Source: Paractinoplanes maris
GTDB lineage: Bacteria > Actinomycetota > Actinomycetes > Mycobacteriales > Micromonosporaceae
Reading direction: 5' to 3'
Assembly (NCBI RefSeq): GCF_023544465.1
Contig: NZ_JALPVL010000005.1
Location: forward strand, 62,001-126,000
DNA: 64,000 nt
This document shows positions 1 to 64,000 of this stretch, one piece after another. Position numbers and translations under genes: made by a program. Every line of letters begins with the position of its first letter. The stretch's first letter is position 1. Under the pieces are notes generated by a model. That model did no database searches. It was not told where the DNA came from and saw nothing but the letters and a program-made list of their open reading frames with translations.

Positions 1-1
1 T

Positions 2-319
2 GTGCTCGCCACCGCCGAACTCGCCCGCAGGTTGCCGGCCGGCATGAGCGCGTACAGCGCGAACCCCGGAGTGATCCGGACCGGCTTCAACACCAAGGCG
101 GGCGGCCTCCTGCGACTGGTGTCGGCCGTCAGCGGGCTGCTCGCCGTACCGCCCGAGAAGGCCGCCGCGACACCGGTCGGGCTGGCCACCGCCACCGTCC
201 CACCCGCGCCGAACGGTGGCTTCTTCGTCAAAGGCGCCGCCGCGCCCCGGCCGGACGCGGTGCCACCCTCGATCGTCTACGAGGAAACGGCGCGGGCACT
301 CGGCCTCACTCCGCTGTGA
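2..319 (+). CDS. SDR-family dehydrogenase, C-terminal part (5' end outside window)
   Basis: Only the last 105 or so codons are present. The stretch N-P-G-V-I-R-T-G-F matches the segment after the catalytic Tyr-x-x-x-Lys of classical/atypical short-chain dehydrogenases. The Rossmann glycine motif and active-site Tyr lie upstream of the window. Such proteins are cytosolic NAD(P)-dependent oxidoreductases, and the substrate cannot be told. Its stop codon overlaps the 3' end of the convergent nitroreductase-like gene by 14 bp, so there is no room for a separate terminator. The family call rests on one conserved segment plus overall composition. Confidence 0.7.
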   Translation: MLATAELARRLPAGMSAYSANPGVIRTGFNTKAGGLLRLVSAVSGLLAVPPEKAAATPVGLATATVPPAPNGGFFVKGAAAPRPDAVPPSIVYEETARALGLTPL

Positions 320-725
320 CATCCATGCGGCGCAGCAACAGCCAGGCGTCGGCCGGGAAGAGGCGGCCGGCGACGGCCCAGGCCGAGCGGGAGTAGAACG
401 GCCGGGCCACGGCCGCGCCGACGATCTCCGGGGCGGTCATCCGGTGGTCGGCGCCCTTCCAGCGGATCGTGCAGCCGCCGGCCGCGAGGACGTTGCGCAC
501 CCAGTTGGTGCGGGCACCCCACGGCAGGTTGACGATGAAGCCGCTGGGGGTCGTGGTGACGGCGATCGGCACGGCCAGCTCGCGGCCGGTGACCCGGCCC
601 CGGTGGTGGACCACCGCCCACAGCGGGAAGAAGCGCCGGCCGGCCAGCACCCGGACGACGGGCGCGGTGGCCCGGGCGAAACGCCAGGAGGTGTCCTTCG
701 GGGCGGCGGCTGCGGGGGTCGTCAT
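306..725 (-). CDS. Nitroreductase/deazaflavin (F420)-dependent oxidoreductase, DDN-like
   Basis: 139 residues, the usual length of the single-domain split-barrel family that includes the mycobacterial F420-dependent nitroreductase Ddn. Recognisable elements are the V-H-H-R-G-R-V-T-G-R-E-L beta-hairpin near residues 39-50, a conserved N-L-P-W-G-A-x-T-N-W-V-R-N-V segment around 67-80 and the C-terminal A-W-L-L-L-R-R end. Proteins of this family bind F420 or FMN and reduce diverse electrophiles. The specific substrate is unknown. The ATG at 725 begins M-T-T-P-A-A-A and has only a weak ribosome site. Convergent with the partial SDR gene. Confidence 0.8.
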   Translation of the reverse strand: MTTPAAAAPKDTSWRFARATAPVVRVLAGRRFFPLWAVVHHRGRVTGRELAVPIAVTTTPSGFIVNLPWGARTNWVRNVLAAGGCTIRWKGADHRMTAPEIVGAAVARPFYSRSAWAVAGRLFPADAWLLLRRMDVTAE

Positions 726-797
726 GCCGTTCAGTGTGGGCTCGCGGCCGGCGCTGCCGCGTCCCGGCGATCCGTCAGCCGGCGTGGCGGTTCTCCG

Positions 798-1847
798 TCA
801 TCCGGACGACCCGCGCAGGACGTGGGCCACCGCGGCCGTACGCCCGCGGACGCCGAGCTTGCGATAGACGGCGGCCAGATGCCGCTCGACGGTGTGCACG
901 GCGATGCCCAGCCGGGCCGCCAGCTCGGCGTTGGAGTGCCCGGCGACCAGCAGGTCGAGCACCTCACGCTCGCGCGGGGTCAGGCCACCGGCCGGCCGGC
1001 GGGCCACCCGGCCGTCGGCCACGAAGCCGCTGACCAGCGCGATGTCGCTCGCGCCACCCTCGATGAACAGCGTGGGAGTCGTGCCGGGCAGCTCGACCAG
1101 CCGCGCGCCGGGCAGCCGGGCGGCCAGCCGCCGGGCCACCTCGACCGGGATCTGCTCCGCGCCCTGACGATGCAGGACCAGCGCGGGCGCGCGCACCCGG
1201 TCGAGCTCCGCGGTCACGTCGATCGTGCCCGCGGCCTCGAACCACGCCTGGGCCACCGGCGCCGTCGTCGCCCCGCGGAAGGCGTCGGCGACCCACCGGC
1301 CGGACGGGGCCGCGTCCCAGCCGAGCCAGGCGGTGGCGGCCGCGTCGGCGAACAGCCCCCAGTCCTGGCCGACCAGCGAGAGCAGGGCCTGGGTCTGCGC
1401 CGGGCTCATCGCGTCCCGCAGCCGCGGGGCGCCGCCGAACAGGACGAGCCGCTCGACCCGGCCGGGCTCGCGAGCCGCGAACGCGATCGCCGTCGGGACC
1501 GAGTGGTAGTAGCCGAGCAGCGACGCCCGGCGGATGCCGGCGTGGTCGAGCACCGCCCGCAGGTCTCTCAGGTGCGCCTCGACGCCCAGGTCGCCGAGGT
1601 CGACCCGCCGGTCCGAGCTGCCCGTGCCCCGGCCGTCGTAGAGCACGACGGTCAGATCGCGGGCCAGACCCTCGTACGCGGCCCGCAGAGCCGGGATGCG
1701 CCACTGCGCCACGATGTTGCTCAGCGAGGGCAGCCAGACGAGCACCGGGCCCCGCCCGAAGACCTGATAGCCGAGCGTCACGCCGTCGTCGGCCCGGGCG
1801 AAACGCACGTCGGGAAGCTGCTCCACCCGGCCAGTATGCCGGAGCAT
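798..1847 (-). CDS. Alpha/beta-hydrolase-fold sensor fused to LuxR-type HTH regulator; hydrolase triad absent
   Basis: 349 residues from the ATG at 1847, chosen because AAGGA lies 4 nt upstream. An in-frame ATG at 1883 and the longer frame to 1922 are less likely. Residues 15-275 have the alpha/beta-hydrolase fold and residues about 285-345 are a LuxR/GerE helix-turn-helix with L-T-P-R-E-R-E-V-L-D-L-L-V-A-G. This fusion is a known actinobacterial type in which the hydrolase domain probably senses a ligand. Here the nucleophile elbow reads G-Y-Y-H-S (residues 112-116) where G-x-S-x-G is expected, the acid position reads G-A-E (Ala230) and the usual D-H near the C-terminal His reads T-P. All three catalytic residues appear lost, so it is probably a pure sensor. 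Divergent from the secreted metallopeptidase, 100 bp apart, which could be a target. Confidence 0.85.
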   Translation of the reverse strand: MLRHTGRVEQLPDVRFARADDGVTLGYQVFGRGPVLVWLPSLSNIVAQWRIPALRAAYEGLARDLTVVLYDGRGTGSSDRRVDLGDLGVEAHLRDLRAVLDHAGIRRASLLGYYHSVPTAIAFAAREPGRVERLVLFGGAPRLRDAMSPAQTQALLSLVGQDWGLFADAAATAWLGWDAAPSGRWVADAFRGATTAPVAQAWFEAAGTIDVTAELDRVRAPALVLHRQGAEQIPVEVARRLAARLPGARLVELPGTTPTLFIEGGASDIALVSGFVADGRVARRPAGGLTPREREVLDLLVAGHSNAELAARLGIAVHTVERHLAAVYRKLGVRGRTAAVAHVLRGSSG

Positions 1848-1947
1848 CACATCCTTATAGATGTATTTAGATGTTTGGCCCATGTTGTGCAGGTCGGGGG
1901 TGCGATCGGATGGCTGTGGCAACCACTAATCCACTCCAGGAGGTACC

Positions 1948-4872
1948 GTGCGCACCCCACCCCGTGCGTTGGCGGGAACCGCTGCCGGTTTTCTCGCCGC
2001 CGCGATCGTGCTGACTGCCTCATCGGGCGGCAACGCGGCCCCGGCGGCTCCGGCGAAAGCTCCGTCCGAGAAGGTGCAGGGCGACGAGCACCACGATGAT
2101 GTGATCGACAATCGGGCGGGGCGCGTCGCCCCGACCAGCGGCCAGCGTGCGGCCGCGGTGGGCACCTCGGCCCGCTGGAACGCTCTGGGCACGCCTTCCA
2201 CGTTGACCGCGACCGGTGCCGCCCTCGAGACCGGGCTGCCGAGCGACCCGGTCGCGGCCGCCCGGGCGTACGTCGACAAGAACCTGGACGTGCTGGGGCT
2301 CACCGCCCGGGGCGCGCAGGCCCTGGAGCTCCTGACCACCTCGCCGATCGGGGAGGGCGCGGCGGTCGTGTTCCGGCAGAAGTTCGGTGACCTGGTCGCC
2401 GGGCGCGACGGCCTGCTCTCCGTCGGCGTCCGGGACGGCAAGGTGTGGTTCGTGAGCTCGTCGCTGGCACGCGACGCCGTGGCACCCGAGCCGGCCACGC
2501 TGAGCGCCGCCGACGCCGCGGGCATCGCCGCGCGTGAGGCCGGCGTGACCGGCCCGACCGTCCTGGCCAACAAGCTGGTCGCCGTGCCGACGCCGAGCGA
2601 GGGTGCTCGGGCGGCCTGGCAGGTCACCTTCGGCGCCGACCTGACCGGGGCCGACCCGGTCGCCTACACCTCGTACGTCGACGCCCGCGACGGCGGCATC
2701 CTGGTCCGCGAGAGCATCGTCGACCACGACAGCGACAACCCGTCGTGGGATGTCTTTCCCAACTCGCCGCCCACCGACTACTCCTCGCGGGACACCCGCA
2801 AGACGTGGTGCTGGGCGCCGCAGCGCGGCTGTGACGAGCTCGTCGCCTCCAGCGCGTCCCCGCTGGCCTGGGACGTCGACCCGGCCACGAACGAGCCGAC
2901 CTTCACGACCCGCGGCAACAACGCCATCGCGGTCGAGAACTGGAACTCGAACGACCCGTTCACGGTCGGCACCGAGACGGCCACGCCGAAGCCGGACCGC
3001 GACTACAACTACCCGTGGACCAACCAGTGGCAGCGGGAGCGTTGCTCGCCCGACGTCTTCACCACGCCGCAGGAGAACGACATCGACGCGGCCCGGGCCA
3101 ACCTGTTCGGCATGCACAACCGCATGCACGACTGGTCGTACCACCTGGGCTTCACCGAGGCCACCTGGAACATGCAGGACGACAACCTGCGGCCCGGCGG
3201 TCTGGGCGACGACTACGAGCAGGGCAACGCGCAGGCCGGCGGCATCAGCGGTGGCCCGCCGAACTTCGAGGCCCGCAACAACGCCAACCAGATCACCCCG
3301 CCCGACGGCGAGGCGCCGATCACGAACATGTACCTGTGGCAGCCGATCGCGGCCGCCTTCTACGGCGCGTGCGTCGACGGCGACTACGACATGTCGGTGA
3401 TCGGGCACGAGTACACCCACGCCATCACCGGCCGCATGATCGCCGGGCCGGACGCGGGCGTCAGCACGCCGCAGGGCATGAGCGAGAGCTGGTCCGACCA
3501 GCTGGCCGTGGAATACCTGGCCGAGCACGGCTACGCGCCGAAGGGCGAGCGCGGGTTCACCGTCGGCCAGTACGTCACGACCGACCCGGTGGCCGGCATC
3601 CGCAACTACAACATGAGTGACAGCCCGCTCAACTACTCGAGCATCGACTACGACCTAGTCGGGCTGCAGGTGCACGCCTCCGGTGAGGTGTGGAGCGCGA
3701 CGAACTACGACATCCGGCAGGCGTTCATCCGCAAGTACGGCGCGGGCACGCCGGCGCTGAACAAGTCGTGTGCCAACGGCAGGACGCCGGTGACCAAGTG
3801 CCCGGGCAACCGGCGCTGGGTCCAGCTCGTGTTCGACTCGTTCCTGCTGATGGCCAACAGCGCCAACAGCATGGTCGACGCGCGCGACGCCATGCTCGGG
3901 GCCGACCTGGTGCGCTTCAACGGGGCCAACCAGGGCCTGATGTGGAACGCGTTCGCCAAGCGCGGTCTCGGTGAGGGTGCGGTCAGCAACGGCGCCGCCG
4001 ACGCCAACCCGACCCCCAGCTTCTCCTCGCCGAACGCGACCGAGGGGACCTACAAGTTCCGCCCGGTCGACGAGTTGGGCAAGCCGGTCGCCGGGGCCCA
4101 GCTGTTCGTCGGCGACTACCAGGCCCGTGCGGTGCCGGTGGCCGACACCGACCCGGCCACGCCCCTGACCGACGAGGTCAAGCTGGTGCCGGGCGCGTAC
4201 AAATTCATCGCCCAGGCGCCCGGTCACGGTCACGCCCGGGTCGGCACCAGGCCGGTGCTGCCCGGCCTGACCCTGCCGCTGATCGTCAAGCTGCCGACCA
4301 ACCTGGCCTCCACGGCGGCCGGTGCGGTGGCCACCGGCGACGGCATCAACCTGGCCCGGATCACCGACGACGACGAGGCCACCAACTGGGCCTCGCTGGG
4401 CAGCCCGGTGGCCGGTAAGCAGGTCACCGTCGACCTGGCCGGTGGGGCCCAGACCGTACGCCGGGTGCAGGTCAGCGCCCAGCTGCGGCCGGCCGTGGTC
4501 GGCGACCCGGACGCCGGCACCCAGAACAGGTACACGGCGCTGCGGCAGTTCAAGGTGCTCGCCTGCACCGCGACGGCCACGGTGACCTGCGCGAACGCGA
4601 CCGAGTTCACCACCGTCCACACGAGCAAGCCGGACGCCTTCCCGTCGACCGCCCCGCGGCCGCGCGTGAAGGATCTGGTCGTGAAGTCGTTCGACATCCG
4701 CGACACGACGGCCACGCACCTGCGCCTCGAGGTCGTGACCAACCAGTGCACCGGTGGTCCCGACTTCGCCGGTGAGCAGGACGCCGACCCGCGGGCGAGC
4801 ACGGACTGCGCCACGGCCAGTCCGCAGGCGCTCAACGTCCGGGTGGCGGAGTTCCAGGCGTACGCGAAGTAG
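1948..4872 (+). CDS. Secreted M36 (fungalysin-type) zinc metallopeptidase
   Basis: 974 residues starting at GTG 1948, six nt after a perfect AGGAGG. Residues 1-32 form a signal peptide ending near N-A-A-P-A-A. An N-terminal FTP/PepSY-type inhibitory propeptide covers about 60-260. The catalytic domain carries H-E-Y-T-H at 487-491, with the third zinc ligand probably Glu513 in G-M-S-E-S-W-S-D. After about residue 690 comes a carboxypeptidase-regulatory-like beta domain, then a discoidin-like jelly roll with N-L-A-R-I-T-D-D-D-E-A-T-N-W. It is an extracellular endopeptidase made as a zymogen. A strong hairpin terminator follows immediately. The divergent hydrolase-fold LuxR gene may regulate it, which is inference from position only. 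Confidence 0.93.
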   Translation: MRTPPRALAGTAAGFLAAAIVLTASSGGNAAPAAPAKAPSEKVQGDEHHDDVIDNRAGRVAPTSGQRAAAVGTSARWNALGTPSTLTATGAALETGLPSDPVAAARAYVDKNLDVLGLTARGAQALELLTTSPIGEGAAVVFRQKFGDLVAGRDGLLSVGVRDGKVWFVSSSLARDAVAPEPATLSAADAAGIAAREAGVTGPTVLANKLVAVPTPSEGARAAWQVTFGADLTGADPVAYTSYVDARDGGILVRESIVDHDSDNPSWDVFPNSPPTDYSSRDTRKTWCWAPQRGCDELVASSASPLAWDVDPATNEPTFTTRGNNAIAVENWNSNDPFTVGTETATPKPDRDYNYPWTNQWQRERCSPDVFTTPQENDIDAARANLFGMHNRMHDWSYHLGFTEATWNMQDDNLRPGGLGDDYEQGNAQAGGISGGPPNFEARNNANQITPPDGEAPITNMYLWQPIAAAFYGACVDGDYDMSVIGHEYTHAITGRMIAGPDAGVSTPQGMSESWSDQLAVEYLAEHGYAPKGERGFTVGQYVTTDPVAGIRNYNMSDSPLNYSSIDYDLVGLQVHASGEVWSATNYDIRQAFIRKYGAGTPALNKSCANGRTPVTKCPGNRRWVQLVFDSFLLMANSANSMVDARDAMLGADLVRFNGANQGLMWNAFAKRGLGEGAVSNGAADANPTPSFSSPNATEGTYKFRPVDELGKPVAGAQLFVGDYQARAVPVADTDPATPLTDEVKLVPGAYKFIAQAPGHGHARVGTRPVLPGLTLPLIVKLPTNLASTAAGAVATGDGINLARITDDDEATNWASLGSPVAGKQVTVDLAGGAQTVRRVQVSAQLRPAVVGDPDAGTQNRYTALRQFKVLACTATATVTCANATEFTTVHTSKPDAFPSTAPRPRVKDLVVKSFDIRDTTATHLRLEVVTNQCTGGPDFAGEQDADPRASTDCATASPQALNVRVAEFQAYAK

Positions 4873-4879
4873 TTGATCC

Positions 4880-4917
4880 CTGGCGGCGGCCCGCACTCAC
4901 TTGCGGGTCGCCGCCAG
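4880..4917 (+). terminator. Terminator of the M36 peptidase gene
   Basis: A 16-bp stem with a single G-U pair (arms 4880-4895 and 4902-4917, 6-nt loop) starts 7 nt after the stop codon. There is no T-tract, which is common for actinomycete terminators. Confidence 0.8.
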
Positions 4918-5041
4918 AGCCCAGGCCATTTTTCTCCTTCTCCACTCCCCGGGATATCAACCCCCGCCCGCCGGGTCGGTGGCATGCTGCGTTTACGGTG
5001 TTCAACGACGCCCGCGGAGCTCGACACCGGAGACTGGGACC

Positions 5042-5743
5042 TTGACGACCGAGGACGGCGATCAGCAGATCGCGCGCTGGGCCGGTTCAGGCCATCCCCT
5101 GCCGGCGACGATGGGTGAGATCGACCCGTTCCGGGGGATGAATGACGAGCTGACCCATTTCATGCTGGTCTACAAGTTCGGGCTGGCCGAGATCGGCACC
5201 AAGATCAACATCTTGGCCGAGGAGCTGGCTCATCGGGGCCGGGGCAACCCGATCGAGCATGTGCTCCCCCGGCTCAAGACCCCGGCCAGCATCAGCGCCA
5301 AGGCCCGGCGGATCGGCTGCCCGCTCACCATCGACGACCTGCGGGCCCGCATCCGCGACATCGCCGGCATCCGGATCGTGTGCAGCTTCGTCTCCGACGT
5401 CTACACGGTGGCCGAGATGCTCACCCGCCAGCCCGACATCACCCTGCTGCAGACCAAGGACTACGTCGCCCAACCCAAGGTCAACGGGTACCGCAGCCTG
5501 CATCTGATCGTCGAGATCCCGGTCTTTCTCTCCGAGCGCGTGGTGCAGGTGCCGGTGGAGGTCCAACTGCGGACCGCCGCCATGGACTTCTGGGCCAGCC
5601 TCGAACACAAGATCCACTACAAGTACGACCCCCAGGTGCCCGGCGCCCTCCGAGAGGAGCTGGCGGCGGCCGCCGAGGACGCCGCCCGCCTCGACCGCCG
5701 CATGGAGCTCCTGCACCGCGAAGTCCACGGCCCCCGCCGCTGA
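5042..5743 (+). CDS. Small alarmone synthetase (RelQ/YjbM-like GTP pyrophosphokinase)
   Basis: About 233 residues from the TTG at 5042 (GGAG about 10 nt upstream). A longer frame to 4901 would run back through the preceding terminator, and ATG 5111 is an alternative. It has a single RelA/SpoT synthetase domain without hydrolase, TGS or ACT domains. Family signatures include G-I-R-I-V-C-S-F, the G-loop area V-N-G-Y-R-S-L-H-L-I-V, and V-E-V-Q-L-R-T-A-A-M-D-F-W-A-S-L-E-H-K followed by Y-K-Y. The enzyme transfers pyrophosphate from ATP to GDP/GTP giving (p)ppGpp. Small alarmone synthetases are usually controlled by transcription or nucleotide allostery. It lies alone between two convergent or unrelated genes. 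Confidence 0.88.
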   Translation: MTTEDGDQQIARWAGSGHPLPATMGEIDPFRGMNDELTHFMLVYKFGLAEIGTKINILAEELAHRGRGNPIEHVLPRLKTPASISAKARRIGCPLTIDDLRARIRDIAGIRIVCSFVSDVYTVAEMLTRQPDITLLQTKDYVAQPKVNGYRSLHLIVEIPVFLSERVVQVPVEVQLRTAAMDFWASLEHKIHYKYDPQVPGALREELAAAAEDAARLDRRMELLHREVHGPRR

Positions 5744-5750
5744 GCCCCGG

Positions 5751-6131
5751 CTACGGCCGGCCGCGGTAGGTCGCGGGCAGGGCGGCAACTCGCTCCGCCC
5801 AGCGGTCGACGTAAGACTTCACGCCGCCGGCAGTGCGGGGAAGACGGAGCCAGTCCCGCGCGGCGTCGCCGATCTCCCGTCGGGCGATCATCTCGGCGTC
5901 CTCGCCGTAGTCGACCGGGTAGTGGTCCGCGATGTCCGACAGATCCGCCATGATGGGATACAGCGCTTCGGCCGGCCCCGCGCTGTCGGCCATGAGCGCC
6001 AACTCGGTCAGAGCGGCCTTCAACTCTTCGATCACCCCCACCGGGTCCTCGGCCCTGTCCAGGACCCGATACATGAAGGAGTCGACCCGCTGGATCAGCG
6101 CGGGGGTGGCAGGCTGTTCGGCTTCGGGCAT
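5751..6131 (-). CDS. Hypothetical small helical protein
   Basis: About 126 residues from the ATG at 6131 (M-P-E-A-E-Q-P). A longer frame goes to 6206 but its first 25 residues look non-coding. Mostly alpha-helical with acidic and alanine-rich segments, no signal peptide, no membrane segment and no recognised motif. It ends 8 bp from the convergent alarmone synthetase. The strong third-position GC of the frame supports it being real. No function is suggested. Confidence 0.55.
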   Translation of the reverse strand: MPEAEQPATPALIQRVDSFMYRVLDRAEDPVGVIEELKAALTELALMADSAGPAEALYPIMADLSDIADHYPVDYGEDAEMIARREIGDAARDWLRLPRTAGGVKSYVDRWAERVAALPATYRGRP

Positions 6132-6245
6132 CCACCCATGATCGCTTGACGTGCCGCCCTCCGGTCTCGTGACGCGGCACCATGACTGCGGATGCGGCGT
6201 TTTCATGCGTCGCTCCAGCCGGCCACACCGCCAGGTTGCGCCGTC

Positions 6246-7052
6246 CTACGGTTTGCGGGCCACCACGGCGTAGATGCCGAGGTCGTCGCTGACCGGGCGG
6301 TCGGCCGGGTCGTCCTCGGCCCGCCAGTCGCTGACCAGCACCAGGCCCGGCTCGGCGATCTCGAGGCCGTCGAGCCAGCCGAGGATCTGGGCCCGGTCGC
6401 GGGCACGCACGTCGGTCCCGCCCGCGGCGAACATCTTGCGGTACGCCGCGAGGCCCTCGGGCGAGCTGTAGTCCATCGTGCCGTGGGTGATCGCCACGTA
6501 GCTGCCGGACGGCAACGCGCCGACGAGGGTGCGGACGGCGTCGGCGGCCTGCGCGTCGTCGTGCACGAAGTGCAGCGTCGCGATCATCAGCAGCCCGACC
6601 GGCTCACCGAGGTCGAGAGTGTCGCGCAACGCCGGGTGGCTCAGGATGGCGGCGGGCTCGCGCAGGTCGGCCTCGAGATAGGCCGTACGCCCTCGCGGGT
6701 CGCCGGTGAGCAGCGCGCGAGCGTGCACCATGACGATCGGGTCGTTGTCGACGTAGACGACCCGCGACTCGGGCGCGACGCGCTGGGCGACCTCATGGGT
6801 GTTGTCCGGCGCGGGCAGCCCGGTGCCGACGTCGAGGAACTGCCGCACGCCCTCGCCGGCCAGGAAATCCACGACGCGGCCGAGGAACCGGCGGTTGGCC
6901 CAGGCCAGCTCGACCACGATCGGGAACGCCTCGGCGATGGCATCCCCCGAGGCCCGGTCGGCCGCGAAGTGATCCTTGCCGCCCAGCCAGTAGTTGTAGC
7001 GCCGAGCCGGATGCGGCACCGACGTATCGATGGTGTCCCCTGCCTTACCCAC
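6246..7052 (-). CDS. DUF574 (PF04672) SAM-dependent methyltransferase
   Basis: About 268 residues from GTG 7052. The preferred start is the one just before I-D-T-S-V-P-H-P-A-R-R-Y-N-Y-W-L-G-G-K-D-H-F-type residues, the hallmark N-terminus of this actinobacterial family. The longer frame to 7112 overlaps the upstream gene. Motif I is L-D-V-G-T-G-L-P and a second SAM-binding motif is V-V-Y-V-D-N-D-P. Members are very numerous in Streptomyces and relatives and are soluble class I-like methyltransferases of mostly unknown substrate. It follows the large NTPase gene on the same strand with about 30 nt between them, so the two may be co-transcribed. Confidence 0.88.
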   Translation of the reverse strand: MGKAGDTIDTSVPHPARRYNYWLGGKDHFAADRASGDAIAEAFPIVVELAWANRRFLGRVVDFLAGEGVRQFLDVGTGLPAPDNTHEVAQRVAPESRVVYVDNDPIVMVHARALLTGDPRGRTAYLEADLREPAAILSHPALRDTLDLGEPVGLLMIATLHFVHDDAQAADAVRTLVGALPSGSYVAITHGTMDYSSPEGLAAYRKMFAAGGTDVRARDRAQILGWLDGLEIAEPGLVLVSDWRAEDDPADRPVSDDLGIYAVVARKP

Positions 7053-7080
7053 GGCACGATGATAGAGGACAAGGCTCGAT

Positions 7081-9951
7081 CTACTTCGGACTTTTTGCAG
7101 CCAGGATGTCATCAGTCCGGGCCGGAGTCAGCGACAACGCCGGCTTTCCGTCGTCCGTCAGCCCGAACCGCCTGATCAAAGCAGCCTCACGCCGACCGGC
7201 GACCTCGTCAGTCAGGACGCCGGTCTGATCCCATTCGTCACCCTCCCTGTTCATCTGGGGCAAAACCGTGCACGACCACTCGACCAGCGCTTCGGTGTCG
7301 GCCGGCTCGCCCTCGACGAGGCGCTCCGCGATGTTCGCGGACGCGGCGGCGGCGGGCCAGGCGACGGACTCACTGGACGGAAACAAGACGGACGACGACC
7401 GCGTGGTCCGGTTCCGCAGCGCGAACGACTCCCGCAGCGAGGCCAGCGTCTCCAAGGCTTCGATGTCGCCGCGGTTCACCGCTTCCACGGCCAGCAGCTC
7501 GGCGGCCTCGACGCCGTCGATCCACTGAGTGAGGGACACCAGCGCGCGGAGCGCCTGCTTGTCACCGGCGTCCGCGGCCACCCGGTACATCCGGGCCGCC
7601 TCGTCGGGTTCGGCGCGTAGCTCGAGCACCAGGCCGAGCAGCCAGGCCGCGTCAGGATCGCCGCGGCCGGCCTGTTCACGGGCCAGGTCGGCCATCTCCC
7701 GGGGCGGTACGCTCTCGGCCGACATGGTCCGGCCGGCCCGCGCGGCAGCCTCGCGGGTCAGACGGTCCAGCCGACTGCCAAGGATGCCCCCTCCGAGACG
7801 TCGAGGCGACGTCACCAGATCCCGGAGGCCGGCGTGCATCTCGGCCAGAGCGTCCGGCTGAGCTGCCGGTTCGCCGGGCGGCGCGGTACGGCTCCGCCGG
7901 CCTCTGATCAAGCCGATCGCCTGGGACAAGCCGCCTCGACCGTCGGACGGCTTGGGCGGCGACCAGTGCTCGTCCCGGAAGATGTGCCGAGCGAGATGGT
8001 CCTCGTCTCCCGCCGCCCGCTCGAAGATCCTCCAGCAGCGCTCCACGTCGACGTAGGGATGCCGGTGGCTGAGCAGGTGGCGCTTCTCCGGTGCTACGAG
8101 TGGCAGCACCCCGGCCCTGTTCTCGAGCTGAGCGGCCGAGTCGTGGTCTCCGGCCTCGTGACGCAGATCGGCGAGGTGACGATAGGCCGGGAGATGTCCG
8201 CACTCCACGGCACGCCGGTAGAGCTCCTCGGCACCGTCCCGATCGCCCGCTTGCCGACGCATCCGGGCGAGCCGGAGCATGGACGGCGGGTATGCCTTCG
8301 CCGCATGCCCGGCATAGGTCGCGGCGCTGTCCCGGTCGCCCCGCCGGGCTGCTATGTCGGCCAGCAGGTCCCACGCCGCGAGATCCTCCGATCGGGCCGC
8401 CTCCCAAGCGAGCGACTCGGCGGCCACCAGGTCGCCGTCGGCGGCTCGCCGCACGGCAATGGACAGAAGCACGGCGGCGTCACCACGGTTGGCGGCAGCG
8501 CGGGCGAACTCCTCCGCCGCGTGGTCCTCGCCCGCTTCGAGATGGATCCGCGCGAGAGGAGTGAGCGCTCGGACCTCGCCGCGACCGGCCGCCCGCCGGT
8601 ACAGCTGCGCCGCCCGGCCGAACCGGCCCCGCCCGGCCGCGGCGTCGCCCAGCGCGGCCAGGACGCTCGCGACGTCGATCACGGTCGTCGCGGCCTCCCA
8701 GAACGCCGGCGGTGGATAGGCCGCGGCCCTCGCCGCCGTTCCCGCCTGCTCGATCGCGTCGGCCAGCCGGACCGTCGCGTCGTCGCCGGGCCGCACCCGG
8801 GTCAACGGGCCCGGAATGCCGCGTTGTGGCTGGTCCAGATCATCCAGCACGGCGTGGAACCAATCCGCGCCGTGCTTGCGGACCAGCGAGGTCAGATCGG
8901 TCGCGGAGAGATAGCCGGCCGCCGCCCGCTCCAGGAACGCGCCCGGCAGATAGACCGGATGACCCATCCGGCGTGCATCGATTGCCGCCTCCAGCACGGC
9001 TCGTTGACCGGCCGGCGCCGTCCGATAGCGGCGCAACAGCTCGGGGACACCGGCCAGGAACTGGGCGATCCGGCCGCCCGCGGCCTCCCGGACCGCGACG
9101 GCCAGGCGCTCGTCCCGCTCCCCGGCCGCTCGTATGGCCTCGAGATCAGCCCCGGCGAAAGCTTCCGGGACGACCACCTCGCTCCCCCGCAGGAGGGCTC
9201 GCGCCTGGTCGTGCGGGTCCGGCCGCCCGTCCTGCGGCGCCGCCGTCAACCGCTGCCAGAACTGCGGCCACAGCGTGGCCAGCACCAGCACCGGGCCACG
9301 CCGCTCGTCGCTCAGCAACGTCCGCAGCCGGGCTGCCACTTGCTCCCCGAGTGCCGGGTCAGGGGTGGACAGATAGTGGTGAGCGTCGTTGATCCACACC
9401 ACCGTGCACGGCCGCACGTCCGCGAGCGACTCGAGCAGAGCGTCGGGCCGGGACGGATCGATCGGGTGCCACAGGTGCCACTTCTTCGGCAGACCCTGGA
9501 TGGACTCGTGGAAGGCCCGCGTCTTTCCGGTCGACGAATCGCCCACCAGCGTGACCAGCTTGCTCCGGCCCGCCGCCACCTGATCGACCACCTCGGTCAG
9601 CCGACGGTCGTGCTCGCGCCGCACATAAACCGGCTGCGACGCCACCGGGACGCCCGGAACCTCGACCGCCTCATGCACTTCCAGGTCCGCGGCGCTGAAA
9701 GCGTGCACCCGCTTGCCGGGCCGCCGGCGACGCGGCCCAGCGTGCCACTCGTCCAGCACGACCACGGCGACACCGAGGAGGACGAGTCCGGTCAGGACGG
9801 ACCAGACGGCGGTCTCGTGTCCGGTCATCTGGGGCACCAGACCGCCCACCACCTCGGTGGCCAACCCGATCCCGGCCGGAACGAGGACCGCCCCGAGGAC
9901 ACGGTTCAGCAGGGACGGCCGGGGCGTCCTCCGGCGGGCCTCCGTGTCCAT
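7081..9951 (-). CDS. Membrane-anchored STAND-like P-loop NTPase with Sel1/TPR-type repeats
   Basis: 956 residues. Two N-terminal membrane segments (about 17-39 and 48-67) are followed by a basic stretch, then a P-loop domain with Walker A G-D-S-S-T-G-K-T at 137-144 and Walker B-like V-V-W-I-N-D-A at 184-190. From about 380 the protein is a helical superhelix of about 30-residue repeats of the form A-x-x-Y-R-x-A-A-x-x-G-x-x-x-A-L-x-x-L-A, like Sel1/TPR. This architecture is typical of STAND ATPases acting as sensors or signalling hubs. No effector domain is recognisable, so the output is unknown. ATG 9951 is used because it directly precedes a short basic segment and the first membrane helix. 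Upstream of, and possibly co-transcribed with, the DUF574 methyltransferase. Confidence 0.8.
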   Translation of the reverse strand: MDTEARRRTPRPSLLNRVLGAVLVPAGIGLATEVVGGLVPQMTGHETAVWSVLTGLVLLGVAVVVLDEWHAGPRRRRPGKRVHAFSAADLEVHEAVEVPGVPVASQPVYVRREHDRRLTEVVDQVAAGRSKLVTLVGDSSTGKTRAFHESIQGLPKKWHLWHPIDPSRPDALLESLADVRPCTVVWINDAHHYLSTPDPALGEQVAARLRTLLSDERRGPVLVLATLWPQFWQRLTAAPQDGRPDPHDQARALLRGSEVVVPEAFAGADLEAIRAAGERDERLAVAVREAAGGRIAQFLAGVPELLRRYRTAPAGQRAVLEAAIDARRMGHPVYLPGAFLERAAAGYLSATDLTSLVRKHGADWFHAVLDDLDQPQRGIPGPLTRVRPGDDATVRLADAIEQAGTAARAAAYPPPAFWEAATTVIDVASVLAALGDAAAGRGRFGRAAQLYRRAAGRGEVRALTPLARIHLEAGEDHAAEEFARAAANRGDAAVLLSIAVRRAADGDLVAAESLAWEAARSEDLAAWDLLADIAARRGDRDSAATYAGHAAKAYPPSMLRLARMRRQAGDRDGAEELYRRAVECGHLPAYRHLADLRHEAGDHDSAAQLENRAGVLPLVAPEKRHLLSHRHPYVDVERCWRIFERAAGDEDHLARHIFRDEHWSPPKPSDGRGGLSQAIGLIRGRRSRTAPPGEPAAQPDALAEMHAGLRDLVTSPRRLGGGILGSRLDRLTREAAARAGRTMSAESVPPREMADLAREQAGRGDPDAAWLLGLVLELRAEPDEAARMYRVAADAGDKQALRALVSLTQWIDGVEAAELLAVEAVNRGDIEALETLASLRESFALRNRTTRSSSVLFPSSESVAWPAAAASANIAERLVEGEPADTEALVEWSCTVLPQMNREGDEWDQTGVLTDEVAGRREAALIRRFGLTDDGKPALSLTPARTDDILAAKSPK

Positions 9952-10129
9952 GTCCTGATGGTGTCAGCCCCGGCGACCGTCCGCCTTCCCCGGTGTGCGA
10001 TCGCCGCCATCAGCCGGCCGAAACGAAGGTCACACCCGGGGAAGCGGGCCGATGAGTCGGTTGACCGATGCTTGCCGTTCGCCCGCGCCGCACGCTCGGA
10101 GTCGACGGACAGCGAGCTGGGGGATGAGC

Positions 10130-10888
10130 ATGGCTACGGAGACGGCGCGGCAGGCGGAGCTGGGGCTTCATGGGCACGAGCTGCGTGGTGCGGCCGGGCG
10201 GGCGGTGATCGCCGAGCTCGTCGGGACTTTTGTGCTGGTGCTGGCGATCGTCGCGGTGGCGGTGGCGGCGACGCTGAACGTCGCGGTGGCCGGTGGGGCG
10301 TACAGCTCGGAGACCGTGGCCCTGGCCGGCGGCGGGGCGCTGGCGGTGGTGGTCGCGGCGCTGGGGCCGGTGAGCGGGGCGCACCTCAACCCGGCGGTGA
10401 CGGTGTCGCTCGCGCTGACCGGGCGGTTCCCGTGGGGGCGGGTTCCCGTCTATGTCCTCGCGCAGCTGGTGGGGGCGCTGCTCGCGGCGGTGGCGGCCTG
10501 GGGAGCGTACGGGGACCAGGCGCGAGCCGTGGCGAAGCTGGGCGCCACCGCGCCCGCGGCCGGGGTGAGCGGCCCGCGGGTGCTGCTCGTCGAGGCGCTG
10601 GTGACCTTCGTGCTGGTGCTGGTGGTGGTGCTCGTGGCGAACGACCCGCGCGTCTCGCGGGGCAGCGCGGCGCTGGCGATCGGGCTCGCGCTGGGCCTCG
10701 CGATCCTGATCAGCGGGCCGGTCACCGGCGCCGGCGTCAACCCGGCGCGGGCGCTCGGACCGATGATCGCGGCCGGTCAGTGGAGGGACTGGTGGGCGTA
10801 CGTCATCGGACCTCTGCTCGGCGGGGCGGTGGCCGCTTTCCTGTACGAACGTGTGCTCACCGATCAGGGCAGGATGGCGTCGACGTAG
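10130..10888 (+). CDS. Aquaporin / MIP-family channel
   Basis: About 252 residues from ATG 10130, placed 6 nt after GGGGG. ATG 10124 in the same frame is directly adjacent to that site, and the frame is open to 9995. Six hydrophobic helices and the two re-entrant half-helices are visible, with both NPA boxes intact (H-L-N-P-A-V-T near residue 85 and G-V-N-P-A-R-A near 205). It is an inner-membrane channel for water or small neutral solutes. Specificity (water versus glycerol) cannot be fixed from the motif reading alone. Its 3' end overlaps the convergent SDR gene by 25 bp. Confidence 0.92.
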   Translation: MATETARQAELGLHGHELRGAAGRAVIAELVGTFVLVLAIVAVAVAATLNVAVAGGAYSSETVALAGGGALAVVVAALGPVSGAHLNPAVTVSLALTGRFPWGRVPVYVLAQLVGALLAAVAAWGAYGDQARAVAKLGATAPAAGVSGPRVLLVEALVTFVLVLVVVLVANDPRVSRGSAALAIGLALGLAILISGPVTGAGVNPARALGPMIAAGQWRDWWAYVIGPLLGGAVAAFLYERVLTDQGRMAST

Positions 10889-11646
10889 CCGCCGTCGACG
10901 CGCAGCGCCCCGCCGGTGGTGGCTGAGGCCAGCGGCGACGACAGGTAGACGACCATGTTGGCGATCTCCTCGGGCTCGATGAGCCGCTGGAGCAGCGACT
11001 GCGGCCGGTGCCGGCGCATGAACTCGCGTTGCGCCTGGTCCCAGGGCAGGTCCCGGCCGACCAGGGAGTAGACGAAGTCCTCGACGCCGCCGGTGTGGGT
11101 CGGCCCGGCCATGACGCTGTTGACGGTCACGCCGGAGCCGGCCGCCTCCTTGGCGAAGCCGCGGGAGACGGCCAGCAGCGCCGTCTTCGACATCCCGTAG
11201 TGGATCATCTCGACCGGGGTGACCACGGCCGAGTCGCTGGCGATGTAGAGCACCCGGCCCCAGCCGCGCTCCCGCATGCCCGGCAGCACGTCGCGGGTGA
11301 GCCGCACCCCGGCCAGCACGTTGACCTCGAAGTACCGCCGCCAGTCGTCGTCGGTGATCTCCAGGGCCGGCTGCGCGCCGAAGATGCCCAGGTTGTTGAC
11401 GAGGATGTCGACCTGTCCGATCGCGTCGAGGGCGGCCGCGGCGCCGTCGGCCGTGCTGACGTCGGCCGGCACCGCGACGAAATCCCCCTCCCCCAGCTCG
11501 GCCAGGGCCCGGTCGACCGACTCGCGCGACCGCCCGTTGACCCCCACCCGGGCTCCGGCCGAGGCCAGCCCGGCCGCGATGGCCCGGCCGATACCCTGGG
11601 TCGATCCGGTGACGAGAGCGGTCTTCCCCGCAAGATCAAGGCGCAT
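10864..11646 (-). CDS. SDR-family NAD(P)-dependent oxidoreductase
   Basis: 260 residues, classical SDR length. Cofactor motif T-G-S-T-Q-G-I-G at about 14-21, the structural motif N-N-L-G-I (usually N-N-A-G), active-site Ser in I-A-S-D-S-A and Y-G-M-S-K for Tyr/Lys. The C-terminus ends G-G-A-L-R-V-D-G-G-Y, typical of FabG-like reductases. It acts as a soluble NAD(P)-dependent alcohol/ketone oxidoreductase of unknown substrate. It is divergent from the MFS exporter with only 67 bp between starts. The palindrome next to the MFS start could affect both. Confidence 0.9.
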   Translation of the reverse strand: MRLDLAGKTALVTGSTQGIGRAIAAGLASAGARVGVNGRSRESVDRALAELGEGDFVAVPADVSTADGAAAALDAIGQVDILVNNLGIFGAQPALEITDDDWRRYFEVNVLAGVRLTRDVLPGMRERGWGRVLYIASDSAVVTPVEMIHYGMSKTALLAVSRGFAKEAAGSGVTVNSVMAGPTHTGGVEDFVYSLVGRDLPWDQAQREFMRRHRPQSLLQRLIEPEEIANMVVYLSSPLASATTGGALRVDGGYVDAILP

Positions 11647-11695
11647 GGGTGTGAGTTTTCCCCACCCCCGGCGTGATCACACTCCCCGGCTCCGG

Positions 11696-11713
11696 TGTGT
11701 ACGTTCGTACGCA
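11696..11713. promoter_or_regulatory. Palindromic operator candidate directly before the MFS gene
   Basis: TGTGTACGTTCGTACGCA pairs at 7 of 8 positions around a 2-bp centre and touches the ATG at 11714. A repressor bound here would block ribosome access or a very short leader. The cognate regulator is unknown. Confidence 0.45.
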
Positions 11714-12907
11714 ATGAACACCGCACGCCGCCGCCTCGCCCTGTTCGCTCTCTTCTTCCTGCCCGGCCTGGGGATCTCGTCCTGGGTGACCCGCACGCCG
11801 GACATCCGTGACCTGCTCGGCGCCTCGACCGCCCAGATGGGTCTGGTGCTGCTCGGCCTCTCGGCCGGCTCGATGCTCGGCATCCTCGGCTCCGGCCGCG
11901 TGGTGTCCCGCTTCGGCACCCGGCCGGTGGTCGCGGCGGGCATCCTCACGACGGTCGTCAGCATCCCGGTGATCGGCGCCGGCGCCGGCCTGTCCCTGAT
12001 CGCGTTGGTCACGGCCGGCCTGTTCCTCTTCGGCTTCGGCATGGGCAGTGGCGAGGTCGCCATGAACATCGAGGGCGCCGACGTCGAGCGGCTCACCGGA
12101 CGGGCCGTACTGCCGACCATGCACGGCTTCTTCAGCCTGGGCACGGTCGTCGGCGCGGCGATCGGCATGGTCCTGACCGCGGTGGCGTTCCCGGTGACCT
12201 GGCACCTGTTCCTGATCGGCCTGATCAGCGTGCCGATCGCTCTCGCCGCGGTGCGCCACATCCCGTACGGCGTGGGTCTGTCACCCTCGGGCGCGGAGAA
12301 GACCGCCGAGCGCGAGCCGGTCTGGCGCGACAAGCGCCTGTGGCTCATCGGCGTGATCGTGCTGGCCATGGCGCTGGCCGAGGGCGCGGCCAACGACTGG
12401 CTGCCGCTGATCATGGTCGACGGCCACGGGCTCGACGCCGCCTGGGGCTCGGCCGTCTACACCGCCTTCGCCGCCGCCATGGCGATCGGGCGGTTCGGTG
12501 GCGGCTGGTTCCTGCGGCGCTACAGCCGGGCCACGGTGCTGGGGGCCAGCGCGGTCCTCGGCGGCATCGGCCTGGTGCTCGTGATCGCGGTCGACAACCA
12601 GTTCGTGGCGGGCGCGGCCGTGCTGCTGTGGGGCGTCGGCGCGGCGCTCGGCTTCCCGGTCGCCCTCTCGGCGGCGGGCGACTCCGGCCCCGACCCGACC
12701 GCGCGGGTCTCGCTGGTGGCGACCGCGGGCTACGTCGCCTTCCTGGTCGGCCCGCCCGCACTGGGCTTCCTCGGCGAGCACTACGGCCTGCGCAACGCGA
12801 TGATCGTCGTGCTGGTCCTCCTGCTGCTGGCCGCGGCCGTGGCTCCCGCCCTCAACCGCCGCCCCGCCGCGGAAACAAAGCCGGAGCCGGAGCCGAGCGT
12901 GAGCTGA
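11714..12907 (+). CDS. MFS transporter
   Basis: About 397 residues with 12 predicted hydrophobic segments. The start at ATG 11714 (M-N-T-A-R-R-R-L-A-L-F) is chosen because the frame upstream to 11276 lies antisense to the SDR gene. The first loop carries G-R-V-V-S-R-F-G-T-R-P, a variant of the MFS motif between helices 2 and 3. N-terminal features (G-I-S-S-W-V-T-R-T-P-D-I-R) resemble YbjJ-like MFS proteins that export sugars or drugs. Inner-membrane secondary transporter of unknown substrate. Divergent from an SDR gene. Followed by about 240 bp with no supported gene. Confidence 0.88.
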   Translation: MNTARRRLALFALFFLPGLGISSWVTRTPDIRDLLGASTAQMGLVLLGLSAGSMLGILGSGRVVSRFGTRPVVAAGILTTVVSIPVIGAGAGLSLIALVTAGLFLFGFGMGSGEVAMNIEGADVERLTGRAVLPTMHGFFSLGTVVGAAIGMVLTAVAFPVTWHLFLIGLISVPIALAAVRHIPYGVGLSPSGAEKTAEREPVWRDKRLWLIGVIVLAMALAEGAANDWLPLIMVDGHGLDAAWGSAVYTAFAAAMAIGRFGGGWFLRRYSRATVLGASAVLGGIGLVLVIAVDNQFVAGAAVLLWGVGAALGFPVALSAAGDSGPDPTARVSLVATAGYVAFLVGPPALGFLGEHYGLRNAMIVVLVLLLLAAAVAPALNRRPAAETKPEPEPSVS

Positions 12908-13151
12908 GGCCTCCGGGCCATTGCTGCAAGCGGCTACACCGGCGTACTTCTCGCGCCGCGGTTGGCGGTCTCCCCGGCTTCCGCAACCCCCCCTCGGCAG
13001 TCTTTACATGGCCCCGCATGCTTTGCCCCTCCTCACGGACGGGCGCCTCGCTCCAGTCCGGCCTGCCAGGGCGAACCACCCGACGGCAGACTCGGCCCGG
13101 CGGCGGCTGCCGGGCGGACCATTCGACCGCAAACCCGGCCCGGCGGTCTGC

Positions 13152-14225
13152 TCAGACCAGGTACTCCCCGCCGCAGGCCTCGGCGAGGGACGGGCCGAAG
13201 AGCGCGGCCGGGAAATGAGCGCCCGGCTTGCCCTCGCCGGCCAGCAGCCGGCACGCCACCTCGGCCGGCACGGCTCCCGTGAACGCCTGGGCCTCCCCCA
13301 CCCGGAGCCAGCCCTCCCGAACCTCACCGTCGGACCACCGCGCCCGGGCATGCCCCCACGAGTGCTCGCGGGGCTGCGGCCGGGTCTTGAACGCGACCCG
13401 GGCCAGCCGCCGGATCGCGAAGGCCCGCACCGGCGGGACTGCCAGCAGCGCCGCCGCGATCGGCAGCACCACCTGAACCAGGGACGACGACGGCACCTCG
13501 CTCGACGCGGACAGCACGGACGGCGCCCCGCTCGCCCGCTGGGCCGCGAGCAGTTCGCCGAGCGGCATGCCCGACGTGGTGACGCGCGAGCCGTCGGGCA
13601 ACGTGAGCTGTTGCGCGTCCCCGGCGAGCCGGGCCGGCACGAGCCCGCCGTCCCGAAACCGCCGGCCCCCGAACCGCCGACCGCCGGCGACACCGGGCAG
13701 CCCGCCGAGCATCGTGCCGGCGAGCGCCTCCCCGACCGCGCCGGCCTCCACCGCCAACGAGGGCACCATGTCGACCCGCACCTCGGCCGGAGCGGGCCGA
13801 CCGGAGCACAGCTTGACGACGACACTCTCGGTGGCCGTCACACCGAATCCAGCCCCGGTCACCAGCGTCCGCCCGGCCGCGGCCGCCGCGTCACCGCGAC
13901 CGAGCACGGCCGACACCGCCGCCAGGTCGTTGGCCAGGTCCACATAGTGACTGCCGGGCAGGCAGGCCCGGATGAGTGGCGCCGCGGTGTCCGCGAACGG
14001 CCCGACCGTGTTGATGACAACAGCCGGTTGCCGCCGCCGGATCTCCTCGGCGATCGCCTCGACCGACCCGGCGACCACCGTACGGCCGTGACCACCACCC
14101 GCCGCCGCGAGCCGACCGGCGTTCCGGCCGACCAGCACCGGTGACACCCCCCGCCGGCCCAACTCGGCCGCGACCGCGCGCCCACTGCGTCCGCTACCGC
14201 CCAGAACCCAGATCTCGTCTGTCAT
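13152..14225 (-). CDS. Saccharopine-dehydrogenase-like NAD(P)-binding oxidoreductase
   Basis: 357 residues from ATG 14225, preceded by GGAAGGGGG. The Rossmann motif is at the very N-terminus (V-L-G-G-S-G-R-S-G-R-A-V-A), then V-V-I-N-T-V-G-P-F and S-H-Y-V-D-L-A-N-D, which are characteristic of the saccharopine-dehydrogenase-like / trans-acting enoyl reductase group. The C-terminal half is the usual mixed domain ending in F-G-P-S-L-A-E-A. Cytosolic; substrate unknown. It is divergent from the TetR gene at 14303, and the 77-bp gap between them is filled by two copies of an operator, so this is the probable TetR target. Confidence 0.8.
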   Translation of the reverse strand: MTDEIWVLGGSGRSGRAVAAELGRRGVSPVLVGRNAGRLAAAGGGHGRTVVAGSVEAIAEEIRRRQPAVVINTVGPFADTAAPLIRACLPGSHYVDLANDLAAVSAVLGRGDAAAAAGRTLVTGAGFGVTATESVVVKLCSGRPAPAEVRVDMVPSLAVEAGAVGEALAGTMLGGLPGVAGGRRFGGRRFRDGGLVPARLAGDAQQLTLPDGSRVTTSGMPLGELLAAQRASGAPSVLSASSEVPSSSLVQVVLPIAAALLAVPPVRAFAIRRLARVAFKTRPQPREHSWGHARARWSDGEVREGWLRVGEAQAFTGAVPAEVACRLLAGEGKPGAHFPAALFGPSLAEACGGEYLV

Positions 14226-14240
14226 GACGCCCCCTTCCGA

Positions 14241-14288
14241 TGACACGTCGTGTCGTCACCATAGACGTGATGGCACGCCATGTCATCA
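14241..14288. promoter_or_regulatory. Duplicated TetR operator between divergent genes
   Basis: Two copies of TGRCACGYCRTGTCRTCA lie at 14241-14258 and 14271-14288, 14 of 18 bases identical and exactly 30 bp apart (about three helical turns). The first contains the perfect palindrome GACACG-T-CGTGTC. They fill the gap between the dehydrogenase start (14225) and the TetR start (14303), so autoregulation plus control of the dehydrogenase is expected. Confidence 0.75.
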
Positions 14289-14302
14289 CGTAGGATGCCC
14301 GA

Positions 14303-14863
14303 GTGAGCAGATGGCAGCCGGACGCGCGCGAGCGCCTCGAGCAGGCCGCCATCGCATTGTTCGTGGAGCAGGGCTTCGCGGCCACGACGGTTCCGCAGAT
14401 CACCGCGCGGGCCGGGCTCACCACGCGCACGTTCTTCCGCCACTACGCCGACAAGCGAGAGGTCCTCTTCGCCGGCGACGAGATCCCCGCCATGGCCGCC
14501 CGCATGATGGCCGACGCTCCCCCCGACGCCGACCCGATGACGCTGATCCTCGACGGCCTCGAGACGGTCACCCGGACCCGCTTCGACCCCCGCCGCCACG
14601 ACCTGCGCCAACGCCGCCGGATAGTGCGCTCCGATCCCGCCCTGCAGGAACGCGACCTCCGCAAGCGAGCCGCTCTGAGCGAGGCCATCCGCAGCGGCTT
14701 CGAGTCCCGCGGCCTCGGCCCCACCCAGGCCGCCCTCCTGGCTGAGACGGCGCTGACCTTGCTCTACGTCTCCCTCGACGAGTGGCTGGACGCCGACGAC
14801 GACGCCCCGCTCCATACCTACATCGAGAAGACGTTGTCGGTCCTGCGCGACACCATCGCCTGA
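14303..14863 (+). CDS. TetR-family transcriptional repressor
   Basis: 186 residues from GTG 14303. The N-terminal HTH is canonical: A-A-I-A-L-F-V-E-Q-G-F-A-A-T-T-V, then I-T-A-R-A-G-L-T-T-R-T-F-F-R-H-Y-A-D-K. The C-terminal ligand domain is helical and resembles actinobacterial TetR proteins of the ABC type. It binds as dimers to palindromes, and the two matching operator copies just upstream support autorepression and repression of the divergent dehydrogenase. The effector is unknown. Its 3' end overlaps an antisense methyltransferase remnant. Confidence 0.92.
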   Translation: MSRWQPDARERLEQAAIALFVEQGFAATTVPQITARAGLTTRTFFRHYADKREVLFAGDEIPAMAARMMADAPPDADPMTLILDGLETVTRTRFDPRRHDLRQRRRIVRSDPALQERDLRKRAALSEAIRSGFESRGLGPTQAALLAETALTLLYVSLDEWLDADDDAPLHTYIEKTLSVLRDTIA

Positions 14864-15115
14864 CCCGGTGACCGGGCAATCGGCGACAGGTCCGCGCCGA
14901 ATGCCTCGATACCGACGTCGTTGAGGTGAGCGGTGACGTATCCAGGGCCGCAGCCGAGATAGGCCACCGGCCCGCCGCCGGCGGCGTGGGCCAGGTCTGC
15001 GAACAGCGCCAGCACAGCACGCAGATATGGCTCCTCGGACAACGAATCGCGGACGAAGCCGGCGTAACTGCCGGCAATGGTGTCGTATGACGTCGGGGTG
15101 TCGACAAGCCAGCCG
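14860..15115 (-). pseudogene. Remnant of a class I SAM methyltransferase
   Basis: On the minus strand the frame reads S-Y-D-T-I-A-G-S-Y-A-G-F, then a helix and motif I V-A-Y-L-G-C-G-P-G-Y-V-T-A-H-L, and F-G-A-D-L-S-P. This is the N-terminal third of an actinobacterial methyltransferase. There is no start codon before S-Y-D, where the frame runs into the istB remnant, and the rest of the catalytic domain is missing because the frame runs into the 3' end of the tetR gene. Truncated on both sides. Confidence 0.75.
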
Positions 15116-15137
15116 TCTGACCTTTGGCCTGGCCCTG

Positions 15138-15332
15138 CCGGTGCCGGAGTCGCCGATCAGGCAGATTAGCTGGCCGGCGCGAATCCAGTCGCTCGTGTTC
15201 TTCGCACTCGGCCATGAACAGTTCGGCGAGCATGCCGCGATAGCTGAGCTGGTCACCTTCGGCGCGGGCAAGGCCGCCGTTGACATTGGCGTCGTATAAC
15301 GCGGCTCGCGCCTTTTGTTGCTCGGTGAACAT
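15138..15332 (-). mobile_element. Degenerate IS21-family istB (helper ATPase) fragment
   Basis: From ATG 15332 the minus strand encodes an istB-like N-terminus including L-S-Y-R-G-M-L-A-E-L-F-M-A-E-C-E-E. A shift of frame near 15180 then gives D-W-I-R-A-G-Q-L-I-C-L-I-G-D-S-G-T-G, the Walker A region of the same family. About 40 residues that normally separate these blocks are missing and the sequence ends right after the P-loop. No istA transposase and no terminal repeats are seen. It is a dead insertion-sequence relic abutting a methyltransferase remnant. Confidence 0.8.
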
Positions 15333-15409
15333 CGATCATATCGACGCTTGTTCTTCTCCGTGGCCTTTGCGAGCGTCGGGGTCCAGTCCAAGAAACCACG
15401 GGGGGTTTC

Positions 15410-16243
15410 ATGAACAGGTCAGTACGACGGCGGCTGGGTGCCGCCATAGGGACACTCGTCATCCTGGTCAGCACAGTGGTGCTCGGCACGACACAACCGG
15501 CCCAGGCCGCGGCCTACGACTACAAGCCGGGGCATCCGATGATGCGCAGCCCCAACGTCGGCCAATGCACCGGCTCCTGGGTGGTGGTCGGGGCCTCGGG
15601 CTCGTTCTTCCTCACCGCCGGGCACTGTGACTTCCCCGGGATACCGGGCCAGGAATGGACGTCCGGCCTCGTCTACGGCACCTCGACCTCATTCGGGCAC
15701 TTCGGTTCCGTACGGCGCGACGACGACACCAGCACGTGTAATGGTGTTCACGACGGTGAGATGGACCTGCAACTCATCCAGCCCCGGGCGAATCTCGTCG
15801 GTTCCTACCAGATTGTCTCGGCCGGCAACGTCGAAGGCGGGCGGGTCGTCGGCAGGCTGAGCAACAGCCGGTTGGACGCCGGCGGCCAGGTCGGCAAGTA
15901 CGGCCGAGTCGGCGGCTCGTCGGTCGGCACACTCCGCGGCACGTCGACCTGGTGCAGCGGGGAACGCGTTTACCTCGCCGACTATCGCTCCTCCGGCGGG
16001 GACAGCGGTGGTCCCGTCTACGTCAACGACGGTCAGGGGCGCGCCTGGGCTGCCGGCGTGCACGTCGGCAGGATTCCGATCAACAACGTCGAGTACGCCG
16101 CGTTCATCTCGATCGACGACGCGCTGGCCCGCTTCGGGGCGCAGTTACCGGTCTTCAGCTCCCTGGCGGAGGAGCAGGAGCCGCCACTCCACCCGGGCGA
16201 ACCGTTGCGCCACATGAAGGCCACCGAATTCCTCCCCGACTGA
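15410..16243 (+). CDS. Secreted trypsin-like serine peptidase (S1)
   Basis: 277 residues with ATG 15410 after a GGGGGG ribosome site. Signal peptide residues 1-34 (basic N-terminus, hydrophobic core, A-Q-A-A-A cleavage region). The S1 fold has its triad intact: His72 in F-F-L-T-A-G-H-C, Asp119 in E-M-D-L-Q-L, and Ser199 in G-G-D-S-G-G-P. Cys pairs near 53/73 and 110/182 fit disulfides. The domain resembles streptogrisin-like actinobacterial peptidases without a long pro-region. A proline-rich tail of about 30 residues follows. Exported, active endopeptidase by motif. Followed by a strong hairpin terminator. Confidence 0.9.
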   Translation: MNRSVRRRLGAAIGTLVILVSTVVLGTTQPAQAAAYDYKPGHPMMRSPNVGQCTGSWVVVGASGSFFLTAGHCDFPGIPGQEWTSGLVYGTSTSFGHFGSVRRDDDTSTCNGVHDGEMDLQLIQPRANLVGSYQIVSAGNVEGGRVVGRLSNSRLDAGGQVGKYGRVGGSSVGTLRGTSTWCSGERVYLADYRSSGGDSGGPVYVNDGQGRAWAAGVHVGRIPINNVEYAAFISIDDALARFGAQLPVFSSLAEEQEPPLHPGEPLRHMKATEFLPD

Positions 16244-16269
16244 GACACGTGGAGTGACCGACAACCGAA

Positions 16270-16297
16270 GAGGTCTCCGGCCGACGCCGGAGACCTC
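16270..16297 (+). terminator. Terminator of the S1 peptidase gene
   Basis: Perfect 12-bp stem (GAGGTCTCCGGC and its complement) around a CGAC tetraloop, 26 nt after the stop codon. No T-tract. Confidence 0.85.
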
Positions 16298-16906
16298 GTG
16301 GTCACCAGCACGACGTGCTCGGCGGCAGGTGAACGAGACAGCCGACCGCTGAAGCAGCAGGCGCGGCGAAGCCCAACGGACCGCCTCTTCGACGGAACGC
16401 AAACGCCACGGCCGACGCCACAGCTCGTCCCGACCCGTCGCCCACCGAGACGATTTTGCGGACGTCAACTCGCTAGCGGAAGAACGCCGACCCGGCTCAC
16501 GCCGCCCTCCCACGACGTACGCCGAAGGCGGAAGCGACCGGCATTGTTAAGTTCCCGCACCCCACCACCAAGCCCGGCCCGCCGGACCTGATCCCCTCAG
16601 CTTCGTCCACAGCGCGGCAGCCAGACCACCACCCCGCCAGGGGACCGCCCACCCCGCCCGGCAATCACCCGCGGGTGACCCGTCCCCTGGCCGTCACCGA
16701 TCCCCACGCGAGGTTGGGGCCGAGGGTGGCCACGCAGGGCACAGAACGCTCCACAGCCCAGCGTGGCCACCCTCGGCCCCAACCGTCCCGGCGCAAGAAA
16801 ACCGCAGTTGACCCCGCTCATCCCGAACGAGCCCCGAGGGGATAGGCCTCGTTAACGGCGCCGCCGGCGATGACGCTGGTGAGTATCGAGAGCCGAGGGA
16901 CAGGAG
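16298..16906. other. Intergenic region without a supported gene
   Basis: About 610 bp in which no frame has a convincing start, ribosome site and codon pattern together. The short frames at 16298-16591 (+) and 16597-16821 (-) have arginine/proline-rich, low-complexity translations typical of non-coding high-GC DNA. The region holds the long inverted repeat at 16712-16784 and a weak second hairpin with AACGAG/CTCGTT arms at about 16828-16854. Confidence 0.6.
16712..16784. repeat. Perfect 24-bp inverted repeat with 25-nt loop
   Basis: The arm 16712-16735 (begins GGTTGGGGCCGAGGG) is the exact reverse complement of 16761-16784. The loop is AGGGCACAGA...CCCA. The stem is much longer than the other terminators here and stands about 470 bp from the nearest upstream stop and about 120 bp from the 3' end of the minus-strand gene. 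It could be a REP/MITE-like element or a bidirectional terminator. Confidence 0.85.
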
Positions 16907-17848
16907 CTAGTCGACGGTCAGAACCAGCTTGCCCTGGACGTGGCCGTCGGAGATCACGCGGTGAGCCTCGGCGGCCTCAGTGAACGGGAACTCGCGGGAG
17001 ACGTGGACCCGCAGGCGGCCGTTGGCCACGAGCGCGCCCAGGGTGGCCAGTTCCATGCCGTCGGGCCGGACGAAAACGTAGCGGCCGCCCTGCTCCTTCA
17101 CCGCGGCGTCGACGACCGAGACGTGCCGGACCGGGTGCCGGACCAGCGACGGGCTCTGGGTCAGGGCGTCACCGCCGTGGAAGTCGGCCACCGCGTCGAC
17201 CCGGCCGTCGCCACCGATCAGGTCGGCCAGGCGCTTGGGCAGGTCGTCGCCGTACTCGATGGGCTCCGCGCCCAGGCTGCGCAGGAAATCGTGGTTGGCC
17301 GGCGAGGCCGTGCCGATCACGCGGGCCGCACCGACCGCGCGGGCGATCTGGACGGCGAGGTGACCGACTCCCCCGGCCGCCGCGTGCACGAGCACCACGT
17401 CACCGTGGCTGACGCCGATCGCGGACAGCGCCTGCAGCGCGGTCAGCCCGGCCAGCGGCAGACCGCCCGCCTCGCTGAGCGACATCGCCGCCGGCACGTG
17501 GGCGACCACCCGCTCGTTGACCGACACGAGTTCGGCGTACGTGCCGTGCTGCACATGCTCCTTGCGGGCGTACGCCATCACCTCGTCGCCCGGCGCGAAC
17601 CGGGTCACCGCCGGCCCGACCTGGTCGACCACGCCGGCCACATCCCACCCCGGGACCAGCGGGAAGTGGTGCGGATAGGCACCCGCCAGATAGCCGGTCC
17701 GGATCACGTAGTCGACCGGATTGACGCCGGCCGCCCGGACCCGGATGCGGACCGTGTCGGGCCCGACCGGCGGGTCGGGGAGCTCCCGCAGCGTCATGAC
17801 GTCGACGTCACCGAACTCGTCCAGCGCGATAGCCCTCATGAGGGGCAT
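16907..17848 (-). CDS. NADPH:quinone reductase-like MDR oxidoreductase
   Basis: 313 residues, the length of zinc-free quinone oxidoreductase/zeta-crystallin-type MDR proteins. N-terminal GroES-like domain has M-R-A-I-A-L-D-E-F-G, N-P-V-D-Y-V-I-R-T-G and G-W-D-V-A-G-V-V. The nucleotide-binding domain has V-L-V-H-A-A-A-G-G-V-G-H-L-A-V-Q. The structural and catalytic zinc cysteines of alcohol dehydrogenases are absent. Soluble NADPH-dependent enzyme for quinones or enones. ATG 17848 is preferred (AGGG 4 nt upstream) over ATG 17839. It lies after the terminator of rpmE2, so it is probably transcribed separately. Confidence 0.88.
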   Translation of the reverse strand: MPLMRAIALDEFGDVDVMTLRELPDPPVGPDTVRIRVRAAGVNPVDYVIRTGYLAGAYPHHFPLVPGWDVAGVVDQVGPAVTRFAPGDEVMAYARKEHVQHGTYAELVSVNERVVAHVPAAMSLSEAGGLPLAGLTALQALSAIGVSHGDVVLVHAAAGGVGHLAVQIARAVGAARVIGTASPANHDFLRSLGAEPIEYGDDLPKRLADLIGGDGRVDAVADFHGGDALTQSPSLVRHPVRHVSVVDAAVKEQGGRYVFVRPDGMELATLGALVANGRLRVHVSREFPFTEAAEAHRVISDGHVQGKLVLTVD

Positions 17849-17867
17849 TTTGCCCTATTGAGCCGAC

Positions 17868-17902
17868 AAAAAACGCCCGACGTCACAAGGACGCCGGGCG
17901 TT
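17868..17902 (-). terminator. Rho-independent terminator of rpmE2
   Basis: Stem arms 17872-17884 and 17890-17902 pair at 12 of 13 positions. On the minus strand the hairpin is followed by a run of six T. It lies 11 bp after the L31 stop codon. Confidence 0.9.
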
Positions 17903-17912
17903 GCCGGGTGGG

Positions 17913-18164
17913 TTACTTCGAGAACTTCGCGTACTTGGCGTTGAACTTCTCGATGCGGCCCGCGGTGTCGAGGACGCGGGTGCGGCCGGTCCAGAACGGG
18001 TGGCTGCCCGCCGAGATCTGGACGTCGACGACCGGGTAGGTCTGCCCGTCGGTCCACTCGATCGTCTTCTCGCTGGTCTCGGTGGACCGGGTGAGGAACG
18101 CGTAGTCCGCGTTGCGGTCGCGGTAGACGACGGTGTGGTAGGCGGGGTGAATGCCGTTCTTCAT
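17913..18164 (-). CDS. rpmE2: 50S ribosomal protein L31 type B (zinc-independent)
   Basis: 83 residues, [16 protein letters not shown] at the N-terminus and S-H-P-F-W-T-G in the middle, which identify bacterial L31. There is no cysteine at all, so it is the C-minus paralogue (YkgM/RpmE2) that replaces zinc-binding L31 when zinc is scarce. Such genes are commonly repressed by Zur. I looked for a Zur-like palindrome in the 170 bp upstream and did not see a clear one. A ribosome site (GAGGA) precedes the ATG at 18164. A canonical terminator follows. Confidence 0.95.
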
Positions 18165-18334
18165 GTCTCTGTCCTCCTGAGGAGTGCATCCGTCTCAACC
18201 ACCGACCCACCCCGGTTATTTCCCCTCCCGGGCCACGTTGTCGAGAAGGCCATAAGTGCTGGTCAAGGCCGTTTTGGTCACGGCCCGAGGCGTACGGGGG
18301 TTTGGCGCCATCATGATCGGGAACGCATCGAGTC

Positions 18335-18943
18335 ATGACGACGTTGCGTGCGCTGGTGCTCGGCTGTTCCCTCAAGTCGGGCTCGCAGGAGTCGAGCAGC
18401 GAGCTGCTCGGCCGCCAGATCCTCGACGCCCTGGCCGACCACGACGTGGACGGTGAGGTGATCCGCGCGGTCGACCAGAACATCAAGTTCGGGGTGAGCA
18501 CCGACGAGGGCGACGGTGACGGCTGGCCCGCCGTACGGGAAAAGGTTGTGGCCGCCGACATCCTGGTGATCGCCACGCCGATCTGGATGGGCCAGCCGTC
18601 CAGTGTCTGCAAGATGGTGCTGGAGCGGCTCGACGCCGAGCTCTCCGAGACCGACGACCGGGGCCGCCCCTCGATGTACGACAAGGTCGCCGCCGTGGGC
18701 GTGGTCGGTAACGAGGACGGCGCCCACCACGTGATCGCCGAGGTGCTCCAGGCCCTCAACGACGTCGGCTTCACCGTCCCGGCGGCCGGCGGGGCCTACT
18801 GGGTCGGTGAGGCCCTGGGCAAGCTCGACTACAAGGACGCCGGCCCCAAGCCCGACACCACCGGCGCCGCGGTCAAGGCCTTGGCCGGCACCGCCGCCCA
18901 CCTGGCCCACGCCCTCAAGGCGAACCCCTACCCCGCCGAGTAG
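18335..18943 (+). CDS. Flavodoxin-like NAD(P)H:FMN oxidoreductase
   Basis: 202 residues. The FMN phosphate loop is L-V-L-G-C-S-L-K-S-G-S at the N-terminus. D-I-L-V-I-A-T-P-I-W-M-G-Q-P-S is the second flavin-contacting loop (typical T-P-I-W/Y-x-G). The later V-G-N-E-D-G-A-H-H segment is also usual for the NADPH-dependent FMN reductase group in actinobacteria. Soluble flavoprotein that reduces quinones, FMN or small electrophiles. Single gene, no operon partner within 60 bp. Start ATG at 18335. Confidence 0.85.
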   Translation: MTTLRALVLGCSLKSGSQESSSELLGRQILDALADHDVDGEVIRAVDQNIKFGVSTDEGDGDGWPAVREKVVAADILVIATPIWMGQPSSVCKMVLERLDAELSETDDRGRPSMYDKVAAVGVVGNEDGAHHVIAEVLQALNDVGFTVPAAGGAYWVGEALGKLDYKDAGPKPDTTGAAVKALAGTAAHLAHALKANPYPAE

Positions 18944-19004
18944 GCCGCCGGTCAAGCCCGGGACGGGTCTATGCGCCCGGTGATGATCGTCCTAGGCTTC
19001 GGCG

Positions 19005-19778
19005 ATGGGCATCCTCTTCGACCTCGTGAACGCTGTCCGGACCGGGTCGGTGGAGGTCGTCGACCTCACCGCGCCGCTGTCGAGCGAGACGCCGATCCTG
19101 CAGCTGCCGCCGCCGTTCGCCAACACGATCCCGTTCGGGCTCGAGGAGATCAGCCGGTACGACGACCGCGGGCCGGCCTGGTATTGGAACGACATCCACA
19201 CCGGCGAGCACACCGGCACCCACCTCGACGCGCCCGTGCACTGGGTGACCGGCCGGGACGGGGAGGACGTGTCGCAGATCCCGCCGCTCAAGCTGGTCGC
19301 GCCGGCCGCCGTGATCGACGTGTCGGCCCGGGTCGCCGACGACCCCGACTTCCTGCTCGAGATCGCCGACGTGCGCGAGTGGGAGTCCGCGCACGGTCCG
19401 CTGCCGAGGGAGGGCTGGCTCCTGGTGCGTACCGGGTGGGACGCGCGCTCGGCGGTTCAGTCAGACTTCCTCAACGCCGACGAGACCGGCCCGCACACGC
19501 CCGGCATCTCCGTCGAGTGCGCGAAGTGGCTGGCCGACGAGGCCCCGGTGATCGGCGTGGGCGTCGAGACGGTCGGCACCGACGCCGGGCAGGCGTTCGG
19601 CTTCGACCCGGCGTTCCCGTGCCACTCGTATGTCCTGGGCGCCGGCAAGTACGGGCTCACCCAGTTGCAGAACCTCGACCGGCTGCCACCGGTCGGAGCG
19701 GTCGTCATCGCCGCGCCGCTGCCGATCGTCGGCGGTTCGGGCAGCCCGGCGCGCGTGCTGGCCCTGGTCGAACGGTGA
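19005..19778 (+). CDS. Cyclase-family metal-dependent hydrolase (kynurenine formamidase/isatin hydrolase-like)
   Basis: 257 residues of the PF04199 cyclase fold. The metal site signature H-T-G-T-H-L-D-A-P-V-H-W is intact at about residues 69-80, with the preceding V-D-L-T-A-P-L-S-S-E-T-P. Known members hydrolyse amide or lactam bonds (N-formylkynurenine, isatin) or act in polyketide cyclisation. Soluble Mn/Zn enzyme. The stop overlaps the GTG of the TPP enzyme gene by 4 bp, so the pair is translationally coupled and probably works on one pathway. Confidence 0.85.
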   Translation: MGILFDLVNAVRTGSVEVVDLTAPLSSETPILQLPPPFANTIPFGLEEISRYDDRGPAWYWNDIHTGEHTGTHLDAPVHWVTGRDGEDVSQIPPLKLVAPAAVIDVSARVADDPDFLLEIADVREWESAHGPLPREGWLLVRTGWDARSAVQSDFLNADETGPHTPGISVECAKWLADEAPVIGVGVETVGTDAGQAFGFDPAFPCHSYVLGAGKYGLTQLQNLDRLPPVGAVVIAAPLPIVGGSGSPARVLALVER

Positions 19779-21442
19779 CCACCGTCGCCGAGGTGGTCGG
19801 CGCGACCCTGGTCCGGCTGGGCGCCACGCACGTGTTCGGCGTGGTCGGCAGCGGCAACTTCCACGTGACCAACGCCCTGGTGGCCGGCGGCGCGACCTTC
19901 GTCGCCACCCGGCACGAGGGCGGGGCGGCCACCGCGGCCGACGCCTACGCCCGGGTCTCGGGTGAGGTCGGCCTGGTCAGCGTGCATCAGGGTTGCGGGC
20001 TGACGAACGCGATGACCGGCTTGGCCGAGGCCGCCAAGAGCCGTACGCCCCTGGTCGTGCTCGCGGCCGAGCCGGCCGCTTCGGCGCTGCGGTCGAACTT
20101 CCGGGTCGACCAGGACGCGCTCGCGCTGGCCGTGGGCGCGTCGAGCGAACGGGTGCACAGCGCGGCCACCGCCGTCGCCGACACTGCGCGGGCCTGGCGC
20201 CGGGCGGCCGGCGAGCGCCGGACCGTCGTCCTCAATCTGCCGCTCGACGTGCAGGCGGCGCCGGCCGAGCTGGCGGAGCCGCCGTCCGCCGTCCGGGTCA
20301 CGCCGCCCCGGGCGTCCGACGAGGCGGTGGCGGAGCTGGCCGCGCTGCTGACCGGCGCGCAACGACCGGTCTTCATCGCCGGCCGAGGCGCCCTGGGCGC
20401 GCGGGAGGAGCTGCGAGCTCTCGCCTCGGACCAGGGGGCCCTGCTGGCCACGTCGGCGGTCGCGCGCGGGCTCTTCGTGGGTGATCCGTGGAGCCTCGAT
20501 GTGTCCGGCGGTTTCGCCACGCCGCTCGCGGCCGAGCTGATCACCGGGGCCGACGTGGTCGTGGCCTGGGGCGCGTCGCTGACCATGTGGACCACCCGCC
20601 ACGGCGCGCTCATCGACCCCGCCGCGACCGTCGTCCAGGTCGACCTGGACCCGGGCGCGCTGGGCGCCCACCACCGCATCGATCTGGGTATCACCGGGGA
20701 CGTGGCGGCCACGGCCCGGGCCGTACGGCTGGTGCCCGCTCCCCCGGCGGAGTCACGCTTTCCCACGGTCCCGGGGGAAAAGGCCGGGTACCGGACGGCG
20801 GAGGTGCGGGAGCGGATCGTGGCCGGGGGCCGGTGGCGGGACGTGTCCTACGAGGACGAAGGCGACGCCGCGCACATCGACCCGCGGACCTTCAGCATCG
20901 CGCTCGACGACCTGATCCCCCGCGAGCGGGTCGTGGCCGTCGACTCCGGCAACTTCATGGGCTACCCGTCGATGTTCCTGTCCGTGCCCGACCGGCGGGG
21001 TTTCTGCTTCACGCAGGCGTTCCAGTCGATCGGGCTGGGCCTGGCCACCGCGCTCGGCGCCGCGCTGGCCTCCCCCGGCCGGGTGCCGGTGGCGGCCTGC
21101 GGCGACGGCGGGTTCCTGATGAGCATCGCCGAGCTGGAGACCGTGCGGCGGCTCGGCCTGGGCATGCTGATCGTGGTTTACAACGACGAGGCGTACGGGG
21201 CCGAGGTGCACCATTTCGGGCCGCACGGCCATCCCCTGTCGACGGTCGTGTTCCCCGAGACCGACCTGGCGGCCATCGCCCGGGGGTACGGCTGCGAGGC
21301 GGTGACCGTGCGGCACCCGGGTGACCTCGCCCCGGTCGCCGCCTGGCTGGCCGGCCCGCGGACCGTACCGATGCTGGTGGACGCGAAGGTCAGCGCGGGC
21401 CGCCCGTCGTGGTGGCTGGAGGAGGCTTTCCGCGGGCACTGA
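19775..21442 (+). CDS. Thiamine-diphosphate-dependent enzyme, acetolactate synthase-like
   Basis: 555 residues from GTG 19775, overlapping the cyclase stop (GTGA). Three domains: the PYR domain with the catalytic Glu in T-R-H-E-G-G-A-A-T-A-A-D-A-Y, a central Rossmann-like domain (G-A-Q-R-P-V-F-I-A-G-R-G-A), and the PP domain with the TPP motif G-D-G-G-F-L-M-S-I-A-E-L-E-T and downstream Y-N-D-E. Family members are decarboxylases or C-C ligases of 2-oxo acids. With a cyclase-family ring hydrolase next door, decarboxylation of a ring-opened 2-oxo acid is plausible. There is no regulatory subunit gene, so it is not a classical IlvB/IlvN pair. Confidence 0.85.
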   Translation: MTTVAEVVGATLVRLGATHVFGVVGSGNFHVTNALVAGGATFVATRHEGGAATAADAYARVSGEVGLVSVHQGCGLTNAMTGLAEAAKSRTPLVVLAAEPAASALRSNFRVDQDALALAVGASSERVHSAATAVADTARAWRRAAGERRTVVLNLPLDVQAAPAELAEPPSAVRVTPPRASDEAVAELAALLTGAQRPVFIAGRGALGAREELRALASDQGALLATSAVARGLFVGDPWSLDVSGGFATPLAAELITGADVVVAWGASLTMWTTRHGALIDPAATVVQVDLDPGALGAHHRIDLGITGDVAATARAVRLVPAPPAESRFPTVPGEKAGYRTAEVRERIVAGGRWRDVSYEDEGDAAHIDPRTFSIALDDLIPRERVVAVDSGNFMGYPSMFLSVPDRRGFCFTQAFQSIGLGLATALGAALASPGRVPVAACGDGGFLMSIAELETVRRLGLGMLIVVYNDEAYGAEVHHFGPHGHPLSTVVFPETDLAAIARGYGCEAVTVRHPGDLAPVAAWLAGPRTVPMLVDAKVSAGRPSWWLEEAFRGH

Positions 21443-21446
21443 AGCA

Positions 21447-21482
21447 CGGGCCGGGCCCCGCGCGATGCGGTGACCCGGCCCG
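21447..21482. terminator. Bidirectional terminator between convergent genes
   Basis: CGGGCCGGG (21447-21455) and CCCGGCCCG (21474-21482) form a perfect 9-bp stem in the 49-bp gap between the TPP enzyme stop and the pseudo-protease stop. Confidence 0.65.
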
Positions 21483-21491
21483 GCGTACGGG

Positions 21492-23291
21492 TCAGGACTG
21501 GTCTTCGGCCAGCCGGATGCTGGCGTAGGAGCCGAAGGTGGCCGAGGTCCACGCCCGGACCGGGGTGGCGAAACCACCGTTGGGGGCGGCCACCAGCGTG
21601 TGCAGGGCGACGCTGCCGTCGGAGTAGCCGTAGAGCGCGGCCAGGTCGTCGCGCCCGTCGCCGTTGAAGTCGCCCGCGGTGAACCGGGTCCGCTCCCACG
21701 AACCCCACGACGACGTGGTGGACTTCCACGAGCTGAAGGGGTTGTTGAAGCCGCCGCCGGCCTTGGCCGTCCAGGTCTGCATGGCCAGGTTGCCGTCGGT
21801 GGCGTACGCGTAGAAGCCGGCCACGTCACCCAGGCCGTCGCCGTTGAAGTCACCGGCCGCGATCGTCATCCGGTCCGGGTCACCCCAGTACGGCGTGGCC
21901 GGGGCGAACCAGCCGCGTACCGGCGCCGCGAAGCCACCGGTCGCGTTGGCCGTCCAGCTCAGCAGTCCGACGCTGTTGTCCGGGTATTTGTAGAACGAAC
22001 CCAGGTCCGTCCGGCCGTCGCCGTTGAAGTCGCCGTTGAAGATCTTCATGCGGGCGGTCTCGCCCCAGACCGGCGAGGCGGCGGTGAGCCAGCTGCGGGC
22101 CGGGGTGCCGAAGCCGCCGTCGGCTCGCGCGAGCCAGGTGAACAGCCCGACCGACTTGTTGGCGTAGCTGTAGAAGCCGGCCACGTCGGTGCGCCCGTCG
22201 CCGTTGAAGTCGCCGCTGGTCATCTTCATCTGGTCGTACGAGCCGAAAGTCGTGCTGGTCCAGGAGCGCAGGGCGCCGGAGTAGGTGCCGTCGGCCCGGG
22301 CCAGGAACGTGTCGAGGGTGAGCGTGCCGTTGGCGGCGCCGTTGAGCACCGCCTGGTCGACGATGTCGTCACCGTTGAAGTCGCCGCGCAGCACCTTCAT
22401 CTTGGCCGTGTTGTAGCTGCCGTCCGCGCTCTTGAAGCCGCCGCGGGCGGTCATCGTGCCGGTGGCCGCGGTGGTGAAGGTGAACGGGCCGGCCGCGCCG
22501 GTGGAGTACGCGTAGACCAGAGTGACGTCCTCGCGGTGGTCCTGGGCCGGACCGCCGGGGGCGATGCCGCGGATCCAGCCGGTCAGATCGTCCAGGCGGG
22601 ACTCGACGGCGTCCCGGCGGGTCTCGTCCGACGCGATGCAGCCGCCCTGATAGGACGCGTGGTGCAGGGCCACCAGCTCGACCGCGCCGCCGGTCTCGCG
22701 CAGCGCCGGACCACCGGCGTCACCCTTGCAGAGGCCGGGCTGACCGGGGCTGGTGCCGGCGACGTCGACCCGGGTCTCGTTCACCGCGCTGACCGAGAAC
22801 GCCGCGGCGTGCAGACGGCCGGGCACCCATGTGTCGGCGGTGCGGCCGTAGCCGGCCAGCTGGAGCACCTCGCCGGTCGCAGGCGCGGTGGTGGACAGCG
22901 CGACCGGCGTGAGGGTGGTGGGCTTGTCGAGCCGCACCAGGACGACGTCGCGGCTGGGGTGCGGGACCAGGCGGGTGGCCGTACGGACCTGACCGCCCGT
23001 CCCGCTCAGGTCGGTGCGGCCGATGGTGACCGTGGTGGCGACCGGGGGCCGTCCGGCGACCGCTGCGCCGAAACAGGCCGTCTCGGTGATCACCCACTGC
23101 GGATCGACGAGCGCGCCGGTACACGCCTGACCGTCCCCGGGAATTCCGATCGCCAGATGCGCCACAAAGCCGTACGCCCCGTCGGCGACCGCCGTGCCGT
23201 CGACCACCCCGTAAGCGGGAACGCTGCCGGCGAGGGCGCCGGTCAGCACGGTCGCGGCCAGAACGGCTCGCCCGAATGACTTCTTACGCAA
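21492..23291 (-). CDS. Secreted trypsin-fold pseudo-protease with five FG-GAP (VCBS) repeats
   Basis: 599 residues with a signal peptide (1-27). Residues 29-240 follow the S1 chymotrypsin fold, but the His position in I-T-E-T-A-C-F is Ala72 and the Ser position in C-K-G-D-A-G-G-P is Ala192, while the Asp115 region (R-D-V-V-L-V-R-L) is kept. It therefore cannot be a normal serine protease. Residues about 260-599 form FG-GAP blades, five with the calcium-binding signature D-F-N-G-D-(G/D)-x-x-D, spaced about 57 residues. Likely an extracellular binding or adhesion protein. ATG 23291 precedes the basic M-R-K-K. Convergent with the TPP enzyme. Confidence 0.88.
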   Translation of the reverse strand: MRKKSFGRAVLAATVLTGALAGSVPAYGVVDGTAVADGAYGFVAHLAIGIPGDGQACTGALVDPQWVITETACFGAAVAGRPPVATTVTIGRTDLSGTGGQVRTATRLVPHPSRDVVLVRLDKPTTLTPVALSTTAPATGEVLQLAGYGRTADTWVPGRLHAAAFSVSAVNETRVDVAGTSPGQPGLCKGDAGGPALRETGGAVELVALHHASYQGGCIASDETRRDAVESRLDDLTGWIRGIAPGGPAQDHREDVTLVYAYSTGAAGPFTFTTAATGTMTARGGFKSADGSYNTAKMKVLRGDFNGDDIVDQAVLNGAANGTLTLDTFLARADGTYSGALRSWTSTTFGSYDQMKMTSGDFNGDGRTDVAGFYSYANKSVGLFTWLARADGGFGTPARSWLTAASPVWGETARMKIFNGDFNGDGRTDLGSFYKYPDNSVGLLSWTANATGGFAAPVRGWFAPATPYWGDPDRMTIAAGDFNGDGLGDVAGFYAYATDGNLAMQTWTAKAGGGFNNPFSSWKSTTSSWGSWERTRFTAGDFNGDGRDDLAALYGYSDGSVALHTLVAAPNGGFATPVRAWTSATFGSYASIRLAEDQS

Positions 23292-23423
23292 GCGTGACCA
23301 CTTCCTTACAACAAGGCAGAGAGGAGGAGAACCGCCGCATCATATGGCGATCCGCACGCCCCCACCGCCCCGGCTTCGATCGAAGGGCGACGATACCGCT
23401 GACGCCCAGCCGCCGGCCTTGAG

Positions 23424-24752
23424 TCAGCGAGCGGCGGCGAGCACGACGGCGGCGAGCTCGTCGCGGGTCGGGCCCGGGTGGGCCGGTGCGCGCCAGCCGC
23501 GCGCGTAGAGGGCCCGCACCCGCGGCTCCACCTCGTCGAGGGTGGCCGGCAGGGCGTCCATGGCCTGATACGGCCCGACCACCCGCCACAGTGACGGGTC
23601 GGCCTCGGTCGCTTCCATGATCAGATCGCTGGGCAGGCGGCGGGTCACGTCGACGTCCCCGCCGGCCCAGCGGCGCAGCAGGTCGGCGTCCCAATAGACG
23701 TGGTCGGCATACCAGGGGCGCACGTTGCCGGTGCACCACTCGTCGAAGGCGAGCGCCGCCGCGGCCGGGTCGCCGGAGTGCTCGTCGAGCTGCCGCAGCA
23801 GGTTGACGCACTGCCGCAGGGCGACCGCGATGCCGCGCCCGGCCGCCGGGTTGGTGGTGCAGACGGTGTCGCCGACGTGCAGCAGCCCCGGCAACCCGAC
23901 CCGGCCCCCGGCGTCCAGCTGCCCCCGGTAGGTGTTGTGGAGCCGCCCGCCCGGCAGCACCGGGGTGATCGGCCGGCTGCGCTCCGGCGACACCCAGGCG
24001 GCCAGCGCGGGCACGGCCGCGGCGGCCGCCTCGAACACCTCGGGGAACCGGAGCGCGCCGAACCGCCGGTCGTCCGAGGGCCGCATGATCAGGGCGGAGA
24101 ACGTCCGGTTGTCGTGCTGAAACACCGCGACCAGGTAACCGGCCAGCGTCTGGATGATGCCGATCGGAGCGTTCATCGGCCCCGGCTCGGCGCCCGGCCG
24201 CAGGATGTACTGCCGGGACACGTACGAGAGACCGCAGTCGCCGCCCTCGGCCGCCGCCCGCAGCCCGGCCGCCAGCCGGGCCGACCGGCCCGACGCGTTG
24301 ATCACCAGCTCGGCCGCCAGCTCGTGCCCGTCCACGATCAGACCCGTCGCCCGCCCACCGGCCTGGGCCACGTCGTCGACGTGTCCCCGCACCAGGGCGA
24401 CGCCGGGCTCGTCCACGGCGAAGGCGCGCAGCACCCGCTCGAAGACCGCCCGGCGGCACCGCAGGCCGACCGCTCGCGCCGGCTGCCCGTCAGCGCCGGG
24501 GAAGCGGATCTGCTCCACCCCGGCCGCGGTCAACGCGTCCAGCATCTCGGGCATCTCGGCGTCCAGCGCCTCCCCGATCTGCGGCCGGAAGCCGTGCGGG
24601 TGGTGGAACTGCATGACCCCGCGGCGTTCCCAGCTCCCGTCGGCGCCGGGCCCGCCGTCGCGATCGACCACAGTGACCCGGTGCCCGCGCCGGGCGAGGG
24701 CCACCGCGGTGAACAGTCCGGCCGGCCCGGCCCCGGCGACAGCGACATCCAT
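23424..24752 (-). CDS. FAD-dependent oxidoreductase (PHBH/geranylgeranyl-reductase-like fold)
   Basis: 442 residues. The dinucleotide-binding motif is right at the N-terminus, V-A-V-A-G-A-G-P-A-G-L, followed by the acidic end V-T-V-V-D-R-D. The second FAD motif reads H-V-G-D-T-V-C-T-T-N-P-A-A-G-R-G-I-A, the G-D...P...G-x-G pattern of group A flavin monooxygenases and halogenases. Halogenase-specific W-x-W-x-I-P is not seen. Probable soluble hydroxylase or oxidase of unknown substrate. Neighbouring genes do not suggest a pathway. Confidence 0.85.
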   Translation of the reverse strand: MDVAVAGAGPAGLFTAVALARRGHRVTVVDRDGGPGADGSWERRGVMQFHHPHGFRPQIGEALDAEMPEMLDALTAAGVEQIRFPGADGQPARAVGLRCRRAVFERVLRAFAVDEPGVALVRGHVDDVAQAGGRATGLIVDGHELAAELVINASGRSARLAAGLRAAAEGGDCGLSYVSRQYILRPGAEPGPMNAPIGIIQTLAGYLVAVFQHDNRTFSALIMRPSDDRRFGALRFPEVFEAAAAAVPALAAWVSPERSRPITPVLPGGRLHNTYRGQLDAGGRVGLPGLLHVGDTVCTTNPAAGRGIAVALRQCVNLLRQLDEHSGDPAAAALAFDEWCTGNVRPWYADHVYWDADLLRRWAGGDVDVTRRLPSDLIMEATEADPSLWRVVGPYQAMDALPATLDEVEPRVRALYARGWRAPAHPGPTRDELAAVVLAAAR

Positions 24753-24805
24753 GCCGCGAGCCTAGGCCCGCTCGTGCTGCGCTCCTGGTCAGCGTCGTGA
24801 AGCCG

Positions 24806-25159
24806 TCAGTCCTGGTGGCGCAGGCGCTGCGCCGGCACGCCGGCCAGGACGAGCCGCCGGGCGATCTCCGGCCCCGGATTGAGGAGGAACACCACGACCT
24901 GGTGGTCGTCACCGACGACGCAGGCCGCCGCGAGCGTGCCCACGTTGATCGGGTCGACCGCGACGACCTCGGTCAGATCGAGGATCAGCCGCAGCGGACG
25001 GACATGCCGGACCGTACGCACGACGAGCTGCCGCAGCTCGACCGCGCACTCAGGACCGACGCTGCCCCGGAGATGAATGATCACGCTGCCGTCGTCCGCG
25101 GTGCGGACCTCGAGGTCGCCGGCCCGCGCGTCGCCAGTCGTCACCGGCTGTTCACCCAC
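24806..25159 (-). CDS. STAS-domain protein (anti-sigma-antagonist-like) lacking the phospho-acceptor Ser
   Basis: About 117 residues from GTG 25159 (GTG 25144 is an alternative). Single STAS domain: V-I-I-H-L-R-G-S-V-G, R-L-I-L-D-L-T-E-V-V-A-V-D-P-I-N-V-G-T-L, then an alternating strand-helix. SpoIIAA-type antagonists have D-S-S-G or D-S-x-G at this loop. Here it is D-P-I-N (about 24940-24955), so phosphorylation by an anti-sigma kinase is not possible in the usual way. It may be a constitutively active antagonist or a different STAS signalling protein. Divergent from the lipoprotein gene. Confidence 0.75.
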   Translation of the reverse strand: MGEQPVTTGDARAGDLEVRTADDGSVIIHLRGSVGPECAVELRQLVVRTVRHVRPLRLILDLTEVVAVDPINVGTLAAACVVGDDHQVVVFLLNPGPEIARRLVLAGVPAQRLRHQD

Positions 25160-25297
25160 GCGGTCACCATATGAGGACCGATGTCCGGCGGGCATCCACC
25201 TCTCGGCTGTGCCGCCGGACGTTGATGGCATCAAAAGGGGATCAGAGTCCGGGCCGGGCTCCGTAGCGTCACCGGCATGAGACATCACGGGGGAACA

Positions 25298-25957
25298 GTG
25301 CGAGTGGCGCTGGTGGCACTGGCCGTGGCGGCCGTCGCCGGGGGTTGCGCCGGTCGGACGGACGCCGGCGCGTCACCCGGGCCGGTGACCGGCAGTGCCG
25401 ACAGCGGCTTCGGCATGAGCCCGGACACGCCGGCACCCAGTGCCACCCGGACCACACCCACACCGGCGAAGAGGACGGTTACGACGGCGAAGGCGTCACC
25501 CGCGCCGCCGACAAAGACGCCCCAGGCCGTTCCCGACTGGGCCGACGTGGTCGAGCCCTGCCCCGTCGCCGGGCAGCGGGTCGAGATCCAGCGGGTGCTG
25601 CAGGCCGACGTGACCGGGGACGGGCTGGTCGACACGATGGTCGCGCGCACCTGCGAGGCGTCGACGTCGTACTGGGCGTCCACGATCGAGGTGTTCGACG
25701 GCACTGCCGACCCGCGCCGGCCGGAGCGGATCGGGGCGCCGCTGCTGCAGGAGCGGGTGAAGGAGGACGAGCCGGTCGTCACCGACGTGAGCGTCAACGC
25801 GGGCATCATCGGCATCAAGGCGTACGGCACCAGCCCCAAGGGCACGAAGGCGTGCCCCGACCTGACGCTGTTCTACCGCTACGAGTACTCGGGCCGGGGT
25901 TTCCGGCTGATCTGGCGCGACTGGGGCACCTCGGAGCGGTGCGACAAGCTGAAATAG
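25298..25957 (+). CDS. Putative secreted lipoprotein
   Basis: 219 residues from GTG 25298, 4 nt after GGGGGAA. The ATG at 25277 in frame lacks such a site. Signal peptide with lipobox V-A-G-G-C, so the mature protein is lipid-anchored at Cys about 21. A low-complexity Pro/Thr/Ser/Ala linker (about 25-80) leads to a compact domain with four cysteines and D-V-T-G-D-G-L-V-D, an FG-GAP/calcium-loop-like motif. Function unknown. Convergent with the RpiR gene, stops abutting. Confidence 0.8.
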   Translation: MRVALVALAVAAVAGGCAGRTDAGASPGPVTGSADSGFGMSPDTPAPSATRTTPTPAKRTVTTAKASPAPPTKTPQAVPDWADVVEPCPVAGQRVEIQRVLQADVTGDGLVDTMVARTCEASTSYWASTIEVFDGTADPRRPERIGAPLLQERVKEDEPVVTDVSVNAGIIGIKAYGTSPKGTKACPDLTLFYRYEYSGRGFRLIWRDWGTSERCDKLK

Positions 25958-26797
25958 CTACATGACCCAGCGGTCGACCAGGGCCTCGTGGGCTTCGAGA
26001 CGCTGCTGGGTGCGCACCGGGTCGGTGCCGGCGACAGCGTCGAGGAGGCTGATCGCCAGCACCACAGTGGCCGCGTGCGAGTCGAAGACCAGGCCGGTGC
26101 CGACCGGGGCGACCAGCAGGACGTCGGCGTCGCCGGCGAACGGGACGAGCGGGCTGTCGGCCACGATCACGGTGGCCAGGCCGAGCTGCCGGGCCAGGCG
26201 GATCGCGGCGACCGTGCTCGCCGGGTATCGCGGCATCGCGAACACCAGAACCGCGCTCGCGCCCTGCTGGTGCAGTTGCAGGACGGCGTCGTCGAGACCG
26301 CCGGCGTCGGTGTGGACCGAGGTTGACGGGAGGACCCGGCGAGCGAAGTACCCGAAGTACTCGGCCAGCGCGGCCGAGGCCCGCAAGCCGATCACGCCGA
26401 GCGGCGAAGTGGCGGCCAGCAGGCGGACGGCCGCGGCCATCCGCTCCCCGTCGAGCTCCCGGCCCAGACCGGACAGGTTCGCGACCTCCTGGTGCAGCGG
26501 GCTGTGCCGGTCCAGGGTGACGTCGCCGGCCTGACCGGCGAGCACGACCTCGCGCAGGGCCGCGCGGAACTCGGGATAGCCGGCGAAGCCGAGCGCGGTG
26601 GCCAGCCGGGTCACGGTCGGCTGGCTGACACCGGCCTGCTCGGCGATCTCGATGGTGGAGAGGAACGCCACATCGGGAAACAGGGCGAGCATCCGCTGCA
26701 CGATCTGCCGCTGGCTGGGCGACAGCCGGTGCCGTTGCGCGAGCTCCAGCAGCCAGTCCTCGGCGCGGCCGGTGTCCAGCCGGTTCTCCAACGTCAT
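25958..26797 (-). CDS. MurR/RpiR-family transcriptional regulator
   Basis: 279 residues. N-terminal RpiR HTH (S-T-I-E-I-A-E-Q-A-G-V-S-Q-P-T-V-T-R-L-A at about 47-66, then L-G-F-A-G-Y-P-E-F), followed by a SIS domain (about 125-255) of the type that binds phosphosugars. Here the SIS part is fairly degenerate, so the effector may be another metabolite. Divergent from the ornithine-cyclodeaminase-like gene with 49 bp between starts, so it likely regulates that gene and the following lyase gene. No clear palindrome was identified in the gap. Confidence 0.88.
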   Translation of the reverse strand: MTLENRLDTGRAEDWLLELAQRHRLSPSQRQIVQRMLALFPDVAFLSTIEIAEQAGVSQPTVTRLATALGFAGYPEFRAALREVVLAGQAGDVTLDRHSPLHQEVANLSGLGRELDGERMAAAVRLLAATSPLGVIGLRASAALAEYFGYFARRVLPSTSVHTDAGGLDDAVLQLHQQGASAVLVFAMPRYPASTVAAIRLARQLGLATVIVADSPLVPFAGDADVLLVAPVGTGLVFDSHAATVVLAISLLDAVAGTDPVRTQQRLEAHEALVDRWVM

Positions 26798-26846
26798 GAC
26801 ACCGCCCCGAGCGAAGCTGAATACCTTGTAACACTCAGGCTATAGG

Positions 26847-27869
26847 GTGCATGACATGATTCAGGAGATCTGGCTCCGGTTTCTCAACGGCGCCGACATC
26901 GACGGCCTGGGCCTGGGAACGGCCGACGTGATCGGCGCGGTCGAGGACGTCGTGGCGGCGCACGGCCGCGGCGAGACCGTTTTCGAGCCCCGTACGCATC
27001 TGGTCCCCCGCAACGGCGGCGCCGGCCACTTCAACGTGCTCCGCGGCCACGTCGACACGCTCGGCGAGCGGGGCCTGAGCGGCGTCAAGGTCGTCGGCGA
27101 CTTCGTGCCCAACTACCAGCAGGGCCTGCCCAGCGAGCTCGCGCTGATGACCGTCTTCGACCCGACCAACGGCGTCCCGCTGGCGATCATGGACGCCACC
27201 CTGATCACCGAGGTGCGCACCGGCGCGATGACCGCCGTCGGCGCGAAATACCTGGCCCGCCCCGACTCCAGGATTCTCGGCCACGTCGGCGCGCGCGGCA
27301 CGGCGTTCGCCAACGTCACCATGCTCGACAGCCTGTTCCCGCTGGAGGAGATCCGGGTCACCAGCCGCCGGCCCGAGTCGCGCGAGTCCTTCGCGGCCCG
27401 GCTGCGCGAGGTCACCGCGACCCCGGTGCGCGCGGTGGCGACCTCCGACGAGGCCTTCGACGGCGCCGACATCCTGGTCGAGGCGTCCCGGCTGGAGAAA
27501 CCGGCACCCCTGTTGCGGACGGCGGCCGTCAAGCCGGGCGCTTTCGTCGTCCCCTACGGCACGATCAGTGCGGTCGAGCTCGACCTGCTCGACGTGATGG
27601 ACAAGGTGGTGGTCGACGACTGGCGCGAGTCGCAGTCGGGCCGCTTCGGCAGCCTGCGCGCGCACGTCGACAGCGGCCGGCTGAGCGAGCAGAGCCTCTA
27701 CGCCCAGATCGGCGAGATCGTCAGCGGGCAGAAGCCGGGCCGCGAGCGCGCCGACGAGCGCATCCTCTTCTGGCATCGCGGCCTGTCGGTGCTCGACGTC
27801 GCCCTGGCCCACCTGATCCTGACCCGCGCCGAGGCCACCGACGTGGGCACGATGCTGCGTTACCGATGA
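26847..27869 (+). CDS. Ornithine cyclodeaminase / mu-crystallin family protein
   Basis: 340 residues from GTG 26847. ATG 26856 is an equally possible start, and neither has a strong ribosome site. Typical family blocks: the substrate pocket G-G-A-G-H-F-N-V-L, D-P-T-N-G-V-P-L-A-I-M-D-A-T-L-I-T-E-V-R-T-G-A-M-T-A-V-G-A-K-Y-L-A and a Rossmann NAD(H) loop H-V-G-A-R-G-T-A. Members include ornithine cyclodeaminase, alanine dehydrogenase, ketimine reductases and opine-type enzymes. This is a soluble NAD(P)-dependent imine or amino-acid enzyme. It overlaps the downstream lyase-fold gene by 4 bp, so the products act together. Confidence 0.85.
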   Translation: MHDMIQEIWLRFLNGADIDGLGLGTADVIGAVEDVVAAHGRGETVFEPRTHLVPRNGGAGHFNVLRGHVDTLGERGLSGVKVVGDFVPNYQQGLPSELALMTVFDPTNGVPLAIMDATLITEVRTGAMTAVGAKYLARPDSRILGHVGARGTAFANVTMLDSLFPLEEIRVTSRRPESRESFAARLREVTATPVRAVATSDEAFDGADILVEASRLEKPAPLLRTAAVKPGAFVVPYGTISAVELDLLDVMDKVVVDDWRESQSGRFGSLRAHVDSGRLSEQSLYAQIGEIVSGQKPGRERADERILFWHRGLSVLDVALAHLILTRAEATDVGTMLRYR

Positions 27870-29359
27870 CCGGCACCCTTCCCGTACGCGTGATCAGGCG
27901 CGCGCCCGACCTCGACCGCACCGTCATCGCCGAGCTCGCGCGGGGCGCCGTCCGCGTCGAGCTGACCGCGGAGCTGACCGGCGCCCTGGCCGAGAGCCGC
28001 CGATCCACCCTGGCCGACCTCGAAGGCCGGACCGTCTACGGGGTCAACACCGGCATGGGCGCGATGTCCGGCCTCCGCCTCGACGCCGCGGCCCAGCGCC
28101 ACCACCAGGACAACCTCATGATCGGCCGGGCGGTCGGGTCGGCACCGTGGCTGCGCCGCGATCAGGCCCGGGCCCTGCTCGCCGCGCGCCTGCGCAGCTT
28201 CCTCGACCCGTCGGCCGGGGTCTCCGACGAGCTCTGCCGCCTCCTGGCCGACCTCCTCAACGCGGACGTCGTACCGGCGGTCCCGGCCCTCGGCAGCGGC
28301 GCGGCCGGCGAGATCATCCCGCTCGCCCACGCGGGCGCCGCCCTGATCGGCGCCGGCCAGGTCCTCGACCACACCGGGCCACCGGTCGACGCGGAGCCCG
28401 CCCTGGCCAAGGCGGGGCTGGCGATCCGGTCGTTCGGCCCCAAGGAGGGCATCGCCTTCCTCGAAGGGGTGCCGGGCCTGACCGGGCTGGCCGTGCTGGG
28501 CAGCGCGGCCACCCACACCCTGCTGAGCCAGATCCTGGCCGCCACGGCCGCTTCGCACACCGCGGTCCGGGCCAGCCTCGACCCCCTGCACCCGGCGCTG
28601 GCCGACAGCGCCGAGCTGAGCGCGGTGCTGGCCGGCTTGCGGGAACGCCGGGGCCACGGGGACGCCGGGGCTCTGCAGGCGCCCGTCTCGTTCCGGGTCA
28701 CCGCACCCGCTCTGGCCGTGGCGCTGCGGGCGGTCGCCGCCCTCGACGCGGCCATCGACCGCACCCTGAACGCGGTCACCGACTCCCCGGCCCACCTGGA
28801 CGGTGAGTTCGTCGGCACGTTCGGCTTCGCCGGCACCGACCTGACAGCGACCCTCGGCGCGCTCACCACGGCGCTGGTCCACCTGGCCGACCTGGGCGCG
28901 GCCCGGCTGCACCGCCTGCTCGACCCGCGCGTGACCGGCCTGGCGCCGCAACTGTCGGCGTCGCCCGGCCTGCACGCCGGGATGGCCGCCGTCCACAAAC
29001 GCGCCGCCGGGGTCACCCATCGCCTGCGCCGCTTCGCCCTCCCGGCGCTGCCGGGCGCGATCGAGACCTCGCTGGGCCAGGAAGACGTCCAGAGTTTCGG
29101 CTTCGAGGCCGCCGAATGCCTGGACGAGGTGCTGACCGGCCTGCGCGACATCCTGGCCTGCGAACTCCTGGCCGTCGTCCAGGCCCAGCGCCTCGGCGCT
29201 CCGCGGACCGCCGCCCTCGACGACCTGGACGCCACCCTGCCGCCCGGAACCGTCGACCGCGTGTTCGGCCGCGACATCGACCACATCATCGAGCTGCTCA
29301 CCAGCGGCTGGCCGTCCGACCCGGCGACCAGCAACGCCGGGCGGCCGAACGCAAGCTGA
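27866..29359 (+). CDS. Aromatic amino acid lyase-fold protein without MIO serine (A-A-G)
   Basis: 497 residues, HAL/PAL superfamily length, ATG overlapping the upstream stop. V-Y-G-V-N-T-G-M-G matches the HAL Tyr53 segment. At the MIO site the sequence is G-S-G-A-A-G-E-I-I-P-L-A-H (Ala146-Ala147-Gly148) where A-S-G-D is expected. The dehydroalanine-forming Ser is Ala, so the methylidene-imidazolone cofactor cannot form. Other changes: Q-D-x-Y-S-L-R is Q-A-P-V-S-F-R and G-N-F-H-G is F-G-F-A-G, while G-Q-E-D is kept near the C-terminus. It is probably a cofactor-free lyase or a non-catalytic homologue. MIO-free members such as ergothionase are known. Coupled to an OCD-family gene, under probable RpiR control. 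Confidence 0.85.
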   Translation: MTGTLPVRVIRRAPDLDRTVIAELARGAVRVELTAELTGALAESRRSTLADLEGRTVYGVNTGMGAMSGLRLDAAAQRHHQDNLMIGRAVGSAPWLRRDQARALLAARLRSFLDPSAGVSDELCRLLADLLNADVVPAVPALGSGAAGEIIPLAHAGAALIGAGQVLDHTGPPVDAEPALAKAGLAIRSFGPKEGIAFLEGVPGLTGLAVLGSAATHTLLSQILAATAASHTAVRASLDPLHPALADSAELSAVLAGLRERRGHGDAGALQAPVSFRVTAPALAVALRAVAALDAAIDRTLNAVTDSPAHLDGEFVGTFGFAGTDLTATLGALTTALVHLADLGAARLHRLLDPRVTGLAPQLSASPGLHAGMAAVHKRAAGVTHRLRRFALPALPGAIETSLGQEDVQSFGFEAAECLDEVLTGLRDILACELLAVVQAQRLGAPRTAALDDLDATLPPGTVDRVFGRDIDHIIELLTSGWPSDPATSNAGRPNAS

Positions 29360-29430
29360 CCTCGGCGCCCATCAGCCTCTGCCCGCCCGCCGGTGGCTCG
29401 GACCGGGGGGCAGGCGCCGCCGGGGCTGGG

Positions 29431-29748
29431 AGTCAGGTGTTGCGGCCGGGGCGGGAATCAGGCTCCGCCGCCCGGGGGCTGGCAGTCAGCTGCCGCCGCC
29501 GGCGGCGGGCAGTCAGGCACTGCGGCCGACGGCGAGAATCAGGGTCCGCCGCCGGGGCGGGAATCAGGCGCCGCAGCCGGGGCCGGGGCCGGGAATCAGG
29601 CGCCGCAGCCGGGGCCGGGAGTCAGGCGCCGCAGCCGGGGCGGGAGTCAGGCGCCGGGGCCGGGGCCGGGAGTCAGGCGCCGCGGCCGGGGCCGGGAGTC
29701 AGGCGCCGCGGCCGGGGCCGGGAGTCAGGCGCCGCGGCCGGAGCCGAT
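29431..29748. repeat. Minisatellite, about 12 units of about 26 bp
   Basis: Units carrying the core GRRTCAGGCGCCGCRGCCGG begin at about 29431, 29456, 29484, 29511, 29536, 29562, 29594, 29620, 29645, 29671, 29697 and 29723. Most spacings are 25-26 bp, and the 3' units are nearly identical. The period is not a multiple of three and every unit contains TCA (TGA on the minus strand), so it does not encode a repeat protein. It fills the gap between the lyase gene and the small membrane-protein gene and supplies the latter's stop codon. Confidence 0.9.
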
Positions 29749-30240
29749 GATCACGAAGGTTCGGGCGGGTGCGGCATCGGAAGGGTGCAGGCGGAGCATG
29801 GTGAGCTGGACCATGCGGGGCCACCAGCGGGTCGGCTCCCGCCAGGCGCACTCGAGAATCGTGGCTTCGGGGTTGTCCTGGCAGTCGCCGAGCTGCTCCC
29901 AGTGGTCGAGCTGGGTGGCGACGATCTGCCGCGACTGGAGCCACGGTGAGCCCGGCGGCAACGAGTAGGAGCGCACGGTCGCCGTCCCGCGGTCGTTGCG
30001 CAGGCTGCGCCCGATGATGCCGGCGCGGTCGAGGACGACCCGCTCGAAGGGGGCGCCCGGGACCGCCCCGGCGGGTGGGGTGATCGCGTGCGCGACCCCG
30101 GCCGCTCTCCATCTCAGGGCAGCAACCGCCCCCAAGGCGAGGACGACGAGCAGGAGAAGTCCCGCTGTAGCGGCGCCCACGCGCCGTCGGGTGATCCGCA
30201 CAGACGGAGTGTAGGGACCGCCCAGACGGCCACGGGTCAT
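29725..30240 (-). CDS. Hypothetical single-pass membrane protein
   Basis: About 171 residues from ATG 30240 (frame open to 30267; GTG 30204 is also possible, no start has a good ribosome site). A basic N-terminus V-R-I-T-R-R-R-V-G precedes one strong membrane segment (A-A-T-A-G-L-L-L-L-V-V-L-A-L-G). The outer part of about 120 residues has two cysteines (G-D-C-Q and L-E-C-A-W) and no known motif. Its last codons and stop lie in the 26-bp minisatellite and its start borders the 30-bp minisatellite, so the length of its ends may vary between strains. Function unknown. Confidence 0.6.
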   Translation of the reverse strand: MTRGRLGGPYTPSVRITRRRVGAATAGLLLLVVLALGAVAALRWRAAGVAHAITPPAGAVPGAPFERVVLDRAGIIGRSLRNDRGTATVRSYSLPPGSPWLQSRQIVATQLDHWEQLGDCQDNPEATILECAWREPTRWWPRMVQLTMLRLHPSDAAPARTFVIIGSGRGA

Positions 30241-30260
30241 GGTGTGCCGGGTAGCCGGTG

Positions 30261-30545
30261 GCCGCACTCAGGAAGCCCAGTTCGCAGGTGACCGCACTCA
30301 GCAGGCCGAATTCGCAGGTCGCCGCACTCCGCCGGCCGAGCTCGCAGGGTCGCCGCACTCCGCCGGCCGAGCTCGCAGGTCGCCGCACTCCGCCGGCCGA
30401 GCTCGCAGGGTCGCCGCACTCCGCCGGCCGAATTCGCAGGTCGCCGCACTCCGCCGGCCGAATTCGCAGGTCGCCGCACTCCGCCGGCCGAGCTCGCAGG
30501 GTCGCCGCACTCCGCCGGCCGAGTTCGCAGGTGGCGCGCTCAGCG
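30261..30545. repeat. Second minisatellite, about 10 units of 30 or 31 bp
   Basis: Units with GTCGCCGCACTCCGCCGGCC followed by GAGCTCGCAG or GAATTCGCAG start (at GCCGCACTC) near 30261, 30291, 30321, 30352, 30382, 30413, 30443, 30473, 30504 and 30534. The alternation of 30 and 31 bp breaks any reading frame, so it is non-coding. It is unrelated in sequence to the 26-bp array 500 bp away. It lies between the lacI-type gene and the small membrane-protein gene. Confidence 0.92.
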
Positions 30546-30613
30546 GGCCGAGTTCGCGGGTGCCGGCGCAGTCGTGGCCGAGGGCCGGCGGACTGAGGCG
30601 TTCGGGTGAGGCC

Positions 30614-31597
30614 TCAGCGCGGCGGGCTGGTCGAGCCGCGGACGACCAGCTCCGGACGGAAGAGCGGAGCCCCGCCGGGCGAGTGGAGCTTCTCGACGGC
30701 GGCGGCCACGATGGCGTCCTCGTCCCAGGCCATCGTGGTCAGTCCCGGCTGGACCAGGACGGCCAGCTGGTGGTCGTCGTAGCCGACCACCGACAGGTCG
30801 CCGGGGATGGTCAGGCCGGCGTCGCGGGCCGCGCGGTAGACGGCGAAGGCCAGCGAATCGCTCAGGCAGAACACGCCGGTCGGGCGCCCGGGCCCGGCCA
30901 GCAGCGCCGACACCACCTCGACGGCGTCGGTGGTGGCGGCCGGCGCGGCGATGGCCACCAGTTCGATGCCGAGCTGCTCGGCGATCGAGGGCGCGAGCAG
31001 CTGGGCCGGGCGGCCCGGGGTGGAGGGCAGCGCGGGCGCGAGCAGCCCGACCCGGCGATGGCCCAGCTCGGCGAGGTGGGCGAAGGCCGTCCGGACCCCG
31101 TACCCGTTGTCGAAGAGCACGCTGCTGGAGCCGGGCCGGGCCACGAGCGCGTCGCCGATCGACACGACGGCGACCGAGGGGTCGAGCAGGCGCCAGTAGT
31201 CGGCCGTCGGGTCGACCGGGGAGACGAGGGCGCCGTCGACGCGCTGGGCGGCGAACTGCTCCACGATGCGGCGCTCGAGGGCGGGATCGGCGTCGGCGTC
31301 GGCGATCGTCGCGAACCGTCCCTCGCGGCGCAGGGCCCGGGTGAGCAGCACCGACAGGTCCTGCTGCCAGAGATCGCGCAGCGAGCCGGAGACCCCGATC
31401 CAGCCCGTACGCCCGCTGGCCAGCGCCCGGGCGATCGGGTCGACGGTGTAGCCGAGATCGTCGGCCAGCTCGCGAACGCGCTGGATGGTGGCCGGCGAGC
31501 CGCGCAGGCCGCGCAGTGCGTACGAGGTGGCCGCGAGCGAGAGCCCGGCGGCGGATGCCAGGTCCTGCAGCGTCCGTCGCCCCTGCTGCTTAGGCAC
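30614..31597 (-). CDS. LacI-family transcriptional regulator
   Basis: 327 residues. N-terminal HTH T-L-Q-D-L-A-S-A-A-G-L-S-L-A-A-T-S-Y-A-L-R-G (usual V-S-R-V-L-N is T-S-Y-A-L-R), then a periplasmic-binding-like ligand domain with D-G-A-L-V-S-P, G-H-R-R-V-G-L-L and S-V-V-G-Y-D-D. Homodimeric repressor. A strong double palindrome of LacI type (GAAGCGCTTC cores) lies between this gene and the divergent amidohydrolase gene, supporting control of that operon and autorepression. Ligand not deducible. Confidence 0.9.
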   Translation of the reverse strand: MPKQQGRRTLQDLASAAGLSLAATSYALRGLRGSPATIQRVRELADDLGYTVDPIARALASGRTGWIGVSGSLRDLWQQDLSVLLTRALRREGRFATIADADADPALERRIVEQFAAQRVDGALVSPVDPTADYWRLLDPSVAVVSIGDALVARPGSSSVLFDNGYGVRTAFAHLAELGHRRVGLLAPALPSTPGRPAQLLAPSIAEQLGIELVAIAAPAATTDAVEVVSALLAGPGRPTGVFCLSDSLAFAVYRAARDAGLTIPGDLSVVGYDDHQLAVLVQPGLTTMAWDEDAIVAAAVEKLHSPGGAPLFRPELVVRGSTSPPR

Positions 31598-31658
31598 CGG
31601 CCGACAGTAACACCGCGAAAGCTGTCCCGGTGCCCGAGAACACGTTGCGCGAACAGGG

Positions 31659-31700
31659 AGGGAAGCGCTTCACTTACCCGGTCATGTGAAGCGCTTCCCT
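31659..31700. promoter_or_regulatory. Double LacI-type operator
   Basis: A 42-bp palindrome: AGGGAAGCGCTTCAC (31659-31673), 12-nt spacer, then its exact reverse complement (31686-31700). Each arm itself contains the perfect 10-bp palindrome GAAGCGCTTC, the LacI/GalR-family core, with centres 26 bp apart. It lies 18 nt before the amidohydrolase ATG and 61 bp before the lacI start. Confidence 0.88.
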
Positions 31701-31718
31701 AGCCGGCGAGGAGGGTCG

Positions 31719-32615
31719 ATGGTGATCGACTGCCATCAGCATCTGTGGCCGGCCCGGCTTATCGACGCGCTCCGCCGCCGCCAGACCCACCCCTATCTGC
31801 GGGGTTGGACGCTGCACCTGCCGGGCGAGCCGCCGTATGAGGTGGATCCGGCCGCCCATGACGTCGAGCGCCGCCGGGAGCAGGAGCGGCGCGACGGCCG
31901 GACGCGGGTCCTCGTGTCGCTGTCCAGCCCGCTGGGTATCGAGCACCTGCCGGCCCACGACGGGGCCGAGCTGATCGATCTCTGGCACGAGAGCGCGCTC
32001 GAGCTGGGCGAGCCCTACCACGTGTGGGCGGCCGCCGCGGTCACCGAGCTCGACCCGGACGGCCTGGCCAAGGTGCTGCGCGAGGAGCGGGTGGCCGGGC
32101 TGCAACTGCCGGCCACGGCGCTGGCCGACCCGGCCGGCATCGCCCACGTCGAGCCGCTGCTGGCCGAGGCGGAGCGGGCGGGCAAGCCGGTGCTGGTGCA
32201 TCCCGGGCCCGCCCCCGCCTGCGACCCCGGCCTGCCGGCCTGGTGGCCCGCCCTGGTGCCGTACGTCTCGCAGCTGCACCAGTCGTGGCTGGCCTGGCAC
32301 GTCGCCGGTCGCCGCCGGCACCCCCACCTGCGTGTCGGGTTCGTGGCGCTGGCCGGGCTGGCTCCGCTGCATCACGAGCGGCTGGCCGCGCGCGGGGGCG
32401 CCCTCGGTGCGCTCGACCCCAACGTCTTCTACGAGACCTCGTCCTACGGCACGCGCGCGATCGACGCGCTGATCCGGGTCGTCGGGGTCGATCCGATCGT
32501 GTCGGGCTCCGACCGCCCGTACGCCGAAGCCGTCGACCCCGGTCTGGGCGCGGCCTTCACGCACGCCCTGTTCGATGCCAACCCGCGCCACTTTCTCACT
32601 GGGGAGTCCCGATGA
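31719..32615 (+). CDS. Amidohydrolase family 2 (PF04909) TIM-barrel hydrolase/decarboxylase
   Basis: 298 residues from ATG 31719 behind GAGGAGG. The metal-binding motif opens the protein (V-I-D-C-H-Q-H-L-W), V-L-V-H-P-G-P carries a conserved His and S-G-S-D-R-P-Y the catalytic Asp near the C-terminus. Relatives are lactonases (2-pyrone-4,6-dicarboxylate), decarboxylases and hydrolases of small carboxylic compounds. First gene of a two-gene operon with the cysteine-dioxygenase-like gene (ATGA overlap), driven from the double LacI operator. Exact substrate unknown. Confidence 0.85.
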   Translation: MVIDCHQHLWPARLIDALRRRQTHPYLRGWTLHLPGEPPYEVDPAAHDVERRREQERRDGRTRVLVSLSSPLGIEHLPAHDGAELIDLWHESALELGEPYHVWAAAAVTELDPDGLAKVLREERVAGLQLPATALADPAGIAHVEPLLAEAERAGKPVLVHPGPAPACDPGLPAWWPALVPYVSQLHQSWLAWHVAGRRRHPHLRVGFVALAGLAPLHHERLAARGGALGALDPNVFYETSSYGTRAIDALIRVVGVDPIVSGSDRPYAEAVDPGLGAAFTHALFDANPRHFLTGESR

Positions 32616-33106
32616 CCGTGTTGCCGGCCCCGCCCGGTCGTGTGCTGGATCTGCACGAGCTCAAGCGCTGGGTGGCCGACCTCGCCGCCCGGCCCGAGCT
32701 GTGGGAGCACCTCGTGCGGCACGAGACGGGCAAGCGGCACTACGCGTCGGTCTACCGCGACAGCGACATCGACGTCTGGGTGCTGTGCTGGAACGTCGTG
32801 GACGACACCGGCTGGCACGACCACGACACGTCGTCGGGCGCGGTGGCCGTCACCCGGGGCGCGGTCACCGAGGCCACCCCGCGGATGGGCGGCGAGCCGG
32901 TCACCCGGGTCGTGGGGGCGGGGCGGACGTTCGCCTTCTCGCCCGACCACATCCACCGGATGGGCGGCGCGGTCGACGGCTCGGTCTCCCTCCACGCGTA
33001 TTCGCCGCCGCTGTGGCGCATGGGGCAGTATTCGATCAGCAGTTCGGGCGTGCTGCGCCGCCGGGCGGTCAGTTACGCCGACGAGCTCAGGCCCATCGAC
33101 GAGTAG
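32612..33106 (+). CDS. Cysteine dioxygenase-like thiol dioxygenase (cupin)
   Basis: 164 residues, ATG overlapping the preceding TGA, GGGGAG upstream. The cupin iron ligands are visible as W-H-D-H (His69, His71) and D-H-I-H (His113 or His115). The second-shell triad S-x-H-x-Y is kept in S-V-S-L-H-A-Y-S-P-P (Ser126, His128, Tyr130), which is diagnostic for cysteine dioxygenase-type enzymes. The residue aligned with the substrate carboxylate Arg (usually in Y-x-R) seems to be Ser46, so the substrate may be another thiol. Non-heme iron enzyme making a sulfinate. Its last 34 bp overlap the convergent lyase-fold gene. Confidence 0.82.
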   Translation: MTVLPAPPGRVLDLHELKRWVADLAARPELWEHLVRHETGKRHYASVYRDSDIDVWVLCWNVVDDTGWHDHDTSSGAVAVTRGAVTEATPRMGGEPVTRVVGAGRTFAFSPDHIHRMGGAVDGSVSLHAYSPPLWRMGQYSISSSGVLRRRAVSYADELRPIDE

Positions 33107-34530
33107 TCGAGCACGGCGCCCAGCTCGGGCAGCAGCTCGGCCGCGCGCTCCAGGTCGGCTCCGAGCGGCCGGTCCTCCTCGGACGTGTCCAGCTGCTCGG
33201 AGGCCATCTCGAACGCGTCCCGGACCGGCCCGGCGATGAGCCGGCCCGGAGCCATCCGCAGCGCGCGGACGGCGGCCACCAGCTCGGCCGCCAGCAGCGT
33301 CGGCGCCAGGTGGGTCATCGTGCGCAGCGAGCGGGCGCCCTGGGTGGCGAAGCTGGCGTGCTCCTCCAGCCCGAGCGAGATGCTCAGCGTGCCGGCCGCC
33401 GTCGGGGTCATGCCGACCCGGATCTCGGTCAGCAGATCCTGGACGACGTACTCGCTGATCATGAGACCGGAGCTGCCGGCCGGACCGGCCGCCAGGAAGG
33501 CTCGCAGCCCGGTCAGGTCGGGTCGCATCAGCAGTCCCAGTCGCGCGGTCGACAGCGACAGCACCGGCAGGAACGCCCCGCGCACGGCGTCCAGCTGGGA
33601 GGCCAGCGTCGCCGTGTGGAACTGCCCGTGATGCCGTACGCCGTCCGGGGTGACCAGCGGGTTCTCGACGGCGCCGTTGAACTCGGCGGCCAGCGCGTCG
33701 TCGAGTGACCGGGCGGCGTGGATGGCCGGCGCGGTGACCTGGGGCAGCACCCGCAGGCCGAACGGGTCCTGGATGCGTACCGGGGCGCCGCTGCCGGCCA
33801 CCAGGCGGCCCATCAGCCGGGCCACCTCGACCTGGCCGGGATGGGGCCGGTAACGGTGCACGGTCACGTCGTACGCCTCGGGGTTGCCCCGCAGGGCCAG
33901 GAAGCTCAGCGCCGCCACCACCATGGACGCGCGGAGCTGGCTCTGCACCCGCTGCAACGCCAGCGCGGCGGTGGCCACGGTGAGCGCGCTCGAACTGATC
34001 ATCGGCAGCGCATCGGTGGTGCCGAACGGGGTGATCGGGCCCTTGCCGTCACGCCACGGCCGCTCGCCGGCCAGCGTCAGGCTCAGCTCGGCCAGGGCGG
34101 CCAGGTCGCCGGTGCCGATCGCGCCCCAGTTGTGGATCGTCGGCACCGCCCCGTCGTGCAGCGCCTCGGCCAGTGCCTCGGCGACCTGCCGGGAGACCCC
34201 GGAGCCCCCGGCCAGGATCTGGTTGAGGCGGACGGTCATCATGGCCCGGGCGGTGATGTCGTCCTCGATCGGGCCGACGGCCGCGCAGTGACTGCGCAGC
34301 AGCCGCAGACCGCGCTCCTCGTCGCCGGCCGTGCGCTCGTGCCGATTGGCACCGACCCCGGTATTGGCGCCGTAGACTGCCCCGTGCGCCCGTGCCTGCT
34401 GCAGCAGGGCATGCCGCCCCTCGACCCGTCGCAGAGCGGCCGGATCGACCTCGACCCCGCATCGACCGGAGGCGATGGCCAGGAGCGCAGCCAGCGTCAG
34501 ACCACGACCGTCGAGTCGTTCTACCTGCAT
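33073..34530 (-). CDS. Aromatic amino acid lyase-fold protein with G-T-G at the MIO site
   Basis: 485 residues. HAL landmarks: V-Y-G-A-N-T-G-V-G (Tyr53), N-Q-I-L-A-G-G-S-G, Q-D-P-F-G-L-R (for Q-D-x-Y-S-L-R) with Arg kept, G-Q-F-H for G-N-F-H, and G-L-E-E-H for N-Q-E-D-H. The MIO tripeptide A-S-G is replaced by Gly139-Thr140-Gly141 (W-G-A-I-G-T-G-D-L, codon for Thr at 34111-34113). A normal MIO is not expected. The fold plus lack of MIO resembles ergothionase-type C-N lyases. It is divergent from a quaternary-amine-type ABC transporter and convergent with a thiol dioxygenase gene. Substrate not proven. Confidence 0.85.
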   Translation of the reverse strand: MQVERLDGRGLTLAALLAIASGRCGVEVDPAALRRVEGRHALLQQARAHGAVYGANTGVGANRHERTAGDEERGLRLLRSHCAAVGPIEDDITARAMMTVRLNQILAGGSGVSRQVAEALAEALHDGAVPTIHNWGAIGTGDLAALAELSLTLAGERPWRDGKGPITPFGTTDALPMISSSALTVATAALALQRVQSQLRASMVVAALSFLALRGNPEAYDVTVHRYRPHPGQVEVARLMGRLVAGSGAPVRIQDPFGLRVLPQVTAPAIHAARSLDDALAAEFNGAVENPLVTPDGVRHHGQFHTATLASQLDAVRGAFLPVLSLSTARLGLLMRPDLTGLRAFLAAGPAGSSGLMISEYVVQDLLTEIRVGMTPTAAGTLSISLGLEEHASFATQGARSLRTMTHLAPTLLAAELVAAVRALRMAPGRLIAGPVRDAFEMASEQLDTSEEDRPLGADLERAAELLPELGAVLDYSSMGLSSSA

Positions 34531-34579
34531 AGCGCCACCATCACACGTGTCTCTAGACCGTAACGGCTCCCCCGATCCG

Positions 34580-34625
34580 TTGACATCTTATTCACTACCC
34601 CTGAAGTATGAATAGTGGTATTCAT
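34580..34625 (+). promoter_or_regulatory. Promoter elements and operator before the ABC transporter operon
   Basis: A TTGACA -35-like hexamer at 34580-34585 is followed by AT-rich DNA containing the perfect inverted repeat ATGAATA-GTGG-TATTCAT (34608-34625). The repeat lies at the expected -10/+1 region, 18 nt before the ATPase start, a repressor position. A clear -10 is not resolved. The region is shared with the divergent lyase-fold gene (start 34530). Confidence 0.6.
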
Positions 34626-34642
34626 CGCTAGCCTGGAGCGCC

Positions 34643-35650
34643 ATGATCACATTCGATGACGTCGTGAAGGTCTACCCCGGCGGCGGCACCGCAGTCGATC
34701 ACGTCTCGCTGGAGCTTCCCACCGGCAAAACTACGGTCTTCGTCGGGCCGTCGGGCTGCGGAAAGACCACTTCCCTCCGCATGATCAACAGAATGATCAG
34801 CCCGACCTCGGGCCGCGTCCTGATCGACGGCAAGGACGTCGCCGGCCAGGACGAGGCACTGCTGCGGCGCGGCATCGGCTATGTGATCCAGCACGCCGGC
34901 CTCTTCCCGCACCGCACCGTGCTGGACAACGTGGCCACCGTGCCGGTCCTGCTCGGCAAGACCCGCCGCGAGGCCCGTGACACCGCGATGCAGGTGCTCG
35001 AGCGGGTCGGCCTGGCCCCCGAGTTCGCCCAGCGTTACCCCGCTCAGCTCTCCGGGGGCCAGCAGCAGCGCGTCGGGGTGGCCCGGGCGCTGGCCGCCGA
35101 CCCGCCGATCATGCTGATGGACGAGCCGTTCAGCGCGGTCGACCCGGTCGTCCGCGAGCAGCTGCACCGCGAGTTCCTGCGCCTGCAGTCCGAGCTGGGC
35201 AAGACGATCGCCATGGTCACCCACGACATCGACGAGGCGATCAAGCTCGGCGACGAGGTCGTGATCTTCCGCCAGGGCGGCATCGTGGCCCAGGTCGGCA
35301 CCCCGCAGGAGCTGCTGGCCAACCCGGCCGACGAGTTCGTCGCCGAGTTCGTGGGCCGCGACCGCGGGCTGCGCAGCCTGTCGTTCGACACCGCGGCCGA
35401 GATGCCGGTGCGGCCGCTGCCGGCCGAGCTCGTGGTCGACGAGGCGGGCCGGCCGCTGGGCTGGAAGTCGTCCGACGGGATGAAGCCGACCGGTGGCTCC
35501 TTCACCAGCGGCGACACCCTGCGCCTGGTGGCCGACCTGGCGATCCTGTCGCCGGTGGGCATCGCGGTGCGGGTCGACGCGAACGGGGTCGCCGACGGCA
35601 TCGCGCCCCACCACGACCTGGCCGACTACCTGGCGGCGCGGCGCGGCTGA
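34643..35650 (+). CDS. OpuCA/EgtV-like ABC transporter ATPase (betaine/ergothioneine type)
   Basis: 335 residues. Walker A G-P-S-G-C-G-K-T, Q-loop V-I-Q-H-A-G-L-F-P-H, signature L-S-G-G-Q-Q-Q-R-V-G-V-A-R and Walker B I-M-L-M-D-E-P. The sequence I-N-R-M-I-S-P-T-S-G is typical of the quaternary-amine (ProV/OpuCA) group. After the nucleotide-binding domain (about 240 residues) comes a short C-terminal domain that looks like one degenerate CBS-type motif. Cytoplasmic energy unit of an importer. First gene of a tightly packed four-gene operon, 1-bp overlap with the next gene. Confidence 0.88.
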   Translation: MITFDDVVKVYPGGGTAVDHVSLELPTGKTTVFVGPSGCGKTTSLRMINRMISPTSGRVLIDGKDVAGQDEALLRRGIGYVIQHAGLFPHRTVLDNVATVPVLLGKTRREARDTAMQVLERVGLAPEFAQRYPAQLSGGQQQRVGVARALAADPPIMLMDEPFSAVDPVVREQLHREFLRLQSELGKTIAMVTHDIDEAIKLGDEVVIFRQGGIVAQVGTPQELLANPADEFVAEFVGRDRGLRSLSFDTAAEMPVRPLPAELVVDEAGRPLGWKSSDGMKPTGGSFTSGDTLRLVADLAILSPVGIAVRVDANGVADGIAPHHDLADYLAARRG

Positions 35651-36300
35651 TGATCACTTATCTCTCCAACAACTCCGAGACCGTGCTGGCCGCACTCCGC
35701 CAGCACATCTGGCTCGCGCTGCTCCCGGTGCTGCTCGGCTTCGTCATCGCGCTGCCCATCGGCTATCTGGGCGTCCGCTTCCCGTGGCTCTATCACCCGT
35801 TGGTCAACGTGGCCGGTGTGCTCTATTCGATCCCGTCGCTGGCGCTGTTCGTGTTCCTGCCGGTCGTGCTGGGCACGAGGATCCTGTCGCCGCTCAACAT
35901 CGTCGTCGCGCTCACCATCTACACCGTGGCGCTGCTGGCCCGCACGGTCGCCGACGGTCTGCGGTCGGTCGACCACCTGATCACCGAGTCGGCCACCGCG
36001 ATGGGCTACCGCCGGCTGCGGCGCCTGATCGACGTCGAGCTGCCGGTGGCGCTGCCGGTCATCCTGGCCGGCCTGCGGGTGGCCACGGTGGCGAACATCA
36101 GCCTGGTCAGCGTGGGCGCGCTGATCGGCGTGGGCGGGCTCGGCCAGCTGTTCACCCGGGGCTTCCAGCTCTTCTACATCGAGCCGATCCTGGTCGGCGT
36201 CATCCTCTCGGTGCTGCTGGCCGCCGTCGCCGACCTGGCCATCGTGCTGATCCAGCGGGCGGTCACGCCGTGGACGCGCTTCCAAGGGGGCCGGGCGTGA
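35650..36300 (+). CDS. ABC transporter permease (OpuCB-like)
   Basis: 216 residues with about six membrane helices. The EAA loop shows R-T-V-A-D-G-L-R-S-V and I-T-E-S-A-T-A-M-G-Y-R-R-L-R-R-L-I-D-V-E-L-P, the permease-ATPase contact. Length and pattern fit the ProW/OpuCB family that imports glycine betaine, choline, carnitine or similar amines. The start ATG shares one base with the stop of the ATPase gene, and the stop overlaps the next permease GTG (GTGA). Confidence 0.88.
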   Translation: MITYLSNNSETVLAALRQHIWLALLPVLLGFVIALPIGYLGVRFPWLYHPLVNVAGVLYSIPSLALFVFLPVVLGTRILSPLNIVVALTIYTVALLARTVADGLRSVDHLITESATAMGYRRLRRLIDVELPVALPVILAGLRVATVANISLVSVGALIGVGGLGQLFTRGFQLFYIEPILVGVILSVLLAAVADLAIVLIQRAVTPWTRFQGGRA

Positions 36301-36956
36301 ACCTCTCCTACCTGTTCGACGCGGCGCACTGGGATCTCAACGCCTCGGGCAGCATCCCGCAGCTGCTTCTCTCACACCTCTGGTACGTGTTCCTGGCGCT
36401 CGCCATCGGCACGGTGATCGCCCTCCCGATCGGCCTGTACATCGGGCACACCGGACGCGGCTCGTTCATCGCGATCAACGCCGGTAACGCGGGCCGCTCG
36501 CTGCCTACCCTGGGCCTGCTGATGCTCATGGTGACGTTGCTCGGGCTGGGCCTGCTCCCGGTCCTGATCGCCCTCACCGTCCTGGTCATCCCGCCGATCC
36601 TGACCTCGGCCTACGCGGGTCTGCGGTCTCTCGACCAGCGGGTCGTGGACGCCGCCCGGGGCGTGGGCATGCGGCCCTGGCAGGTGCTCACCCGGGTCGA
36701 GCTGCCGATGGCGCTGCCGGTGCTGATGAGCGGTTTCCGCAGCGCCGCCCTGCAGGTGGTCGCCACCGCGACCGTGGCCGCCGCCGTGGGCCTGGGCGGT
36801 CTCGGCCGCCTCCTGATCGACGGCCTGGCCGTCAACGACTATTCCCGAGTGCTCGCCGGCGCCATCGTTGTCGCGGTGCTGGCCGTCCTGCTCGACCTGA
36901 TCCTGGCGCTGGCACAGCGCTGGATCATCTCTCCCGGCCTCCGGGCGTCCCGATGA
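36297..36956 (+). CDS. ABC transporter permease, second subunit (OpuCD-like)
   Basis: 219 residues from GTG 36297, overlapping the upstream stop. Membrane topology as for the first permease, EAA-type loop G-L-R-S-L-D-Q-R-V-V-D-A-A-R-G-V-G-M-R-P. Having two different permease genes around one ATPase is typical of OpuC-type systems. The stop overlaps the ATG at 36953. The substrate is defined by the following lipoprotein. Confidence 0.88.
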   Translation: MNLSYLFDAAHWDLNASGSIPQLLLSHLWYVFLALAIGTVIALPIGLYIGHTGRGSFIAINAGNAGRSLPTLGLLMLMVTLLGLGLLPVLIALTVLVIPPILTSAYAGLRSLDQRVVDAARGVGMRPWQVLTRVELPMALPVLMSGFRSAALQVVATATVAAAVGLGGLGRLLIDGLAVNDYSRVLAGAIVVAVLAVLLDLILALAQRWIISPGLRASR

Positions 36957-36967
36957 AAGGTCCATTG

Positions 36968-37900
36968 ATGAAGCGTTTCGGCCGTTTCAGCGCGGTAACC
37001 ACCGCGCTGGCGCTCACTGTTGCCCTCACGGCCTGCGGTGCCGACGAAGACCCGCTGGCCAACGACAACGGCGGCGGCAGCGCCGCGCCCGGCACCATCA
37101 CCGTCGGCTCGGCCAACTTCGCCGAGAGCGAGCTCCTCGGCGAGATCTACTCGCAGGCCCTCGAGGCCAAGGGTGTGCAGGTCAAGCGGCAGTTCAACAT
37201 CGGCGCCCGCGAGCTCTACCTGAAGGCGCTGCAGGACGGCTCGATCGACCTGCTGCCCGAGTACAACGGCGCGCTGCTGTCGGCCCTGCAGAAGGGCGGC
37301 GCGCCCGAGGGCGTCAGCAAGCCCGAGGACGTGCTGGCGGCGCTGAAGAAGGTCCTGCCGGCCGGCACCGAGGTGCTGGAGCAGTCGCCGGCCGAGGACA
37401 AGGACACGCTGACCGTCACCCAGGAGACGGCGACCAAGTACAGCCTGAAGACGATCGACGACCTCAAGCCGGTCGCCGGCCAGCTGACGATCGGCGCCGG
37501 TCCCGAGTGGCAGGAGCGCTACCAGGGTCTCAAGGGCCTGGAGTCGCTCTACGGGCTCAAGTTCAAGGAGTTCAAGCCGCTCGACGCCGGTGGCCCGCTG
37601 ACCGTCAACGCCCTGGTCAAGGGTCAGATCCAGGTCGGCAACATCTTCTCCACCGACTCGTCGATCGCGACCAACAAGTTCGTGGTGCTCGAGGACCCGA
37701 AGAACCTCTACCTGGCCGAGAACATCATCCCGCTGATCCGCTCGACGGCCAACAACCCGACCGTCACCGGCGCGCTCAACGCGGTCTCGGCCAAGCTGAC
37801 CACCGAGAACCTGACCACCACGCTGGCCAAGGTGCAGGTCGACAAGCAGGACACGGCGTCGGTGGCCAAGGGCTGGCTGACCGAGAACGGCCTGGTCTGA
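36968..37900 (+). CDS. Substrate-binding lipoprotein of the OpuC/ProX/EgtU type
   Basis: 310 residues from ATG 36968, preceded by AAAGG. ATG 36953, which overlaps the permease stop, is an alternative. Lipoprotein signal with lipobox L-T-A-C. The mature part is a two-lobed OpuAC/ProX domain with the family opening G-S-A-N-F-A-E-S-E-L-L-G-E-I-Y and I-D-L-L-P-E-Y-N-G. Such proteins bind quaternary ammonium compounds or, in EgtU-type systems, ergothioneine. Aromatic-cage residues cannot be assigned by eye. A 12-bp hairpin terminator follows the stop, marking the operon end. Confidence 0.88.
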   Translation: MKRFGRFSAVTTALALTVALTACGADEDPLANDNGGGSAAPGTITVGSANFAESELLGEIYSQALEAKGVQVKRQFNIGARELYLKALQDGSIDLLPEYNGALLSALQKGGAPEGVSKPEDVLAALKKVLPAGTEVLEQSPAEDKDTLTVTQETATKYSLKTIDDLKPVAGQLTIGAGPEWQERYQGLKGLESLYGLKFKEFKPLDAGGPLTVNALVKGQIQVGNIFSTDSSIATNKFVVLEDPKNLYLAENIIPLIRSTANNPTVTGALNAVSAKLTTENLTTTLAKVQVDKQDTASVAKGWLTENGLV

Positions 37901-37906
37901 CCGACG

Positions 37907-37934
37907 TGAGGGTGCCGCTGCGGCGGCACCCTCA
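37907..37934 (+). terminator. Terminator of the OpuC-like operon
   Basis: Perfect 12-bp stem (37907-37918 with 37923-37934) around TGCG, 6 nt after the stop codon of the binding-protein gene. Confidence 0.85.
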
Positions 37935-37994
37935 TACGGCGGTGAAAACCGCCGAATAAGAGGGGGACGCCCGCCCGCGACCCCGAGGACCAGC

Positions 37995-39590
37995 ATGATG
38001 GCAACCGGCCTACGCCGCTGGCTCGCTGTCGCCCTGGTGCTGGCCGTGCTGATCGGCGGCGGGGCCGCCACGTGGCTGGGGATGCTCGAGGTACGGCAGG
38101 TGCAGCACCGCCAGGCGGCCCTGCTGATGGACCACAACGCTGAGGCCATCCAGCGCGCGGTGGCCAACGAGGCGTCCCGGTACACCGAGACCCTGGCCGA
38201 CATCACGGCCGCGGTGGGCTCGCAGACCGACTTCAGCGCCGCCGACTTCGAGGCCGTCACCTCCCGCCTGACCCGCGACCGGCTGCCCGGCGCGAGCACC
38301 GTCGCCTATCTCGTGCCCGCTCAGGACGACGAGATCGCCGAGGTGCAGAGCCACTGGCGGGCCCGGGGCGCCGCAGACCTGACGCTGAAGTCCGCGGGTG
38401 ACGCCCTGGAGCATCAGTTCCTGATCTTCAGCCGGTCGCTCGACCACGTGACGCTCGCGCCCGGCATCGACCTCACCCAGGCCGAGGAGCCCGCGGCCGC
38501 GCTGCGGTTCGCGCGGGCCAGCGGCGAGGTGACCGCGAGCCATCCGTACGTGCTCCTGAAGGACCGCGCCCGGCCGACGGTGCACAAGCAGCAGTCCTTC
38601 CTGTTGGCCGCGCCCGTGACGGGAGCGGCCGGCACCCCGGCCGCCGGGCAGTTCCAGGGCTGGGTGACCCTGTCGATGCGGGGCAGCGACTTCGTCGAGG
38701 AGACCCTGCACGCGTACGCGGGTGACCTGCTCAAAGTGACTCTGAGCGACCAGGACGCGTCGGTGGTGACCACGGTCGCCTCGACCAGCGCGACGGCCAG
38801 GCTGCTGCCGGACACGAGCCTGCGCCGGGTGCGATCGGTCTACGTCGGCGAGCGGGAATGGCAGATCGACATCGAGCCGACCCAGCGCCTGATCAGCGAG
38901 ACCGACCGCCGGCTGCCGTTCTTCACGCTGCTCATCGGATTGCTGGTCACCGTGCTGGCCGGGTTCCTGGCCGACTCGCGGCGGCGGGCCTTGAAGAGGG
39001 TGGCCGACGCGACGGCGTTGCTGCGGCACGACATCGAGCGGCGCAAGGCGGTCGAGGCCCGGCTGCTCGACCGCGAGGACGAGCTAAGGCACCTCGCGAT
39101 GCACGACGCGCTGACCAAGCTGCCCAACCGGGCGCTGTTCCACGAGCGCCTCGAACAGTCGCTGGACCAGCCGCTGGCCGTGTTCTTCATCGACCTCGAC
39201 GGGTTCAAGGCGGTCAACGACGGGCTCGGGCACAGCGCCGGTGACCAGCTGCTCATCGACGCGGCGGCGCGGTTGTTGCAGTGCGCCCGAGCCGGCGACA
39301 CCGTGGCCCGGCTCGGTGGTGACGAGTTCGCGATTCTGGCCTCCGCGCCCTCGTCCTTCTCCGAGGCGTTCGCGGAGCGGATCGTGAGCAGCCTGCGAGC
39401 GCCGTTCGACGTCGACGGACAGCCGGTCACGATCAGCTGCAGCGTGGGCGTGGCCGTCTCGGCCGGCGGCCCGGCCGACGCACGACGCCTCGTGCACACG
39501 GCCGACGAGGCGATGTACGCGGCCAAGGCAGCCGGCAAGAACCGCTACATGCTGGCCGACGCCGAGCCGGCCGCTACGAGAACGCCGTGA
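37995..39590 (+). CDS. Membrane GGDEF diguanylate cyclase with extracytoplasmic CHASE-like sensor
   Basis: 531 residues, ATG 37995 after GAGGA. Membrane helix 1 (about 9-30), an extracytoplasmic domain of about 275 residues that resembles CHASE (sensor with Y-L-V-P-A and H-P-Y-V-L), membrane helix 2 (about 308-326), a short helical linker (about 330-360) and a C-terminal GGDEF domain. The active-site loop G-G-D-E-F is intact at 441-445 and the inhibitory I-site R-A-G-D lies at 432-435, five residues before it. So it should make c-di-GMP with product inhibition. No EAL domain. Convergent with the DUF427 gene (17-bp overlap). Confidence 0.9.
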   Translation: MMATGLRRWLAVALVLAVLIGGGAATWLGMLEVRQVQHRQAALLMDHNAEAIQRAVANEASRYTETLADITAAVGSQTDFSAADFEAVTSRLTRDRLPGASTVAYLVPAQDDEIAEVQSHWRARGAADLTLKSAGDALEHQFLIFSRSLDHVTLAPGIDLTQAEEPAAALRFARASGEVTASHPYVLLKDRARPTVHKQQSFLLAAPVTGAAGTPAAGQFQGWVTLSMRGSDFVEETLHAYAGDLLKVTLSDQDASVVTTVASTSATARLLPDTSLRRVRSVYVGEREWQIDIEPTQRLISETDRRLPFFTLLIGLLVTVLAGFLADSRRRALKRVADATALLRHDIERRKAVEARLLDREDELRHLAMHDALTKLPNRALFHERLEQSLDQPLAVFFIDLDGFKAVNDGLGHSAGDQLLIDAAARLLQCARAGDTVARLGGDEFAILASAPSSFSEAFAERIVSSLRAPFDVDGQPVTISCSVGVAVSAGGPADARRLVHTADEAMYAAKAAGKNRYMLADAEPAATRTP

Positions 39591-40345
39591 CCGGCCGGTC
39601 CAGCCGGACGCCGTCGACCGTGGTGTCGACCATCTCGTTGTAGAAGGCGACCAGGTTGGTGATCGCGGCGACGGCCGGGGACGGATACCGGTAGGACCAG
39701 GCCAGGTCGGGATAGGAGCCGGTGGGCGTGCGCACGGTCCAGTAGTCGCCGGTGCGGCCCTTGTAGGGGCAGAGGCTCTCGGTCGCGGTGTGCTCCAGAA
39801 CGTCGAAGTTCACCGCCGTCCGGTCCAGGTAATAGCGGGTCGGCAGGCCGGTCTCGAACAGCAGCACCGGCGAGCGCGACTCGGCCAGCAGCACGCCGTC
39901 CAGCTCGACGCGCACCTGCCGGGTCGAGCGCAGCGCGTCGGTCCGCGTGTACGGGTTGCGCGGGTGCAGGAAGATCTCCTCGTCCTCCTCGTACCACGCG
40001 TCCAGGGCGTCCCACTCGAAGCGGACGAGCCCGGCCAGGCCCGGCAGGTCGCTCTCGGTGTAGACGCGCGCCGCCATCGGCCGGTCGACGTCGCCCACCT
40101 TGAGCCCGATCCGGCGGGTGAGGCCACGGCTCAGCCGGCGCTCGTGCTGCTCGTCGACGATCACGTCGGCCGCGACGTCGTCCAGCGGGATGTAGTAGGC
40201 GGGCGGGATAGTTCGGCACCTCCCACAGATAGACCGCGCGGGTCGTGTCGAGCACGGTCCGTCCGCCGATTGTCGCCCGGACCCGCCGGGGTGACGGTTC
40301 CATCTGGTTGGCCGCGGCGATCATCCGCGGGAAGTCGGTCGTCAT
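39574..40345 (-). pseudogene. Two-domain DUF427 protein, frameshifted by a 4-bp duplication
   Basis: From ATG 40345 (AAGGA upstream) the frame reads M-T-T-D-F-P-R-M and a first DUF427 half ending L-W-E-V-P-N-Y-P. The next expected residues A-Y-Y-I-P-L-D-D-V-A continue only in another frame, which runs on through the second DUF427 domain (P-T-R-Y-Y-L, T-E-S-L-C-P-Y-K-G, Y-W-T-V) to the stop at 39574. The break coincides with the tandem GGCG-GGCG at 40198-40207. Removing one 4-bp unit restores the frame. Either a recent pseudogene, a slippage switch or a sequencing error. The upstream DUF998 stop overlaps its ATG. Confidence 0.8.
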
Positions 40346-40992
40346 GTGTCCTTCGTAGCGCGCTTCCCCCGGCCGATGCTCTCCGGTTCCGCGTGTTTCG
40401 AGGCTGGGGTGAGGGCGGTGACGACGCCGCTGCCGACGAGCCAGCTGACGGCGACCACGAGGGCGAGCCGCTCGACCGTCGCGCCGAAGTCGCTGCGGCC
40501 GACGAAGAGCATGGTCAGGCCGAGGGCGGCACCGAGGGGCACGATCAGCACGACGCCCGCGGCGGCCAGCCGGGTCATCGCCGGGCGTGGGTGGGCCAGG
40601 AAGACCGCGGCCATCGCACCGGCCAGCACGATCATGCCGGCGACGCTGGCCGAGGCGTGGATGATGTCGGCCGCCGTGGCCGGCTCGTAGGGGGGCAGGG
40701 GGCAGGTGTCGCTGCAGGCGACCAGGCCCGACGTGGCCGCCAGCACCGCCGAGACCAGCAGGCACACGCTGACCAGCCGCAGGTCGCGCAGAGCCCAGCC
40801 GAGCAGGGCCACGCCCGCCGCGAGCAAGACCAGACCGCTGCGGTACGGGATCGCGTAGGGCTGACCGGCCGTGCCGGCCTCACTGACATACCCGTCCCAC
40901 CAGGAGCCGGCCGGCGCGACCAGCGCCACCAGCATGACCACGGCACCGGCGGTCACCGCGGCCGAACCGGCGATCGCCGCAGTTCTCGTCAC
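40342..40992 (-). CDS. DUF998 membrane protein
   Basis: 216 residues with six hydrophobic helices. The loop W-D-G-Y-V-S-E-A-G after the first helix is characteristic of the DUF998 family (multi-pass membrane proteins of unknown role). A C-x-x-x-C pair (A-C-S-D-T-C) is on an external loop. Start ATG 40992; the stop overlaps the DUF427 ATG (ATGA), so the two are translationally coupled. Divergent from an SDR gene, 29 bp apart. Confidence 0.8.
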   Translation of the reverse strand: MTRTAAIAGSAAVTAGAVVMLVALVAPAGSWWDGYVSEAGTAGQPYAIPYRSGLVLLAAGVALLGWALRDLRLVSVCLLVSAVLAATSGLVACSDTCPLPPYEPATAADIIHASASVAGMIVLAGAMAAVFLAHPRPAMTRLAAAGVVLIVPLGAALGLTMLFVGRSDFGATVERLALVVAVSWLVGSGVVTALTPASKHAEPESIGRGKRATKDT

Positions 40993-41021
40993 GCTCCCAT
41001 CATGATCGATAGGGTCGGGGA

Positions 41022-41867
41022 ATGCCTCGGACCGTGGTCGTGACCGGCGCCAGCTCCGGAATAGGCCGGGCCGCGGCGGTGGCCCTGGCCCGGGGCGGCG
41101 ACGAGGTGATCCTGCTGGGCCGCGACCCGCGGCGGCTGGCCGGCGCGGTCGAGGCGGTGCGGGAGGCGGCCGGCCGGACGCCGGCCGCCCATCAGGCCGA
41201 TTTCGCCGTCCTGGACGACGTGCGCTCGGCCGGCGAGCGGATCGCCGCCGAGCATGAGCGCATCCACGTGCTGGTCAACAACGCGGGCCTGCTGACCGCC
41301 GTCCGCCCGCTGACGGCCGACGGCTTCGACCCGACGATGCAGATCAACCACCTGGCCGGATTTCTGCTCACCCACCTGTTGCTGCCCCGGCTGCGCGCCG
41401 CGGCGACCCCGGCGGCCCCGGCGGCCCCGGCCCGGATCGTCACGACCAGCTCGGCCGCCGAGGCGTGGGGCGCGCTGGACCCGGACCGCCCCGGCCGTCG
41501 GCAGTACTCACGCTGGCTGGCCTACGGCGCGAGCAAACAGGCCAACATCCTGTTCACCGTCGAAGCGGCCCGCCGCTGGGCACCCACCGGTGTCATCCCG
41601 GCCTGCTACTTCCCGGGCCTCATCCGCAGCGGTTTCGGCCGATCGAGCCCCTCGTTCAGCGCCGCCCGGCTGGCCCCCGGCCTCTTCCGAACCCCCGAGG
41701 AGGGCGCCGACACCCTGCTCTGGCTGGCCACCAGCCCGACGCCCCCGCACCCCGGCGGCTATTACGCCTGGCGTGCCCCCTTCCGCGCCACCCCGCGCTC
41801 GACCAGCCCGTCCCGAGCCGCGCGCCTGTGGCAGTCAAGCCTCACCGCGGTCGGTCTGCCGGCCTGA
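41022..41867 (+). CDS. SDR-family oxidoreductase (retinol-dehydrogenase-like)
   Basis: 281 residues. Cofactor motif T-G-A-S-S-G-I-G, N-N-A-G, an active-site Ser in T-T-S-S-A-A and Y-G-A-S-K for the Tyr/Lys pair. C-terminal P-G-L-I-R-S-G-F resembles the partial SDR at the window start. The length and insert around the active site fit the WWOX/retinol-dehydrogenase-like subgroup. Substrate unknown. Its 3' end overlaps the convergent truncated hydrolase gene by 33 bp. Confidence 0.88.
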   Translation: MPRTVVVTGASSGIGRAAAVALARGGDEVILLGRDPRRLAGAVEAVREAAGRTPAAHQADFAVLDDVRSAGERIAAEHERIHVLVNNAGLLTAVRPLTADGFDPTMQINHLAGFLLTHLLLPRLRAAATPAAPAAPARIVTTSSAAEAWGALDPDRPGRRQYSRWLAYGASKQANILFTVEAARRWAPTGVIPACYFPGLIRSGFGRSSPSFSAARLAPGLFRTPEEGADTLLWLATSPTPPHPGGYYAWRAPFRATPRSTSPSRAARLWQSSLTAVGLPA

Positions 41868-42278
41868 GGTGACGGCGGAGGACTCTCCCGGCCCGAGGTG
41901 ACGGCGGAAGAAGAGGACGGCGCTGTCGGCCTCGTGCCGGGGCAGCCCGCCGTGGCGGCCGGGATTGGCGTGCAGCGTCTTGTCGGCGGAGGCGAACGTC
42001 TCGAACAGCGCCAGGCCGGACGACCGCGGCACGAGCTCGTCGTCCCACTGCAGGGCGAACTCGATCGGCGCGGTGATGCGAGCGGCCGTCCCGGCCCGGT
42101 TGTCGCGCAACCCGATCAGCCCCAGAACGCCGGCCGTGAGACGGTCGTCGTCGGCCATCAGGGCCAGACCGATCGCCGCCCCCATCGACATGCCCCAGAA
42201 GCCGGCGGGCCCGGCCGGTGCCAGCAGTGAGCCCGGGATCGTGTCGTCGCGAAGGAAGTGTTGCTCGGAGAAAGTCAT
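41835..42278 (-). pseudogene. Alpha/beta hydrolase with large internal in-frame deletion
   Basis: About 147 codons from ATG 42278 (GAAGGG upstream). The first residues (M-T-F-S-E-Q-H-F-L-R-D-D-T-I-P-G) are the start of a dienelactone-hydrolase-like protein, and then the sequence jumps directly to the nucleophile elbow G-M-S-M-G, so the roughly 90 residues holding strands with the oxyanion H-G motif are missing. The rest, including the D-D-E acid region and R-H-G-G-L-P-R-H, follows in frame. Probably non-functional, although the reading frame is open. Confidence 0.6.
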
Positions 42279-42436
42279 GACGTGCCCTTCGGTATGCCGC
42301 AAGGGGCACCCCGGGGACCGTACGTCAGCTCAGCGACGCCACCCCGGGAGCACCCGACCATCCAGTGCGTTGATCGGTCTCACCTCCTCGGGTAGCAGCA
42401 GCCGCCGAACGGTAGCAGACCGCCTAAGCTCCGGAC

Positions 42437-42748
42437 ATGATTGCGCGAATGTGGCGGGGCCGGGTGCGGACCGAGCGGACGGACGACTACGTCGCCTACA
42501 TCGAGCGGACCGGGCTGGCGGGTTACCGCGAGACGCCGGGCAACCGCGGGGCCGAGATGTGGGTGCGCGACCTCGGCGACGGACGCACCGAGGTGACGAC
42601 GGTGAGCTGGTGGGATTCGCTCGACGACATCCGCGGCTTCGCCGGTGAGGACATCGAGCGGGCCGTCTTCTACCCCGAGGACGACGAGTATCTGGTCGAC
42701 CGCGAGACCACAGTGACTCATCACGAGGTGGTCCGCCGCCTCGGCTGA
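42437..42748 (+). CDS. Small dimeric alpha/beta-barrel (ABM-like) protein
   Basis: 103 residues. M-I-A-R-M-W-R-G-R-V at the N-terminus and T-T-V-S-W-W-D-S-L-D-D-I-R-G-F-A-G are typical of antibiotic-biosynthesis-monooxygenase/DUF4937-like ferredoxin-fold proteins, often tagged by W-x-D-x-x-x-x-x-F-A-G. Cytosolic; some members are cofactor-free monooxygenases, others only bind small molecules. ATG 42437 is used. No clear operon partner. Confidence 0.75.
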   Translation: MIARMWRGRVRTERTDDYVAYIERTGLAGYRETPGNRGAEMWVRDLGDGRTEVTTVSWWDSLDDIRGFAGEDIERAVFYPEDDEYLVDRETTVTHHEVVRRLG

Positions 42749-42798
42749 GACGAATTTCCGCCTGATGTTCGATTCTTTCAGGCTGCGGTTCAACTATT

Positions 42799-42814
42799 GC
42801 GTTCGTGTGAACGC
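42799..42814. promoter_or_regulatory. Palindrome before the GH99-like gene
   Basis: GCGTTC-GTGT-GAACGC, perfect 6-bp arms, 58 bp before the GTG at 42872. Possible operator; regulator unknown. Confidence 0.35.
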
Positions 42815-42871
42815 GGCTGTCACGATGACCGTCGATCCGTTCCCCACTCCCCCGGATCGACTGGAGTCCCC

Positions 42872-44536
42872 GTGCCCGTCACCCGACGCACCCTTCTGTC
42901 CACAGCGGCCGCCGGCTCGGCCGCCGCCCTGCTCACCGATCTCTCCCCGGCCCGCGCCGCCTCTCCCCCGGGCGACGTCGTCGGCAAGATCTCCGTCGGC
43001 TACCAGGGCTGGTTCTCCTGCCCCGGCGACGGCGCCCCGATCGGCGGCTGGTGGCACTGGAGCCGCGACCGCTTCCAGCCGCCGTCGCCCGGCAACACGA
43101 CGATCGTGTCCTGGCCCGACATGCGCGACTTCACCCACGCCTACCCGACGGCGTACCCGAATCTGGGCGACGGCCGACCGGCGACGCTGTTCTCCTCGTA
43201 CGACCAGCAGACCGTCGACACACACTTCCAGTGGATGCGCACCTACGGCATCGACACCGCGGCGCTGCAACGCTTCAACCCGATGGGCGACGAGGGCCCC
43301 ACCCGCGACGCCATGACCGTCAAGGTGCGCAACGCGGCCGAGGCCACGGGTCGCAAGTTCTACATCATGTACGACGTCACGGGCTGGACGTCGATGCAGA
43401 GCGAGCTCAAGGCCGACTGGACGGCGAAGATGGCGGCGCACACGTCGTCGCCGGCCTACGCGCGGCAGAACGGCAAGCCGGTCGTCTGCCTCTGGGGCTT
43501 CGGCTTCGCCGACGACGGCCGCCCGTTCGCCCCGGCCGCCTGCCTCGAGGTCGTCAACTGGTTCAAGGCGCGCGGTTGCTACGTGATCGGTGGCGTGCCC
43601 ACCTACTGGCGCGAGGGCAAGAACGACAGTCGCACCGGTTTCGCCGACGTCTACCACGCGTTCGACATGATCTCGCCGTGGATGGTCGGCCGCACCGGCA
43701 CGCTCGACGGGCTCGACTGGTTCCTGTCTAATGTGAACACCGCCGACCAGGCCGACTGCAACGCCCGCGGCATCGACTACCAGCCCTGCGTCCTGCCCGG
43801 CGACCTCTCCACGGGCGCCCGCCGCCACGGCGACTTCTACTGGCGCAGCCTCTACAACATGATCAAGGTGGGCGCCCAGGGTCTGTACGTGTCGATGTTC
43901 GACGAGTTCAACGAGGGCAACCAGATCGCCAAGACCGCCGAGACGGCCGCCTCCGTCCCGGCCGGCACCGGCATCCGCCCGCTCGACGAGGACGGCACCT
44001 TCTGCTCGTCCGACTACTACCTCCGTCTCACCCAGGACGGCGGCCGCATGCTGAAGGGGCAGCTGGCGCTGACCGCCGTGCGCCCGACCCCGCCCGTCAC
44101 CGGCACGACTCCGCCGCAACCCACCGGCGACCTGGCCCGCGGAAAGCCGGCCTCGGCGAGCGGCCAGACGCAGACGTACGCCCCGGGCAACGCCGTCGAC
44201 GGTGACGCCGGAACCTATTGGGAGAGCACGAACCACGCCTTCCCACAGTGGATCCAGGTCGATCTCGGTGCCACCCGGACGGTCGGCCGGTGTGTGCTGA
44301 AGCTCCCCGGCGGCTGGGGCGCACGATCCCAGACACTGGCGATCTCGACCAGTACGGACGGCTCGTCGTTCAGCACGTGGTCGGCCGCCACGGCCCGCGT
44401 CTTCGATCCGGCCAACGGCAACACGGTGACCGTCACCGGCGCGGCCGCCCAGGCCCGATACGTACGGGTGACCTTCACCGCCAACACCGGCTGGCCCGCC
44501 GGTCAGCTGTCGTCCTGCGAGGTCTACACCACGTAA
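42872..44536 (+). CDS. Secreted glycoside hydrolase (GH71/GH99-like) with C-terminal F5/8 type C domain
   Basis: 554 residues from GTG 42872, GGAG 5 nt upstream. Upstream in-frame TTG 42797 is not needed. The N-terminus has a twin-arginine signal (T-R-R-T-L-L-S) with cleavage near A-R-A-A. The catalytic part begins K-I-S-V-G-Y-Q-G-W-F-S-C-P-G-D-G and W-P-D-M-R-D-F, signatures of the bacterial xylosidase/arabinosidase or GH99-like group; F-D-E-F-N-E-G-N-Q is the probable acidic active-site end. Residues about 415-554 are a discoidin (CBM32-like) carbohydrate-binding module with N-A-V-D-G-D-A-G-T-Y-W-E-S. Extracellular polysaccharide degradation is likely. A terminator follows. Confidence 0.82.
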   Translation: MPVTRRTLLSTAAAGSAAALLTDLSPARAASPPGDVVGKISVGYQGWFSCPGDGAPIGGWWHWSRDRFQPPSPGNTTIVSWPDMRDFTHAYPTAYPNLGDGRPATLFSSYDQQTVDTHFQWMRTYGIDTAALQRFNPMGDEGPTRDAMTVKVRNAAEATGRKFYIMYDVTGWTSMQSELKADWTAKMAAHTSSPAYARQNGKPVVCLWGFGFADDGRPFAPAACLEVVNWFKARGCYVIGGVPTYWREGKNDSRTGFADVYHAFDMISPWMVGRTGTLDGLDWFLSNVNTADQADCNARGIDYQPCVLPGDLSTGARRHGDFYWRSLYNMIKVGAQGLYVSMFDEFNEGNQIAKTAETAASVPAGTGIRPLDEDGTFCSSDYYLRLTQDGGRMLKGQLALTAVRPTPPVTGTTPPQPTGDLARGKPASASGQTQTYAPGNAVDGDAGTYWESTNHAFPQWIQVDLGATRTVGRCVLKLPGGWGARSQTLAISTSTDGSSFSTWSAATARVFDPANGNTVTVTGAAAQARYVRVTFTANTGWPAGQLSSCEVYTT

Positions 44537-44553
44537 GCACCCTCGTCGGCGGG

Positions 44554-44583
44554 CGGGCCGGCAGCTCCCACACTGCCGGCCCG
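44554..44583. terminator. Terminator between convergent genes
   Basis: Perfect 11-bp stem CGGGCCGGCAG / CTGCCGGCCCG (arms 44554-44564 and 44573-44583) in the 51-bp gap. It can act on both strands. Confidence 0.8.
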
Positions 44584-44587
44584 TCAT

Positions 44588-45586
44588 TCACGTGCGGTGC
44601 CGGGTGAGTCGCAGGCCGGTCAGCTCGCCCGCTTCGACGCCACCCACCAGCTCCGAGGCGATGAGCCGCCCGGCTTTCGGCGCCAGCGTGACACCGGAAT
44701 GCATGACGGCGACGTAGGCACCCTCGGCCTCGGGGACGGGACCGATCAGCGGCAGGCCGTCGGCCGGCATGGGGCGCTGTCCGACCCGTACGCCGAGCAG
44801 CCGCACCTCCCGGCAGCCGAAAGTGGCGATGATGCGCCGCAGCGTCTCCTCGCCCACCTGCCGCAGATCGGCGCCGGTCCAGGCGGCGGCGACCAGCAAC
44901 TCCCCATCGGCGGCCTCGCGCACCTCCAGTTCGGGCGAGACGAAGATGGTGCGGACCAGTCCCGGCGGCGCGGCGAAGCGCATGAGCAGGGCCGGTGACG
45001 GCGCCACGGGCAGGTCGAACCCCAGCGGGCGGCACAGTGCGGCCGCGTCCACGCCGGCCGCCACGACCACTATGTCCGCCTCCACATCACCGGCGGCGCA
45101 ATGCACACCGACGACTCGCCCACCTCGCACCGTCAGCGCGCTGACGGCCGTGCCGGCCATCACCCGGGCCCCGTGGGACTGGGCCGCGCGCACCAGAGCC
45201 CGCGTCACCGCGACCGGGTCCACGGCTCCGTGGTCCTCGAGGAAGAGCGCCCGGCCGGGCGGCCGCCGCAGATGCGGTTCGAGCCGGGCGGCCACGTCGT
45301 CCGGAGGATGCTCGTCGCCGCACAACAGTGCGCCGCGCCACTGCACCCGGACGCCGGGCACGTCGGACTCCCACCGCCGCCAGTCCCGCAAACCGTGCCG
45401 TCGCAAGGCCGCGCTCGCATCCGGGACGTCCTCGGCGCGCGGTTCCCCGATCCAGGCGAACGAGTCCGCGGTGACCCCTCACCCGGGTTGCGCCTTGTCG
45501 ATCAGCACAACGTCACCGGAGGCCCGGGCCACTTCGTAGGCCACCGCCGCCCCGACGATGCCCGCACCCACCACCACGATTCGCAC
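44588..45586 (-). pseudogene. DAO-type FAD-dependent amino-acid oxidase, interrupted by one in-frame TGA
   Basis: From GTG 45586 (GGGAGG 7 nt upstream) the frame encodes the FAD motif V-V-V-G-A-G-I-V-G-A-A-V-A-Y-E-V-A and L-I-D-K-A-Q-P-G. A TGA at 45479-45481 follows, and the same frame continues G-V-T-A-D-S-F-A-W-I-G through the whole catalytic domain to G-L-P-L-I-G-P-V-P and H-S-G-V-T-L-A-P at the C-terminus. Family members usually have Arg or Ser at the interrupted position, so a single CGA to TGA change explains it. No frameshift is present. It is either a very recent pseudogene or a sequencing error. Intact members are glycine/D-amino acid oxidase-like. Confidence 0.85.
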
Positions 45587-45701
45587 GATCGAACCTCCCG
45601 TCCCGGTCAGCGTGGCACGGCGGCGAACATTGCCGGCCCGGGGAGGGAACCCCTCGGCCGGTCGATGCCTTTGGATGGGCAGGGACGACGGGGGGTGGAC
45701 G

Positions 45702-46781
45702 ATGACGCAACGGATCAGGGACCTGCTCGACGAGGCGGTGTCCGGGATCGAGCCGGGCACCCGTGACCCGGTCGGGGCGGTGGTGCGCCGGGGTCGATCG
45801 CGACGGCGACGGACGGTGCTGGCCGGCGCCCTCGCCGTCCTGGCCGTGCTGGGCGGCGGCGGCCTGGCGGCCCGGCAGCTGAGGCCGGATCCGCCACCCC
45901 GGCTGGCCGACACCGAGCGCGCGCTGCCACGGCCTCACGTGGTGGACGGCGTCGTGGTGGTGGGGGCGCTGCGGTTGCCCGTCCCGGCCGGCTGGCGGGC
46001 GGAGGCGGCCCGACCGGGCAAGCCGTGCCGCGATCCGGCCACCACGATCCTTTTTGTCCGGGCCGACGGCAAAGGCTGCACGACGGCGGCCATCCTGATC
46101 GCCGTCGGGCCCGATCGGGACTTCCCGCCGGCGTACGGGGTGGCCTTCGAGCAGTCCGACGGCGGGCAGATGCTGCTGTCGGCGCCCATCGCGTTCACGC
46201 TGCCCGGCGGGGAGCCGGCGTGGTTGTCCGAGCGGCTCGACAGCGACATGATGGCCCCTGGCCGGCCGGAAGGGTATGACTACGCGGAGCACGTCGTGCT
46301 GCCGTGGTCGCTGGTGGCGGTCACGCTCAAGATGGACGGCCCGGCGGCCGGCCGGATCATCAGCACGATGCGCTCGGAGCCGGTCGAGGGCGGCCGCCTG
46401 GCGCTGCCGTCGAACGTCACCACCGCGGAGCTGACGGCGCCGGACACGGCCGGGCAGATCTCCCGGGAGAGACACGGCGAGATCACCGATCGGAAGAAGG
46501 TCGCCGAAATCGTCCGGCTGTTGGGCCGGCAGAAGACCGTGGCCGACACCCAGGCCTGTGCCCGCCCTGATCAGGACGCTCTGCGGGTGGAGCTGCGCCC
46601 GCCCGCCCGCGTGGTGGAGCTGCCGGCCAAGGGTCCGTTGCCGCGGGCCACTTCTGGGATCACGGTGGTCATCTCGCTCGGCGACTCGTGCCAGGAGGCG
46701 GTGTCGTCGGCCGGTGGCCGGGTGCGCTTCGACGGCGACGCGGTGGCCGAGCTCGAGAAGCTGTTCGGGATCGACGGATGA
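45702..46781 (+). CDS. Hypothetical single-pass membrane protein coupled to ECF sigma factor
   Basis: 359 residues from ATG 45702 (GGGGGG 8 nt upstream). Cytosolic N-terminus of about 35 residues (R-D-L-L-D-E-A-V-S-G-I, then R-R-G-R-S-R-R-R-R), one membrane helix (about 37-56) and a large outer domain with four cysteines. The N-terminal part resembles short anti-sigma-like cytosolic segments of SigE-family operons but has no H-x-x-x-C-x-x-C zinc motif. The stop overlaps the sigma factor ATG (ATGA). It probably regulates the sigma factor or is regulated by it; this is inference from coupling. Confidence 0.7.
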   Translation: MTQRIRDLLDEAVSGIEPGTRDPVGAVVRRGRSRRRRTVLAGALAVLAVLGGGGLAARQLRPDPPPRLADTERALPRPHVVDGVVVVGALRLPVPAGWRAEAARPGKPCRDPATTILFVRADGKGCTTAAILIAVGPDRDFPPAYGVAFEQSDGGQMLLSAPIAFTLPGGEPAWLSERLDSDMMAPGRPEGYDYAEHVVLPWSLVAVTLKMDGPAAGRIISTMRSEPVEGGRLALPSNVTTAELTAPDTAGQISRERHGEITDRKKVAEIVRLLGRQKTVADTQACARPDQDALRVELRPPARVVELPAKGPLPRATSGITVVISLGDSCQEAVSSAGGRVRFDGDAVAELEKLFGIDG

Positions 46782-47305
46782 GCGGGGACGCCACACCGGC
46801 CGGGTTCGCCGAGTTCGTGACCGCGCGCTACCCGGCGCTGGTGCGCTACGGCACCCTGCTGACCGGCGACCGCGGGCACGGCGAGGACCTCACGCAGGAC
46901 GCGCTGGTCAAGACCTATCGGGGGTGGCGGCGGCTGCGGTTCTCGGACGACGGCGATCCGGAGGCGTACACCCGGCAGGTGATGGCCCGGGCCGCCTGGC
47001 GGGCGAGCAGGCGGTTGTGGCATCGCGAGATCCCGGCGGCCGCACCGCCCGACCGGGCCGCGGCCGGGGACCCGTACGAGAGCCGCGACACTGCCGAGGT
47101 GGTGCTCGCGGCCCTGCGGGAGCTGCCGGCCGGACAGCGGGTCGTGCTGGTGCTGCGGTTCTGGGCCGGGCTGACCGAGCAGGAGATCGCCACTCAGCTG
47201 GGCTGCTCGGCGGGCACGGTGAAGAGCCGGGCCAGCCGGGCGATCGGGACGCTGCGCCGCACGGCCGGGCTGACCGACGCGTTCACGCTGAGCGAGACGG
47301 GCTGA
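46778..47305 (+). CDS. SigE-family ECF RNA polymerase sigma factor
   Basis: 175 residues. Region 2 reads Y-G-T-L-L-T-G-D-R-G-H-G-E-D-L-T-Q-D-A-L-V-K-T-Y-R-G-W-R-R, and region 4 L-P-A-G-Q-R-V-V-L-V-L-R-F-W-A-G-L-T-E-Q-E-I-A with G-T-V-K-S-R-A-S-R-A. This is the short actinobacterial SigE-type ECF group (no region 1 or 3). Translationally coupled to the preceding membrane protein gene, the reverse of the usual order in which the sigma gene comes first. Its 3' end overlaps the convergent GH42 gene by 23 bp. Confidence 0.9.
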   Translation: MSGDATPAGFAEFVTARYPALVRYGTLLTGDRGHGEDLTQDALVKTYRGWRRLRFSDDGDPEAYTRQVMARAAWRASRRLWHREIPAAAPPDRAAAGDPYESRDTAEVVLAALRELPAGQRVVLVLRFWAGLTEQEIATQLGCSAGTVKSRASRAIGTLRRTAGLTDAFTLSETG

Positions 47306-48929
47306 GCCAGGGGGCGATATCGGCCAGGTCCGTCGCGAGGTAGCGCACGAGTCCCTGTCCGTATCGGTGCTCAGTCACCACCGGCCGGCCGTCGAGACGT
47401 CGCACCGTCTCGGCGCCGGCCGGTTCGACGTCGTCGAGCCACCGGTGGCCCTCGCCGGGGAGGTGGCGGACGATCCGGACGCCGAGGAGGTCGTCGAGCG
47501 AGCCCGGGGTGACCCGGCAGTGCTCGTCGGTCAGGCCGCAGGCGAACGTGAGCACGAGGGTGCCGCCGCCTCGCACGTAGGAGCGCAGGGCGGCGTGCGT
47601 GGCGCTCGACATCAGATACAGCAGCGGCGCGGCCACGAGGCGGTAGCTGTCGAGCGGGGCATCGACCGGGAGCACGTCGACCGGTGAGCCCAGGGCATGA
47701 TGCCAGCGGCGGCCGGTGGCCTCGTAGTCGATGTCGCGGGTGGGCAGGTGCGGGGACTGCCAGGCCCACATCGTCTGCTCGTCGTACAGCAGAGCTCGCG
47801 AGGCGGTCGGTCTTTCCGGCGTACGGCCTCGGAGCGCGGCGCCGACGTCGGCGATCTCGCGGAAGACCGGTGTGTCCGGCCCCTCGTGCGGCACGATCGC
47901 CGGGTGCCACTGCTCGGCGCCCCCGCGACTGGCCCGCCACTGGAAGTACATGACCCCGGACGCGCCACGGTCCAGATAGGTGCCGGCTGCGGCCCGGGCC
48001 TGACCCGGTGCGAGTGCCCGCGTCACGCCGTCGGGGCCGCGGACCGCTCCGGGCGCGTGCTCCATCAGGATCCACGGCTCTCCCCCGGCCCAGCCGCGGG
48101 CCAGATCGGCCGTGAACGCCCGCTCGGCCAGGTGGTCGCCGACCGAGGCCGGGTAGTCGTCGACGGCCACCACGTCGACCTCGCGCGCCCAGCGGGCATG
48201 GTCGACCGGCACCCATCCGCCGAGGGCGAAGTTGGTCGTCACCGGCCGGCCCGACGGTCGTACGATCTCGCGCTGGGCCACGAAGTGGCCGAGCATCGCG
48301 TCCGAGACGAAGCGGCGGTAGTCGAGCAGGTGGGCGGGATTGCCCAGATACTGGGTCGTGCGCGGCGGCTGGACCTGCTCGAACGAACCGTAGCGCTGGG
48401 ACCAGAAATCGGTGCTCCAGGCGGCATTGAGCTCGGCCGGATCGCCGTACCGGCCGGCCAGCCACCGCCGGAACGCGAGCGCGCAGTGGTCGCAGAAACA
48501 CGTCGTCCCGTACTCGTTGTGAATGTGCCACATGCGCAGCGCGGGATGGCCGGAGTAGCGCCGGGCCAGCTCCGTCGCGATGCGCTCGCTGAGCTCCCGG
48601 TAGGCGGGCGCGTTGACGCAGTAGGTGTCCCGCGACCCGGGGGTGAGCCGGACGCCGTCCGCCGTGACCGGCAGCCCGTCGGTGAACCACGGCGGCGGCG
48701 AGGCGGTCGGGGTGGCCAGGCAGGCCCCGATCCCGTTGTCCGCCAGCAGGTCGAGCACCTGGTCGAGCCAGCCGAAGTCGAACGTCTCGGGAGTCGGCTG
48801 CAGCCGCGACCACGAGAACACACCCACGGTCACCAGATTGACGTGGGCTCGGCGCATCAACTCCACGTCAGTGGCCCACACCGAAGCGGGCCACTGCTCC
48901 GGGTTCCAGTCGCCGCCGAACCAGATCAT
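47283..48929 (-). CDS. GH42 beta-galactosidase
   Basis: 549 residues from ATG 48929, overlapping the permease stop (ATGA). Opening F-G-G-D-W-N-P-E-Q-W is diagnostic of GH42. Acid/base Glu139 in H-I-H-N-E-Y-G and nucleophile Glu290 in I-L-M-E-H-A-P-G. A zinc-cluster motif C-F-C-D-H-C is at 144-149. The trimerisation-like domain (about 375-545) follows. It is shorter than the usual 650-690 residues, so the C-terminal beta domain is reduced. No signal peptide, so it hydrolyses imported galactosides in the cytosol, fitting its place as the last gene of an ABC importer operon under the ROK regulator. Confidence 0.92.
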   Translation of the reverse strand: MIWFGGDWNPEQWPASVWATDVELMRRAHVNLVTVGVFSWSRLQPTPETFDFGWLDQVLDLLADNGIGACLATPTASPPPWFTDGLPVTADGVRLTPGSRDTYCVNAPAYRELSERIATELARRYSGHPALRMWHIHNEYGTTCFCDHCALAFRRWLAGRYGDPAELNAAWSTDFWSQRYGSFEQVQPPRTTQYLGNPAHLLDYRRFVSDAMLGHFVAQREIVRPSGRPVTTNFALGGWVPVDHARWAREVDVVAVDDYPASVGDHLAERAFTADLARGWAGGEPWILMEHAPGAVRGPDGVTRALAPGQARAAAGTYLDRGASGVMYFQWRASRGGAEQWHPAIVPHEGPDTPVFREIADVGAALRGRTPERPTASRALLYDEQTMWAWQSPHLPTRDIDYEATGRRWHHALGSPVDVLPVDAPLDSYRLVAAPLLYLMSSATHAALRSYVRGGGTLVLTFACGLTDEHCRVTPGSLDDLLGVRIVRHLPGEGHRWLDDVEPAGAETVRRLDGRPVVTEHRYGQGLVRYLATDLADIAPWLSPSRSA

Positions 48930-49861
48930 CCCTTGATGGCCCCGAGCAGGACGCCCTTGGCGAAGTGGCGCTGGACGAACGGATAGACCAGCAGGATCGG
49001 GATGAGGGTCAGGGTCACCACGGCCATCTGGATCGCCAGGGGTGCGATCTGTTGCGTACCGAAGTACTGGCCGGTCGTGTTCTGGCCCGTGCCCGGCATC
49101 GCGTTGCCCTGCAGGGTGTACGTGTAGATGACCATTTGCAGCGGCCACTTCTGGTTGTCGGGCAGGAAGAGCAGTGCGTTGAAGAACGTGTTCCAGTAGC
49201 CGACCGCGTAGAACAGCGCCACCACCGCGGTCACCGCGCGCGAGGTCGGCAGGACGATCGACCAGAGCGTCCGCCAGTCGCCCGCACCGTCGATGTGGGC
49301 CGCGTCGATGAGGTCCTGTGACGTGTTCGCGAAGAACGCCCGGACGACCAGGATGTTGAAGACGCTCACCGCGGTCGGCAGGATCAGCGACCAGTAGGCG
49401 TCGTAACCGCCGAGGGCCGACACCACCAGGAACGTCGGGATCAGGCCGCCGCTGAAGAACATGGTGACGACCAGGGTGAGCAGAATCGGCCGGTGGGCCC
49501 ACGAGTTCTGGCGGGACAACCCGTAAGCGGCCAGGATCGTCACCACCATCGAGATGACCGTGCCGACGATCGTGATGCCCAGGCTCACCAGCAGCGAGTG
49601 CATCACCAGCTGATTGGTGAAGATCTGCCGGTACGCCTCGAAGGTGATCCCGCCCGGCACGAGCACCATGCCGCCGGCCTCGTTGACCGCCCCCTGGGTG
49701 GACAGGCTGGTCAGCACGACCATCCACAGGGGAACGGCGACGACGGCGACCACGACCGCCAGGATCAGGCCCTTGCCGGCCTGCCCGGCCGGGGTCGGCG
49801 GCTCCTCCCAGTTGGGGCGGGCGTTCACTTTCACCTTGGTCTTGGCTGTCGCAGTGGTCAT
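48926..49861 (-). CDS. Carbohydrate ABC transporter permease (YtcP/MalG-like)
   Basis: 311 residues, ATG 49861 overlapping the upstream stop (ATGA). Six membrane helices after a cytosolic N-terminus. The ATPase contact loop shows S-Q-D-L-I-D-A-A-H-I-D-G-A-G-D-W-R-T-L-W. It belongs to the CUT1-like group that works with LplB-type partners and lacks its own ATPase gene nearby, so a shared MsiK-type ATPase elsewhere in the genome is expected, as is usual in actinomycetes. Confidence 0.9.
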   Translation of the reverse strand: MTTATAKTKVKVNARPNWEEPPTPAGQAGKGLILAVVVAVVAVPLWMVVLTSLSTQGAVNEAGGMVLVPGGITFEAYRQIFTNQLVMHSLLVSLGITIVGTVISMVVTILAAYGLSRQNSWAHRPILLTLVVTMFFSGGLIPTFLVVSALGGYDAYWSLILPTAVSVFNILVVRAFFANTSQDLIDAAHIDGAGDWRTLWSIVLPTSRAVTAVVALFYAVGYWNTFFNALLFLPDNQKWPLQMVIYTYTLQGNAMPGTGQNTTGQYFGTQQIAPLAIQMAVVTLTLIPILLVYPFVQRHFAKGVLLGAIKG

Positions 49862-50814
49862 CGCCGATACAGTCCGTCCTCGCCCATCAGGTGCGCGATC
49901 TTGTTGGCGGCCAGGATGAGCACGAGCGAGAAGACGCCCTTGAACAGCGAAGCGGCCGCGCCGAGGCTGAAGTTCGCGTTCACGACCCCGTAGTAGTAGG
50001 CGTACGTGTCGAGCACTTCCGCCGCTTCCCGCCCCACCGCGTCCCGCTGGATCAGCAGCTGCTCGAAGCCGACCGTGAGCACGTTGCCCAGCCGCAGCAC
50101 GAGCATGAGCACGATGACGCCCCGGATGCCGGGCAGCGTGATGTGCCACATGCGCCGCCAGCGCCCGGCCCCGTCCGCCGCGGCCGCCTCGTAGAGCTGC
50201 TGGTCGATCGCGGCCAGCGCGGCCAGGAACACGATGATGCCCCAGCCCGCCTCCTTCCAGACGACCTGCGAGGTGATCAGGATCTTGAAGGTGTCCGGGT
50301 TGGTCATGATGTCCCAGGTGGCCAGGCCGTGGCCGCGCAGGAACTGGTTGAGCGCCCCGGCCCCGCCCAGCATCTGCTGGAAGATGGTCACCGCCAGCAC
50401 CCACGAGAAGAAGTGCGGCAGGTAGACGACGGACTGCACGAACGTCCGGATCTTCGTGTTGAGGACCGAGTGCAGCAGCATCGCCAGGGCGATCGGGATC
50501 GGGAAATAGAACACGAGCTGGACGAGGCTGAGCACCAGCGTGTTCTCGAGCGAGTGCCAGAAGAGCGGGTCCGAGAAGAGCATGCGGAAGGTCTCGAGCC
50601 CGACCCACGGGCTGTGCAGGAAACCGGCGTAGATGCTGTAGTTCTGGAACGCCGTGGCCGTGCCGAACATGGGCACGTAGTTGAAGACGACCAGCAGCAC
50701 CACGGCCGGGATCACCATCAGCAGCAGCGAGCGGTCCCGGCGGAATCTGTTCTTCCGTTGCGGCGGCGGCGACGCGTTCGCCTTCTCGGCCGGCGCCTCC
50801 TGCAACGCTGTCAC
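49858..50814 (-). CDS. Carbohydrate ABC transporter permease (LplB/UgpA-like)
   Basis: 318 residues from GTG 50814, which overlaps the binding-protein stop (GTGA). Six helices with a basic N-terminus R-K-N-R-F-R-R-D-R. EAA loop L-Y-E-A-A-A-A-D-G-A-G-R-W-R-R-M-W-H-I-T-L-P. Pairs with the downstream permease. Together with the lipoprotein they import an oligosaccharide for the GH42 enzyme. Confidence 0.9.
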   Translation of the reverse strand: MTALQEAPAEKANASPPPQRKNRFRRDRSLLLMVIPAVVLLVVFNYVPMFGTATAFQNYSIYAGFLHSPWVGLETFRMLFSDPLFWHSLENTLVLSLVQLVFYFPIPIALAMLLHSVLNTKIRTFVQSVVYLPHFFSWVLAVTIFQQMLGGAGALNQFLRGHGLATWDIMTNPDTFKILITSQVVWKEAGWGIIVFLAALAAIDQQLYEAAAADGAGRWRRMWHITLPGIRGVIVLMLVLRLGNVLTVGFEQLLIQRDAVGREAAEVLDTYAYYYGVVNANFSLGAAASLFKGVFSLVLILAANKIAHLMGEDGLYRR

Positions 50815-52472
50815 TGGCCCGTGCCGTACTTGCTGCGGATGTCCTCGTAGAAGGCGCGCAACTGGTCACCGCCCTGGGCTTTCCAGGTCTTCAGGCCCTC
50901 CTGGAACGCCGAGACCGGCTTGCGCCCGTACCGGATGTCCTTGACCAGGTCGACCATGGGCTGGTTGATGCGGGCGTACTGCGCGGGCTCGGTGATGTTC
51001 ATGCCGTAGAACGCCGGCTTGGCCGCGTACTTCACCATGTCGGCCTCCCACGCGGCGTAATCCTGGGCCACCTGGGTCTGCCCGGCGATGACGGTCGTCG
51101 GGGTGAGCGGGGTGACCAGGAACTGGTAGCTGGTGGCCACCTCCTTGCTGCCGCGCTCGGTGAGGACCGGGTTGCCGTCGACCATCGTGTAATCGGTGCC
51201 CGGCACCCCGAAGTTCACCGTCAGGTACTCGGCCGACCCGTACGGCGCGGCGAGGTAGTTGGCGATGGCCAGGCATTCCTTGATCTGGTCGCCGCTGAGC
51301 TTGGCGTTGAGGAAGCTGTACATGCCGGCGCTCGGGTTCATCCAGATCTCCGGCTTGCCGTCGGCCGACAGCAGTTTGAAGGCCTGCCGCTCGTACGTGG
51401 GGTTGGCCGCCTTGCCGCTCTTGGCGTCGTCGCCCTTCCATGCGCCCGGGCCGTCGCTGGTGATGGCGGTCTTCCCACTCCAGAAGCGCTGCTTGGCCTC
51501 CTGCTTCTTGTCGGTCAGCGCGTCCGGGTGCACATAGCCGGCCTTGGCCTGGGTCTGGAACCAGTTGAGGGCCTCGATGATGCCGGGCGTCTCGTACCGG
51601 TTGATGATCTTGCCGTCGGCGTCGATGACCCACCGGTTGGGGTCGACCGGGAACTTGTAGACCTGGCCCAGGCCGTCGAAGATGTCGTCGAACGCCCAGT
51701 GCCCGGCCTGCGCGTCGGTCAGCTGCTTGCCCAGCGCGGCCAGGTCGTCCGGGGTCTTGATCTCGTCAGGGTTGATGCCCTGCTTGGCCAGCAGGTCCTG
51801 GCGGTGGAAGAGCGTGCCGGCGATCGTCGCCCCGCTGTAGTAGACCGGCAGGCCGAACAACTTGCCGTTCCAGATGCAGCATTGCCAGGCGCTGGTGGGA
51901 ATGGCGGCCAGGTTCGGGTACGCCTTGATGGCGTCCCCGGAGAGATAGGGGCCCAGGTCGGCGAACTTGTTGACCGCGTCGGCGAACCCGAGGTTGCCCA
52001 TGTTCCAGCTCGGGATCTGGATCCAGTCGGGCAGCTTGTCCCCGGCGAACAGCGTGGGCAGGATCTTGTCGTAGTTGTTGCCATCGGCCGGTTGCAGCTT
52101 CAGGGTCGCGCCGAGCGCCTGGTTGACAGCCGCGTAGTACGCGTTGCCGCTCGCCGACGGGATGGCGCCCCAGAGCGGGGTGATGGTGGTGTAGGCGCCG
52201 CCCTTGCCCGGCACGCCGGTCGAGGTGGTGACGGGGTTGTCCGGGTACTTGAGGAACGTCGGGCTGCTGAAGAAGCCGTTCGCCCCGGTGGCGCTGGGTA
52301 TGTCGGCCTTCACCAACTCGTTCGGCGTGTAGGCCGGCAGCAGCTTGGACAGCTGATCCTGCGTGGTCGTGCCGGGGCCGCTGGACGTCTTGGCGTCACC
52401 GCAGGCCGCGAGCAACCCGGACGCCGCGCCCAGACCGGTCAGTGCGAGCAGTTGTCTTCTATCGAGCTTCAT
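50811..52472 (-). CDS. Extracellular sugar-binding lipoprotein (LplA-like)
   Basis: 553 residues, ATG 52472 with GGGAG 8 nt upstream. Signal with twin-arginine-like R-R-Q-L-L-A and lipobox L-L-A-A-C, so probably Tat-exported and lipid-anchored. Two-lobed solute-binding fold of the large (over 500 residue) group that accompanies YtcP/LplB permeases, with W-I-Q-I-P-S-W-N and W-S-G-K-T-A-I-T-S-D-G-P. First gene of the importer/beta-galactosidase operon, divergent from the ROK regulator and preceded by a TTAGTT/AACTAA operator. Confidence 0.9.
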   Translation of the reverse strand: MKLDRRQLLALTGLGAASGLLAACGDAKTSSGPGTTTQDQLSKLLPAYTPNELVKADIPSATGANGFFSSPTFLKYPDNPVTTSTGVPGKGGAYTTITPLWGAIPSASGNAYYAAVNQALGATLKLQPADGNNYDKILPTLFAGDKLPDWIQIPSWNMGNLGFADAVNKFADLGPYLSGDAIKAYPNLAAIPTSAWQCCIWNGKLFGLPVYYSGATIAGTLFHRQDLLAKQGINPDEIKTPDDLAALGKQLTDAQAGHWAFDDIFDGLGQVYKFPVDPNRWVIDADGKIINRYETPGIIEALNWFQTQAKAGYVHPDALTDKKQEAKQRFWSGKTAITSDGPGAWKGDDAKSGKAANPTYERQAFKLLSADGKPEIWMNPSAGMYSFLNAKLSGDQIKECLAIANYLAAPYGSAEYLTVNFGVPGTDYTMVDGNPVLTERGSKEVATSYQFLVTPLTPTTVIAGQTQVAQDYAAWEADMVKYAAKPAFYGMNITEPAQYARINQPMVDLVKDIRYGRKPVSAFQEGLKTWKAQGGDQLRAFYEDIRSKYGTGQ

Positions 52473-52489
52473 CGTTGACTCTCCCATCT

Positions 52490-52514
52490 TTAGTTGGGAC
52501 GGTAAACGAACTAA
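52490..52514. promoter_or_regulatory. ROK/XylR-type operator
   Basis: TTAGTT (52490-52495), 13 bp, AACTAA (52509-52514): the TTAGTT-N-AACTAA architecture known for XylR-type ROK repressors. It lies 18 bp before the binding-protein ATG and 53 bp before the ROK start, so it can control both. Confidence 0.75.
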
Positions 52515-52566
52515 GTACGGCCCGGCAAGGGTTGACGGGGATCGGTGCCGTAGGCTGGGCGAGGCA

Positions 52567-53823
52567 ATGGTCGTGGGGCGGGGGTCGTCGGTGCTCACCA
52601 GGGAGAACGGGCCACAACCGGCCGATTTCGCCGACGTCCGGGCGACCAATCTGGCCGTCGTGCTGCGCCACCTGCGCACCCACGCGCCGTGCTCGCGAGC
52701 CGACATCGCGGCCACCACCGGCCTCAACAAGGCCACCGTCTCGAGCCTGGTCACCGACCTGATCGACCGCCGCCTGGTGCGCGAGGTCGGCATGACCGAA
52801 AATCGCATCGGCCGCCCCGCGGTCATGCTCGTGCTCGACGGCTCCCCCTACGCGGCGGTCGGCCTCGAGATCAACACCGACTACCTGACCGCGGTCGCCC
52901 TCGACCTGGCCGGCGAGCGGCTGCTGTCGTGGCGGCGCGCCTTCACCGGCACGCCCGGTCAGCCCGGTCAGGCGATCGCGTCGCTGGCCGCGCTGGCCCG
53001 GCGGACGGTGTCCAAACTGGAGCGCGAGCGGCGCCGGGTCCTGGGGCTGACGGTGGCCGTGCCGGGCCTGGTCGACGCGGATGGGATCGTCGAGCTGGCC
53101 GCGGGCCTGGGCTGGCAACGGGTCGACGTGCGCAAGTCGCTGCTGGCCGCGCTGGGCGAGCCCGGCTATCCCCTGCTGGTCGAGAACGACGCCAACCTGG
53201 CGGTACTGGCCGAGCAACGGCTGGGCGACCAGAGCGGGACGGGCGATCTGGTCTACGTGACCGGCGGCGCCAGCATCGGCGCCGGCATCATCAGCGACTT
53301 CCGCCTGGTGCGCGGCGCCCGCGGCTTCGCCGGCGAGTTCGGCCACCTGCCGCTCGACCCGGCCGGCCCGGTGTGCGGGTGCGGGCGGCGGGGCTGCCTG
53401 GAGACGTACGCGGGCCTGGGCGCGGTGATCCGGCGTGCCCTGCCCGACGTGGGCATCGAGACGGCCCTGTCGCCCTCCGAGTTCGGCCCCCACGTCGACG
53501 AGATCCAGCGGCTGGCCAAGGCCGGCGACCCGCAGGTGCTCGAGGCGCTCTCCGAGACGGGCCGCCACCTGGGCCACGGCCTGGCCATCCTGGCCAACCT
53601 CGTCAACCCGGCCTGCGTGGCGCTGGGCGGCTACTTCACCGCCCTGGCGCCGTGGCTGATCCCCTCCGCCACCGAGGAGCTGGCGTCCCGCTCAGCCGCC
53701 GCCGACAGCGGCGGCACGCGCATCGTCGCCTCCGCCCTCGACTCGAGCGCCGCCGCGGCCGGCGGCGCCACCCGGGTCCTGGACGCCATCGACTCGGGCA
53801 GCCTCCCGACCCCGCATCGGTAG
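52567..53823 (+). CDS. ROK-family transcriptional repressor
   Basis: 418 residues from ATG 52567 (GTG 52573 or 52591 possible). N-terminal winged helix R-A-D-I-A-A-T-T-G-L-N-K-A-T-V-S-S-L-V-T-D-L followed by a ROK sugar-kinase-like domain (N-D-A-N-L-A-V-L-A, G-G-A-S-I-G-A-G-I) and the zinc site C-G-C-G-R-R-G-C-L-E. The N-terminal HTH marks it as a regulator (XylR/NagC type), not a kinase. Divergent from the sugar importer operon, with a matching operator between. The effector is likely the imported sugar or its phosphate. Confidence 0.92.
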   Translation: MVVGRGSSVLTRENGPQPADFADVRATNLAVVLRHLRTHAPCSRADIAATTGLNKATVSSLVTDLIDRRLVREVGMTENRIGRPAVMLVLDGSPYAAVGLEINTDYLTAVALDLAGERLLSWRRAFTGTPGQPGQAIASLAALARRTVSKLERERRRVLGLTVAVPGLVDADGIVELAAGLGWQRVDVRKSLLAALGEPGYPLLVENDANLAVLAEQRLGDQSGTGDLVYVTGGASIGAGIISDFRLVRGARGFAGEFGHLPLDPAGPVCGCGRRGCLETYAGLGAVIRRALPDVGIETALSPSEFGPHVDEIQRLAKAGDPQVLEALSETGRHLGHGLAILANLVNPACVALGGYFTALAPWLIPSATEELASRSAAADSGGTRIVASALDSSAAAAGGATRVLDAIDSGSLPTPHR

Positions 53824-53967
53824 ATCGCGCCGATGCCGCCTGGCGGCCTGAGGCGGTGGCTGACCGGCGGCGCGGGAGGCCGACTTCTCGCCGTAGCCGG
53901 GCGCGTATCGCTCGGAGGTTGACCGTTGCCGCCGCGTGGGCCGCCGGCCTCGCCGTAATCTGACGTC

Positions 53968-54765
53968 GTGTTCGCTCGTGAGATGGGTTCCGGCACCCCG
54001 GTCGTGCTGCTCCACGGTTTCGGTCTCGATCATCGGAGCCTGCTGCCGCTCGATCCGGTCTTCGAGCGGTCGGGCGGCTGGCAGCGGATCTATCTCGATC
54101 TGCCCGGCGCGACCGGGTCGCCGGCCGGGGCGATCCGCAGCTCACAGCAGGTGGCCGACGCGGTGGTCGATGAGATCCGGGCGCGCGTCGACGAGCAGCC
54201 GTTCGCCGTTCTGGGCGGCTCGTTCGGCGGGATGATCGCTCGCTATGTCGCCCATGAGCTTCGGCCGCAGGTGCTCGGGCTCGCCACCGTGGCCGGCGTC
54301 TTCGTCGCCCCGCGTGGCGAACGAGCCGTCCCGCCCCGGACCGTCCTGAGCCGGGAGCCCGGGATCGTGCCGCTCCTCGGCGCGGCGCTCGGCCAGTACC
54401 GGGAGGACGCCGTGGTGGAGTCGACCGACGACGCCCACGCGTTCCTTCGGCACATCCGGCCGGGCCTCGACGGCGCCGACCAAAGGGCCCTGGACCGCAT
54501 CTCGGAGAGCTACTCGCTCGACCACGAGCCCGAGGACACGCACCCCGAGCCTTTCCTGCCGCCGACGCTGCACATCACCGGGCGGCAGGACGACGTCGTC
54601 GGCTACTCGGACGCCTGGAGCCGGATCGACCACTACCCCCGGGCGTCGTTCGCCGTGCTCGACGCGGCCGGTCACAACATCCTCTTCGAGCAGGGCGACC
54701 TCTGCTCGGCCCTGATCGCCGAGTGGCTGCGGCGAATCCGGCGGGACGCGACCGCGCATCGATAG
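53968..54765 (+). CDS. Alpha/beta hydrolase
   Basis: 265 residues from GTG 53968. Oxyanion segment V-L-L-H-G-F-G, nucleophile elbow G-G-S-F-G-G and catalytic His in A-A-G-H-N-I-L-F-E, with the acid in G-R-Q-D-D-V-V-G. Triad intact, unlike the LuxR-fused hydrolase at 798-1847. Cytosolic esterase or peptidase of unknown substrate. Not obviously part of the flanking carbohydrate operons. Confidence 0.85.
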   Translation: MFAREMGSGTPVVLLHGFGLDHRSLLPLDPVFERSGGWQRIYLDLPGATGSPAGAIRSSQQVADAVVDEIRARVDEQPFAVLGGSFGGMIARYVAHELRPQVLGLATVAGVFVAPRGERAVPPRTVLSREPGIVPLLGAALGQYREDAVVESTDDAHAFLRHIRPGLDGADQRALDRISESYSLDHEPEDTHPEPFLPPTLHITGRQDDVVGYSDAWSRIDHYPRASFAVLDAAGHNILFEQGDLCSALIAEWLRRIRRDATAHR

Positions 54766-54847
54766 CGATCTCTTGACTGCCTCCGGCGGCTCGGGTAGAC
54801 AGATCGTCAAATCACCGAAACACGGACGACATGCTCGCCTGCCCGTG

Positions 54848-54861
54848 TCGAAGCGCTTCGA
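54848..54861 (+). promoter_or_regulatory. LacI-type operator before the GH3 gene
   Basis: TCGAAGCGCTTCGA, a perfect 14-bp palindrome with the GAAGCGCTTC core, about 100 bp before the GH3 ATG. The LacI gene immediately downstream of GH3 is the probable cognate regulator. Same core as the operators at 31659-31700. Confidence 0.8.
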
Positions 54862-54963
54862 TCCGGCCCGCTGCGGCTGCCCGAGCGGCAGACCGCGGCG
54901 GTGATCGTGGGTAGCCGGAGAAGCGCCGAGACGAGCCGCCTCCCGCCCCACGGATGTGACCCG

Positions 54964-57711
54964 ATGACCGACACCCCCCTGTTCCGCCGGGCCGGCACGC
55001 CCCTCGCGGAGCGCGTCGAGGACCTGCTGGACCGCCTCACGCTGCCCGAGAAGATCGCCATGCTGCACCAGCACCAGCCGGCCATCGACCGGCTCGGCAT
55101 CGCGAGCTTCACCACCGGCACGGAGGGGCTGCACGGGGTCGCCTGGCTGGGTGAGGCGACCGTCTTCCCGCAGCCGGTCGGGCTCGCCACCAGCTGGAAC
55201 CTCGACCTCGTCCGCCGGGTCGGCGCGGCCACCGGCGACGAGGTGCGGGGCCTGCACAGCCAAGGCAAGTGCGGGCTCAACGTCTGGGCGCCCGTCGTGA
55301 ACCCGCTGCGCGACCCGCGGTGGGGGCGCAACGAGGAGGGCTACGCCGAGGATCCCCTGCTGACCGGGCTCATGGGCGACGCGTACGCCCGGGGGCTGGC
55401 CGGCGACCACCCGCGGGTGCTGCGCACGGCGCCGACCCTGAAGCACTTCCTCGGCTACAACAACGAGACCGACCGCTGCCTCACCTCGAGCAACCTCAGC
55501 CCGCGGGTGCTGCGCGAATACGAGTTGCCCGCCTACCGCACGGCCATCGAGCGCGGGTCGGCGGTCGCCGTGATGGCCGCCTACAACCTCGTCAACGGGC
55601 GGCCGGCGCACGTGTCGCCGTACCTCGAGGACGAGCTGCGGACCTGGACCGGTGACGAGGTCTTCGTGGTGTCGGACGCCTATGCCCCCACCAATCTGGC
55701 CGACCCGATGCAGCAGGCCTGGTTCCCCGACCACGCCGAGAGTCACGCGGCCGCGCTGCGGGCGGGCATCGACAGTTTCACCGACGCGGACAAGCGCAGC
55801 GAGGTGACCGTCGAGCGGATCACCGAGGCGATGCGCCGGGAGCTGATCAAAGAGGAGGACATCGACCGGGCGGTGCGGCGCGCTCTCACCGTCCGGGTGC
55901 GGCTGGGCGAGTTCGACCCGGCGGGCCAGGACCCGTACGGGGAAATCGGCGCCGACGTGGTGAACTCGGCCGAACACCGCGAGCTGGCCCGGGAGGCCGC
56001 CCGGGAATCGATCACGCTGCTCAAGTCGGAGTGCTGCCTGCTGCCCCTCGACCCGGCCCGGCACCGCACGGTGGCGGTCATCGGCACGCACGCCGACCGC
56101 GTGTTCACCGACTGGTACAGCGGATCGCTCGCCTACGCCGTCACCGCCCGCGCCGGCCTGGCCGAGGTGTTCGGGGCCGAGCGGGTGCTGCGGGCCGAGG
56201 GTGTCGACCGGATCGCGGTACGGCTGGGCGGTCTCTACCTCGCCGCCGACGCCGACGGGATCCGGCTGACCGTCGAGCCGGCCGCCTTCGACGTCTTCGA
56301 CTGGGGCAACGGGGTCGTGACCCTGCGCTCGACCGCCAACGGCAAGTTCCTGCGCGCCGCCGGCGGCCGGATCGCCGCCGACAGCGACGGCCCGTCCGAG
56401 TGGGAGGTGCACGAGATGTGGAAGCTCGAGCGCCGGCCCGACGGCTCGGCCGGTCTGCGCACCCATCCCGGCCGGGAGGCGATCACCGCGCAACTCGGCC
56501 TGGGTCCCCGTGCGGCCCGGTTCACTGTGGACACCCTGGTCGACGGGGCCGCCGACGCCGCCGACCTGGCCGCCACGGCCGACGCGGTGGTCGTCGTGAT
56601 CGGCAACCATCCGCTGGTCAACGGCCGGGAGACCGAGGACCGGGCCGACCTCCAGCTGCCGCCGGCTCAGGAGCGTCTGCTGCGCGAGGTGCACGCGGCC
56701 AACCGGGAGACCGCGCTGGTGCTGGTGTCGAGCTACCCGTACGCGATCGGGTGGGCCGACGCGCACCTGCCGGCCGTCCTCTGGATGTCGCACGGCGGCC
56801 AGGAGCTCGGTCACGCGCTGGCCGACGTGCTCACCGGGCGGGCCGATCCGGGAGGGCGGCTGACCCAGACCTGGTATCGCAGCGCGTGCGAGCTGCCCGA
56901 CATCCTCGACTACGACATCATCACCAACGACGCGACCTACCAGTACTACCGGGGGACGCCGCTCTACCCGTTCGGGCACGGCCTGTCGTACGCGTCCTTC
57001 GACTACTCGAACCTCGACCTCTCGCAACCCTCGGCGACGACCGGGGACGAGGTCACGATCACGGTCTGGGTGACCAACATCGGCCGGCGCGAGGGCACCG
57101 AGGTGGTGCAGCTCTACACCCATCAGCAGGTGTCCCGGGTGAAGCAGCCGTTGCGGCGCCTGCGGGCCTTCGACAAAGTGCGCCTCTCCCCCGGCGAGTC
57201 GCGTCTGGTCAGCTTCACGCTCCCGGTCGACGAGCTGAGCTTCTGGGACGTCACCTCCAACCGGTTCGTCGTCGAGTCGGCCCGCCACAAGATCCTGGTC
57301 GGGCGGTCGGCCAGCGACATCCGGCTCACCGGCACGCTGGCCGTGCGGGGCACCCGGATCGGGGCTCAGCGGGTGCTCGACCGCACGATCCGGGCCGGCG
57401 ACCACGACGAATACAGCGGGATCACGCTGGTCGCCACGGCCGACCCGGTGCGCGGTGAGGCGGTGCGGGCCACCGAGGACGGCGCCTGGTGCTGCTTCAA
57501 CGGCGCGGACATGTCCGGCGTCCGCGAAGTGGCCGTCGACGGCGACGGCCCGCCGCTGGTCCTGCGGCTCGACGACCCGTACGCCGGCGTCGAGTTCGCG
57601 ACCGTGACCCCGGGCTCGTCGGCCGCCGCGGCCGAGACGGACGGCGTCCACGACCTCTATCTGGCGCTCGACGCGGGCAGCCGGGTCAGCGCCATCACGT
57701 TCCGATCGTGA
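54964..57711 (+). CDS. GH3 beta-glucosidase-family enzyme with beta-trefoil insertion
   Basis: 915 residues. GH3 N-domain with T-E-G-L-H-G-V, N-P-L-R-D-P-R-W-G-R-N-E-E-G-Y, K-H-F-L-G-Y-N and the nucleophile Asp238 in V-V-S-D-A-Y. The second alpha/beta domain is split at about 417-493 by a compact beta-trefoil-like stretch of fascin type (L-R-S-T-A-N-G-K-F-L-R-A). Then the fibronectin-like FnIII (about 690-790) and a C-terminal jelly-roll (CBM6-like, D-D-P-Y-A-G-V). No signal peptide, so cytosolic hydrolysis of imported glycosides. Start ATG 54964. A LacI operator precedes it and a lacI gene follows at 10 bp. Confidence 0.9.
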   Translation: MTDTPLFRRAGTPLAERVEDLLDRLTLPEKIAMLHQHQPAIDRLGIASFTTGTEGLHGVAWLGEATVFPQPVGLATSWNLDLVRRVGAATGDEVRGLHSQGKCGLNVWAPVVNPLRDPRWGRNEEGYAEDPLLTGLMGDAYARGLAGDHPRVLRTAPTLKHFLGYNNETDRCLTSSNLSPRVLREYELPAYRTAIERGSAVAVMAAYNLVNGRPAHVSPYLEDELRTWTGDEVFVVSDAYAPTNLADPMQQAWFPDHAESHAAALRAGIDSFTDADKRSEVTVERITEAMRRELIKEEDIDRAVRRALTVRVRLGEFDPAGQDPYGEIGADVVNSAEHRELAREAARESITLLKSECCLLPLDPARHRTVAVIGTHADRVFTDWYSGSLAYAVTARAGLAEVFGAERVLRAEGVDRIAVRLGGLYLAADADGIRLTVEPAAFDVFDWGNGVVTLRSTANGKFLRAAGGRIAADSDGPSEWEVHEMWKLERRPDGSAGLRTHPGREAITAQLGLGPRAARFTVDTLVDGAADAADLAATADAVVVVIGNHPLVNGRETEDRADLQLPPAQERLLREVHAANRETALVLVSSYPYAIGWADAHLPAVLWMSHGGQELGHALADVLTGRADPGGRLTQTWYRSACELPDILDYDIITNDATYQYYRGTPLYPFGHGLSYASFDYSNLDLSQPSATTGDEVTITVWVTNIGRREGTEVVQLYTHQQVSRVKQPLRRLRAFDKVRLSPGESRLVSFTLPVDELSFWDVTSNRFVVESARHKILVGRSASDIRLTGTLAVRGTRIGAQRVLDRTIRAGDHDEYSGITLVATADPVRGEAVRATEDGAWCCFNGADMSGVREVAVDGDGPPLVLRLDDPYAGVEFATVTPGSSAAAAETDGVHDLYLALDAGSRVSAITFRS

Positions 57712-57721
57712 GAATGGGTCC

Positions 57722-58675
57722 ATGTCGGATCACCGGGTGACCATGGAGGAGATCGCGCGCGCCGCCGGAGTGTCGGTACCGACGGTGTCGCGGGTGCTGA
57801 ACGGGAAGACCAACGTGTCGCCGCGCAAGCGCGAGCTGATCCAGGATCTGTTGCGGCAGCATTCCTATCGACCGCGAACGACCCGGAAGCGCCCGTCCGC
57901 CGGCCTGATCCACGTGGTCTTCTGCGAGATCGACTGCGCGTGGGAACTCGAGCACCTGCGCGGGATGGAGCCGGTGGCCCGCGACGCCGGCGTGGGGCTC
58001 GTGGTCACGGCGGCGGCCCGCATCGTTCCGGGTCCGACCGACGGCGTCGTCCTCGCCGCCACCAGTGGGAGCCGGCGGCTGACCGACGAGCTCGACCGGC
58101 TCGGGGTGCCGGTGGTGGCCCTCGACCCGGCGGCGCGGGAGCTCACCACGCCGACGGTGGGCGCGGCCAACTGGTCGGGCGCACGGGCCGCCACCACCCA
58201 CCTGATCGAGCTCGGCCACCGGCGCATCGCGATGATCAACGGTTCGGCCGAGCTGATGGCCAGTTGTCTGCGCCGCGACGGATTCCGCTCGCTGGCCGGG
58301 GACTCGGCCCCGATCGCCGACGGCGAGTTCACGTACGCCTTCGGGCTGTCGGCCGGGTTGGAGCTGCTCGGCCGGGCCGATCGGCCGACCGGGGTCTTCG
58401 CCGCCAGTGACAATCTCGCGATGGGGGTCTACGAGGCGGCGCGCCGGCTCGGCCTGCGGATCCCGGACGATGTCAGCGTGGTCGGCTTCGACGACGTGCC
58501 CGCCGCCCGTTGGGCCTCTCCCCCGCTGACCACGGTGCGGCAGCCGCTGCGGGACATGGGCCGGCTCGCGGCGCACACGGTTCTGCGGCTGGCCCGGGGC
58601 GACGAGCTCGAGTCGGAAAGCATGGAACTGCGGACGCGCCTGATCGTCCGGGCCAGCACGACCGGGATCAGCTGA
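57722..58675 (+). CDS. LacI-family transcriptional regulator
   Basis: 317 residues. Canonical HTH M-E-E-I-A-R-A-A-G-V-S-V-P-T-V-S-R-V-L-N-G-K followed by the ligand-binding core with G-H-R-R-I-A-M-I-N, F-A-A-S-D-N-L-A-M-G-V and D-V-S-V-V-G-F-D-D. Ten bp after the GH3 stop and probably co-transcribed. Likely represses its own operon through the palindrome at 54848-54861. Confidence 0.92.
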   Translation: MSDHRVTMEEIARAAGVSVPTVSRVLNGKTNVSPRKRELIQDLLRQHSYRPRTTRKRPSAGLIHVVFCEIDCAWELEHLRGMEPVARDAGVGLVVTAAARIVPGPTDGVVLAATSGSRRLTDELDRLGVPVVALDPAARELTTPTVGAANWSGARAATTHLIELGHRRIAMINGSAELMASCLRRDGFRSLAGDSAPIADGEFTYAFGLSAGLELLGRADRPTGVFAASDNLAMGVYEAARRLGLRIPDDVSVVGFDDVPAARWASPPLTTVRQPLRDMGRLAAHTVLRLARGDELESESMELRTRLIVRASTTGIS

Positions 58676-58766
58676 CGCTCCCTCGGTGTCGCGACCGTGG
58701 TGGCCGAACGGTTGATTTTCCGCCGGCCTCCGCAGGTCGCGGGGGCGGCTGCCGACCAGAGACCCC

Positions 58767-59123
58767 GTGCCTGCTGTTGACTTCCACGACCTCGCCCCGA
58801 CGATCCACCGCCAGCGGCTGGTGGTCGAGGGCTATCCGAGCTTCGTCATCACCGACGAGCACATCAAGGAGTACCTGAGCAAGCTGTCCGTGGTCACCGA
58901 CATGATCACGCTGATCGAGCCGGTCACCCACCGCAGCGACCTCTACGGCTGGGCCGGCTGGATCCACTGGGAGACCTCCGGCGCCCACTTCTATTCGTGG
59001 GAGCGCCCGGTCCAGTTCTTCAGCGTCGACGTCTACACCTGCAAGGCCTTCGACCCGGACGCGGTGGTCGCCTTCACCGAGGAGTACTTCCGCACCACGA
59101 CCATCGTCGCCAAGCCGTGCTGA
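58767..59123 (+). CDS. SpeD/SpeH-like (S-adenosylmethionine decarboxylase-fold) protein
   Basis: 118 residues from GTG 58767. The pattern R-L-V-V-E-G-Y, then W-E-T-S-G-A-H-F-Y-S-W-E and F-F-S-V-D-V-Y-T-C-K-A-F, matches the prokaryotic AdoMet decarboxylase proenzyme: the E-S-H-x-x-I-H-T-W cleavage segment and D-V-(F/Y)-T-C-G. Ser71 aligns with the serine that becomes the pyruvoyl group and Cys92 with the active-site Cys. The His of the canonical motif is not in the same place, so the substrate may not be AdoMet; SpeD paralogues acting on ornithine or arginine are known. The stop overlaps the next gene by 7 bp. Confidence 0.65.
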   Translation: MPAVDFHDLAPTIHRQRLVVEGYPSFVITDEHIKEYLSKLSVVTDMITLIEPVTHRSDLYGWAGWIHWETSGAHFYSWERPVQFFSVDVYTCKAFDPDAVVAFTEEYFRTTTIVAKPC

Positions 59124-59935
59124 CCGCCGCCCGCTACGACCTGGCCCCCGACCAGGTCACCGCGGCGGTGACCGCGTTCCTGGCCGGGGCGGGCCGCCGC
59201 CCCGGCCGGTTCGTCGTCGCCGTCGTCGGCGCCGGGCATCCGCTGGCCGACGTGGCCCGCACGGTCGAGTGCGCCGTCTTCGACGAAGCCTTCGGCAACA
59301 CCCCGGAGGTGATGGCCGCCGAATACGGCCCGTACGAGGCCCGCAGCCTCTTCCATCTGGTGATCGACCGCCGGACCGCGCGCCCGGCCGGCGCGGGCCG
59401 GGTCATCACCGGTCCGGCCGACCAGCTGAAGACGGTGGTCGACGCCCCGGCCCACATCGGCCGCACCACCGACGAGATCCTGGACGCGCACGGTCTGCGC
59501 GGCGAGACCGTCTGGGACAACGCCACGGTCGCCGTGCTCCCCGCCTATCGCGGCGCGCTGACCGTCAGTTCCCTGCTCTACCGTACGTTCGCCGTGGCCT
59601 GCCTCCGAGCCGGCGTGGACCACGTCGTGACCCTGCTCGACGCGCGCGCCGACCGCAACATGAACCTGATCGGCGTACGCCAGGAGCCGTTGGCCGGTTC
59701 GGCGCCGTTCCCCTATCTGGGCTCGGCCGACACCCGGGCCCTGCACAGCCGCGCCACCACCTACCTGCCGGACATCCGCCGTCAGGCCCTGGCCCTGCTG
59801 CGCCCCGGCTCCCACCACGCGGGCACCATCCGGGCCCGAGGCCTACGCGGGCTCCTGATCCGCGCGGCCGCCGCCCGGGTCGCCTACCGCATCGGCACCG
59901 GCCGCGGCCTCGACAACAACATCATCTGGACCTGA
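59117..59935 (+). CDS. GNAT/LuxI-like N-acyltransferase, unknown substrate
   Basis: 272 residues from GTG 59117, overlapping the SpeD-like stop. The core, E-Y-G-P-Y-E-A-R-S-L-F-H-L-V-I-D-R, A-G-A-G-R-V-I, and A-T-V-A-V-L-P-A-Y-R-G followed by a helix and V-T-L-L-D, resembles the acyl-homoserine-lactone synthase / FeeM-type branch of the GNAT fold. No acetyl-CoA Q-x-x-G-x-G/A loop is clearly seen. C-terminal about 60 residues are basic. Cytosolic. The overlap suggests it acylates or processes what the SpeD-like protein makes. Family assignment is moderate. Confidence 0.6.
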   Translation: MLTAARYDLAPDQVTAAVTAFLAGAGRRPGRFVVAVVGAGHPLADVARTVECAVFDEAFGNTPEVMAAEYGPYEARSLFHLVIDRRTARPAGAGRVITGPADQLKTVVDAPAHIGRTTDEILDAHGLRGETVWDNATVAVLPAYRGALTVSSLLYRTFAVACLRAGVDHVVTLLDARADRNMNLIGVRQEPLAGSAPFPYLGSADTRALHSRATTYLPDIRRQALALLRPGSHHAGTIRARGLRGLLIRAAAARVAYRIGTGRGLDNNIIWT

Positions 59936-59981
59936 CGCCGGACCTTTGCCGGCGCTGAAAAAGATCGTCTACTCTCCGGCC

Positions 59982-60259
59982 GTGGCACACGTACTCGCAC
60001 GGCTGAACGGCTTCGGGGTATCGCTCGTCCCGAACTGGCCCTACTCGTTCGAACGGGAAGGAGACGGCTCGAGCGTCGTACGCGTCACCCGCTGGACCCC
60101 CTCGGGACCGGCGCGGGTGACGATCGATCCGGCCGATCGGGTTGCGGGCGACGATGTGGTCGACGTGTCGTCCTCACCGCTCAGTCCCTCGTCACCGCGG
60201 CGGCGACGACTCGCACAGCCGCGGAGGCAGTCGTGGCGACCTTCCAGGACCACGCGTGA
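59982..60259 (+). pseudogene. Possible small gene with a frameshift, and the rest of the 59936-60291 gap
   Basis: From GTG 59982 the frame reads A-H-V-L-A-R-L-N-G-F-G-V-S-L-V-P-N-W-P-Y-S-F-E and continues to D-D-V-V-D near 60163. After that its codon third positions lose GC, whereas a second frame (V-V-L-T-A-Q-S-L-V, then A-E-A-V-V-A-T-F-Q-D-H-A, stop 60257) keeps about 87% GC3. This pattern suggests a single gene of about 92 residues with one frameshift near 60163. No family recognised. Otherwise the gap shows nothing. Confidence 0.35.
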
Positions 60260-60291
60260 TCGCTCATCGGCTCCACTTCGGAAACACGCCT

Positions 60292-60810
60292 TTAGAGCCT
60301 GAAGAGGGTGAGCGCGGCCAGCGACGGCGCGTCGACGATCTGGCCCGACCGGATCATCGCGGTGATCTCGATGTCGCTGAACGAGCGATGGACCATGTCC
60401 TGCTCGGTCGCCTCACGGTCGGGCGCACCCTCTTCCAGGTCGGTCGCGAGATAGACGTCGAATCCCTGGGTCGAATACCCGTACGCCTCGAAGAGGTGCC
60501 CGAGGTGCCGCATGGACCCCGCGCGCAGCCCCGTCTCCTCGGCCAGCTCCTGCCGCGCGAGGGTAGCCTGATCACCGCCCACGCCCTGCCCCCAGCCGCC
60601 CTGCGGGAACTCCCAGGCCCGCCGCCCCACCGGGTACCGGAACTGCTCGACCATCCAGAACCCGTCCGGTGAGCGTGGCAGCACCAACGCGAAGTCCGGC
60701 TTCTCCACCACTCCATAGATGCCGGCACTCCCGTCCGGCCGCCTGACCTCATCCTCACGAACCGTCATCCACGGATTCTGGTACACCACGCGACTGCTCA
60801 CTCGTTCCAT
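60292..60810 (-). CDS. Nudix hydrolase (ADP-ribose pyrophosphatase-like)
   Basis: 172 residues from ATG 60810. The Nudix region reads F-P-Q-G-G-W-G-Q-G-V-G-G, then A-R-Q-E-L-A-E-E-T-G-L. The R-E of the box is Q-E, and the first Glu eight residues before it is Gly; the metal-binding E-x-x-E-E is kept. This variant box occurs in NUDIX proteins close to ADP-ribose pyrophosphatase. Hydrolyses a nucleoside diphosphate linked compound, identity unknown. Single gene with a 200-bp gap upstream. Confidence 0.85.
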   Translation of the reverse strand: MERVSSRVVYQNPWMTVREDEVRRPDGSAGIYGVVEKPDFALVLPRSPDGFWMVEQFRYPVGRRAWEFPQGGWGQGVGGDQATLARQELAEETGLRAGSMRHLGHLFEAYGYSTQGFDVYLATDLEEGAPDREATEQDMVHRSFSDIEITAMIRSGQIVDAPSLAALTLFRL

Positions 60811-61005
60811 CGAGCGATGATCTCAACCGCCCTCGGAGCGACTTCCCCGAGGGCGGCCGTCGTCGGTGCTGCTTCTGGTCGGAAGCGTCGGCGCCGAAGA
60901 ACTTCTGGCGGGCCGGGCTCGGACCGCCGCCCGCTGAGCGAGCCGGCCGCCTGGCGGCAGCCGGCTGCTACAGCGTCCCAATGCGGACCAGCCGTGTGTC
61001 GTCGC

Positions 61006-61808
61006 TCAGATATCGCGGCGGCGGACCACCAGGGCGGCGGCCAGGAGAGCCGCTCCGGCGTACCCGACGAGGGCGAGAGCTGCGGCCCAGGGCGGCAGGA
61101 GCCCGGGTGCCGGGGCCGGAGTCATCAGTGCCGAGGCGGCACTGCTGGGCAGCCAGGGCATGACTCTCGCAGCCTGGTCCGGCAGGAAGACGCCGAGGAT
61201 GGGCAGGACGTAGAAGACGCCGAGCACTGCGGCCAGGGCGGCCACGGCGCCGCGGAGCAACCAGCCCGCGGCGACGCTCAGGGCGGCCACGGCAGCCAGA
61301 TGGAGCGCCGCGCCGGCGAGCGCCCGGGCCACGCCGGGAGCGGTCATCGGCAGATCGACGGCGATCGAGCGCAACACAACGTGGACGGCCGCGAAAGTGC
61401 CGAAAGTCAGCGCCAGGCCGGCGGCCAGGACGGCGGAACTCACCACGGCCGCGCGAGCGATCACGACGGTCGTCCGGCGCGGCACGGCAGTGAACGTCGG
61501 CATCAGGGCGTCGGTGGTGACCGCTCGAACGGCGAAGGCGGCCACCAGCAACTCGAGGACGGGGATGCCGGACAGCACACCGCCGGTCGGTTCGACCTCG
61601 TTGCCGGACATGGCGCCCACCACCACGCCGATCGCCGGGACAGCGCCGATGCCGACGGTCAGAAAGCCCGCGGCGGCCGCGAACCACCACGTGGAGCGCA
61701 CGGTCCGCAGGCGACGCCGCTCGGCGGCCAGGACACGAGGCAAGGTCAGTCCGTGAGCAGTGACACCGAAGTGTTCGGGTAGCCGGTCTGGGCGGGTCGT
61801 CAGGGCGT

Positions 61809-61812
<4 letters not shown>
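61006..61812 (-). CDS. ABC-2 type transporter permease
   Basis: 268 residues with six membrane helices and a cytosolic N-terminus of about 35 residues containing L-A-A-E-R-R-R-L-R-T-V-R-S-T-W-W, the typical entry of ABC-2 permeases (usually E-x-x-K-L-R-T-T-R). Partner of the ATPase gene, which it overlaps by 4 bp. Probably exports a drug, peptide or lipid. Confidence 0.82.
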
Positions 61813-62531
<719 letters not shown>

Positions 62532-62536
62532 GGCGC

Positions 62537-63367
62537 TTACTTCCTTCCGAGGAGCAGGACGGCGAGGCCGACGAGGGCGTACGCGAGCAGGTGCAGGAAG
62601 CCGGCGGTCATCGCCGCGCCGGGGTAGAGCGTGCGGAGCAGGCCGTCGCTGAAGCCGCTGCCCGGCCCGGCGGCGTTGCCCGCAGCGTGCAGGAAGCCGA
62701 GGATCAGCAAGCTGCCGGTCCGGTTCCAGACCCAGCCGGTCAAGATCCGGTACGGGATCATCAGTGTGGCCAGTAAGGCCAGCAGCAGTACCGCGACGGG
62801 CCACGGGTTTCCCACCGCCAGCGACACGTGTTGCAGGGCGAAAATCGGAGCGACGAGCAGCGCGGCGACCACCAGCGAATGCCGCTTCTGCAACCGCGCT
62901 TGGAAGAAGCCGGACCAGGCCCCTTCCTCGACCCAATTGTTGGGAACGAGGGTGAGCACGAAGGACAACGCGAAACCGGTTGTCAGCGCGGTGGCCCAGG
63001 AGCCGGTGGGTGTGCCGATGAGTAACCGGGCGAGCGCGACAGCGACGACCGGGACGACGGCCAGCGCCAGCACGTACCACCGCCAGGCGACCCGCCATTC
63101 CACGAAGCGGCGCAGGAACCGCACCGCGGCCTCGCGTCCGTCGGCGATCCAGGTTATCGCCAGAGCGGGCAGGAACAGCCCGATCACCGAAGTGGCCACG
63201 ATGAACACCTGGCCCGGCACGGAGACGTCGACGACGAGCGGGAAGAACGCGATGGCCTGCCCCACGGTGAACAGCCAGGCCAGGAAGGCGGTGAGCGGAT
63301 GGCGGACGATCCAGCGGCAGACGCCCGAGCGGACCGGACCGGCCGAGCTCACGAGGGTGGACTGCAT
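62537..63367 (-). CDS. CPBP-family intramembrane protease-like protein
   Basis: 276 residues from ATG 63367 (frame open to 63571). About eight membrane helices. CPBP motifs: N-W-V-E-E-G-A-W-S-G-F-F (E-E-x-x-x-R with Ser for Arg), I-F-A-L-Q-H (F-x-x-x-H) and F-L-H-A-A-G-N (H-x-x-x-N). Such proteins are found next to bacteriocin or lantibiotic exporters, sometimes for processing or immunity. Gene order with an ABC-2 exporter fits, but no precursor peptide was found. Confidence 0.82.
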   Translation of the reverse strand: MQSTLVSSAGPVRSGVCRWIVRHPLTAFLAWLFTVGQAIAFFPLVVDVSVPGQVFIVATSVIGLFLPALAITWIADGREAAVRFLRRFVEWRVAWRWYVLALAVVPVVAVALARLLIGTPTGSWATALTTGFALSFVLTLVPNNWVEEGAWSGFFQARLQKRHSLVVAALLVAPIFALQHVSLAVGNPWPVAVLLLALLATLMIPYRILTGWVWNRTGSLLILGFLHAAGNAAGPGSGFSDGLLRTLYPGAAMTAGFLHLLAYALVGLAVLLLGRK

Positions 63368-63380
63368 GGTGGTGATCCCT

Positions 63381-63683
63381 TCAGAAACGGACGATGAGGG
63401 CGCGGCCGACGTGCTCGACGTCCTCGCACCGCAGGCCGTCATGCACGGCGGGTTCGTCGGCGGACAACGCGAGCGCGATCGCATCGGTGCGGCGCAGGGC
63501 CGCCACCAGCTCGCGGACCAGCTCGGGAAGCGGCGGCGTGAGCGCGACAGCGCGAGCGATGCCGTCGGCATCGGTGACGGTGACGGCGACCCCGATCGCC
63601 GGGGTGCCGGGGGGAGCGGCGATGTCGACGAGCTCCCACCCGATGGCGGTTCCGGCCGGCATTCGCCGCAGAACAGTGGTCAT
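63381..63683 (-). CDS. Hypothetical small protein
   Basis: 100 residues from ATG 63683 (frame open to 63782). V-T-V-T-D-A-D-G-I-A-R-A-V-A-L-T-P-P and L-V-A-A-L-R-R-T-D-A-I-A-L-A-L-S-A-D-E suggest a compact alpha/beta domain. Upstream of the CPBP gene with a 13-bp gap, so likely in the same operon. No family recognised. Confidence 0.6.
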   Translation of the reverse strand: MTTVLRRMPAGTAIGWELVDIAAPPGTPAIGVAVTVTDADGIARAVALTPPLPELVRELVAALRRTDAIALALSADEPAVHDGLRCEDVEHVGRALIVRF

Positions 63684-63699
63684 GTCCCGACGATGCGGG

Positions 63700-64000
63700 T
63701 CAGGGCTTGCGCGATCCTTGCACGCCGTTTGCGCCGAGCTTGACCAGACGGGGAGCACGGCAGACGTCGCCCAGCACGGCACTGCGGGCCGAGGCCTCGG
63801 CGATCAGCTTTCCGGCCCGGTCGGCGTGACCCGCCCGCGCGTGCGCCTCGGCGCACAGCAGCAGATAGAACGGGACGAACAGCGGCACTCCGGAGGCCGC
63901 AACGCGGGCATACGCTTCGTCGGCGCGGTCGGATGCGTCCGGGTCACCGCCCATCGCCTCGGCCCAAGCGACGAGCACCTGGGCGTGTATTCCGAAGGGT
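63700..64000 (-). CDS. C-terminal part of a TPR-containing regulator/ATPase (5' end outside window)
   Basis: The last 100 or so codons of a minus-strand gene. A-E-A-M-G-G-D, then Y-L-L-L-C-A-E-A-H-A-R-A-G-H-A-D-R-A-G-K-L-I-A-E-A is a TPR-type helical hairpin like those at the C-terminus of AfsR/LuxR-LAL or cyclase-linked ATPases. N-terminal domains are not in the window. Ends 17 bp before the small hypothetical gene of the exporter operon and could regulate it. Confidence 0.6.
   Translation of the reverse strand, partial: PFGIHAQVLVAWAEAMGGDPDASDRADEAYARVAASGVPLFVPFYLLLCAEAHARAGHADRAGKLIAEASARSAVLGDVCRAPRLVKLGANGVQGSRKP

Follow-up and report, generated by a model that had tools for sequence, protein, structure and literature searches.

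Within a 64,000-nucleotide stretch of the Paractinoplanes maris genome (contig NZ_JALPVL010000005.1, positions 62,001 to 126,000; hereafter the window), the gene here called LyB encodes a homologue of the aromatic amino acid lyases that has lost the MIO residues and retained the substrate residues of histidine ammonia-lyase (HAL). Sequence comparison further shows that LyB belongs to the clade of ergothionase, that a homologue of ergothioneine dioxygenase overlaps it, and that the neighbourhood of both genes is conserved (Table 1). On this basis, LyB may be a MIO-independent C-N lyase that frees trimethylamine from a histidine-derived betaine within an oxidative ergothioneine-degradation cluster, most likely by converting hercynine to urocanate. 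We regard this reading as evenly balanced between right and wrong.

Table 1 Features of the LyB neighbourhood (positions are those of the window)
Feature	Position	Strand	Remarks
RpiR-type regulator (named by eye)	25958..26797	-	divergent from OCD gene; conserved in the block
Ornithine-cyclodeaminase / mu-crystallin family oxidoreductase (OCD)	26847..27869	+	4-bp overlap with LyA, by coordinates
LyA, second MIO-less lyase	27866..29359	+	loop G-S-G-A-A-G-E-I; Arg at HAL His83 place
LacI-family regulator	30614..31597	-	divergent from AmiH
AmiH, amidohydrolase-superfamily protein, weakly ACMSD / uracil-5-carboxylate-decarboxylase-like	31686..32615	+	alternative ATG at 31719
Ergothioneine dioxygenase homologue (CDO_I family)	32612..33106	+	34-bp overlap with LyB 3' end
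LyB, MIO-less aromatic-amino-acid-lyase homologue, 485 aa, proposed histidine-betaine trimethylamine-lyase	33073..34530	-	
Former MIO loop G-A-I-G-T-G-D-L, LyB codons 136-143	34102..34125	-	one residue shorter than HAL; placed from ORF start
Divergent intergenic region LyB / importer operon, 112 bp	34531..34642	.	
ABC importer ATPase (ProV/OpuC type)	34643..35650	+	
ABC permease A	35650..36300	+	
ABC permease B	36300..36956	+	
OpuAC-family substrate-binding lipoprotein	36953..37900	+	EgtU determinants not conserved

Active site and phylogeny of LyB

The open reading frame of LyB lies where a preliminary description of the window had placed it, runs from an ATG to a TAA and encodes 485 residues. 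The protein matched the Pfam profile PF00221 (Lyase_aromatic) over its full length at 326 bits, and its best NCBIfam score was 258.9 against a cut-off of 524, i.e., under half. Compared with the locus L034, the gene differs at 34, 13 and 143 sites in codon positions 1, 2 and 3, respectively, and because these differences lie chiefly at third positions, we conclude that LyB is a gene under selection. The catalytic residues are invariant in 17 out of 17 cases. Given this invariance and the mostly third-position changes, a pseudo-enzyme is unlikely for the window gene. Elsewhere, the LyB gene of Actinoplanes sp. M2I2 (L052) is split between two frames, and that of G240 (L060) is a fragment.

At the MIO site, the motif W-G-A-I-G-T-G-D-L with Thr140 was found as previously described. 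The accompanying statement that Thr replaces Ser and Gly replaces Ala is only one of two readings. When aligned, LyB has G-A-I-G-T-G-D-L and HAL has G-S-V-G-A-S-G-D-L, that is, LyB carries the A-S-G loop of HAL minus one residue, with the Ser absent altogether. Both the missing Ser and the one-residue shortening recur in all 21 rows of the LyB clade, with Thr in 19 rows and Ile in 2.

The other residues named in the preliminary description, namely Tyr53, Arg260 in Q-D-P-F-G-L-R, Q-F-H (303-305), and E-E-H (389-391), were all confirmed in LyB. Using the numbering of Pseudomonas putida HAL, Tyr53, His83, Gln277, Asp278, Arg283, and Phe329 are kept in 21 of 21 LyB rows, and Glu414 in each of the 20 rows that have a letter there. 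The place of Asn195, which we take to be an MIO contact in HAL, is occupied by Ser in all 21 LyB rows and by Asn in all 25 rows of the HAL group, a group that takes in L145, whose loop is A-C-G, and the 7tqr row, which shows an X at the MIO. Ser at this place is also present in 6s7j and in six out of six rows of a third group. Of the six ergothionase-like rows, three have Ser, two Asn, and one Val. At the Tyr280 place, the LyB rows contain Phe (14), Tyr (4), Leu (2), or Val (1), and the His330 place holds His in 20 of 21 LyB rows and Asp or Glu in five of the six ergothionase-like rows. The mapped HAL residues and the loop together suggest that LyB has retained the histidine-recognising side of the active site and lost the MIO side. 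This supports, at the level of sequence, the earlier proposal that LyB is not of the MIO type yet keeps its catalytic residues.

LyB shares with HAL (HutH; PDB 1B8F, 7TQR, 6V6H) the fold and the residues Tyr53, His83, Arg283, Phe329, and Glu414, but it lacks the A-S-G triad and differs by the replacements Asn195 to Ser, Tyr280 to Phe, and Gln413 to Leu. The ergothionase of Treponema denticola, whose structures PDB 6S7J and 6S7Q were reportedly described by Maurer et al. in 2019, shares with LyB the HAL fold, an MIO loop that is one residue short, Ser in place of Asn195, the conserved His83, Arg283, and Glu414, and, in the careful trees described below, the same clade. The two proteins are 24% identical (Foldseek) and belong to different subclades. 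The loop of the ergothionase (6s7j) reads S-S-I-G-E-G-D-I with Glu where LyB has Thr, and the HAL His330 place contains Glu in the ergothionase and His in LyB. With the structural model of LyB (pLDDT 79) as query, the first seven Foldseek matches were HALs, and ergothionase came eighth. According to excerpts of PMC13405746, ergothionase works without an MIO and has been reported from few bacteria only.

A quick tree of 80 rows that included the LyA lineage grouped LyB with ergothionase at an SH-aLRT of 91, which changed to 89 when the active-site columns were removed. When LyB was constrained to the HALs in this tree, the likelihood rose slightly (p-AU 0.60), so that the two placements were not separated. 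The rebuild without LyA, with an outgroup and a careful method, was a choice taken after this result. In the careful rooted tree (59 rows, with the long LyA lineage left out and one partial row of tyrosine aminomutase as outgroup), LyB, ergothionase, the ergothionase-like rows, and the third group formed one clade within the HALs (100/99), and the same clade was recovered, again at 100/99, after removal of the loop and four active-site columns. The second careful tree disfavoured forcing LyB to the HALs (p-AU 0.023). LyB formed a clade or subclade of its own (100/100), and 6s7j was a long branch (1.7-1.9) in the careful trees. For the phylogeny that the preliminary description had put forward as a check, the careful trees thus place LyB in the ergothionase clade and apart from regular HALs, and the quick tree with LyA left the matter unsettled.

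Genes adjoining LyB

The dioxygenase homologue whose gene overlaps that of LyB had gone unseen in the preliminary description, and it provides the strongest evidence of the present analysis. Its best PDB matches were 8qfl-8qfr at 214-219 bits (top 218.7 bits, E 4e-64), followed by a CDO at 27.5 bits. Assignment as a 3-mercaptopropionate or cysteine dioxygenase was rejected on these scores (27.5 bits or less versus 218.7). All 13 of the 13 top Foldseek chains were titled ergothioneine dioxygenase from Thermocatellispora tengchongensis, at 55-59% identity; the AlphaFold model used here was poor (pLDDT 45) and served to obtain the entry titles, the identity of the protein standing on the PDB sequence match. 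VIA-align of the model returned ergothioneine dioxygenase again, with a best Z of 5.2. The identity of 55-59% to the T. tengchongensis enzyme (PDB 8QFL-8QFR) extends over most of the chain, and His147 and Tyr149 of that enzyme, which are mutated in 8QFQ/8QFO, correspond to His128 and Tyr130 of the window homologue. All 13 aligned orthologues have both residues. The product of ergothioneine dioxygenase is a sulfinate.

The AmiH and dioxygenase genes have 4 bp in common. AmiH matched no Pfam family at 0.001, and its family profile yielded 12 matches, all weak at E 2e-4 to 9e-3, to ACMSD, uracil-5-carboxylate decarboxylase, and one uncharacterised metal-dependent hydrolase. It is possible that AmiH acts as a sulfinate desulfinase, which to our knowledge would be new chemistry for its family. 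Among 396 genomes of the phylum, dioxygenase homologues were detected in six (E up to 1e-25), and AmiH was adjacent in all six. Four of these genomes have an MIO-less lyase of the ergothionase clade less than 4 kb from the dioxygenase, namely LyB in the genome of P. maris itself and ergothionase-like proteins in G291, G360, and G424. As for the remaining two, G586 is a contig of 3.6 kb and G349 has no lyase in the 14 kb examined. The CDO-family proteins of G367 and G453, which adjoin LyB or LyA, fell below the E cut of 1e-25. Within this small number of genomes, the dioxygenase and AmiH look like a stable pair that is partnered with different lyases of the ergothionase clade.

The preliminary description had also pointed out two MIO-less homologues within 6 kb. 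Both are indeed present, with the qualification that LyA represents an MIO-less lineage separate from that of LyB, and all 22 LyA rows have Arg at the His83 place.

On the other side of LyB, the gap of 112 bp to a divergent ABC ATPase, followed by two permeases and an OpuAC-type lipoprotein, was found as described. The binding protein scored 178 bits against OpuAC and was about equidistant to Lmo1422 (96.6 bits) and EgtUC (95 bits). It belongs to the same binding-protein superfamily as the EgtU importer treated in excerpts of PMC9732360, and all 14 LyB-linked binding proteins that were aligned retain the equivalents of Glu375 and Arg379. The window set differs from EgtU, as presented there, in having separate permease and lipoprotein genes. 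The same excerpts name Gly244 and a Tyr-to-Phe switch at position 293 as the specificity determinants of EgtU. Mapped by hand against PMC9732360, the places of Lys242, Gly244, Phe293, Thr296, Tyr341, and Tyr419 of EgtU are taken in the window protein by Ala54, Phe56, Tyr104, Ala107, Asp151, and Val218. We thus rejected an EgtU-type importer, since the determinants published in these excerpts are absent (Phe56 at Gly244, Tyr104 at Phe293). By the same hand mapping, two of the four cage aromatics of EgtUC (F293, Y341, Y419, Y443) have aromatic counterparts, Tyr104 and Phe232, whereas Y341 is replaced by Asp151 and Y419 by Val218. Two of the four aromatics of the quaternary-amine cage are lost, and a trimethylammonium ligand is therefore not assured. 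The earlier assignment to an OpuC/EgtU quaternary-amine importer consequently stands as quaternary-amine-type at the family level only, and the likeness to EgtU does not.

Distribution and links to histidine degradation

Of 61 genomes sampled from the genus, 34, that of P. maris included, contain LyB at an identity of at least 68% (33 in one piece and one split). Across the 396 phylum genomes, 23 had a match; judged by the loop, 12 of these carry LyB-type proteins and the other 11 carry the A-S-G loop. In 30 short genus loci (L004-L033, with 1.5-kb flanks), the importer ATPase was adjacent to LyB in 29, the dioxygenase in 20, and AmiH in those same 20. In 10 loci, LyB is accompanied by the ATPase gene but by neither the dioxygenase nor AmiH, so LyB does not strictly require the dioxygenase.

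We also inspected 35 wider loci. Every one of the 20 loci from the search of named genomes, many of which are shared with the short loci, has all four importer genes within 7 kb. The same holds for 7 of the 15 others, and one more has three of the genes. For comparison, none of nine canonical-HAL loci from the same family had matching permeases or a matching binding protein, and five contained ATPase matches of 30-37% identity. In two Winogradskya loci (L041, L042), the dioxygenase, AmiH, and the LacI-family regulator are missing, and LyB, LyA, OCD, and the importer remain. LyB, the importer, the dioxygenase, AmiH, and the LacI-family regulator occur together in L055, which belongs to another genus.

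The P. maris genome (9.35 Mb, 31 contigs) contains three PF00221 matches, namely LyA, LyB, and a canonical HAL on another contig. A single HutU homologue is encoded on the same contig as the canonical HAL, and the genome also has the ergothioneine biosynthesis protein EgtD. In relatives, the connection to histidine degradation can be closer. Outside the genus, HutU was found less than 10 kb from LyB in 5 of 14 loci and no HutU match was found in the other 9; a short Kineococcus contig (L053) was left out of these 14. In L094, LyB is located within a hut operon, between HutH plus an importer and a carbamoylase-family amidase, HutU, HutF, and HutI. In L095, a region of ~10 kb comprises LyB, a protein recognised by eye as rhodanese-like, a CDO-family protein, LyA, HutU, and HutF. 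The HutU proteins of L094 and L095 scored 935 and 887 bits as urocanate hydratase (cut-off 375), compared to 681 and 642 as thiourocanate hydratase (cut-off 930). Judged by these scores, the HutU neighbours point to urocanate, not thiourocanate.

Proposed pathway and alternatives

The MIO improves ammonia as a leaving group, and trimethylammonium needs no such help. With a quaternary amine, which leaves readily by itself, LyB could thus work without an MIO. We read LyB as a putative histidine-betaine trimethylamine-lyase because the imidazole and carboxylate anchors are intact, the MIO is absent, the protein belongs to the ergothionase clade, an ergothioneine dioxygenase homologue is its neighbour, and some relatives have LyB in or close to hut operons. 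From these features we infer the reaction, the order of the steps, hercynine as the substrate, and the role of AmiH. Hercynine is favoured over ergothioneine because the scored hut partners are urocanate enzymes and His330 is kept in 20 of 21 LyB rows. In the proposed pathway, the OpuC-type importer would take up the betaine and the ergothioneine dioxygenase would turn the C2 sulfur into a sulfinate. SO2 would then be lost, either via the coupled AmiH or by simple acid chemistry, to give hercynine. LyB would eliminate trimethylamine from hercynine without an MIO, forming urocanate, and the single HutU of the genome together with the remaining hut pathway would complete the breakdown.

A bolder version, which we consider conceivable but doubtful, is that the block forms a complete oxidative ergothioneine pathway. 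AmiH, as an amidohydrolase of the decarboxylase branch, would strip SO2 from the imidazole-2-sulfinate in a reaction analogous to decarboxylation, and LyB as hercynine trimethylamine-lyase would supply the hut pathway with urocanate. LyA, whose His83 place carries Arg, would serve with its partner OCD as a parallel route for a histidine betaine that is anionic and more highly oxidised, for instance the sulfonate.

LyB might instead be a true ergothionase that converts ergothioneine to thiourocanate and trimethylamine, with the dioxygenase acting on the product or in a parallel route. Such an activity would fit the MIO-less clade that LyB shares with 6s7j, the adjoining dioxygenase, which makes ergothioneine a likely substrate in the cell, and the 10 of 30 short genus loci in which LyB has no dioxygenase nearby. 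It is unlikely, however, considering that P. maris has one HutU homologue only, that the HutU neighbours scored in L094 and L095 are ordinary urocanate hydratases, and that five of six ergothionase-like rows have Asp or Glu at the His330 place, where 20 of 21 LyB rows have His. Another order of steps would have LyB first eliminate trimethylamine from ergothioneine sulfinate (or sulfonate), after which AmiH would desulfinate sulfino-urocanate. The joint occurrence of the dioxygenase, AmiH, and an MIO-less lyase in four of the six dioxygenase genomes is consistent with this order, and an ergothioneine sulfonate pathway has been published according to the reference list of PMC13405746. Still, LyB has no dioxygenase nearby in the Winogradskya loci L041 and L042 or in four of the five HutU-linked loci outside the genus, and it retains a HAL-like imidazole site, all of which makes the sulfinate a distinctly unlikely first substrate.

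The many loci with LyB and the importer but without the dioxygenase, as well as the altered cage of the binding protein with Asp151 replacing a cage Tyr, would also be expected if LyB acted on some other compound resembling histidine, from which a different group leaves, and the dioxygenase and AmiH were a separate module that is a mere neighbour. This is improbable in our view, as the dioxygenase and AmiH adjoin LyB in L055, from another genus, as well as in 20 of the 30 short loci of the genus, and the pair is found beside other lyases of the same clade in three further lineages. Finally, the overall fold and the nearest PDB sequences, which are HALs, would be in line with an ordinary MIO-dependent histidine or phenylalanine ammonia-lyase. 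We rejected this function as barely credible given the absent Ser and one-residue-short loop, the change of Asn195 to Ser, and the careful trees; the NCBIfam score of 258.9 out of a cut-off of 524 and the canonical HAL elsewhere in the genome also speak against it.

The fold, the principle of an MIO-less lyase, and ergothioneine dioxygenase are already known. The separate LyB clade with its loop, the pairing of LyB with the dioxygenase and AmiH, and the block with two lyases were not found in the literature searched, which lay mostly outside subscription journals. No recognisable paper on this dioxygenase, on thiourocanate hydratase, or on a hercynine lyase was encountered in that literature, which covered few subscription journals, and one could be in print. 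A publication on ergothioneine dioxygenase may already cover such clusters. In excerpts of PMC11818489, the term 'ergothioneine dioxygenase' is used once, for trimethylamine formation.

LyB represents a separate clade of MIO-less lyases that extends beyond a single genus to other actinobacterial lineages. Its neighbours are conserved, and an ergothioneine dioxygenase homologue is often among them. If the reading of LyB as a hercynine trimethylamine-lyase is true, the cluster would show a route by which such bacteria regain nitrogen and sulfur from a stable antioxidant. HAL, ergothionase, LyB, and LyA also offer a natural series in which to study how a fold sheds its built-in cofactor when the leaving group no longer requires one.

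Damaged and flanked LyB homologues

LyB, the MIO-less lyase homologue proposed as a histidine-betaine trimethylamine-lyase, is broken across two frames in Actinoplanes sp. M2I2 (L052) and cut down to about 200 aa in the sampled genome G240 (L060). The importer genes of both loci, by contrast, gave full-length matches. In two relatives, a DUF4395 gene lies immediately upstream of the LyB homologue.

Other MIO-less lyases and their partners

Histidine degradation (hut) genes adjoin ergothionase-like proteins in actinobacteria (L102, L160, L161). The L102 protein scored 260.7 bits against Treponema denticola ergothionase (6s7j), and an OpuC-type importer is also present in L160 and L161.

An ornithine-cyclodeaminase/mu-crystallin family (OCD) gene accompanies MIO-less lyases with Arg at the place of HAL His83 in two separate lineages, LyA (the second lyase of the window) and the ergothionase-clade protein L138 (locus L154). 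This pairing occurs in the window, L108, L122, L123, L125, L129, L130 and L154, often with an OpuC-type importer. In L095, L124, L126, L127 and L128, some of which lie near contig ends, the surroundings of LyA showed no match to the OCD gene.

A third MIO-less group (L136, L139, L140, L142, L143, L149), hosted by other actinobacterial classes, has a G-S-V-G-A-G-D-L type loop. Its fetched flanks, some on short contigs, gave no match to hut, dioxygenase, permease or binding-protein queries.

Coordinates of the lyase-associated features
Feature	Locus	Position
DUF4395 gene	L056	8788-9324
DUF4395 gene	L057	8850-9353
Ergothionase-like protein	L102	12290-13834
OCD and LyA pair	window	26847-29359
Membrane protein adjoining LyA	L095	13854-14891

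Surroundings of LyA in L095

The membrane protein adjoining LyA in L095 resembles, as judged by eye, the YeiH/UPF0324 putative sulfate exporters, and one rhodanese-like and one CDO-family (cysteine-dioxygenase) gene lie close by. An exporter-like protein with such neighbours would fit sulfite release.
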